A stretch of DNA of 25,532 bases from a virus. The notes beneath the pieces were generated by a model, which was not told the origin of the DNA, made no database searches, and worked only from the letters and a program-made list of their open reading frames with translations. Numbering within the stretch: position 1 is the first letter of the stretch; each line of letters opens with the position of its first letter. The stretch lies in the IMG/VR virus record IMGVR_UViG_3300029787_005091, positions 1 to 25,532 of that record; one strand, written 5' to 3'. Made by a program: the position numbers and the translations under genes. Shown one piece after another: positions 1-25,532 of this stretch.

Positions 1-811
1 ACCGAATGCAATAACAATATTTCTGCTCGTAACTCGTTCTGAACACACCATACGATACATTCGTCCCCGTGTCAAGCTTAGACTTGACAAAGTTGTTGAT
101 TTTTCTGAACAGAGTGCCGTCATTCTTTAGGTCGTCCTCTCCAATACCATAGTAGTATACCACGTCCTTTGTGTTTGTCAAGGGATAAAACCACCTTTCT
201 TTATACTCAGTATAGTCATCACCCTCCAACGTCACTGCGCCTATCGTGCATATGCGCGACAAATCAGACGGAGTGATAAAATTGCCAATTACAGGCTCTG
301 AGTGCTTAAACACGTTGGTCATATGAATAATGTTTACGATTGCTTGATTTAGCGTGTCATAATAGCCAATAATTGACATGTCACCAATACTTCGCTCGAT
401 ATAAGCATTATTGACCATAATAATTCGCTCTAAAACGCCCGAACGAGCATATTCTTGCAGAACAGAGGATACAATTTTCTCTTGTTTCTTCTGAATCTCA
501 GACATAATCGATAGATCGCCCTCAATATACAAAACAGTCAGTCTGTTCTTTTGAAGTTGTTCCAGTAGTCGTAGAGAGCCACCAGAAATCTTGCCTGCAC
601 CGGCAATAACAACCAGTACATTCTCATCTTTAAACTTTAGCTTTCTCTTAAGATCCGGGAATGAGTTATCGTACTCTTCGTGATTCTTTTTAGCTCTAAT
701 CGTGATATCGGCATCTGGACTGCTATCGATACCATAAGTTTGGTATTGCGGAAACTTTGAGAAAGCCTTCGCTATGTTGCAACCAGCCTTGCCGAGGCCA
801 ACCACAATCAT
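1..811 (-). CDS. FtsZ/tubulin-superfamily protein, divergent, C-terminus cut by window edge
   Basis: Reading the minus strand from an ATG at 811 gives 270 codons with no stop, running off the left edge. Seen: an N-terminal glycine-rich loop, VVGLGKAGCNIAKAF (residues 3-17), like the FtsZ nucleotide-binding start. VVIAGAGKISGGS (67-79) aligns with the FtsZ/tubulin signature region (TAGMGGGTGTG) but with K-I replacing G-G. A helix-rich stretch then leads to RIIMVNNAYIE (129-139), matching the FtsZ IPND segment. A long helix follows at about 150-168, then PSDLSRI (181-187) at the T7-loop position, keeping one Asp where FtsZ has two. Residues 218-258, including NVSYGVFRTS (251-260), resemble the FtsZ C-terminal domain (ANIIFGAVID). 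The family is a set of GTPases that form filaments; known phage members (PhuZ, TubZ type) position phage DNA or capsids. The start overlaps the upstream stop as ATGA. A plain Rossmann protein is the main alternative. GTPase activity is uncertain because the signature loop is degenerate. Confidence 0.75.
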   Translation of the reverse strand, partial: MIVVGLGKAGCNIAKAFSKFPQYQTYGIDSSPDADITIRAKKNHEEYDNSFPDLKRKLKFKDENVLVVIAGAGKISGGSLRLLEQLQKNRLTVLYIEGDLSIMSEIQKKQEKIVSSVLQEYARSGVLERIIMVNNAYIERSIGDMSIIGYYDTLNQAIVNIIHMTNVFKHSEPVIGNFITPSDLSRICTIGAVTLEGDDYTEYKERWFYPLTNTKDVVYYYGIGEDDLKNDGTLFRKINNFVKSKLDTGTNVSYGVFRTSYEQKYCYCIR

Positions 812-1122
812 TCTTGAATCCACTCCAGAAAATAGCCCATATCAAAACCACCGCGCTCAATACGCTTAACGGTTACAGCCGACATAATCTGAGCATCCCG
901 TATGCCTTCTCGTTCGCAAATAAAATGAAGAATTTCCATGATATCAGCTGCTTCCTCAGCGCAAGGGTTCTCAACAAACTCCATCACTTCTTCCTGGAGC
1001 TTCTTGAAGGCCGCATTTCTAAGTGCTTCGCCTTCAAGAATCGTGGTTTGATGAACTTTGCCTGCTTCTTCGATAATCTCTGGAATTCGATCTCGGACAA
1101 GCTTGTGATGTAGTGTTTTCAT
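808..1122 (-). CDS. MazG-like nucleotide pyrophosphohydrolase
   Basis: A 104-aa all-helical protein of the MazG / phosphoribosyl-ATP pyrophosphohydrolase-like superfamily. Such enzymes hydrolyse nucleoside triphosphates (or PRPP-like substrates) to monophosphates and pyrophosphate in the cytoplasm. Seen: the opening HKLVRDRIPEIIEEAG (residues 6-21) is characteristic of the small house-cleaning branch. The metal-binding pattern is EExxE (E44, E45, E48) followed by ExxD (E57, D60). The length is normal for a single-domain member. It starts with ATG inside the end of the polymerase gene (ATGA, 4-bp overlap) and its own stop overlaps the start of the FtsZ-like gene in the same way, so the three are probably translationally coupled. 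MazG-like enzymes are common in marine phages and are thought to alter the nucleotide or alarmone pool; the substrate here cannot be told from sequence. Confidence 0.85.
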   Translation of the reverse strand: MKTLHHKLVRDRIPEIIEEAGKVHQTTILEGEALRNAAFKKLQEEVMEFVENPCAEEAADIMEILHFICEREGIRDAQIMSAVTVKRIERGGFDMGYFLEWIQE

Positions 1123-2306
1123 AATTTTAATTCCTTCATTTGACCTAGATGCTTGCCTGCTGAGACATTCACCTTAAAATCACCATAGCGGGTTTTTTTG
1201 AACGTGTCAAGCATTTCTACAATTGCCTGTCGTTCGTCATTTGCGAGATCGATGTACACAGCGTCGTGAATAAGAAACGCGATATTGCTTTTCATCCCCC
1301 TCAAAAGCTTGAAAACCTTATATGCCTGCTCATGCACCATATCAATGGTGGTGCTTTGCACAATGTAGTTTAGAGAGCGGTGCTCATCTACATTATCCAT
1401 TATTCTACCATAATCAGTCTTGATTTTGAAGCCATTCCAGAACTTATTTCGTACAATATCCTTATTGTAAAGTTGCTCTAACTGCTTGTTTTCATTGGAA
1501 GAATACAACCAAGCGAAAGTCTTGACTTTGGCTTCCTCACGGGTTAACGTATTATTGAATACGTTCTGAACATTCCAATCATGAATGTCATTTTGCGGCT
1601 GTTCTTGCTCGGATAGAGCCAAAAGTACTCTTAACTCTGCGGCGTTGAAGTCAAGTTCCACGAGCCAATCATTGTTCGGCTTAATACATCCACGAAATTC
1701 CTTGCCCATCGTCAGAATCGGAAAAGACTTAGGCTTTGTCGCAAGTCTGCCGGTTACAGTGCCCCAGGCGTTATAATCACACACCCAACGTGAGTTACGG
1801 AGCCTGTGATGGAAGTTGCGGCCCTTTACGGAAGACAAAAGATGCTTGATGGGCTCGATATCTATGTTTAGGTCTCTCGACTCAATATCCGTGAGCATCT
1901 GAACCAGATTGGACATATGCTCGTAATTCTCAGGACGTTCAAAGTTCTCCAAAACGTGTTTTGTGACCTCATTTTTCGCATTCATGTAGCGATAAAGGAA
2001 ATATTCGGGCAATACGTCGTAGAAGCAATTATCGTCCAAAGAAAGGTCAGCCGTTTTGAAGGCTCTCAGACACGATCTAAGCGTGTTTTTGATTTCCTCC
2101 CAGTCAGCCTTCATATCCTCCGGACAAACGTCTGTAATCGACGCTCCGTTCGCGTAGATGCGTGCTATCTCGTAGTTACCTTCACCCAAATGACTGGAAT
2201 ATTCCCAAGTGCCACCTTCTGATGGAAGATCCGTCGTAGAGTTTATCTGATTTTTAGCAAAATAGCCAACACAATCGCGCTTGGCGTCAAGAACTTGAAA
2301 AAGCAA
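1119..2306 (-). CDS. Compact family A DNA polymerase, polymerase domain only
   Basis: A 395-aa DNA polymerase I-type polymerase core. Seen: TVTGRL (183-188); motif A, LDFNAAELRVLLALS, with the metal-binding Asp at 219; motif B (O-helix), REEAKVKTFAWLY (256-268), with R256, K260, F264 and Y268 at the spacing of E. coli R754, K758, F762 and Y766; a GR segment (300-301) and LNYIVQSTTIDM (312-323); and motif C, LIHDAVYIDL, with H347-D348 but Ala in place of the usual Glu. There is no room for a 3'-5' exonuclease: fewer than 185 residues precede TGRL and they look thumb-like. The start is TTG, chosen because a strong GGGAGG ribosome site lies 5 nt upstream and the first internal Met is about residue 65. 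It sits after baseplate genes, unlike T4, which uses a family B polymerase in an early region. It could be a repair or accessory polymerase, or one half of a split replicase. Confidence 0.88.
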   Translation of the reverse strand: MLFQVLDAKRDCVGYFAKNQINSTTDLPSEGGTWEYSSHLGEGNYEIARIYANGASITDVCPEDMKADWEEIKNTLRSCLRAFKTADLSLDDNCFYDVLPEYFLYRYMNAKNEVTKHVLENFERPENYEHMSNLVQMLTDIESRDLNIDIEPIKHLLSSVKGRNFHHRLRNSRWVCDYNAWGTVTGRLATKPKSFPILTMGKEFRGCIKPNNDWLVELDFNAAELRVLLALSEQEQPQNDIHDWNVQNVFNNTLTREEAKVKTFAWLYSSNENKQLEQLYNKDIVRNKFWNGFKIKTDYGRIMDNVDEHRSLNYIVQSTTIDMVHEQAYKVFKLLRGMKSNIAFLIHDAVYIDLANDERQAIVEMLDTFKKTRYGDFKVNVSAGKHLGQMKELKL

Positions 2307-2315
2307 GTTACCTCC

Positions 2316-3620
2316 CTAGTAACTGGTCTGTCCTGTAGTGCTAGTCTGCTGTGTGGACTGACCTGTTGACATCATAGTACCAGACTGAATCTTTTTGTCA
2401 AGGGAATTTATCACTTCAAAATCTAAGAGGAGGTAATTGGTCTGATAGATATAATCTCGATAGATTGAATTAATAAATTGTGAAACAAAAACTAGCGCGC
2501 CTCCATTTGCGGAGGGGGCAGCATTGTAAAGGTCGGCTATGGTGCGATTTAGATCTTTTGATAAAGGAATAGGGTTTTTAGCCTCTGTGGAGCGTAAGCT
2601 TAAGTATAAGTCAACTAACTTTTTATCCTTTAACTCAGGCGGGTCTTCATCTAATGTTTGATCTCTATTAAAAGTATCAACCTTTGTTTTATCGCAATTG
2701 GGTAAATAAGTTTTCTTTTCGTAAATTGGATTATTTTTTATAAATGTTTTATAAGCATTTATTGTTAAGGTTTTTATTAATTGTATATCCTCTGTATATG
2801 TCTTATTATAATAATAATCAAAGAAATTATCTTCCTCAGTGTATTTCTCAATATAAGCCAAACAAGCATCAGAGAATAAATCTGCCGTCAAGATCCAAGG
2901 CATATTTTTGTTAACTATGAATCCAAACTTCTTCGCTGAATCGACATAAAATTTAAAATTCCTATCATCAATCCAGTTCTTATACTTATAATTATCGTCT
3001 TCGCTGGGACCGCGGTCAATGGCAATTGATAGACCAGAATTAAAGGAGTTTCCAACATTTGATATCAAATAACTTGTCTTGGTAACGGGTATGTAAGAGG
3101 CTACAGTTTGTAAATAAAAAAACCAAGCATCAACAAAGGTTTTAAAGTCAGTAATTTGGTTTTTTCTTTCGGCAGAGAGACCTGAAACAAAAGAGCTAAA
3201 AAGCTGCTGACCATACTCGCTATAAATTCTAGCTGGGTCATTATAGGCTACATAAGCTTTCATGTTGTATATTTTTTCGTTTGCGTTGAGTGGCTGAACC
3301 ATGCCAAGAATAAACGCATTTTTCATATGAGTTACAAAGTCCGAAAAGGCGTCCGCAACAAAATTTAAACAAAGCAAATTTGAAACTGCCGAAGAAGGCA
3401 CAGGACGCAGATTTTCATACTTCGCAGCGATGGTGTTTTGCTGCCTATCTATTCTCCCATAGTACGCCTTTTCATACCATGTGTCTAAAGGCAGCTTAAC
3501 ATTCTTTGGATAAATAGCCTCCTTGTATAAGGCTCTTTGAAAATAAAGAGCAAAGGAAGATAATCCGTTATTTCCTGCCGGATTTAGTAAATCAAAACTT
3601 GTATACTCAAATGTTGTCAT
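2316..3620 (-). CDS. Unrecognised virion-associated protein, 434 aa
   Basis: No family recognised. The protein is rich in Tyr, Asn, Lys and Phe, with many aromatic patches (for example DNFFDYYYNKTY near residue 270). No signal peptide or membrane segment is evident. The C-terminal 25 residues or so are low-complexity Ser/Thr/Gln/Gly (STGQSTQQTSTTGQ), like a flexible tail. It follows the 1199-aa baseplate candidate by 6 nt with a GAGG ribosome site, so it belongs to the same message and is likely a baseplate or tail-associated component (inference from position only). Base composition is strikingly AT-rich: the 60 nt from 2701 contain 11 G or C by hand count. Confidence 0.6.
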   Translation of the reverse strand: MTTFEYTSFDLLNPAGNNGLSSFALYFQRALYKEAIYPKNVKLPLDTWYEKAYYGRIDRQQNTIAAKYENLRPVPSSAVSNLLCLNFVADAFSDFVTHMKNAFILGMVQPLNANEKIYNMKAYVAYNDPARIYSEYGQQLFSSFVSGLSAERKNQITDFKTFVDAWFFYLQTVASYIPVTKTSYLISNVGNSFNSGLSIAIDRGPSEDDNYKYKNWIDDRNFKFYVDSAKKFGFIVNKNMPWILTADLFSDACLAYIEKYTEEDNFFDYYYNKTYTEDIQLIKTLTINAYKTFIKNNPIYEKKTYLPNCDKTKVDTFNRDQTLDEDPPELKDKKLVDLYLSLRSTEAKNPIPLSKDLNRTIADLYNAAPSANGGALVFVSQFINSIYRDYIYQTNYLLLDFEVINSLDKKIQSGTMMSTGQSTQQTSTTGQTSY

Positions 3621-3626
3621 ATTATA

Positions 3627-6600
3627 CTATTCCTCGTCATCTTTACTGAGGAATTCTCCCACGGACGAATTCTTCCATATATCTTTCGCTAGATTCTTAT
3701 AATCTTGAGCGCCGGCACTGCTCTCACCGAAAAGGACGGGTAGTGTCTCCCCCGTGAAGATACCACCAACGGAGCCGAAGTCGATCTTGAAGTCATCCCC
3801 TCGGGCCGCTTGCTCAAGATCAGCTTGTACCTCACCAACTTCTGCAACAGCCTTATCATAAAGATATTCTTTGGTTGGCACCGGAAGCGCAGGATTTGAT
3901 TCTGGCTTTATGTTTCCGTATCCCATATCTCCCCCCAGATCTACATCAGGCAAAAGCTTGTTCCCCTTGAATTCAACTCCCTCATGTAAAGCAGTGATAT
4001 CGACGTCGAACCCTCCGGGAGTGACTTTAGAATTAACGGAAGTTATCATGTAATAACCATGAAGCCCTAGATAATCTAAATATTCTCTGCTTGCCCCCAT
4101 CAAAGACGGGTTAATGTAAATATACATTCCGTTTTTATATAACGTATTTCCCACCAAGCTAATGTTTGCTGAATAAAGTTCTCGTAGCTGCTCAGCGCCC
4201 AGGGCACCTTCCTTTTGAATTCTTGATTCTCGCAAATATGCTTGATCTTCTCGGGAAAAGTTTAATGTCTTTACAAGCCCACAGGCAGACCCAAGATAAT
4301 GGTGATAAATACCTTTATTTAGATCCTTTACATAGTTGCCATCCAAGTCTTTTGGGTGCGAATCTGTTGGATACAGAATTAACCCCAAATCTGATAGTAG
4401 AACGTTATCGTCACAAGTTAAAGCTGCTTTCGCTTTACCTAGCTCTGTTGCTGGGTAAGTATTGTTTGCCACAAATCTAGGTGTATCGATGGTATTCTTA
4501 GTTAGTGTTAACGGCTGTGCGTCAAATCTCTGTTGAAAGCTAAATTCTTTACCGAAACACTTAGATGATAACGCTTTGGTAATCAGTTCTTTGCAAACAT
4601 CTTTTACAAAATAAAGAAAAAAGTAATTATCTTTGTCTCTTTTCACGACATTGTTCTTAAACCAAAGCTGGAATGCATCAAGCGATATTGGAATATCGCC
4701 TATATTCATCGTTCTATAAATTCCGTTTATTTCATTGTTATCAGTTGGTGTTTCTTTTGTAATCGCATCAATCACAAGCACATCTTTAAGGTCATACCCG
4801 CACCTAATAAGATCGTCCAAGTTTTTTACCTTAAAAGCTTGCAATGGGTCTATCATTTCTACATCTGAAATAAAAAACTGAAAGTTTAACGGGCGCTGTC
4901 CATCAAAGGCGGCGCCGCCATTGTTAATCTTAATTTGCTCCAAGATATTATCAAACAAATCTCCCAAAAAGAAGAAAGGAATATTAATTTTTTGGTGATT
5001 TGTTAATTCATCAAATCTTTTGTTTTCTTGTGTGCTATAAGCTTTAGCAAGATCTTTCGAATTTATCGCAGCATTCTTGTTTATCTCGTCTAGTATAACG
5101 GTATTGACAACAAGAGGTGAAAAATCAATTTTTCCTTGGTCTGACAATCTACGCTTAACTCTTTTTTGTCTTTCTGTGGGAGTTAGTTCATCATAATTCG
5201 GCAATCTTAATTCATTCGGATTAATGGAAATATTATAGATTGTTCTAGAATCATAAAGTCTTTTTAATAATTTTTTGTATTTAACGTTTCTGTCTATGTT
5301 TTTGAGCTGTTTAATTTCCTCTAGTGCTTCCTTTTTTACTTTCTCATCGCTGTCGGATTGTTCCCCTTCGCTAACTGCTTCTATCTTGTTTTCCTCTCTT
5401 TCAATATCTAGTTGAATTAATTTTGAAGAAACATCAAAAATGTTGGAAGTTTTTCCTGTAAGCAAGCCGGCCAAGCTAGCCTGATATTGAACTGACAGCT
5501 CCAAGCTTCCATTTTGAGCAAAGTTAATTTGATGGTTCGTCATCTGCAAAAATAAAGAAATTTTTGATTCTTCGATCGCATCTATTAATCGGGATGCTTT
5601 ATCAGCATTGCCGACCAGTGCAGTAATAGCTGCCTTTGGAGGTGTTGACCATCCAGCGCAAATCTTTACTCTATAATTGTTGCCCTGATAATCCCGATGC
5701 AAGTTAGAACGAAGAATATCGTCTGTGCAAGGTTTCTGGCTGTTTTTGTTGTCTTTTTTGCTCTTTCCTTTTTGAAGCTTTCTTACTCCGGGCGAATTGA
5801 TAATTAAGTCAAGAAAATTAGGCTCATCTTGACCAGCAGATCTAGCACCATTAAAGAAATCATTGACAGACTGAAAATACATCACCAAATTAGCAGATAT
5901 GTTGTTATCAACCTCAGCCGGCTGCACACCGTCCAAAGACCAGCTAAAAGATTTAATCCCGGCGCCGGGGGCTCGTCCAGTTGAGCCGTCCAAAATATCG
6001 CTAATATCGTCCTGAGTTAGAAAGCTTGGTATCTTAAGATCTTTTACGACCGGCTTTCCATTTTCCGTCTTTATATCGCCTTTATCATCATATTCAATTC
6101 TTGATATTTTAATGTATGGTGTCAAGAGACTGTATACATCTGGGCATATATTTAGGTATTCATCAATATATGCAGACCTTCCGCCGTGTTCAATTGTGTT
6201 TATAACGTTGCCCGGGTCGCCTTGGTTTGTAACTTTTGTCACGTTCCGATACAGTGTTTTGTATGGACCATCTTCCTGCCTTTTGTCGACAAATTGGGAG
6301 ATGTTTTCAAGTAGAAAGCATTGAAAATCAAAAGGAGTAAGTTTAGGCTTTTCATCTACTACCTTAACAATATCGCCATTGCTTCCCTCCGCTGACGCTG
6401 GAAGTAGGGCATCATTAACTTCATTTTGCGCTTGTGCCGCGGCAAGGTCGCCTTTTAGTTGCTCAATGACTTCTTTTACTAGCTTGCCAACGTGACCTTT
6501 TCTTGCAAGCAATTCCTCTGGACCATATATCTCTCTGACTAGGCTCTTTACTTTATCTAATATGTCCCGGGTATAATCAAACCTTTTTTCATTAGGGTTG

Positions 6601-7226
6601 CTTCCCCAAAATTCTTTGAATCCTACAATACTGCCCCCGCCCACGGCGCCGTTGATGGTCGATGCGCTCTCGAACCCGGAGTCAGGGTTGAATCCACCGG
6701 AAGGAGTCCATATAATTTTTAGTTCTGGGTCGTCGCCTTCTCGGAGACCGAGTGCTAAATAGCGCAAATCTTTGGCTTTGTCTCCGAGCGTTTTCTGGTA
6801 GTTCAACCATTGAGGTGGTCTCGGATTTTCCTGTGTTAAGTTGGCTATGGTTGGAAGCCACGCGCGTAGGTTAGCATCGATGAATGGATTTTTTGTTCCG
6901 GATGGTGCGCCAGCGGGATTCATCAGTTCACCTTTTTTAACAAGTTTTTTTAAATCCTTAATTTTTAAACGATCCCCCGATCCGTTGTTAGTTAGCGCGT
7001 CCCCTAGTGCTGTAAGTGTCTTTCCATAAAAGCTTTCATTTCCTCGGGTCGATGCGGTCCTAATAGCTTGTCTGTCCTTAAATGTATACGTGTTGCCAAA
7101 CGCTTCAAAACTTAAAGCTTCTTCGGTGTTTTGCTGCATGACCACATCACCGCCAGCTCTCGCCACGATTTCTATAAAAATATACTCTTTAAGAACAGTA
7201 TCAACAAGATTTTGATATTTGGACAT
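3627..7226 (-). CDS. Large baseplate/hub candidate structural protein, 1199 aa
   Basis: The largest gene of the window. It starts with ATG at 7226, 7 nt after the LysM-type gene. No catalytic motif, transmembrane span or signal is seen. Recognisable stretches are FSWSLDGVQPAE (about residue 430), LFLQMTNHQINFAQNGSLEL (about 555-575), and a C-terminal GLHGYYMITSVNSKVTPGGF (about 1055-1075) followed by DVDITALHEG. The last pattern resembles the end of gp27 / P2 gpD / VgrG-type hub proteins, where a strand pair reads 'G-Y-Y-x-I-T-S-V' before 'F-x-x-x-I-x-x-x-H'. Position after tape measure, tube initiator and gp53-like genes supports a baseplate hub or wedge role. Composition changes inside the gene: both ends are near 50% G+C and the core is AT-rich, which would fit a mosaic or fused origin. 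The exact function is not established. Confidence 0.65.
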   Translation of the reverse strand: MSKYQNLVDTVLKEYIFIEIVARAGGDVVMQQNTEEALSFEAFGNTYTFKDRQAIRTASTRGNESFYGKTLTALGDALTNNGSGDRLKIKDLKKLVKKGELMNPAGAPSGTKNPFIDANLRAWLPTIANLTQENPRPPQWLNYQKTLGDKAKDLRYLALGLREGDDPELKIIWTPSGGFNPDSGFESASTINGAVGGGSIVGFKEFWGSNPNEKRFDYTRDILDKVKSLVREIYGPEELLARKGHVGKLVKEVIEQLKGDLAAAQAQNEVNDALLPASAEGSNGDIVKVVDEKPKLTPFDFQCFLLENISQFVDKRQEDGPYKTLYRNVTKVTNQGDPGNVINTIEHGGRSAYIDEYLNICPDVYSLLTPYIKISRIEYDDKGDIKTENGKPVVKDLKIPSFLTQDDISDILDGSTGRAPGAGIKSFSWSLDGVQPAEVDNNISANLVMYFQSVNDFFNGARSAGQDEPNFLDLIINSPGVRKLQKGKSKKDNKNSQKPCTDDILRSNLHRDYQGNNYRVKICAGWSTPPKAAITALVGNADKASRLIDAIEESKISLFLQMTNHQINFAQNGSLELSVQYQASLAGLLTGKTSNIFDVSSKLIQLDIEREENKIEAVSEGEQSDSDEKVKKEALEEIKQLKNIDRNVKYKKLLKRLYDSRTIYNISINPNELRLPNYDELTPTERQKRVKRRLSDQGKIDFSPLVVNTVILDEINKNAAINSKDLAKAYSTQENKRFDELTNHQKINIPFFFLGDLFDNILEQIKINNGGAAFDGQRPLNFQFFISDVEMIDPLQAFKVKNLDDLIRCGYDLKDVLVIDAITKETPTDNNEINGIYRTMNIGDIPISLDAFQLWFKNNVVKRDKDNYFFLYFVKDVCKELITKALSSKCFGKEFSFQQRFDAQPLTLTKNTIDTPRFVANNTYPATELGKAKAALTCDDNVLLSDLGLILYPTDSHPKDLDGNYVKDLNKGIYHHYLGSACGLVKTLNFSREDQAYLRESRIQKEGALGAEQLRELYSANISLVGNTLYKNGMYIYINPSLMGASREYLDYLGLHGYYMITSVNSKVTPGGFDVDITALHEGVEFKGNKLLPDVDLGGDMGYGNIKPESNPALPVPTKEYLYDKAVAEVGEVQADLEQAARGDDFKIDFGSVGGIFTGETLPVLFGESSAGAQDYKNLAKDIWKNSSVGEFLSKDDEE

Positions 7227-7233
7227 TAATCAC

Positions 7234-7572
7234 TTACCTATCAAAATACCTTAAGACCTCTTGAAGTGGCAAAGGAATAAAAACCAGATCTCCGACATTG
7301 AGATCTGCCTCAGTAGGCTTTTGGTTAAACATGGCAATAACCCACCAATATCTCGGGCTATTGTAATATTGAATGGAAAGTTTAAAATAACGATCCCCAG
7401 TTTTCCAAACATGACGAACCCTAGTTAGATTCCTAATCTCTTCGGGGTCGGGATAGTTCATTTCCGGGGTCGCATAATGACGAACGTATTTTATATCTCT
7501 TGCATCAAAAAGAGAATCGTACAACCCATTATCGTTGGTAAAGATCAATCGCTTATCGTATCTATCAGGCAT
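7234..7572 (-). CDS. LysM-type baseplate wedge protein, gp53-like
   Basis: A 112-aa protein. The second half has the LysM-like pattern seen in T4 gp53 and P2 gpX-type tail proteins: HVWKTGDRYFKLSIQYYNSP, then RYWWVIAMFNQKPT and LNVGDLVFIPLPLQEVL (about residues 54-108). T4 gp53 joins wedges around the hub of the baseplate; the LysM fold there serves protein assembly rather than cell-wall hydrolysis. It lies between the tube-initiator-like gene (4-nt gap) and the 1199-aa baseplate candidate (7-nt gap), which fits a baseplate role. A small LysM protein of the P2 gpX kind is the alternative. Confidence 0.75.
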   Translation of the reverse strand: MPDRYDKRLIFTNDNGLYDSLFDARDIKYVRHYATPEMNYPDPEEIRNLTRVRHVWKTGDRYFKLSIQYYNSPRYWWVIAMFNQKPTEADLNVGDLVFIPLPLQEVLRYFDR

Positions 7573-7576
7573 TATC

Positions 7577-8488
7577 TTACTCCAAAATGTCGCCGCGTTC
7601 GGCGGCGGCTAGGCGCTCTAGCTCGTTCGTTTGTCCAGCAGAAACAGTAAGTTCTCCTCCCAGCTCGTCGCCGGTCGCTTCTGAGATCTGTGTTGCTTGT
7701 AGTTCACCTATAACAGCATCTGAAGTGTTAGAATTGGGAAACCTATTTGTTATCCCTTTCTCCCCACCGAAAATACCTACCTCGTCCCAACCAACCAAAT
7801 GGGTGTGCAAAACGTTAAAGGTAAAGTTTAGTGATACTTTTTTCGGAATGTAACTATTTTTCTTTACCTGAATGGTTTTAGTTTGAGAGATTTTTTCGGC
7901 ATCAGAAAGTTTATATTCATCATTACCGAAAACATTTTTTGCTATATTAATTTGTTCCTCTGGAGAGAGCACCTGATCTAGCGGCTCTCCCTGTCCCTTC
8001 TTTAGAATAAAGCCGCCTTCTGCCATGTCTGGTGCATAAGAAACGCCACCTTGTACATATCCATATAGATATGATCTATAATCGGCAGCATTAAACAAAT
8101 TTGTCCATTTAACTCCTAGTAATGGAGCAGCTTTTAAGGTAGTCTGAGCGCGTCGAGATTTCCGGGTAAGCCTGCCCTCTTGGTTCTTAAAGTGAGTATC
8201 ATACATAGGATAAAGAAACTCTATAAAAGTATTTATGTTTGCTAGATTCTGAACGGCTGTTCCAATACCGTCTGAGACGACGTCAAAACCTAAAGTTATT
8301 GTTCTTTGTGTTCCTTCGAAAGTTGCCAAAGGATCCATGCGACCATAAACCGAAGTTGAAGACCAATTTGAATTAAACGTGTCACTAAATTGAGTGACCC
8401 AACCTTCAAAACTAACTCTGTTACCAGTCGGTAAATGTTTGATTGAAATTGTAAAAAATTCGTCTTTTCTTAATGATGGTGAATACAT
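7577..8488 (-). CDS. Baseplate tail-tube initiator-like protein (gp48/gp54 type)
   Basis: A 303-aa protein. Residues about 27-70 hold FEGWVTQFSDTFNSNWSSTS, VYGRMDPLATFEGTQRTITL and GFDVVSD. This 'shot-GRMDP-T-RTI' pattern, together with LANINTFIEFLYPMYDTHF (about 82-100) and later IPKKVSLNFTFNVLHTHLVG (about 215-234), is found in proteins that cap the baseplate and start tube assembly in contractile-tail phages. In T4 the genes directly after the tape measure (gene 29) are 48 and 54, the tube-initiation proteins, and this gene has the same position (14 nt after the tape measure stop). The C-terminal 60 residues are hydrophilic. Assignment to gp48 rather than gp54 cannot be made. Confidence 0.6.
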   Translation of the reverse strand: MYSPSLRKDEFFTISIKHLPTGNRVSFEGWVTQFSDTFNSNWSSTSVYGRMDPLATFEGTQRTITLGFDVVSDGIGTAVQNLANINTFIEFLYPMYDTHFKNQEGRLTRKSRRAQTTLKAAPLLGVKWTNLFNAADYRSYLYGYVQGGVSYAPDMAEGGFILKKGQGEPLDQVLSPEEQINIAKNVFGNDEYKLSDAEKISQTKTIQVKKNSYIPKKVSLNFTFNVLHTHLVGWDEVGIFGGEKGITNRFPNSNTSDAVIGELQATQISEATGDELGGELTVSAGQTNELERLAAAERGDILE

Positions 8489-8501
8489 GCTTAATTAATT
8501 C

Positions 8502-10484
8502 CTACCCGTTCGAGAATGGGCTGAACGCTCCCTTCCCTCTAGGACTATCTATAGCTTTAACTATAATATCCTCAATTTTTTCTTCACCGATATAAACGGC
8601 GACCTGCTGTGGTCCCCCGCCACCAGATGTAAATTCTTTCAACGTATCAACAAGTGATTTGAAGTCTTCTTTGGAAATAACCTCGGACCCTTGACCGCCA
8701 GTTAAAAGAATCTCTCCCGGGTGGACAATCGCTTGTTTGGTCGTTACGGTACCTCCCTCTTGGAACGCTGGAGTTATTTCTCCGGTTTCCAATCCTTGCC
8801 CAAGCAGACCAATTCCGCCTCCAACCGCGCCCCCGACCGCCAAGCCGCCAGCAGCGATCATGCCGAGCTTTGGAATCAGCGCCAAGGAGAAACCACCTGT
8901 GAATGGTGCTGCAGCAATGGCAGCAGCGACTCCTGCTACTGCTAGTAATGAGCCCAAAGTCGCTGCTGCTTTTGTCGCCTGACTCATACCGTTGGTCATC
9001 TTACCGAAACCTTGAGCTACTGATCTGATTATGTTCATCAGCGGTATGAAAATAGTATCTATTAACGGTCTCAAATCAACAGCCAGTCCCATAAATGCTG
9101 ATTTTAGCTGCTGTGCCATTTCTGCTGACTGCGCAGCCAGCTCCTGCAACTCTTTCTGATTCATGGCATCTAGAGCGTATTGTTCTTCAGACATATTGAA
9201 AAGCCTTTGTGCTTCTTCAACAGAGGTTCCCATGGCAGCCGCGATTGCCTGCTGCTCAAAACGGTTTAAAGCGTTAAACTGAATGCCGGCAGCGTCTGTT
9301 GAGCGACGTAGAATTTCAATTCTTTCTTCCTCGGACGCGTTAAGCATATCAATAGAGTTAAGATATGGACCACCCAAAATAGCATTTAAACGACCAACGG
9401 CTTTTCCAGCAGAATCAAACTGATCAAACTGACCCGCTATTTTTAGCAACTGGCTCATTTCCAAACCAGAGTTCTTCGCCTGGACAGCCAGACCCTTAAA
9501 CACTTCTGTTGCATCTGTACCATACTTTGCCAACGCTCCGAACGATCCTTCAAAATCTGCTGCTAATTTATTTAATGGTACTTCTAAAGCTGTCGCGGTG
9601 CCTGCTAAATCTAATAATAGGTCGCGACTTTGAGCGGCACTCATACCAGTCGCCCTAATGGTCTTATCTAAAATACTCGCTGTTACCCCGGCATCGATGC
9701 CGATTTCTTGCAAGAGCGCAGTTGTATCTTCTAGCGCAGCCCTAGTGCTTGGAGCCATTTGCGTAAAGGTAGAAAATTGCGAGTATAAAGCCTCGACTGC
9801 CTTACCGGCTTCCTCAGCCGTAACGCCAAAAGCAAAATTTCTTCTTTCTAATTGAGTTATATCTACATTATACTTAGCGGTAGCTCCGGTTGATTTTCTA
9901 AAACTAGAGATAACCTTATCTTGTGCTTTTGCAAGTTCGACAGTTTGATCAACAAACTTTTCCATTCCCGACATGAGGATTCTGGAGGCAATATTGCCCA
10001 GGACATTCGAAAAGCTGCCGCCGGTTTCCTTAAGGGTCTTAAAGCCCTGACCTAATTGGGTTGCCTTATCAGACATTCCACCGGTGGCTCTGCTAAGTCC
10101 CAGAGTTTTTTCTATCTGAGCGGTGAGCCCTTCCTCTGCGGCTTCTTGATTTTTTAACCTTTGTTTTTCTTCCGCTTCTCTTTTTTCCCGGTCTCTTTCT
10201 CTTTGATCGGCAGCCTTTTTTTCTGCTCTGGTTCTTTTTTCCAGAGCAGCAGTTTCTTCTTTTAAGGAATCAATTCTTTGTTGCTGAAGAGCTTGCAGAG
10301 TTTGAACTGCTTCGGTCTGTCTGGATATCTCTTCAGTAAAAGCCCTATATTCAGTTGTTCCAGCCGAATATTCCTCTCTCTGGATCTTTAGAAGCTCAAT
10401 TTTATCTCGCGCAGCTTGCAGGTCTGCTTGTCTTTGTTTCGCGAGTTCTTGAAGTTGTTTAATTTCTTCTTCAGTTGTTGCCAT
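8502..10484 (-). CDS. Tape measure protein
   Basis: A 660-aa protein that sets tail length and threads the tail lumen. Seen: a charged coiled-coil N-terminus (about 1-120, Glu/Gln/Arg/Lys-rich heptads), a helical middle, a long Ala/Gly/Leu hydrophobic stretch (about 506-564, for example GLAVGGAVGGGIGLLGQG) that could insert in membrane at DNA ejection, and a C-terminal EGGTVTTKQAIVHPGEILLT segment (about 576-595). The GG-x-hPGE pattern is common near the end of tape measures. At about 0.15 nm per residue, 660 residues predict a tail near 100 nm (inference). Position between the chaperone/123-aa genes and the tube-initiator gene is canonical. T4 gp29 is similar in length at 590 aa. Confidence 0.92.
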   Translation of the reverse strand: MATTEEEIKQLQELAKQRQADLQAARDKIELLKIQREEYSAGTTEYRAFTEEISRQTEAVQTLQALQQQRIDSLKEETAALEKRTRAEKKAADQRERDREKREAEEKQRLKNQEAAEEGLTAQIEKTLGLSRATGGMSDKATQLGQGFKTLKETGGSFSNVLGNIASRILMSGMEKFVDQTVELAKAQDKVISSFRKSTGATAKYNVDITQLERRNFAFGVTAEEAGKAVEALYSQFSTFTQMAPSTRAALEDTTALLQEIGIDAGVTASILDKTIRATGMSAAQSRDLLLDLAGTATALEVPLNKLAADFEGSFGALAKYGTDATEVFKGLAVQAKNSGLEMSQLLKIAGQFDQFDSAGKAVGRLNAILGGPYLNSIDMLNASEEERIEILRRSTDAAGIQFNALNRFEQQAIAAAMGTSVEEAQRLFNMSEEQYALDAMNQKELQELAAQSAEMAQQLKSAFMGLAVDLRPLIDTIFIPLMNIIRSVAQGFGKMTNGMSQATKAAATLGSLLAVAGVAAAIAAAPFTGGFSLALIPKLGMIAAGGLAVGGAVGGGIGLLGQGLETGEITPAFQEGGTVTTKQAIVHPGEILLTGGQGSEVISKEDFKSLVDTLKEFTSGGGGPQQVAVYIGEEKIEDIIVKAIDSPRGKGAFSPFSNG

Positions 10485-10497
10485 TATCTAGATTCCA

Positions 10498-10869
10498 TTA
10501 GTTTTTAAATGGCCATTTAAGACCGGTCTCATACTCAAATGTACGGACAGACTTATCTAACTCATATTTTGACACCATGGTCGAGGGATCATCTAGTCCA
10601 TTTTTGATATAAGAGTCCATATATCTTTTTTCTCTGTTAAGGGCTGTGAAAAATGCTGATATCTGAGATGGAGACCCTTTGACACTAAGATTGGGTCCGC
10701 CGCGAGAAGCATTGCTGCCCTTCATCATTCCGCTGGAGCCATATATATCAACGTTACTATAACCCAAACTTCGAAGAAGATAAGCTACATTATGTGCAAA
10801 GTCGTTATATCCACTGTAAATTTCATTTAAATCTTTGTTAGTTAAATCAATAACAATTTTATCGGTCAT
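10498..10869 (-). CDS. Unrecognised small protein preceding the tape measure, 123 aa
   Basis: No family recognised. Soluble, mixed alpha/beta composition, with a Gly/Ser-rich centre (YGSSGMMKGSNASRGGPNL, about 43-61) and a basic/aromatic C-terminus ending GLKWPFKN. It is the first gene after the 10893-10900 promoter-like motif and the terminator at 10911-10935. It starts at ATG 10869 behind GAGGGA, and its stop is 13 nt before the tape measure start. The place between chaperone and tape measure suggests a tape-measure partner or assembly factor, but nothing in the sequence proves this. Confidence 0.7.
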   Translation of the reverse strand: MTDKIVIDLTNKDLNEIYSGYNDFAHNVAYLLRSLGYSNVDIYGSSGMMKGSNASRGGPNLSVKGSPSQISAFFTALNREKRYMDSYIKNGLDDPSTMVSKYELDKSVRTFEYETGLKWPFKN

Positions 10870-10892
10870 TGGTGGTCCCTCTTAATATAAAG

Positions 10893-10900
10893 TAAATAGT
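10893..10900 (-). promoter_or_regulatory. Candidate late promoter motif ACTATTTA upstream of the tape measure operon
   Basis: The coding strand reads TGTGACTATTTACTTTATA. The motif ends 23 nt before the ATG at 10869 and directly follows the U-tract of the preceding terminator. The same octamer occurs upstream of four other leading genes in the window. Function is inferred from recurrence and position; it differs from the T4 late element TATAAATA. Confidence 0.5.
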
Positions 10901-10910
10901 CACAAACAGC

Positions 10911-10935
10911 AAAAGCCGCAGTTATCTACCGCGGC
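10911..10935 (-). terminator. Rho-independent terminator after the chaperone unit
   Basis: On the coding strand GCCGC (10935-10931) pairs with GCGGC (10919-10915), followed by TTTTG. The stop codon of the frameshift extension (TAA, 10924-10922) sits in the 11-nt loop. The stem is short (5 G-C pairs), so termination may be partial. It separates the sheath/tube/chaperone unit from the tape measure unit. Confidence 0.55.
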
Positions 10936-11107
10936 CAGCTTTTCTAATTTCTTCATTGTGTTTTTCAAACTCTTTTACTAATCTTTCCAAGAACCATCGA
11001 CGCAATGGAATGGGAAGATTGTATAGCTCTGTGAATGACCAGCCACCGTGGTGCTTTAGAGTGAAAAACTCTTCGTATACAGCTTCTTGATATTTAGCGC
11101 CTAGGCC
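10922..11107 (-). CDS. Frameshift extension of the tail/hub assembly chaperone, no start codon of its own
   Basis: In the +1 frame relative to the upstream gp26-like gene, 61 sense codons run to TAA at 10924-10922. Residues include EAVYEEFFTLKHHGGWSFTE and LYNLPIPLRRWFLERLVKEF, ending KAGRGR. The pattern (FF-x-L-x-H-x-G-G-W-S-F, LPIPLRRWF) looks like conserved coding sequence, not noise. The frame opens only after a TGA at 11125-11123. Between there and the LPIP segment there is no ATG, GTG or TTG; the only TTG lies inside that segment and has no ribosome site. The segment is therefore best explained as a +1 (or -2) frameshift product fused to residue 275 of the upstream protein, giving 336 aa. 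The tube-to-tape-measure position is exactly where phages of many kinds use frameshifted tail chaperones. A sequencing indel in the 7-T run is the alternative. Confidence 0.7.
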   Translation of the reverse strand, partial: GLGAKYQEAVYEEFFTLKHHGGWSFTELYNLPIPLRRWFLERLVKEFEKHNEEIRKAGRGR

Positions 11108-11933
11108 AAAAAAATTCTGCCGTCATCGGCATGCCCACCTCTCCCCTATGAGAGCAATTCGAACACTCAAAATCAAATGTCATGTTAATATCTGGCTTTA
11201 CCTTATCATACTCTTCACGCAAAAATCTGGCGTCTACAAGAGGAAGAATCTCTGCCAGTCTGTCCAACTGTTGCTTGTTCGTCACACCGTTTGCGGAAAC
11301 TATAATAGACGACAGTAATAAAGTGCCAAAGTTTTCTAACTGCTTCTTTTTTCTTCTAGCTTCAACTGTCTTTGTAATATTACTCTCGTCTTTTGAAGTA
11401 AGCAACTTGAAAACAATCTCTATACCTGTTGAAGGAAGTTTTACTTTATATCCTCCTTCTGTGGCTTCAGAAACACTGTCAGCTGATTCGCTAAAGCCTA
11501 AATCACTTAAATTAACTGTTACTTCATTCTGCTCAGCACAAGCAGGACAAGCTATATCAACTTCATAAAATGGACCAAATCCAGTAATTCTAGATGCTAT
11601 CAGCACAGCATTCTTATCACCAACCAAAAGTGTATCTGGATTTATTGACTTATCAGCAATAACAGAACGAACAAGACGATCAATAGCAAGACCTTGCTTA
11701 AGCAGAGTCTCTGACGTCAAAATATCCTCTTCTTTTGCTGTCATATGTTTAATTTCAATGACAGTCTGGTTGTGAAGTGGGTGGTCTTCTGGATAAAACA
11801 AACCTTTGCTCGGTAACTCAACAAATTCTGTTGGGTTTACAAAAGAGAAAAGGTCTGTTGCTTCTGATGTGGGGGGTGCGGGCGCGTCTGGTTGCGGTGC
11901 GCCGAGCCGCTCTAAATTATTTCTTCGTGACAA
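11094..11933 (-). CDS. Tail/baseplate-hub assembly chaperone, T4 gp26-like
   Basis: A 279-aa protein. Seen: FVELPSKGLFYPEDHPLHN (37-55), an EIKHMTAKEEDIL segment (60-72), a helical middle, and two CxxC pairs (C129-PA-C132, C257-SN-C260) that could bind one zinc. This matches the T4 gp26 / 'T4 baseplate' family, which is needed for hub assembly. The start is TTG at 11933, chosen because GAGGTG lies 6 nt upstream and no ATG fits. The normal-frame end is TAEFFWPRR-stop; the codons TTT TTT TGG just before it make a 7-T slippery run leading into a downstream frame (see 10922-11107). Short and long forms would then be made, as for lambda gpG/gpGT. The gene follows the tube gene by 19 nt and precedes the tape measure region. 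Confidence 0.72.
   Translation of the reverse strand: MSRRNNLERLGAPQPDAPAPPTSEATDLFSFVNPTEFVELPSKGLFYPEDHPLHNQTVIEIKHMTAKEEDILTSETLLKQGLAIDRLVRSVIADKSINPDTLLVGDKNAVLIASRITGFGPFYEVDIACPACAEQNEVTVNLSDLGFSESADSVSEATEGGYKVKLPSTGIEIVFKLLTSKDESNITKTVEARRKKKQLENFGTLLLSSIIVSANGVTNKQQLDRLAEILPLVDARFLREEYDKVKPDINMTFDFECSNCSHRGEVGMPMTAEFFWPRR
11106..11114 (-). other. Candidate +1 programmed frameshift site, TTT TTT TGG
   Basis: In the normal frame the codons are GAA TTT TTT TGG CCT AGG CGC TAA. The run of seven T (11114-11108) lets tRNA-Phe slip forward one base from TTT to TTT with full pairing, after which GGC CTA GGC GCT AAA is read. A -2 slip would reach the same frame. The normal stop is only four codons downstream. 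Efficiency cannot be judged from sequence. Confidence 0.55.
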
Positions 11934-11952
11934 AAATCACCTCGTTTCTATA

Positions 11953-12528
11953 CTATAATGCTGTCACAGCCGCTACTGCAGGACCAGACTCATACTCAGC
12001 CCAATCATAGCGGAAAGTCATTTCAATATTAAGTAAACCATCATCCTCGTAAGATAAATCACCAAACGTTGCGGTTGTAATGAATGCGTTATTGAGTGTC
12101 CAAGTACCAATAAGACCGCCCTGTCCGTTCAACTCTTCAAAGATGACGTTACCAAGGGCATCAACAGCACCCTGCTTGTTAACAGTGCCTGGAGCGACTG
12201 CTGGGTTAAAGAAGACATCCTCCTGAACATCAGGCTTTAGATATCCAGACTTCGTAAGTGCATCATAAAGAATCTTGTTGCCATCTGGGTTGATAGCATT
12301 AACAATTGTAGCGTTAACTGTGTTCCACTCAACTGATCCTGGGTAATAGTACGTGTTACCCAAGAACTTGTGAGGGGTGTCAGATATCGTGTATGACGGC
12401 TTTGTAACCGCCTTGGCGAGATACTGCTCGTACCTAAACGCAGCGTTAAGGTCGGTTAAGTTTGGTAGTGTGAGCAAAAAGCGGTGTGATCTTCTTGGCT
12501 CTGATAATGCTGATGTCCAAAATGGCAT
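11953..12528 (-). CDS. Tail tube protein, gp19-like
   Basis: A 191-aa inner tail tube subunit. Seen: SHRFLLTLPNL near the N-terminus (about 14-24), KAVTKPSYTISDTPHKFLG (about 39-57), HKFLGNTYYYPGSVEWNTV with a following NATIVNAINPDG, and a C-terminal FITTATFGDLSYEDDGLLNI with EMTFRYDWAEYE. This matches gp19-type tubes, in which the W-N-T-V strand and the final 'I-x-M-T-F-R-Y-D' strand form the hexameric beta barrel. Length is normal (T4 gp19 is 163 aa). It starts with ATG behind AGGAGA, directly after the sheath gene and its hairpin, the usual sheath-tube order. It is likely among the most abundant virion proteins. Confidence 0.9.
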   Translation of the reverse strand: MPFWTSALSEPRRSHRFLLTLPNLTDLNAAFRYEQYLAKAVTKPSYTISDTPHKFLGNTYYYPGSVEWNTVNATIVNAINPDGNKILYDALTKSGYLKPDVQEDVFFNPAVAPGTVNKQGAVDALGNVIFEELNGQGGLIGTWTLNNAFITTATFGDLSYEDDGLLNIEMTFRYDWAEYESGPAVAAVTAL

Positions 12529-12563
12529 TTATATAGTCTCCTGTAAGTCCTATTATTATATAG

Positions 12564-12587
12564 TGCGGGGAGCCGGAACTCCCCGCA
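12564..12587. terminator. Strong hairpin between sheath and tube genes
   Basis: TGCGGGGAG (12564-12572) and CTCCCCGCA (12579-12587) form a perfect 9-bp stem with a 6-nt loop, 5 nt after the sheath stop. The T-rich flank (TTTTATTA) is on the plus-strand side; on the coding strand the stem is followed by CTATATAATAATAGG. As a terminator it therefore points the wrong way for these genes. In the sheath-tube message it may act as a 3'-end stabiliser, RNase processing site or weak attenuator that raises tube over sheath. Confidence 0.5.
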
Positions 12588-12592
12588 TTTTA

Positions 12593-15454
12593 TTAATCGT
12601 CAAACGATGCTCCTGTTCTTGTGATGTTGAAGTCAATCGCAATGAACTCAATTGCTCGCGTTGGCTTCAAGAAGATCTTCGCATATAGAATGTTTCTATC
12701 GACAAGATCAGGGGTTGTGGTTGTGTCATCAAGAACAACTCTGTAATCGGATAGACCAAAGTTTGTCTTAACATCAGCCAAGAATGGGTTAACCTGTGCT
12801 GTGAATCGCTTCCAAGTCTGCTGTACGTTTGGATCAAAGAGCAAGCCAGAGGCAATCTGGGAAATGCGCTTCTTAACAAAGATCATTAGACGTCGAACGT
12901 TAATGCGATCCAGCGCTGAAGGGGTAACCTGTAGGGTCTTCTGACCGAAGATTACAATGCCCTCTGCTGGGAACTTAGCGATTGGGTTAATGTTCGCAGC
13001 GTAGAGGTCATCACGATCCTTTCGGCGTAGCTGGTGAGCAACATCAACAACTGGGATACCCGCAGAGCCTTCTGTGAGTCCACCGCGGTTGAAACCAGCT
13101 GGCGCGAACCAAACCTGTGTTCTACGCTGTGAGCTAGAGAATGTTCCAATAGCTGCGACAGAAGGTGGCAACCATACGAACTGACCGTTGATGGTGTCTC
13201 GTGCTCTAACCCATGGGTAGTACGCTGCACCGTAAGAGGAGTTTAGATTCCTGGATCGAAGTCCATTAACCAATGTAGTAATTGTTGACTGCGTGTTGAG
13301 GCGCTGGAGTTCGGATCCATCTTCTCTTGGCTGGAAAGCATCCGGAAGATCGATAACTGCTAGAGCATCTGCGCGTTCCTCACAAGTTCTAACAAGATGT
13401 GTTGTGAGTCCTTCCTGGGTCTGCGCAGGAATAGCGGCTAGGTTCATTTCAACAACCTCAGGATCCGAGATAGAATCAATAGCTCTTCTAATCGAGAAGA
13501 AAGAGTAACTAGTCGAGTCAGATGGAGTCCCAGGCATTCTTGTTGCTGAGAATGGATCCATCTCCTTGATATCTACACCATCAAATCCACCGAAAAGAGG
13601 AACTGTAAATCTATCGTAACCCTGGTCAAGGACTCCTGAAACCGCACCGTTCTGGGCAGTTAGAGATGTTTCAGTTCCCGAATCACCTGAGCCGACAACA
13701 TGTACACCTGATCCTGAAATATCATCCAGCGTGAAGGTTGGCGACAGTTCTGTATCAGTCTCACTGGCAGTGAAATCCCCCACAATGCCACCGCGGGGTC
13801 GAAGCAAGTCTATAGTAGATTTTGCGAAAACCGTCGAGCTTGCAGAGCGACCGGCTTGGAAGCCGAAGTATGCATCGGTTGGATTTGCTAAGTTACCATC
13901 AGAGGCGCTAACACGTAGCACGGGCTCCGGGAAGGTTAAGGTAGTCAAAAGCGTCAGGGCGTTTGTAGATGTAACAGACCCGGATGTAATGAAAATACTT
14001 CCTGTTGTATAGGCTCCGGCCCCGATAGCTGCCGGGAGAGCAATTCCTGATCCTGAAACCCAGCTACTCTCGGCGCGGGCGGAACCGCCTGCTCCGGTGC
14101 CTGCCACAGCTGTAAGATCCTGATACTTTGTAATACCCTTGAATCCGAAAGGAAGCAGCGAAGGATTTGTATTACCTGCATCTACATCAGAGTTAACAGA
14201 AACATAAATATACTGAGAGTTGTTGGGGTAGTTTCCTTCCTGAATGTATCTTCTTTCCGTCGTGTCCCATGTTTCTCTGTAATCACCGATCTTTCGCGCG
14301 ATGTAATTAAGGGAGTTCGGGTTTAGGTTACAGTTGTTAAACTGCTCTACGACGCGGACAACGTTATCGCTGTCACTGAGGTGTCTAACAACAACAGAGA
14401 ATGTGCCGTACTCGTCCTCATCGTTGGTTGATCTCTTAATATCCTGAATAGAGACCTTAAGGTTCTTGTTGGTCCAATCACCGGGCTCACCACGAGCGAT
14501 AAACTGAAATAGGTCTGTGGCTGTTGCGGAAGGCGAAAGCTTGCAGCTAACAATCTGAGGTGTTCTCGCTGCTTGTAGAACATATGAAAAGTCATCTCCC
14601 TGGGTAGTGCCGTTCTTAATCCTGATAAATGCAGCCGCAATTGAAGAGCTGTCATCAGTTAGAACTTCGTCTAAGTGACGATCAAATGTTTCACCCAAGA
14701 AATAATCTTTTCTGTTATTAGTAGTGGTGATGGCATCCGTGAGAAGCTGTGGGTTTGTGTTGAAAACTTTTCTGATGTATCGTGAATCGTTTCGGTTAAA
14801 ATTAAAAGTAAGTTGATCCGTCGAGGTACCGGCGGCTTGATTACCAATAACAGCCTTAAACTCCTTTGCAGTGGAGTCAGAGGATATAACAACAATGTCT
14901 GAGCCTGTTAGGGCTGCAGCGCTGTCAGTGCCGCTAGTGAATCCTGTTCCTGTGCCCTGAAGTATGGCACCAGAAAGCTGCAACTCAACATTATCTTTTG
15001 TATAAAAAATGGCTCCCAACGCTCCAGTTAAAACGTTGTTGCTGCCAGTTTGGAAAAGAACAAGTCCGTAAGCACGGTTGTTAGTGCCGGCTGTCCAGCC
15101 AGCTTCTGCAGGCTGACCGGAGGCGCTGTCGTCTTCAGCACCGAGTAAACGAATATAAGTTAAGGGAGAACTATTGCGAAGATAAGCTTGCGCGGCATAC
15201 ATTCCGTATGTTGTGGCGGTTGTGTTGGCGCCCTGTCTCCATACATCATCGCCGGAGTTTCCTGGACTTGGGGTGCCGAAAACACTAACAAACTCCTCAA
15301 AAGAGTTTACTGTTATTGGTCTAAGTCCTGGACCTTTTTCAGCGCGACCAATGATAACTGGTCCAATGCCTGCTGGCGAAGCAGGGAGCTGTGAGTTATC
15401 AATTTCGTTGACAAAAACGCCGGGTGATACAAATCGGTAATTCTTAACTGACAT
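12593..15454 (-). CDS. Contractile tail sheath protein, gp18-like, enlarged
   Basis: A 953-aa sheath subunit that contracts to drive the tube through the envelope. Seen: the classic N-terminus VSPGVFVNEIDNS (9-21) and GPVIIGRAEKGPG (31-43), and the conserved C-terminal core: PWVRARDTINGQFVWLPPSV (about 715-735), VWFAPAGFNRGG, NPIAKFPAEGIVIFGQKTL, INVRRLMIFVKKRI and KIFLKPTRAIEFIAIDFNIT near the end. T4 gp18 is 659 aa, so about 300 extra residues are present. They fall in the middle (about 80-640), rich in Ser, Thr, Gly and Ala, consistent with surface-exposed protrusion domains. It starts with ATG behind TAGGAGA, 37-54 nt downstream of two tandem promoter-like motifs. Confidence 0.95.
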   Translation of the reverse strand: MSVKNYRFVSPGVFVNEIDNSQLPASPAGIGPVIIGRAEKGPGLRPITVNSFEEFVSVFGTPSPGNSGDDVWRQGANTTATTYGMYAAQAYLRNSSPLTYIRLLGAEDDSASGQPAEAGWTAGTNNRAYGLVLFQTGSNNVLTGALGAIFYTKDNVELQLSGAILQGTGTGFTSGTDSAAALTGSDIVVISSDSTAKEFKAVIGNQAAGTSTDQLTFNFNRNDSRYIRKVFNTNPQLLTDAITTTNNRKDYFLGETFDRHLDEVLTDDSSSIAAAFIRIKNGTTQGDDFSYVLQAARTPQIVSCKLSPSATATDLFQFIARGEPGDWTNKNLKVSIQDIKRSTNDEDEYGTFSVVVRHLSDSDNVVRVVEQFNNCNLNPNSLNYIARKIGDYRETWDTTERRYIQEGNYPNNSQYIYVSVNSDVDAGNTNPSLLPFGFKGITKYQDLTAVAGTGAGGSARAESSWVSGSGIALPAAIGAGAYTTGSIFITSGSVTSTNALTLLTTLTFPEPVLRVSASDGNLANPTDAYFGFQAGRSASSTVFAKSTIDLLRPRGGIVGDFTASETDTELSPTFTLDDISGSGVHVVGSGDSGTETSLTAQNGAVSGVLDQGYDRFTVPLFGGFDGVDIKEMDPFSATRMPGTPSDSTSYSFFSIRRAIDSISDPEVVEMNLAAIPAQTQEGLTTHLVRTCEERADALAVIDLPDAFQPREDGSELQRLNTQSTITTLVNGLRSRNLNSSYGAAYYPWVRARDTINGQFVWLPPSVAAIGTFSSSQRRTQVWFAPAGFNRGGLTEGSAGIPVVDVAHQLRRKDRDDLYAANINPIAKFPAEGIVIFGQKTLQVTPSALDRINVRRLMIFVKKRISQIASGLLFDPNVQQTWKRFTAQVNPFLADVKTNFGLSDYRVVLDDTTTTPDLVDRNILYAKIFLKPTRAIEFIAIDFNITRTGASFDD

Positions 15455-15490
15455 TCGTTCGGTTCTCCTACATTGCGAAAATGTTCAAAG

Positions 15491-15508
15491 TAAATAGTGT
15501 TAAATAGT
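15491..15508 (-). promoter_or_regulatory. Two tandem ACTATTTA motifs upstream of the sheath gene
   Basis: The coding strand reads ACTATTTAACACTATTTA: octamers at 15508-15501 and 15498-15491, offset by 10 nt (about one helical turn). They lie in the only intergenic gap between the gp15-like stop and the sheath start. This is the same motif as at four other operon heads. Doubling ahead of the highly expressed sheath and tube genes fits a strong late promoter (inference). Confidence 0.55.
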
Positions 15509-15518
15509 AGGAAGAGAA

Positions 15519-16463
15519 TTATTCTCTGTAAAATCCGTCTTTTATGTTTTCGGGGATATCTCCCACTATTGTTCTTTCTCTACCAAGTTTGATATCAACT
15601 GCATTCTCGCGCTTAACAATCTTTGGTTTTTCTTGGTTTTCGCCCTCTCCTATAAGATAACCAAGAGTTTCGATATTAATATTAGTTTCGTAGTTTCTCT
15701 GTTCCATCCCAATATTCGCTTGGTTGGAGTTGTTGGCGAAACCACCATCAATAAAAATTTCATAGAAGTGCCCTTCTGCTTCGATACGCTTTGGTGTCCT
15801 AGAATTACCAGGAATTGTTATAAATGGCCGAATCAACTCATTCATTTGCTGCTGATACTCTGTTCGAATAGAAATCTCATACATTACTTTAACCCAGGTG
15901 GGTATTGGTATTGTTATGGTTTCATATACAGTTTTGGCAGTTGACATGTTTCTCTTATTAGTATTAAGCATCTTGTTAGAAACATTGTTATCCGTGCCAA
16001 GCTTCCTATTAGCCTGGGCGTTCTGAAACTCAGCAGTCTTCTTTTGATTTATTTGGCGAGCCACAGTAACTGTCCCCCCTTTTTCATCATCAACGGGGTA
16101 TAAATTAGCAAACACAGTTCCTCTATAATCTTGTTCTTTAGTTACGTTAGATCTGTTAACTGTAATCAAAGGAAGGATTAAAGTTTCTTCTTTATCCCTC
16201 AGGTCTTTATTGTGTTTTATCTGGAATGCGCGCTCGGACGTGACCCAGAGAACCGGAACTTTCTTAAATCCATCGTTAGTGTTAGTAAAAAGATTAAGCT
16301 CTTCGTCAATAAACCGAAGCATCGCTCTATCAATTGTTTCTAAAGACGAAGGCATAAACTCTATTTCTTGAAGCTTGGATGCAACCTCTTCATCTCCAAC
16401 GTAATTGAATCGCTGCGAGCGCTTGTCTTTTATTTGCTTTTCGGTTCTTTTGCTACGGGACAT
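15519..16463 (-). CDS. Tail terminator / sheath stabilisation protein, gp15-like
   Basis: A 314-aa protein. Seen: DGFKKVPVLWVTSERAFQIK (about 64-83) and EETLILPLITVNRSN (about 92-106), then PTWVKVMYEISIRTEYQQQM (about 188-207) with NELIRPFITIPGN, and QRNYETNINIETLGYLIGEG (about 259-278). These follow the order and spacing of T4 gp15 (VPITYASKE, ETILPRINL, KMIYELSIFTRYEDDM, WSLTFEVNGWMYP). Gp15 caps the finished tail, stabilises the sheath and joins the tail to the neck. It is 4 nt downstream of the gp13-like gene, and the sheath follows. The N-terminus is basic. A short palindrome (15513-15527) surrounds its stop codon. A gp14-like neck partner is not found between the two genes. Confidence 0.8.
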   Translation of the reverse strand: MSRSKRTEKQIKDKRSQRFNYVGDEEVASKLQEIEFMPSSLETIDRAMLRFIDEELNLFTNTNDGFKKVPVLWVTSERAFQIKHNKDLRDKEETLILPLITVNRSNVTKEQDYRGTVFANLYPVDDEKGGTVTVARQINQKKTAEFQNAQANRKLGTDNNVSNKMLNTNKRNMSTAKTVYETITIPIPTWVKVMYEISIRTEYQQQMNELIRPFITIPGNSRTPKRIEAEGHFYEIFIDGGFANNSNQANIGMEQRNYETNINIETLGYLIGEGENQEKPKIVKRENAVDIKLGRERTIVGDIPENIKDGFYRE

Positions 16464-16467
16464 CCAA

Positions 16468-17736
16468 CTACCCTACGTAGATGCCGGCTGGGACATTTTC
16501 AAGAACCTTCTTGGTCGAATCTTGTAGCGTTGAATCAATTGCCGCCAACTTATCGTATGTTGTGTCTTCAAGAATCCCTTTAAGCTCATCTCGCAACTGA
16601 TCCATCTCTGTTCTCGCCTGTGATAACAATTCTGCAGCGTTTAGCGTTACAGATTCCCCTGGAATAGGGACAGAGGAGAACTTTCCTCGGACTTGTCCGA
16701 GTATTTCTTTTGTTAATGCCAAAGCAAATCTACGAATCCATTGCTTACCAATGGCATTAATGTTCTCATATGGAATATTTTCAAATGGAAGAGTGTTTAG
16801 GTTGTTAACACCTCCCACTCCTTCGTTACCTCGGCCAGTTTCTTCCCAGGCTTCATATTCTCCATCAATAGTAAACTGAACCCAGAAATTATCAGGTGAT
16901 GACGAATCAGGGGTAGGAAATACTCTCAACATGTTATCATGAATTTCATATGAATAGTGGGAGACTCTTACATTCAAAGCATCTTCGTAGGCGATCGCCT
17001 GAAGTTTGTTCTGCCAAGTAGGAACAATTTCAAAGGTAGAGTCGTCAGCATACTGACCATAAGTTCTTAGGTTGCCTACAACTGAGAACCCGCCGTAATA
17101 ACCATAGAAACGCCACATTGCTCTTGGAGTTTTAAAAAATACTTTTCTAATAACAACTCTCTTATCTTGAACCTGTCCATAATAAGGGACTGTCGTATCT
17201 GTCTCCGAAGAAGAAGAGATTAAAGTTTGCAAATCATAATCTTGCTGATCGGCAGCTACGTCTATTGATGCCGAATATATGGGGGTTAAGCCGCCGAAGC
17301 CGGCCTCTGTAGCCAAAGCTTCGGAAACTCTGCGGACATACCCATAATCAAATCTAGGATACTTTAAAGCAATGTTTGAACCTGAAAGTGCGCTTCCGGA
17401 TACTATTTGCCCATCTTGGTCAAAAGAACCAGTGGCGCCCCCCAAAAGACTTGATAGTGAGTTTTTGGACTGATGTAAATTAACTAAGTAAGAGTACTCT
17501 AAGACTGCTTCTTCGTAAGCAGAATAAATAGAACCTTCTGCCAATTCAATGTCAAGCACATCTCCGCCCAACTTCTTGTAGGTATAGGCTACCTGATCAG
17601 CCGCACCAGACAAAAACGAGGTTGATGCGGCATAAATGCCAAAGGGTAAAGTTGCTGCCACATTTGTTGTAGCACCGGTGACCGGAAGAATGTTGGCATT
17701 CGAAGTTGACGCTGGACTTAGATTTGGTATCGACAT
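16468..17736 (-). CDS. Neck / head completion protein, gp13-like
   Basis: A 422-aa protein. Two blocks match T4 gp13. LGGDVLDIELAEGSIYSAYE (about 56-75) corresponds to T4 [20 protein letters not shown]. The C-terminus WIRRFALALTKEILGQVRGK, then PIPGESVTLNAAELLSQART and the final PAGIYVG, corresponds to T4 WVKDYATALAKELNGQ...PGGVTIDGQRLIEEAR...FGILVG. The middle contains YGYYGGFS and VSHYSYEIHDNMLRVFP. Gp13 with gp14 forms the collar that closes the DNA-filled head and docks the tail. At 422 aa it is longer than T4 gp13 (309 aa). It is the first gene after the capsid terminator, with ATG behind GAGGG. Confidence 0.8.
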   Translation of the reverse strand: MSIPNLSPASTSNANILPVTGATTNVAATLPFGIYAASTSFLSGAADQVAYTYKKLGGDVLDIELAEGSIYSAYEEAVLEYSYLVNLHQSKNSLSSLLGGATGSFDQDGQIVSGSALSGSNIALKYPRFDYGYVRRVSEALATEAGFGGLTPIYSASIDVAADQQDYDLQTLISSSSETDTTVPYYGQVQDKRVVIRKVFFKTPRAMWRFYGYYGGFSVVGNLRTYGQYADDSTFEIVPTWQNKLQAIAYEDALNVRVSHYSYEIHDNMLRVFPTPDSSSPDNFWVQFTIDGEYEAWEETGRGNEGVGGVNNLNTLPFENIPYENINAIGKQWIRRFALALTKEILGQVRGKFSSVPIPGESVTLNAAELLSQARTEMDQLRDELKGILEDTTYDKLAAIDSTLQDSTKKVLENVPAGIYVG

Positions 17737-17764
17737 TAAAGACCCTCAGATTTTTATCTATTAA

Positions 17765-17772
17765 TAAATAGA
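17765..17772 (-). promoter_or_regulatory. TCTATTTA motif upstream of the neck genes
   Basis: One mismatch to the ACTATTTA motif of the other operon heads. It overlaps the U-tract side of the capsid terminator and lies 28 nt before the gp13-like ATG at 17736. Its compact terminator-promoter arrangement repeats that at 10893-10935. Confidence 0.4.
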
Positions 17773-17802
17773 AAGCCCCGCCTCAAAAGAGACGGGGCTT
17801 TC
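17771..17802 (-). terminator. Hairpin terminator after the major capsid gene
   Basis: GAAAGCCCCG (17802-17793 on the coding strand) pairs with CGGGGCTTTC (17780-17771), extended past one mismatch by CTC/GAG around a TTTT loop, then TATTTATTAA. It is T-rich enough for Rho-independent termination. A second, weaker inverted repeat (17809-17815 with 17822-17828, TTAACCT/AGGTTAA) lies between the capsid stop codon and this hairpin. The pair would end or stabilise the abundant capsid message. Confidence 0.75.
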
Positions 17803-17829
17803 ATAATTTTAACCTCAAGCTAGGTTAAA

Positions 17830-19602
17830 CTAGCCGTTGAGACCTCGGCAGATCACCAAGCCGTACATATCTGGACGGACCATCTTCTTGGCGTATCGGG
17901 TCATGACACCCTTACGAGGTACGAAGTCCTCGACACCGAAGATAGTTGGTGTAGTCTGTAGTGGCACATAAGGTGCGTATACATAGCCGCTCTCAAGGAA
18001 GCTAGCACCACGTCGACCTATAAGAAGTAGGTTACGTGGGAAGTATGGATCGACCATAACGTCGAACTTCTTCGAGAGAGCGCCGACCTTAACGGCACCA
18101 ATGTCGCCGCGATCAGCATCAGCCGTGACATTCGCACGGAAGCCAGCCGTGAACTCAAGGATGTTGGCAACTTCTGGTCCGCAGACGACAAAGTTGGCAG
18201 CACCGCGAAGAGTCTTGCGGTGGATCTGTGCAGAGACGTCGTTGATTGTCTCAACAAGTGTCTCATACCACTCACTTACGTTACCAGTGAAGTCCTGGGT
18301 AACCGAAGAGACAGCACCTGTCTCACGATCAAGGAACTCACCTGGGCGACGTGACCAGTAGCGAACACCGGCACGAGCACCTGCAACGAGGTCCTCAAGG
18401 ATCTCACGATCGATCTCAAGGGCGATCTGCTCAGAAAGGATCTGAGTAAGCTCGACCTCGGCATCAAGGTTGTGGTAAGCGTTGAGATCCTGTCCCAACT
18501 CTGGGGTCCACTTAGCCTTGAGCTTCTTGGTAACAGCGGTGACAGCCACGGAATCGACCTTGATGTCGATCTCTGGGATCTCTTCGTTGTTCTCAAGTGC
18601 CCACTCAGTAGCACCACGGACGGAACCAAGGGATACACCATCAACAAAGTTATCAGCCAATGGTGCGCTAATACTCGTTGCAGCACCAACAGCAGCTGAA
18701 ACGTTCATTGCGGTTCGCGCACTGGTACCACCGATTGTGACAAAGCGGATGATGTTACGATTAACGGTGTCTAGACCATCAAAAGACTTACTAAGCGACG
18801 TGAGTCTCTTAATGGAAACATCTGTGCTAACTCCAACCAAATCAATGGCAACGAGATCGTCTCTGTTGAACTGATCAGCATCTGTAATTGTAAGCTCACC
18901 AACGTGGAAAGCGGAACCGGATGTAAGGTCAACATCAAAACGCAAGATCTGGTTAAGCTGATCTTCTGTTAGACCACCGAAACCAACAGTTGCTGCCTGA
19001 CCATCTGGTGCTACAACACTTGTGTTAACAGTACCGTTGGCAGCAAGAGTACCAGAGGCGATGGAAACAATGTTGCTACCAACACCGATTGAGCCAGTTG
19101 GCGAAGAGTAGCCGTTGCGCAAGTTATAAGCGCCACCAGCTGCTGTTCCTTCGCTACCAGCGAGGTCAACACCACCGGTCAACTGAGCAGCGAGAACGCC
19201 ACCACCGTATACGGAGTCACCAACACTGAAACCTAAGCGATCGGCAGTAATGTCATTCTGAACACCACCGAAGCTAAAGTCAAGGAAGAAAATGAGACCC
19301 GATGGGAGACTCATTGGCTGAACGCTAACGAGATCGTTAGCGATCAAGGAGCCGAATACTCGGCGTACTAGTGGGAATGCAACAGCTGCAAAACCCTCTA
19401 CATCGGCAGTCGCCATGGCGGATGCCTCACGGAGAAGCTCTTTTGCCTGGTTCTCAAGCAAACGGGCCATACCGTTTCTCTGGGTATCATCGGAGATGCC
19501 CTCAAGAAGACCGGTCTGCTCCCACTTAGAAATAAGTGCAGCACCCTCGGTCGAGAGGTCACGATTGACGATACCTTCTGTCAATCTTTCTACAATAGAC
19601 AT
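17830..19602 (-). CDS. Major capsid protein, gp23-like
   Basis: A 590-aa precursor of the T4 gp23 family, which builds the icosahedral head. Seen: KWEQTGLLEGI (26-36), MARLLENQAKELLRE (45-59), FAAVAFPLVRRVFGSLIAND (71-90), VQPMSLPSGLIFF, a conserved block KKLKAKWTPELGQDLNAYHN (about 355-374) with AEVELTQILSEQIALEIDRE (about 378-397), and the C-terminal VPRKGVMTRYAKKMVRPDMY. LRE at 57-59 fits the [LI]-x-E cleavage rule of the T4 gp21 protease and would remove a 59-residue N-terminal delta region (T4 cuts after residue 65). It starts with ATG behind a perfect AGGAGG and follows the scaffold gene by 28 nt, giving the gp22-gp23 order. Terminator hairpins follow it. Confidence 0.96.
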   Translation of the reverse strand: MSIVERLTEGIVNRDLSTEGAALISKWEQTGLLEGISDDTQRNGMARLLENQAKELLREASAMATADVEGFAAVAFPLVRRVFGSLIANDLVSVQPMSLPSGLIFFLDFSFGGVQNDITADRLGFSVGDSVYGGGVLAAQLTGGVDLAGSEGTAAGGAYNLRNGYSSPTGSIGVGSNIVSIASGTLAANGTVNTSVVAPDGQAATVGFGGLTEDQLNQILRFDVDLTSGSAFHVGELTITDADQFNRDDLVAIDLVGVSTDVSIKRLTSLSKSFDGLDTVNRNIIRFVTIGGTSARTAMNVSAAVGAATSISAPLADNFVDGVSLGSVRGATEWALENNEEIPEIDIKVDSVAVTAVTKKLKAKWTPELGQDLNAYHNLDAEVELTQILSEQIALEIDREILEDLVAGARAGVRYWSRRPGEFLDRETGAVSSVTQDFTGNVSEWYETLVETINDVSAQIHRKTLRGAANFVVCGPEVANILEFTAGFRANVTADADRGDIGAVKVGALSKKFDVMVDPYFPRNLLLIGRRGASFLESGYVYAPYVPLQTTPTIFGVEDFVPRKGVMTRYAKKMVRPDMYGLVICRGLNG

Positions 19603-19630
19603 TTTTAATATACCTCCTGAATGTTATTGT

Positions 19631-20686
19631 TTATTTATTCAAACCTGCTAAACGCAGCATACGACCCATAGATGGGTCCTTAGTTACCTCGTTGTTTCTC
19701 TTAGAATTGATCAAAAGCGATGTAGGTCTTTGAACTGCTTCACGAAGTGTTTGTGGTCGTGTTCTCTGATCAGGAGATGACCCCACTGCGTTTTGAATTG
19801 TTTCAAAAATCATACTTGCTTCTTCAACAGAATTGGCAGATTGAACAGCTTCGACAATTTGTGTTTTTTGTCGCTCATTCAGGGAGGCGCTGCCCAAAGC
19901 CTTGTTTTGATAAACAAGCTTGGCGTTATCAAGATTCAGCTTTGTAAGCTGATCCTTTGCTTCAACAATGAGAGCACGAAGCTCTCTGTTAGATTCTGTA
20001 AGTTCGGAGATCTTTGTCTCGTGAAGTTCAACTGGCACGACGTCTGGTGCGGTATCCTCTTCAATCTCCTCTTCCTCTTCTTCCTCAAGGTGTGCTTCTT
20101 TAGCAGCTGCAATGGCATCATTGTTTGCCTGCATCACGCTGTTCTCGGCACCACCGAGTGAAGAGAAACCAGCTGGGGATGTGTCCATATCCACAACAAG
20201 CTCTTCTACTAATTCTTTAATAAAGTCCTCGGACAAGTTAAGGTCTTCGTCTTCCTCTAGGGGCTCGACGGGGGCTGCGCCTAACTCGGCGGCATCTTCC
20301 TCAGCGGAAGCAGCTTCCATCCCGGCATCGGGGTCGCCAGCCATATCGTCGGCCATCTCAAGGGCGTCGTTGAGGGCATCTTCCTCAACAACTTCATCTT
20401 CCTCTTCTAGTCGCGTCTTCAACGCATCAAAGTTGATTTCAACGATTTCGTCTTCTGCAGCCTCATCTAACTCTTCATCTTGAAAAGCGTATGGGATATC
20501 CTCTGTAAACTGTGTCTGGGTCTCATCCACACCACCCTCTTCTAGGTCTTCCTGTTCTAATAAAGTATCTAATGCTTTCTTAACTTCGCCAGAATACTTT
20601 TCCAATACAACATTCTCAGCATTTTTCAATGCTGCTTCCTTAAGGGCTTTGGCGTCTACGATCGCCTCTTCTAATAGTGAAGACAT
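19631..20686 (-). CDS. Prohead core / scaffold protein, gp22-like
   Basis: A 351-aa, very acidic protein. An upstream TTG at 20701 would add five residues, but ATG 20686 is preferred: GGAG lies 8 nt upstream and includes that TTG's neighbourhood. Seen: an N-terminal helix rich in Ala/Lys/Glu, a long Glu/Asp low-complexity middle (about 45-215), a coiled coil from about 215 to 265 (ETKISELTESNRELRALIVE), and a C-terminal LNERQKTQIVEAVQSANSVE segment plus MGRMLRLAGLNK end, the pattern of T4 gp22-type scaffolds. It forms the transient inner core around which the capsid shell assembles and is then degraded; many L-x-E sites fit that. It is directly upstream of the capsid gene. Confidence 0.85.
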   Translation of the reverse strand: MSSLLEEAIVDAKALKEAALKNAENVVLEKYSGEVKKALDTLLEQEDLEEGGVDETQTQFTEDIPYAFQDEELDEAAEDEIVEINFDALKTRLEEEDEVVEEDALNDALEMADDMAGDPDAGMEAASAEEDAAELGAAPVEPLEEDEDLNLSEDFIKELVEELVVDMDTSPAGFSSLGGAENSVMQANNDAIAAAKEAHLEEEEEEEIEEDTAPDVVPVELHETKISELTESNRELRALIVEAKDQLTKLNLDNAKLVYQNKALGSASLNERQKTQIVEAVQSANSVEEASMIFETIQNAVGSSPDQRTRPQTLREAVQRPTSLLINSKRNNEVTKDPSMGRMLRLAGLNK

Positions 20687-20716
20687 AAAAATTAACTCCA
20701 AACACGATAGCTCGTC

Positions 20717-20740
20717 AAAAATAAATAGTGTTTTATTTTT
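20717..20740 (-). promoter_or_regulatory. ACTATTTA motif within an AT inverted repeat, upstream of the scaffold/capsid unit
   Basis: The motif at 20729-20722 (coding strand) lies 35 nt before ATG 20686. It is embedded in a perfect 9-bp AT-only inverted repeat (20717-20725 with 20732-20740, AAAAATAAA/TTTATTTTT). This is the candidate late promoter for scaffold and capsid. The repeat is too AT-rich to be a strong terminator. Confidence 0.5.
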
Positions 20741-20768
20741 CTAAATGACAAAACTATTGGAATTAGAA

Positions 20769-21488
20769 TTATGGTAGTGCGACACGCTGGTATCCCTTAA
20801 ATTTCCAATTAGTGACAGCCCACGTTGCTCCAGTTCCACCAATTGATAGATAAGCGTAACGTGCCCCGCCGGCGCGATCCCATTTCTCAGCAGTTCCGAA
20901 AGTGCTGTATGAAGGTGTCGCGCCGCTGCCGCCTGCATACCAAGTGATTGTTTCACCAATAATCGTAAAACGAATCCATTGAAAGTCAGTGACCGTTACG
21001 GATGATGTTCCGGACACAGCGTCAATATCGCCCTGCCCGCCAGCATATGCCGCAAGACCGACGCCGCGGCCTACGCGAATACCAACAATGCCGCCTTCAT
21101 TTGAGGCTGCGTCGTTACCTGCCCCTACGCCCATAAACAGCTGGGTTGTCCCACCGGAACTTGAGGATTTAACACGGGCTTCTACATCCACATCGCCTAT
21201 CAGTGCGTCGGGCCACCATATGCGCGCTGCGAGGCTCCAAGCTGAACCGTTGGCGCATTCATCTGAGGTGTCGTTTTCCAAAGACAGCTTTGATCCGTCG
21301 TCAGCGATCGCCTGAAAGTGACCACCGGGGTCATGGACCTTTGCACCGTTAGCTAGTGTGGCATCAAGGGTTGCACCATCAGCGATGCTGGATGGGGTTC
21401 CACTAGCAGGAGTTAGGGCTTTTTCCAATAATTGTGGGCCGGTGCTCGACTGCAGTAGCCAAATTCCATTTTCCAATACTAATGCCAT
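20769..21488 (-). CDS. Lectin-like adhesin / fibre-tip protein with shared N-terminal tag, 239 aa
   Basis: The N-terminus MALVLENGIWLLQSS resembles that of the gene just upstream (MALVLKDGTWQLVNN), suggesting a common docking peptide. The remainder looks like a concanavalin/LamG-like beta sandwich: VDVEARVKSSSSGGTTQLFM (about 100-120), GIVGIRVGRGVGLAAYAGG, TDFQWIRFTIIGETITWYAG and a terminal strand WAVTNWKFKGYQR. Such domains bind sugars, so a host-receptor or capsid-surface adhesin is likely (inference). Composition is unlike its neighbours: the 60 nt from 21001 contain 36 G or C by hand count, suggesting recent exchange. It starts with ATG 36 nt after the previous stop. No catalytic motif is seen. 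Confidence 0.65.
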   Translation of the reverse strand: MALVLENGIWLLQSSTGPQLLEKALTPASGTPSSIADGATLDATLANGAKVHDPGGHFQAIADDGSKLSLENDTSDECANGSAWSLAARIWWPDALIGDVDVEARVKSSSSGGTTQLFMGVGAGNDAASNEGGIVGIRVGRGVGLAAYAGGQGDIDAVSGTSSVTVTDFQWIRFTIIGETITWYAGGSGATPSYSTFGTAEKWDRAGGARYAYLSIGGTGATWAVTNWKFKGYQRVALP

Positions 21489-21524
21489 CTTGTTTATGTT
21501 CCCTTTATATTAAATGCCTAAGCA

Positions 21525-22358
21525 TCATTCTAGGCGAAGCACTATAAATTCTGTAAACACAGCTTCCATACCAGTGGCGCTGGTGTTCTCAAAAGTAAAT
21601 GGACCGACAGCCCACTTTTCGGGGGTCATGATAAGGTGAGTGTCCACCGGGCCCGGGTTATCCGTATGACGAGTGCTGGAATTATTCCATATAGCAGTGT
21701 GATGGATTGTATCCCAATCGTTGTCCGACTTTGGAATTGGGAACTTTCTCGATGGCTCCGTGGTCCAATTGAAAACTCCACCTCGGGTTCGGACCGAGCC
21801 GCCGGGGTAAATGGTCATAATGACACAATCAGCATCAACTCCGGAGATCGTGTCGGAGTCATACTCTGTGCCGTCACTCACGTCATATTTGGACGAGCCG
21901 TTATAAATTGGTCCTGATTTACAGAATCTATCATTTTGGGACGAAAGTGTTCCAGAGTTTTGAGCCATAACCATGCCAAAGGAATCATAGTTAGCCTGAA
22001 CTCCCGTGGAACTTGTCATGCGCAAGATACAGGCCACAGTTTGCGTGGTGGGATCCCAGCCATCAACCAAGTCGTTAAGTTCACACATAATACGCGGCGC
22101 AGTATCTCCCCCTGAGAACAAGTTCGACCCATTTGCAGGATCAATTTTAAGACCGTTGTTGATTAGAAGAGTTGACGCATTGCCTTTATTCACCACAGAC
22201 CACGTCGCGCCATCGATTACCAAAGTATCTCCTTCTGTTTTAAAATTGTGATTGGAAACAGTTTTGAAATTAACTCTGTATACCTCGCGCCACTGTCTCG
22301 CGTCAGGGTTGCCATTATTGACTAATTGCCAAGTTCCGTCTTTTAATACTAGTGCCAT
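21525..22358 (-). CDS. Adhesin / fibre-associated protein with shared N-terminal tag, 277 aa
   Basis: It begins MALVLKDGTWQLVNNGNPDA, sharing M-A-L-V-L-x-x-G-x-W-x-L with the next gene downstream. The rest is beta-rich with many Asn, Asp, Thr and Gly (for example FKTEGDTLVIDGATWSVVNK, about 39-58) and a final strand AVFTEFIVLRL, consistent with a jelly-roll domain. No enzyme motif is recognised. It sits 11 nt after the 559-aa fibre gene. The tag plus different bodies suggests two interchangeable tips or decoration proteins attached to one site. Host-range function is inferred from position and modular design. Confidence 0.6.
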   Translation of the reverse strand: MALVLKDGTWQLVNNGNPDARQWREVYRVNFKTVSNHNFKTEGDTLVIDGATWSVVNKGNASTLLINNGLKIDPANGSNLFSGGDTAPRIMCELNDLVDGWDPTTQTVACILRMTSSTGVQANYDSFGMVMAQNSGTLSSQNDRFCKSGPIYNGSSKYDVSDGTEYDSDTISGVDADCVIMTIYPGGSVRTRGGVFNWTTEPSRKFPIPKSDNDWDTIHHTAIWNNSSTRHTDNPGPVDTHLIMTPEKWAVGPFTFENTSATGMEAVFTEFIVLRLE

Positions 22359-22369
22359 CTTATGCCCTC

Positions 22370-24049
22370 TTATGTTGTTGAAGTAATTCCCCAGCCATAA
22401 CCGAGCTGTGATGATGAGAACGCTGTCACTGTTACCGCTCCGAAATCTGTTTGAATCTTGGCCTGGGCTGCTCCGTCGATCTTTTGTGAGCCAGAAGCTG
22501 CGATGACCACATTATTGGTTGATCCGGAACCAGCGATATCTTTAATAGTATAAGTTAAGCCTAGGTTAGCATGAGATGTGACCCCTGGAAGCGTTCCAGT
22601 AACTGCCGAAGCTTTAGTGTTTACAATAAAGGTTCTGGTGTCTCGAATGTTGAAGTTTGCTGTTTTTTCGTCGGAAACACCAATGGTAATTTGGCCTTTG
22701 GCAGTAAAATTACCAGACCCAGATATATCACCAGATTTTTCCAGTTTTATGACAGAAGTAGTGCCACCTTGGTCAGAGTAAACAGCGACTGGGCAGCCAA
22801 ATACGCCCACACCGGGGCCGCTTGGGTTGCCTACGAATTCAACGCCATTTGACGCTGATAGAGTAACAGCGCCGGCATCATGTCCCATCACAAAGAAATC
22901 ATCGGATCCGTCTACTAAGACACCAATAGTACGGTCTGTCCCAGAGCCAACAAAGATATCTTGTCCATTTGCCACAGAGGCTGATACCCTCATGCCAACT
23001 GAAGCTGTTAGGGATCCGGAAGCGTGGATCACATCAGTGGACGAGGCGCCTAATATAGTATCGCTGTTTAATATAATGTTTCCTGGACTATTAAGGTCTA
23101 GGTTATTACCATTATTGACAATCTTGGCTGTCTCTGTATTGCCATTAAAGAAAATAGACTTTCCAGGTGTTAAGTAGAAATTTGAGCCCGAGATGTTTCC
23201 GGAACCCGAAATATGACCGGAATTGGATAGCGATATGACAGTATTGCTGCCAGCCTGTGTAGCATAAACCTTGATATCAGATCCGAAGGAACCAACACCT
23301 TCAGAGCCACCAATAAACTCAACACCGGATGAAGCTGATAGCGTGACAGCGCCATTGTCGTGACCCATCACAAAGAAGTCGTCGCTGCCGTCAATCAAAG
23401 TTCCTATGGTTCGGGATGTTCCCGAGCCAACAAAAATATCTTGGCCGTTTGCAACAGAAGCGGACACTATCATGCCAACCGATGCCGTTAGAGACCCTGA
23501 CACGTAAATAGTGTCAGTCGCCGCAGACCCTAGTGCGAGGACATCTGCGCCATTTTCATCCAAGCGAATCAGGCGTTTTCCGCCCGCAACAAGATCCATC
23601 GAATCGGACCCGGCAGGACCAAATCGAATGTGTGTATCCGAGTCTCCGTTAACCCGGATGTATCCGCCACCAGAACCGTTGCCGAAATAAGCATTTTGAC
23701 CCTGGACATACAGCGTGCCCGTTAGGAAAATGTGGTCAAGAGCAGCATTCGTTCTGATATTGGCAGAGCCCGAGATTTCTCCTGTTACCGGAGCGTCTCT
23801 TCTAAACTGAATTGAATATTCTGGTCCGTCAGCAACATTAACAGCAGATGCCGTAAGTCCTGTTAAGTTTGAACCATCACCATAAAATGCAGAAGCAGTA
23901 ATGTTCACGGACGCTGACAGCGATCCAGAACCGTCCGTGGTCAGTAGAGCCGATCCACTAAACGACCCATTATTATTAAACTGTATATCTTTATCAGCGC
24001 CTCCGGGGGTTGTTGTTGTTCCACCGCCCGGTCCAAATACCCATGACAT
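22370..24049 (-). CDS. Tail fibre-like protein with internal duplication, 559 aa
   Basis: A Gly/Ser/Ala-rich beta-repeat protein typical of phage fibres. N-terminal part: VFGPGGGTTTTPGGADKDIQ (4-23) then ITASAFYGDGSNLTGLTASA (50-69), the 'GDGSNLTGL' element common in fibres and trimeric adhesins. Two tandem units at residues 174-285 and 334-447, exactly 160 residues apart at their core, share SGSLTASVGM and GSDDFFVMGHD. The C-terminal module (about 476-559; GTLPGV, YTIKDIAGSGSTNNVVI, GSQKIDG, ending GWGITSTT) recurs in form at the end of the fibre gene at 24156. No chaperone-cleavage motif is recognised. It starts with ATG behind AGGAGA, 23 nt from a promoter-like motif and after a strong terminator, so it heads the fibre unit. 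Confidence 0.75.
   Translation of the reverse strand: MSWVFGPGGGTTTTPGGADKDIQFNNNGSFSGSALLTTDGSGSLSASVNITASAFYGDGSNLTGLTASAVNVADGPEYSIQFRRDAPVTGEISGSANIRTNAALDHIFLTGTLYVQGQNAYFGNGSGGGYIRVNGDSDTHIRFGPAGSDSMDLVAGGKRLIRLDENGADVLALGSAATDTIYVSGSLTASVGMIVSASVANGQDIFVGSGTSRTIGTLIDGSDDFFVMGHDNGAVTLSASSGVEFIGGSEGVGSFGSDIKVYATQAGSNTVISLSNSGHISGSGNISGSNFYLTPGKSIFFNGNTETAKIVNNGNNLDLNSPGNIILNSDTILGASSTDVIHASGSLTASVGMRVSASVANGQDIFVGSGTDRTIGVLVDGSDDFFVMGHDAGAVTLSASNGVEFVGNPSGPGVGVFGCPVAVYSDQGGTTSVIKLEKSGDISGSGNFTAKGQITIGVSDEKTANFNIRDTRTFIVNTKASAVTGTLPGVTSHANLGLTYTIKDIAGSGSTNNVVIAASGSQKIDGAAQAKIQTDFGAVTVTAFSSSQLGYGWGITSTT
22709..23050 (-). repeat. Fibre internal repeat, copy 2
   Basis: Encodes residues 334-447 of the 559-aa fibre. 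The core at 22844-23020 (residues 344-402) differs from copy 1 at only a few residues, with extra silent base changes, so the duplication is old but constrained. Confidence 0.8.
23195..23530 (-). repeat. Fibre internal repeat, copy 1
   Basis: Encodes residues 174-285 of the 559-aa fibre; the core is 23324-23500 (residues 184-242). The offset to copy 2 is 480 nt in the core. After the core the two copies diverge and one carries a two-residue length change. Confidence 0.8.
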
Positions 24050-24071
24050 ATTAAATTTTCTCCTGCTTCCT

Positions 24072-24079
24072 TAAATAGT
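24072..24079 (-). promoter_or_regulatory. ACTATTTA motif upstream of the fibre unit
   Basis: The coding strand reads GGCAACTATTTAAGGAAGCA; the motif ends 22 nt before ATG 24049. It lies 12 nt after the terminator of the preceding fibre gene, as expected for a new transcription start. Confidence 0.5.
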
Positions 24080-24090
24080 TGCCCAAAACT

Positions 24091-24121
24091 AAAAAGGGAG
24101 TCCCCCTTTCGGAGGACCCCC
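24091..24121 (-). terminator. Strong Rho-independent terminator after the first fibre gene
   Basis: The coding strand has GGGGGTCCTCC (24121-24111), a GAAA tetraloop (24110-24107), GGGGGACTCCC (24106-24096), then TTTTTAGTTTTG. The 11-bp stem has two G-U pairs; with the GNRA loop and U-tract it is a textbook terminator. It begins 34 nt after the stop codon at 24156. Confidence 0.9.
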
Positions 24122-24155
24122 AATTTATTAGCAGGATTAACCAGCTAGTTCTAGA

Positions 24156-25532
24156 CTAGACGATTCTCCAAGCGTTTGCAGCAACGTATACCAAAGATAT
24201 AGCAGCGTATGGGGACTCAAGACTAACGTTGGCTTCGCCATCAATTAGGTGAGAACCCTGGCACGCGACTCTAAGGGTGCGGGAGTTGCTAATGTTACCA
24301 GCCTTGACGTGTACAACATCACCAACAGTTGGTGCTGCTGGAAGGTCTACGCCTACATTGCCCGCTGAAATGTCAGCGAAGTAGTTGTAACCTTCTGCGA
24401 GTACATCGCCATCAGCCTTAAGAGCAACATCGTTACCAGTAACCTTAAGCTGACCGGAAGCGGCCGTAAGACCGGCTCCTGCCATTAAGCCTACAAGATC
24501 AGCCCACTTTTCTTTCTTGGCGTCACCAGTAGCACCGCCATCAAGGAACATCACATAATCGTCAGCAACTACCATAGCTGCTTCAGTCAACAATGCTGGA
24601 CCGTCAATGAAGAGGTTATCAACACCGATCTTCTTGAGTGTTCCACCATCGGAGATCAAAAGCTCATCAGCTGCAGCAAGTCCGTCTAGAGCAAGCTCTG
24701 TCTGGGCGCTAATGACGTCGTCGTTAAGCATGGAGCCGTGGACAGCGTCAGCAGCGATGGAAACTACACCAGCGTTTGTCATGGAAATATCACCAGAAAG
24801 CTCGAAAGAACTGTAATCAGTTCCGTCAGCGATCAAGATGTGCTTGTTGGTTGCAGCCAATGAATCATCAAAGATGTTGATCATGGAAGGCTCAACAGCG
24901 TCAGCAGCGATGGTGAGAGCACCACCGGCAGCAACTGTGGCATCACCGGAAACCGATGCGTAGATCAAGTTGTCACGAACGTCAGCGAAAGAATCACCCT
25001 TCATCAAGCTGTCGTCAGCATCTCGGAAGTAAACCAAGTCTGCTGCAGCAGCCACTGCGGATGCAACACCGTCAAGACGAACTGTACCACCAAGCTCAAG
25101 CTTGCTGGAACCGGAAAGGGCGCCTTCAATGCTGAGATTGTTTAGACCCGAGAGGTCCTTACTGCCGTCTGCAACAAGTGCCTTAGAAGCAGCTACTGTA
25201 CCAGCTGTGATACCGTCAAGCATCTCAAGCTCAGACTCAGTGAGCTGAGCACTGCCGATCTCAAAGTAACCGGTTGCTGTAACATTGCGGAAGCCCGAAA
25301 TGTCCTTGTTGCTATCAACGATAACAGCCTTGGAAGCAGCAACTGTACCGGCGGTGATACCGTCGACTAAGTTAAGCTCTGCAGCTGTCGAGGTGACGAG
25401 TACGCCACCAAGCTTTAGACCGTTAGTTGCATCGTGTGCAGCAATGTCAAAGTCATAAGCACCGTCCTTGATTGTGATGTCACCACCACCAGCAAGTGTA
25501 ATCATGTCACCGATTGAATCTGGACCGATGGT
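24156..25532 (-). CDS. Tail fibre-like repeat protein, N-terminus beyond the window
   Basis: 458 codons are visible. The frame is open to the right edge (TIGPDSIGDM precedes the first internal Met at 25505), so the true start is outside. Seen: two copies of an ELNLVDGITAGTVAASKAVI-type unit (about 49 residues apart), two SGD...IAADAV...SM units, long Ala/Gly/Asp-rich beta-repeat sequence, and a C-terminal module (VDLPAAPTVGDVVHVKAGN, GSHLIDGEANVSL, ending AANAWRIV). These units are widespread in fibres of aquatic T4-like phages. The C-terminal module resembles that of the 559-aa fibre in layout (L-P, K, IDG, W-x-I). It ends at TAG, 34 nt before a strong terminator. Likely a trimeric host-recognition fibre; its adsorption target is unknown. 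Confidence 0.8.
   Translation of the reverse strand, partial: TIGPDSIGDMITLAGGGDITIKDGAYDFDIAAHDATNGLKLGGVLVTSTAAELNLVDGITAGTVAASKAVIVDSNKDISGFRNVTATGYFEIGSAQLTESELEMLDGITAGTVAASKALVADGSKDLSGLNNLSIEGALSGSSKLELGGTVRLDGVASAVAAAADLVYFRDADDSLMKGDSFADVRDNLIYASVSGDATVAAGGALTIAADAVEPSMINIFDDSLAATNKHILIADGTDYSSFELSGDISMTNAGVVSIAADAVHGSMLNDDVISAQTELALDGLAAADELLISDGGTLKKIGVDNLFIDGPALLTEAAMVVADDYVMFLDGGATGDAKKEKWADLVGLMAGAGLTAASGQLKVTGNDVALKADGDVLAEGYNYFADISAGNVGVDLPAAPTVGDVVHVKAGNISNSRTLRVACQGSHLIDGEANVSLESPYAAISLVYVAANAWRIV

Follow-up and report, generated by a model that had tools for sequence, protein, structure and literature searches.

Does a T4-like phage encode a tubulin of its own, and what would such a protein do during infection? 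Phage tubulins have been described chiefly in jumbo phages that form a nucleus and in plasmid-like phages. The window, i.e., the whole stretch of DNA analysed here, is a 25,532-base IMG/VR record, and a divergent FtsZ/tubulin homologue had been predicted at its left end from the letters alone.

The gene and its FtsZ-ordered motifs

The tubulin-like open reading frame starts with an ATG at position 811 on the minus strand, runs without a stop through base 1 and leaves the window at its left end. The window holds 270 of approximately 288 codons, and about 18 C-terminal residues lie beyond it, because full-length relatives have 277-290 amino acids. The features of the locus are collected in Table 1.

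Four of the segments that the original prediction had arranged in FtsZ order were present, namely G5-x-G7-x-x-G10, GAGKISGGS (71-79), IIMVNNAYIE (130-139) and NVSYGVFRTS in the C-terminal domain. This order was not due to chance, because it included invariant residues in 57 relatives, fitted the predicted full tubulin fold and came with a dN/dS of 0.01-0.06 between close family pairs. The reading of D183-L184 as the T7 'DL' had to be given up: position 183 was E in 37, P in 5, D in 4, Q in 3, N in 3 and G in 2 of 57 members and was unconserved.

Table 1. Positions of the tubulin-like gene, its motifs and neighbouring genes (window positions unless a contig is named)
Feature	Position	Strand	Evidence
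Tubulin/FtsZ-superfamily gene, 5' part	1..811	minus	Open reading frame; full-length relatives; tubulin fold in the AlphaFold2 model of L002 (97% identical)
T1-like loop GLGKAGCN, residues 5-12	776..799	minus	G5, G7 and G10 invariant; like FtsZ T1 GVGGGGGN
T2-like IDS, residues 28-30	722..730	minus	D29 invariant; FtsZ NTD position
T4-like signature loop GAGKISGGS, residues 71-79	575..601	minus	Family pattern G-x-G-x-[IV]-[ST]-G
IIMVNNAYIE, residues 130-139	395..424	minus	N135 invariant; FtsZ IPND / tubulin N206 position; collinear with FtsZ in hhalign, alone not significant
Helix H7 with YYDTLN (residues 150-155)	305..364	minus	DSSP of model; Y151 in 53/57, N155 in 57/57
T7/H8 region, residues 170-186	254..304	minus	Shortened; models without H8 helix; acidic residues unconserved
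C-terminal (activation-type) domain, residues 187-270	2..253	minus	Relatives continue with a short helix and end in LDDQ[DE]I[SG]
Small protein with KLVRDRIP motif, MazG-like nucleotide pyrophosphohydrolase	808..1122	minus	Weak: dATP/dGTP pyrophosphohydrolase E 0.038, below cut-off
Family A DNA polymerase (polA), 395 aa, polymerase domain only	1119..2306	minus	DNA_pol_A 1.8e-14; phrog_17 9.8e-18
Hc1-like gene	L079:8192-8377		PF07432
Hc1-like gene	L145:11069-11254		PF07432
Hc1-like gene	L125:11722-11907		PF07432

Predicted fold

The protein of the relative L002, which is 97% identical to the window protein, was modelled with AlphaFold2 using a 44-sequence alignment and no templates, and the model reached a pLDDT of 88.2 and a pTM of 0.88. 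When the model was compared with the PDB using Foldseek, the top 50 matches were all FtsZ, TubZ, CetZ or tubulin (1fsz, E 1e-11). VIA-align yielded a Z of 23.7 with CetZ (3zid_B; 3.2 Å over 260 residues) and of 21-23 with FtsZ, TubZ and tubulin, with a span from model residue 1 to approximately 284. A second AlphaFold2 model, made from a different query (a member approximately 49% identical) and a 13-sequence alignment, gave the same fold, with a pLDDT of 83.7 and a Z of 21.8 against CetZ. Across both models, the pTM was 0.84-0.88 and the Z was 20-24 over 250-270 residues. In the BFVD viral structure library, the first match of both models was A0A6J5RW92, annotated 'FtsZ', from an uncultured Caudovirales phage (E 1.6e-13 and 8e-14), and the next ranks were held by tubulin-like phage proteins. 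Both models combined an N-terminal GTPase-type domain, H7 and a C-terminal domain in one predicted fold.

These results predicted a two-domain tubulin fold with high confidence, and on these models the protein almost certainly belongs to the tubulin/FtsZ superfamily, which bears out the prediction of a divergent member in a T4-like phage. A plain Rossmann or TrkA-type domain without the tubulin C-terminal domain was not what we found, since both domains matched. The models could still be an AlphaFold artefact, the protein being a plain Rossmann/TrkA-type nucleotide-binding protein, and TrkA_N was indeed the best Pfam match of the family (34 of 44 members, best 2.9e-5). However, in the near-identical relative of the window protein this match covered residues 2-34 only, as a GxGxxG match, and the complete two-domain fold came out of both models, which differ in query and alignment, at pLDDT 84-88 and Z 20-24. 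We regard the artefact as scarcely credible.

Sequence searches and extent of the family

No significant assignment to tubulin by sequence came from Pfam, PHROGs, NCBIfam, PDB phmmer or hmmsearch. Pfam Tubulin (PF00091) reached a best E of 0.011, in two of 44 members and below the cut-off, and had no match in seven large contigs; Pfam Tubulin_2 had no match in the family. In hhalign, the alignment to 33 FtsZ sequences was collinear, yet it did not score above shuffles, the reversed alignment or unrelated families. The score against seven PhuZ sequences was 26.3, which was weakly above the background (higher than 99 of 100 column shuffles, with one shuffle higher). We count the PhuZ score as a weak signal only. 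PhuZ identity itself was rejected, because the PhuZ profile phrog_4733 did not match the family (the phiKZ PhuZ control matched at 4.6e-118) and the PhuZ T7 motif LDxxD[IV]xNW was not present.

Scanning IMG/VR with the window protein revealed 77 loci with full-length matches at 47-97% identity. Alignment-based scans of IMG/VR gave 147 and 166 matching stretches, from which the best 80 of 147 and the best 80 of 166 were retained. A divergent subclade (L479-L483), reached via the neighbouring polymerase gene, had approximately 34-44% identity to the main family. No match to the family was found among 50,697 phage records, and 84,980 prokaryote genomes scanned by peptide pattern, a method that reaches close relatives only, yielded no homologue. 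The window gene is, by its predicted fold rather than by a Pfam threshold, a member of a coherent new family within the tubulin superfamily. The family is nameless under sequence tools, and the finding fills this annotation gap.

Nucleotide pocket and T7 catalytic loop

Across 57 non-redundant members, the residues G5, G7 and G10 (T1), D29 (T2), G71, G73 and G77 (T4), N135 and N155 were invariant, and position 151 was Y in 53 and F in 3, i.e., Y/F in 56 of 57. Compared with the signature GGGTG[ST]G, the T4 pattern of the family was degenerate yet recognisable, and the divergent subclade carried GGGATSG and GGGAISG. The guanine-contact positions (tubulin N206, Y224 and N228) were retained as N135, Y151 and N155. 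The assignment follows the order of sequence and secondary-structure elements and does not come from a superposition or a solved complex. In this assignment, we take YYDTLN at the start of H7 to resemble the tubulin Y224-G-D-L-N228 guanine contacts and N135 to occupy the FtsZ IPND / tubulin N206 position, in the usual tubulin numbering.

The T7 catalytic acid (FtsZ NxDxxD) had no conserved counterpart in residues 165-190 of the 57 members, where E172 occurred in 51 of 57, and the divergent subclade L479-L483 likewise had no conserved T7 acid. The T7/H8 element was shortened, and the H8 helix was absent from both models. The suspected loss of catalysis was therefore strengthened by the unconserved T7 acid in the 57 members and in the subclade. 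In PhuZ, the single mutation D190A abolished hydrolysis, and stable GTP-dependent filaments formed (PMC4244570). The conserved pocket, the unconserved T7 acid and the PhuZ D190A result together led us to propose that a nucleotide is bound but hydrolysed weakly or not at all in the canonical way. From these residues, the T1/T2/T4/N135/N155 pocket of the protein is likely to bind a guanine nucleotide, be it GTP or another, and hydrolysis in the canonical mode is somewhat more likely weak or absent than efficient. The missing T7 acid weakens the case for canonical hydrolysis but leaves that for the fold as it was.

Acidic C-terminal tail

The sequence [DG][DG]Q[DE]I[SG] ended 53 of 63 members. 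Several PhuZ tails terminate in IDxDD[NQ] plus a short extension, and the PhuZ acidic knuckle is required for polymerisation (PMC3678025). The resemblance of the tail to the PhuZ knuckle region is short and possibly coincidental, and we treat it as a lead only. The tail is not essential to the whole family, because it is absent from L052, L053 and the L479-L483 group. A DIPxFL-like FtsZ C-terminal conserved peptide (FtsA/ZipA binding) was not found, the protein ending in the short acidic tail instead.

A replication operon behind the structural genes

The gene order in 27 contigs was baseplate-type genes - polA - [MazG-like] - tubulin - gp32 - [Hc1] - [176-aa unknown] - RecA/UvsX - 5'-3' exonuclease - DnaB/gp41 helicase - ribonucleotide reductase, with gp32 identified by Pfam PF08804 (7.7e-13). 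The stop of the MazG-like gene and the start of the tubulin gene overlap by 4 nt (ATGA, 811-808), as do the polA stop and the MazG-like start (ATGA, 1122-1119), and the same 4-nt overlap was observed in most relatives inspected. The MazG-like gene was missing in L057, L058, L070, L479 and L481. The coupling of polA and tubulin is independent of the MazG-like gene, because without that gene (L058, L479 and L481) the start of tubulin directly adjoins the polA stop or overlaps it.

These results indicated that the tubulin gene sits in a translationally coupled replication operon, directly after structural genes. The label 'late region' therefore did not fit; the gene is part of the replication module, which comes immediately after the structural genes. 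Action late in infection was not borne out either: the coupling links the gene to polA and the MazG-like gene, and the genes after it are gp32, RecA, exonuclease, helicase and ribonucleotide reductase. T4-type late promoters TATAAATA were uninformative, with none in the window and no clear enrichment in two large contigs. The gene arrangement points to co-expression with replication genes, and operon position shows co-expression at best.

Several further observations concern the neighbours. A 62-aa gene follows gp32 in 12 of 27 contigs, and the three checked were histone H1-like Hc1 (PF07432, up to 5e-20); an Hc1-like protein near gp32 is a possible phage DNA-compacting protein. Given where the Hc1 family occurs, we take it as a hint of a Bacteroidota host. 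The 395-aa polymerase is without a recognisable exonuclease domain, and polymerases of similar size were observed in sister phages. In two phages, the gene for a protein that resembles GmrSD_N, at a score short of the Pfam cut-off, was inserted downstream of gp32 (L088:12024-13253 and the same cluster in L111).

The neighbourhood also bears on whether the tubulin fold might be reused in a protein that does not polymerise and instead acts on the replication/dNTP module as a nucleotide sensor or regulator. The MazG-like protein and ribonucleotide reductase both handle nucleotides, and the T7/H8 element for polymer contact is shortened, which would suit such a sensor. Against it, both tubulin domains and H7 are retained, and the C-terminal-domain segments VVYYYGI, SYGVF and YEQKYCYC are nearly invariant; together these suggest more than ligand binding, and we consider a sensor quite improbable.

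A core gene of one phage lineage

In 78 polA-anchored loci, the tubulin gene was present in 71 of the 71 with a decidable downstream region and lacking in none, 7 being too short; the order polymerase, tubulin, single-stranded DNA-binding protein held in 62 of 62. Tubulin distances tracked those of polA and gp32 (Mantel r 0.83 and 0.85, with 0 of 999 permutations as high), and the tubulin carriers formed a single group with support 1.0 in the gp32, RecA and polA trees. Among sister phages, which have the same replication module, the tubulin gene was found in none of 25 loci with polA and gp32 both visible, including those of Microcystis phage Mel-JY01, Flavobacterium phage immuto and the 484-kb LR756508, and a whole-record search of these three found no tubulin. 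The sister-phage ORFs in the polA-gp32 slot were not tubulin-like. Taken together, the tubulin gene is a core replication-module gene of one T4-like phage lineage, inherited with the lineage and under purifying selection.

The same slot held other cargo in the sister phages. Gene length had suggested a tubulin in this position of Mel-JY01 too, but the 428-aa protein before gp32 (WWT39336.1, L146:4598-5881, annotated hypothetical) proved to be S-adenosylmethionine lyase-like (PF23780, 4.4e-10). In L270-L349, the polA-gp32 interval was a cargo hotspot, where sugar epimerase-like, peptidoglycan hydrolase-like and LamG-like genes (by eye) lie beside a conserved protein of approximately 134 aa.

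This inheritance also bears on a host FtsZ antagonist, which would co-assemble with or cap host FtsZ and block division during infection. The FtsZ fold is common to both proteins, and a subunit without the T7 acid could conceivably poison an FtsZ filament. However, conservation follows the phage replisome genes rather than the fast turnover often seen in anti-host factors, the FtsZ-like C-terminal peptide is missing, and sequence similarity to FtsZ is at noise level. We give an antagonist only a small chance.

The phages carrying the gene

The capsid protein of these phages was of the T4 gp23 type (phrog_138, 1.5e-71), and its best-covered matches included Mel-JY01, immuto and Rhodothermus phage RM378. 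Judged by these matches, it lies near the 'Far-T4' phages, the description of which does not mention FtsZ or tubulin (PMC4360716). The large relatives were contigs of up to 194 kb, with a GC of 0.46 in the two measured. In the window, the tail sheath protein (12593-15454) had 953 aa against 496 positions in the PHROG profile, suggesting a large insertion, and past the major capsid and scaffold-like genes (20769-25532) lay a series of large proteins of repetitive appearance, which are probably parts of the surface or of fibres.

In seven large contigs, which may be incomplete, we found no integrase (positive controls worked). In the same scope (seven contigs of 76-194 kb, possibly incomplete), Rpb2-type multisubunit RNA polymerase was absent, with working positive controls, and chimallin had no match in a search without a positive control. 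The missing integrase counts against a TubZ-type partition protein serving a carrier (plasmid-like) state, as do neighbours that are replisome genes, none of which was recognised as TubR-like on reading the adjacent genes. TubZ is among the closest folds, and even so we hold a partition role to be very improbable.

A dynamic PhuZ-like filament, in which a non-canonical residue would hydrolyse GTP and treadmilling would centre phage DNA or carry capsids, has more in its favour: the full tubulin fold is predicted, the acidic tail is PhuZ-like, the only profile score slightly above shuffles was that of PhuZ, and the phages are large, with contigs reaching 194 kb. It meets several objections, as the PhuZ T7 motif is without counterpart, the PhuZ PHROG did not match, and multisubunit RNA polymerase and chimallin went unseen in the large contigs (the latter search, as noted, without a positive control). 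Moreover, PhuZ is dispensable and is encoded by 66% of the chimallin phages (PMC10299810), unlike the tubulin gene of this lineage. We consider a dynamic spindle unlikely.

Proposed function

We prefer a slow or static GTP-bound filament that would organise replicating phage DNA, a reading that we hold with about even confidence. The protein would bind GTP and assemble head to tail. Its hydrolysis would be slow or absent, because the T7 loop is without a conserved catalytic acid, giving a stable rather than a dynamically unstable filament. Produced together with the polymerase, gp32, RecA and the histone-like protein, the filament would provide a scaffold on which replicating phage DNA is gathered or positioned, and it may be locked by the conserved acidic C-terminal tail, like the PhuZ acidic knuckle. 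The protein probably polymerises, whereas a role in replication or DNA organisation is put forward tentatively, at slightly less than even confidence. More speculative, and on balance doubtful, is the fuller proposal of a hydrolysis-independent phage tubulin that forms a stable scaffold of the replisome or replicating DNA, as an obligatory core part of a T4-like lineage without a phage nucleus.

Comparison with known systems

The closest solved fold was archaeal CetZ (3zid, 4b45; Z 20.3-23.7 over 252-264 residues), which differs in being cellular and longer, with 12-16% identity and an unlike T4 signature and T7 acids. FtsZ shares the two-domain fold and the order of the T1, T2, T4, IPND-type and H7 elements, but the phage family has G-x-G-x-[IV]-[ST]-G at T4, no T7 acid, no C-terminal conserved peptide and no significant sequence similarity. 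TubZ of Bacillus plasmids and Clostridium phage c-st shares the fold (Z approximately 22); it is longer and works with TubR/tubC in episome segregation, whereas no TubR was recognised among the neighbours of the family. A0A6J5RW92, the best viral structural match of both models, has 452 aa, is 17-18% identical and is uncharacterised. FtsZl1 and FtsZl2 are likewise diverged prokaryotic superfamily members found by remote similarity and context, but they are cellular and occur in membrane-remodelling contexts (PMC2875224), and the phage family has no Tubulin_2 match. PhuZ of Chimalliviridae (phiKZ, 201phi2-1) is also phage-encoded and short, with a tubulin fold and an acidic C-terminal tail to which that of the family bears a short resemblance; the present family differs in having no PHROG or BLAST match to PhuZ and no LDxxD T7 motif, and in belonging to another phage lineage, where it lies in a replisome operon and is present in all decidable loci, in contrast to the dispensable PhuZ.

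What is new beside these systems is a strictly conserved tubulin in the replication operon of a large and widespread lineage of uncultured T4-like phages from the environment. Its catalytic loop is remodelled, and nothing seen in the large contigs pointed to a phage nucleus. Two questions would become open to test: do ordinary T4-like phages use a cytoskeleton to organise their replication, and can a filament of tubulin function when GTP is not hydrolysed? Compared with the known nucleus-forming jumbo phages, the modelled fold, whose nucleotide pocket looks intact but has no conserved residue for hydrolysis, suggests that a phage-made filament tied to DNA replication may exist outside them.

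Follow-up and report, generated by a model that had tools for sequence, protein, structure and literature searches.

Gene organisation of the locus

The window, by which we mean the whole stretch of DNA that was analysed, is a 25.5-kb linear virus sequence from IMG/VR (25,532 nt). Its minus strand carries an ORF of the T4 gp26 type that is followed by an open extension in the +1 frame. This ORF lies downstream of a tail tube gene and upstream of what is probably the tape-measure gene. The features of the locus are listed below.

11094..11933, minus strand: short form (0 frame), 279 aa, T4 gp26-type (Pfam T4_baseplate), proposed TAC-N
10922..11933, minus strand: long form (0 frame joined to +1 frame), 336 aa, predicted by reading one base forward
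10922..11110, minus strand: +1-frame extension; 62 codons, counted from the second codon of the slip site, followed by TAA; would form the C-terminal part of the proposed TAC-NC
11103..11114, minus strand: frameshift site TTT TTT TGG CCT (0-frame codons), predicted from conservation
11115..11123, minus strand: possible stimulator ACGGCAGAA, adjoining the slip site on its 5' side; weak pairing of the anti-Shine-Dalgarno type, suggestive only
11938..11943, minus strand: Shine-Dalgarno sequence GAGGTG preceding the TTG start of the short form; AGGTGA-like element in relatives
11953..12528, minus strand: tail tube gene, directly upstream of the short form; phrog_4542 tail tube protein, E 2.4e-19
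12593..15454, minus strand: gene for a 953-aa tail sheath; matches phrog_23 (tail sheath) at E 7.9e-70 and Pfam Phage_sheath_1C at E 8.8e-9
8502..10484, minus strand: probable tape-measure gene, 660 aa, judged by position, size and coiled-coil-like N-terminus
10498..10869, minus strand: ORF of 123 aa, located between the tape-measure-like gene and the extension

The tube gene adjoins the proposed chaperone gene, and the gene downstream that probably encodes the tape measure (8502..10484, 660 aa) gave no significant family match in Pfam or PHROGs searches, nor did the 123-aa ORF at 10498-10869 match any family in these databases. In the Flavobacterium phage immuto and in LIS04, an annotated tape-measure gene is located just downstream of the corresponding locus. 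The 496-position PHROG profile is matched end to end by the 953-aa tail sheath, which implies large insertions in the latter. A small LysM-like protein encoded at 7234-7572 matched the baseplate wedge family phrog_7145 (E 6.7e-9).

The short form begins at a TTG codon and its 0-frame end reads GAA TTT TTT TGG CCT AGG CGC TAA, the seven T being located at 11114..11108 of the minus strand. A TGA occurs in the +1 frame 11 nt before the T run. From just 5' of the run this frame is open down to a TAA at 10924-10922, and it carries in the extension the sequences FFTLKHHGGWSF and LPIPLRRWF. No ATG, GTG or TTG was found in the +1 frame of this record ahead of the conserved motif, TTG codons occurring only within the conserved domain. 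The initial annotation had described a start-less +1 extension behind a gp26-type ORF, with a short form of 279 aa and a long form of 336 aa; the former is borne out by the ORFs, the frames and the 249 related loci described below, and the two lengths were reproduced by translation of the joined frames. Of 32 representative relatives, nearly all have a strong AGGTGA-like Shine-Dalgarno element ahead of the short-form start. The start codon in these 32 is TTG or GTG, not ATG.

Conservation of the +1 extension

Relatives were collected with the short form alone, a query that is blind to the extension. From the 336 relatives that it yielded, 80 were retained. More loci were obtained from searches with immuto and the Microcystis phage Mel-JY01 and from a search of bacterial genomes, and scans with the LR756508, SP-15 and CM1 proteins brought zero or one further locus. 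An extension was detectable in 249 of the 261 loci with the short-form domain; of the remaining 12, several are truncated where their contig stops and the others are very distant. In all loci holding both parts (249/249), the extension lies in the +1 frame, which agrees with the direction initially proposed, and the arrangement is kept at short-form identities down to about 28%. None of the 249 loci has a fused frame and none has the extension in the -1 frame.

Since homopolymer runs are the usual place for sequencing errors, the split of the frames could in principle reflect such an error, or a recent indel, in what is truly a single-frame gene. The initial annotation had named relatives with one fused frame as the sign of it. 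However, no such relative was found among the 249 loci, which come from independent contigs and include the isolates Mel-JY01 and immuto, and the frames are the same at sites without a homopolymer. The comparison refutes this explanation.

The 0-frame stop is located 1-8 codons past the CCT codon, usually 2, and the ending of the short form is itself conserved among the 249 loci. In 22 loci the last +1 stop lies directly 5' of the site. Together, these upstream +1 stops and the 0-frame stop within 1-8 codons after CCT confine the slip to a short stretch.

As an estimate of the selection acting on both frames, single changes among 57 distinct close-clade sequences were divided into non-synonymous and synonymous ones, with a correction for opportunity. 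The ratio of the former to the latter came to 0.154 for frame 0 ahead of the site and to 0.048 for frame +1 past it, against 0.93 to 3.0 in the other frames, and the +1 frame was free of stops within 150 nt in all 57 sequences. The low ratios in frame 0 upstream and in frame +1 downstream place the switch of frame at the site. Given this purifying selection, which changes frame at the site, and the +1 position of the extension in 249/249 loci, the open +1 extension is far beyond chance.

The extension might also be a separate small gene expressed by reinitiation or translational coupling, perhaps from a non-standard start. Some genomes, such as Mel-JY01, have it annotated as a gene of its own, and distant relatives carry an ORF with an overlapping start, as in LR756511 (TAATG) and in the annotated gene of PBECO4. 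However, an independent start, which the initial annotation had singled out as evidence against a frameshift, is not conserved in the +1 frame: 79 of the 249 loci have no ATG, GTG or TTG until 20 codons past the site. Furthermore, constraint on the +1 frame is already seen from the slip site onward, before the 0-frame stop is reached, and a separate gene leaves unexplained the wobble conservation of the YTT_Y motif presented below. We therefore consider a separate gene improbable and a +1 shift between the two frames the preferred reading.

The predicted slip site

The sequences at the junction of the 249 loci, given as 0-frame codons, were the following.

TTT TTT TGG CCT: 198/249 loci
TTT CTT TGG CCT: 35/249 loci
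TTT CTA TGG CCT: 4/249 loci
CTT TTT TGG CCT: 3/249 loci
TTT TTT TAC CCT: 3/249 loci
TTT TTT TGG TCT: 2/249 loci
TTT TTT TTC CCT: 2/249 loci
TTT CTT TAC CCT: 1/249 loci
TTT CTA TTC CCT: 1/249 loci

The first codon of the site is YTT followed by Y in every locus (249/249), i.e. a slip codon whose tRNA could re-pair one base 3'. In 41 loci with TTTCTTT or TTTCTAT, the longest T run is three, and the frames and the extension are the same; in three further loci the run is five. Because the run lengths vary in this way, the invariant of the site is YTT_Y rather than the seven-T run, and a homopolymer is not needed. The initial annotation had taken the seven-T run as the site and had suggested its conservation as a check. 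The run is indeed present in this record and in most relatives, but it is not invariant, being replaced in the 41 loci by TTT CTT or TTT CTA.

These loci also bear on slippage during transcription, in which the RNA polymerase would omit a U from the seven-U run, so that a shorter mRNA would encode the long form. The seven T of this record and of most relatives would suit such an event, whereas the 41 loci without a T run above three keep both the frames and the extension; transcriptional slippage thus has a low probability. A ribosomal shift of -2 would lead to the same frame as a +1 shift and would also keep its pairing on the seven-U run. It would, however, lose this pairing at TTT CTT TGG and TTT CTA TGG, where a +1 slip at the first codon keeps it, and is therefore very improbable.

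Within the site, the codon on which a +1 slip would occur is most likely the first TTT (11114-11112). Its wobble base is T in all 91 clusters at 80% identity, and grouping at 60% identity leaves 28 clusters, again without exception. By comparison, 22.5% of the Phe codons in these genes are TTC, although the loci are related and a formal probability would be unsafe. The +1 peptide that would follow a slip at this codon reads F/Y, then G/T/S, then L in the 249 loci, all of these changes being conservative. The conservation of YTT_Y suggests that tRNA-Phe slips forward, leaving UUU to pair with UUU or UUC. Slippage at the second codon would fit all sites except the five with CTA, so that the first codon is favoured without being proven. 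CCT was set aside as a slip codon, as re-pairing would be poor.

Possible stimulators

The pairing of the sequence just upstream of the site with the 3' end of the 16S rRNA was stronger than synonymous codons would predict, with an excess of 1.77 +/- 0.24 kcal/mol for the close clade and of 0.69 +/- 0.19 kcal/mol for the other relatives. An upstream anti-Shine-Dalgarno pairing that might act as a stimulator is suggested by these values, the effect being weak and the sequences related. No signal of downstream RNA structure was detected (mean z of -0.4 and -0.1). The codon that would be waiting during a slip at the first codon is TTT, CTT or CTA, none of which is obviously slow.

Identity of the short form and of the extension

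The short form matched PF12322 (T4_baseplate) with an E-value of 7.8e-16 and 58.9 bits, compared to a cut-off of 24.5, over positions 12-219 of the 219 of the profile, and phrog_150 (baseplate hub) with an E-value of 1.6e-19. The short form and the extension were modelled separately rather than as the fused long form, and the AlphaFold2 model of the short form had a mean pLDDT of 87. Its best fold matches among solved structures in VIA-align were 3fgx (Z 6.3, rmsd 4.5 A, 88 residues), 3klu (Z 5.8, rmsd 3.2 A, 78 residues) and 2ob9 (Z 5.6, rmsd 6.4 A, 88 residues), unrelated rows having Z of 3.2 and below; the matches at Z 5.6-6.3 are modest and restricted to the N-terminal half of the model. 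All three structures are phage tail assembly chaperones, which were also the best matches of another chaperone, with Z of 4.4-4.5 (PMC9603447). The three top rows share a single functional class, and the modelled fold, taken with the gene order, supports the assignment of the short form to the G/GT kind of tail assembly chaperones.

The extension is predicted to form two helices and has a weak match to DUF6760 (E 0.0018). A fold search with the extension alone gave no match below E 0.5.

Junctions in other named phages

The junctions of several named phages were read by eye as single cases, without statistics. The junction of Mel-JY01 is the same as the site of this record, and that of immuto is TTT CTT TGG CCT. 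A +1 extension with an available TTT_Y was found in SP-15 (TTT TTT CAC), LIS04 (TTT TTT AGT), the Streptococcus phage GXN1 (TTC TTT CGT (C)) and the Streptomyces phage BRock (TTT CGC). The GXN1 junction holds UUU_CGU, the type of slip site of influenza PA-X.

Other arrangements were also seen. In the Stenotrophomonas phage CM1 (around 4720-4990 of the sequence examined), the extension is apparently in the -1 frame, after AGT TTT TTT ATC, which is a possible -1 slippery site; judging from CM1, the direction of the shift may differ within the family. In the sequences examined of LR756511 (near 4769) and PBECO4 (near 4705), a separate ORF is present whose ATG overlaps the stop (TAATG). The annotations of immuto and SP-15 contain only hypothetical genes of 36 and 39 aa, respectively, near the extension, the long form being missing, and in that of Mel-JY01 the extension is a separate hypothetical CDS.

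Proposed mechanism and significance

It is very probable that the locus contains one gp26-type chaperone gene from which a +1 ribosomal slip yields a short and a long form with roles like those of lambda G and GT. The two products with a shared N-terminus are predicted from the coding capacity conserved in 249/249 loci; slippage on the ribosome, its codon and rate, and the roles of both forms are inferred. Most ribosomes would be halted at the 0-frame TAA and release the 279-aa short form. A fraction of them would slip one base forward with tRNA-Phe on the first UUU (UUU_U or UUU_C) or, in a few relatives, at CUU_U with tRNA-Leu re-pairing from CUU to UUU, and would continue in the +1 frame, adding some 60 residues to give the long form of 336 aa. 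If lambda gpG and gpGT are a guide, the tape measure protein would be covered by many copies of the short form and tail tube subunits would be recruited by a few copies of the long form, both forms being absent from the virion.

The carriers of this arrangement are a large and mostly uncultured group of contractile-tailed phages, in whose current annotations the long forms are missing or split (immuto, SP-15, Mel-JY01). The site would be a compact natural +1 site, conserved with no stop codon in the waiting position, which would allow its stimulators to be dissected.

Comparison with T4 and other known systems

Frameshifting of tail assembly chaperones, rare +1 cases of it and short and long chaperone genes in T4-like phages are already known. 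In the open-licence papers searched, no description was found of +1 frameshifting in the T4 gp26 family across many phages. A 2016 review names T4 as the exception among long-tailed phages, in which frameshifting of the chaperone is otherwise conserved (PMC5009743). Some T4-like phages use a short and a longer gene instead of frameshifting (Vladimirov et al. 2022, as cited in PMC10885494). The link to the general tail chaperones that was initially drawn is upheld by the fold and the gene order, but its conceptual T4 side had already been published.

The short form belongs to the same Pfam family, T4_baseplate, as T4 gp26 and gp51. In T4 these proteins are encoded by two separate, divergently transcribed genes, whereas the locus described here has one gene with a predicted +1 frameshift. 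T4 gp26 (208 aa) consists of the T4_baseplate domain alone, and gp51 (249 aa) of this domain (1-201) and a C-terminal tail, as would be expected of a short and a long chaperone. This architecture suggests that the extension may be homologous to the C-terminal tail of gp51, but sequence comparison did not support it. The matches of the extension to phrog_634 were weak (E 0.15 for this record and E 0.018 for one relative), and in a profile comparison of the extension with the gp51 tail, 31 of 100 column shuffles scored as high.

The presence of a conserved predicted frameshift elsewhere in T4's own chaperone family makes the history of the two-gene solution of T4 testable. Tentatively, and with somewhat less than even chances, the +1 shift at a bare UUU_Y may be ancestral in the gp26-type chaperone family, T4 genes 26 and 51 being a derived replacement, and would be shared by marine and freshwater phages and perhaps by Gram-positive ones (SP-15, LIS04, Streptococcus phage GXN1). 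If so, it would be among the most widespread programmed +1 frameshifts of phages, with nearly all of its occurrences unannotated.

Lambda gpG/gpGT occupies the position between tube and tape measure, as the gene described here probably does, and comprises a short form and a long form extended by frameshifting (Xu, Hendrix and Duda), as predicted here, but the lambda shift is -1 at GGGAAAG and the one proposed here is +1 at YTT_Y. No sequence similarity was found between the lambda gpG/gpGT proteins and those of this locus, the only likeness being the fold match to HK97 gp13. Phage Adele and its group (Vandenendeviridae/Andersonviridae) likewise have a conserved T-rich site that ends the short form and an extension that is open in all genomes, but their shift is -1 at GTTTTT (PMC12846349), in contrast to the +1 shift proposed here. 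The contractile-tailed HSTV-2 very likely also uses a +1 shift at the G-T position (PMC5009743); unlike the clade studied here, it is a single virus, a haloarchaeal myovirus with an archaeal host. In SPP1, a +1 shift likewise occurs near the end of the frame, giving gp17.1 and gp17.1*, but at CCC_U and in the tube protein itself, the SPP1 chaperone being subject to a -1 shift (PMC6316719). Outside the tail genes, influenza PA-X and bacterial prfB resemble the shift proposed for the present locus in their +1 slippage near the end of the frame, in different genes and with different functions. The slip sites of PA-X (UUU_C) and prfB (CUU_U) allow a re-pairing of the same kind as that proposed here.
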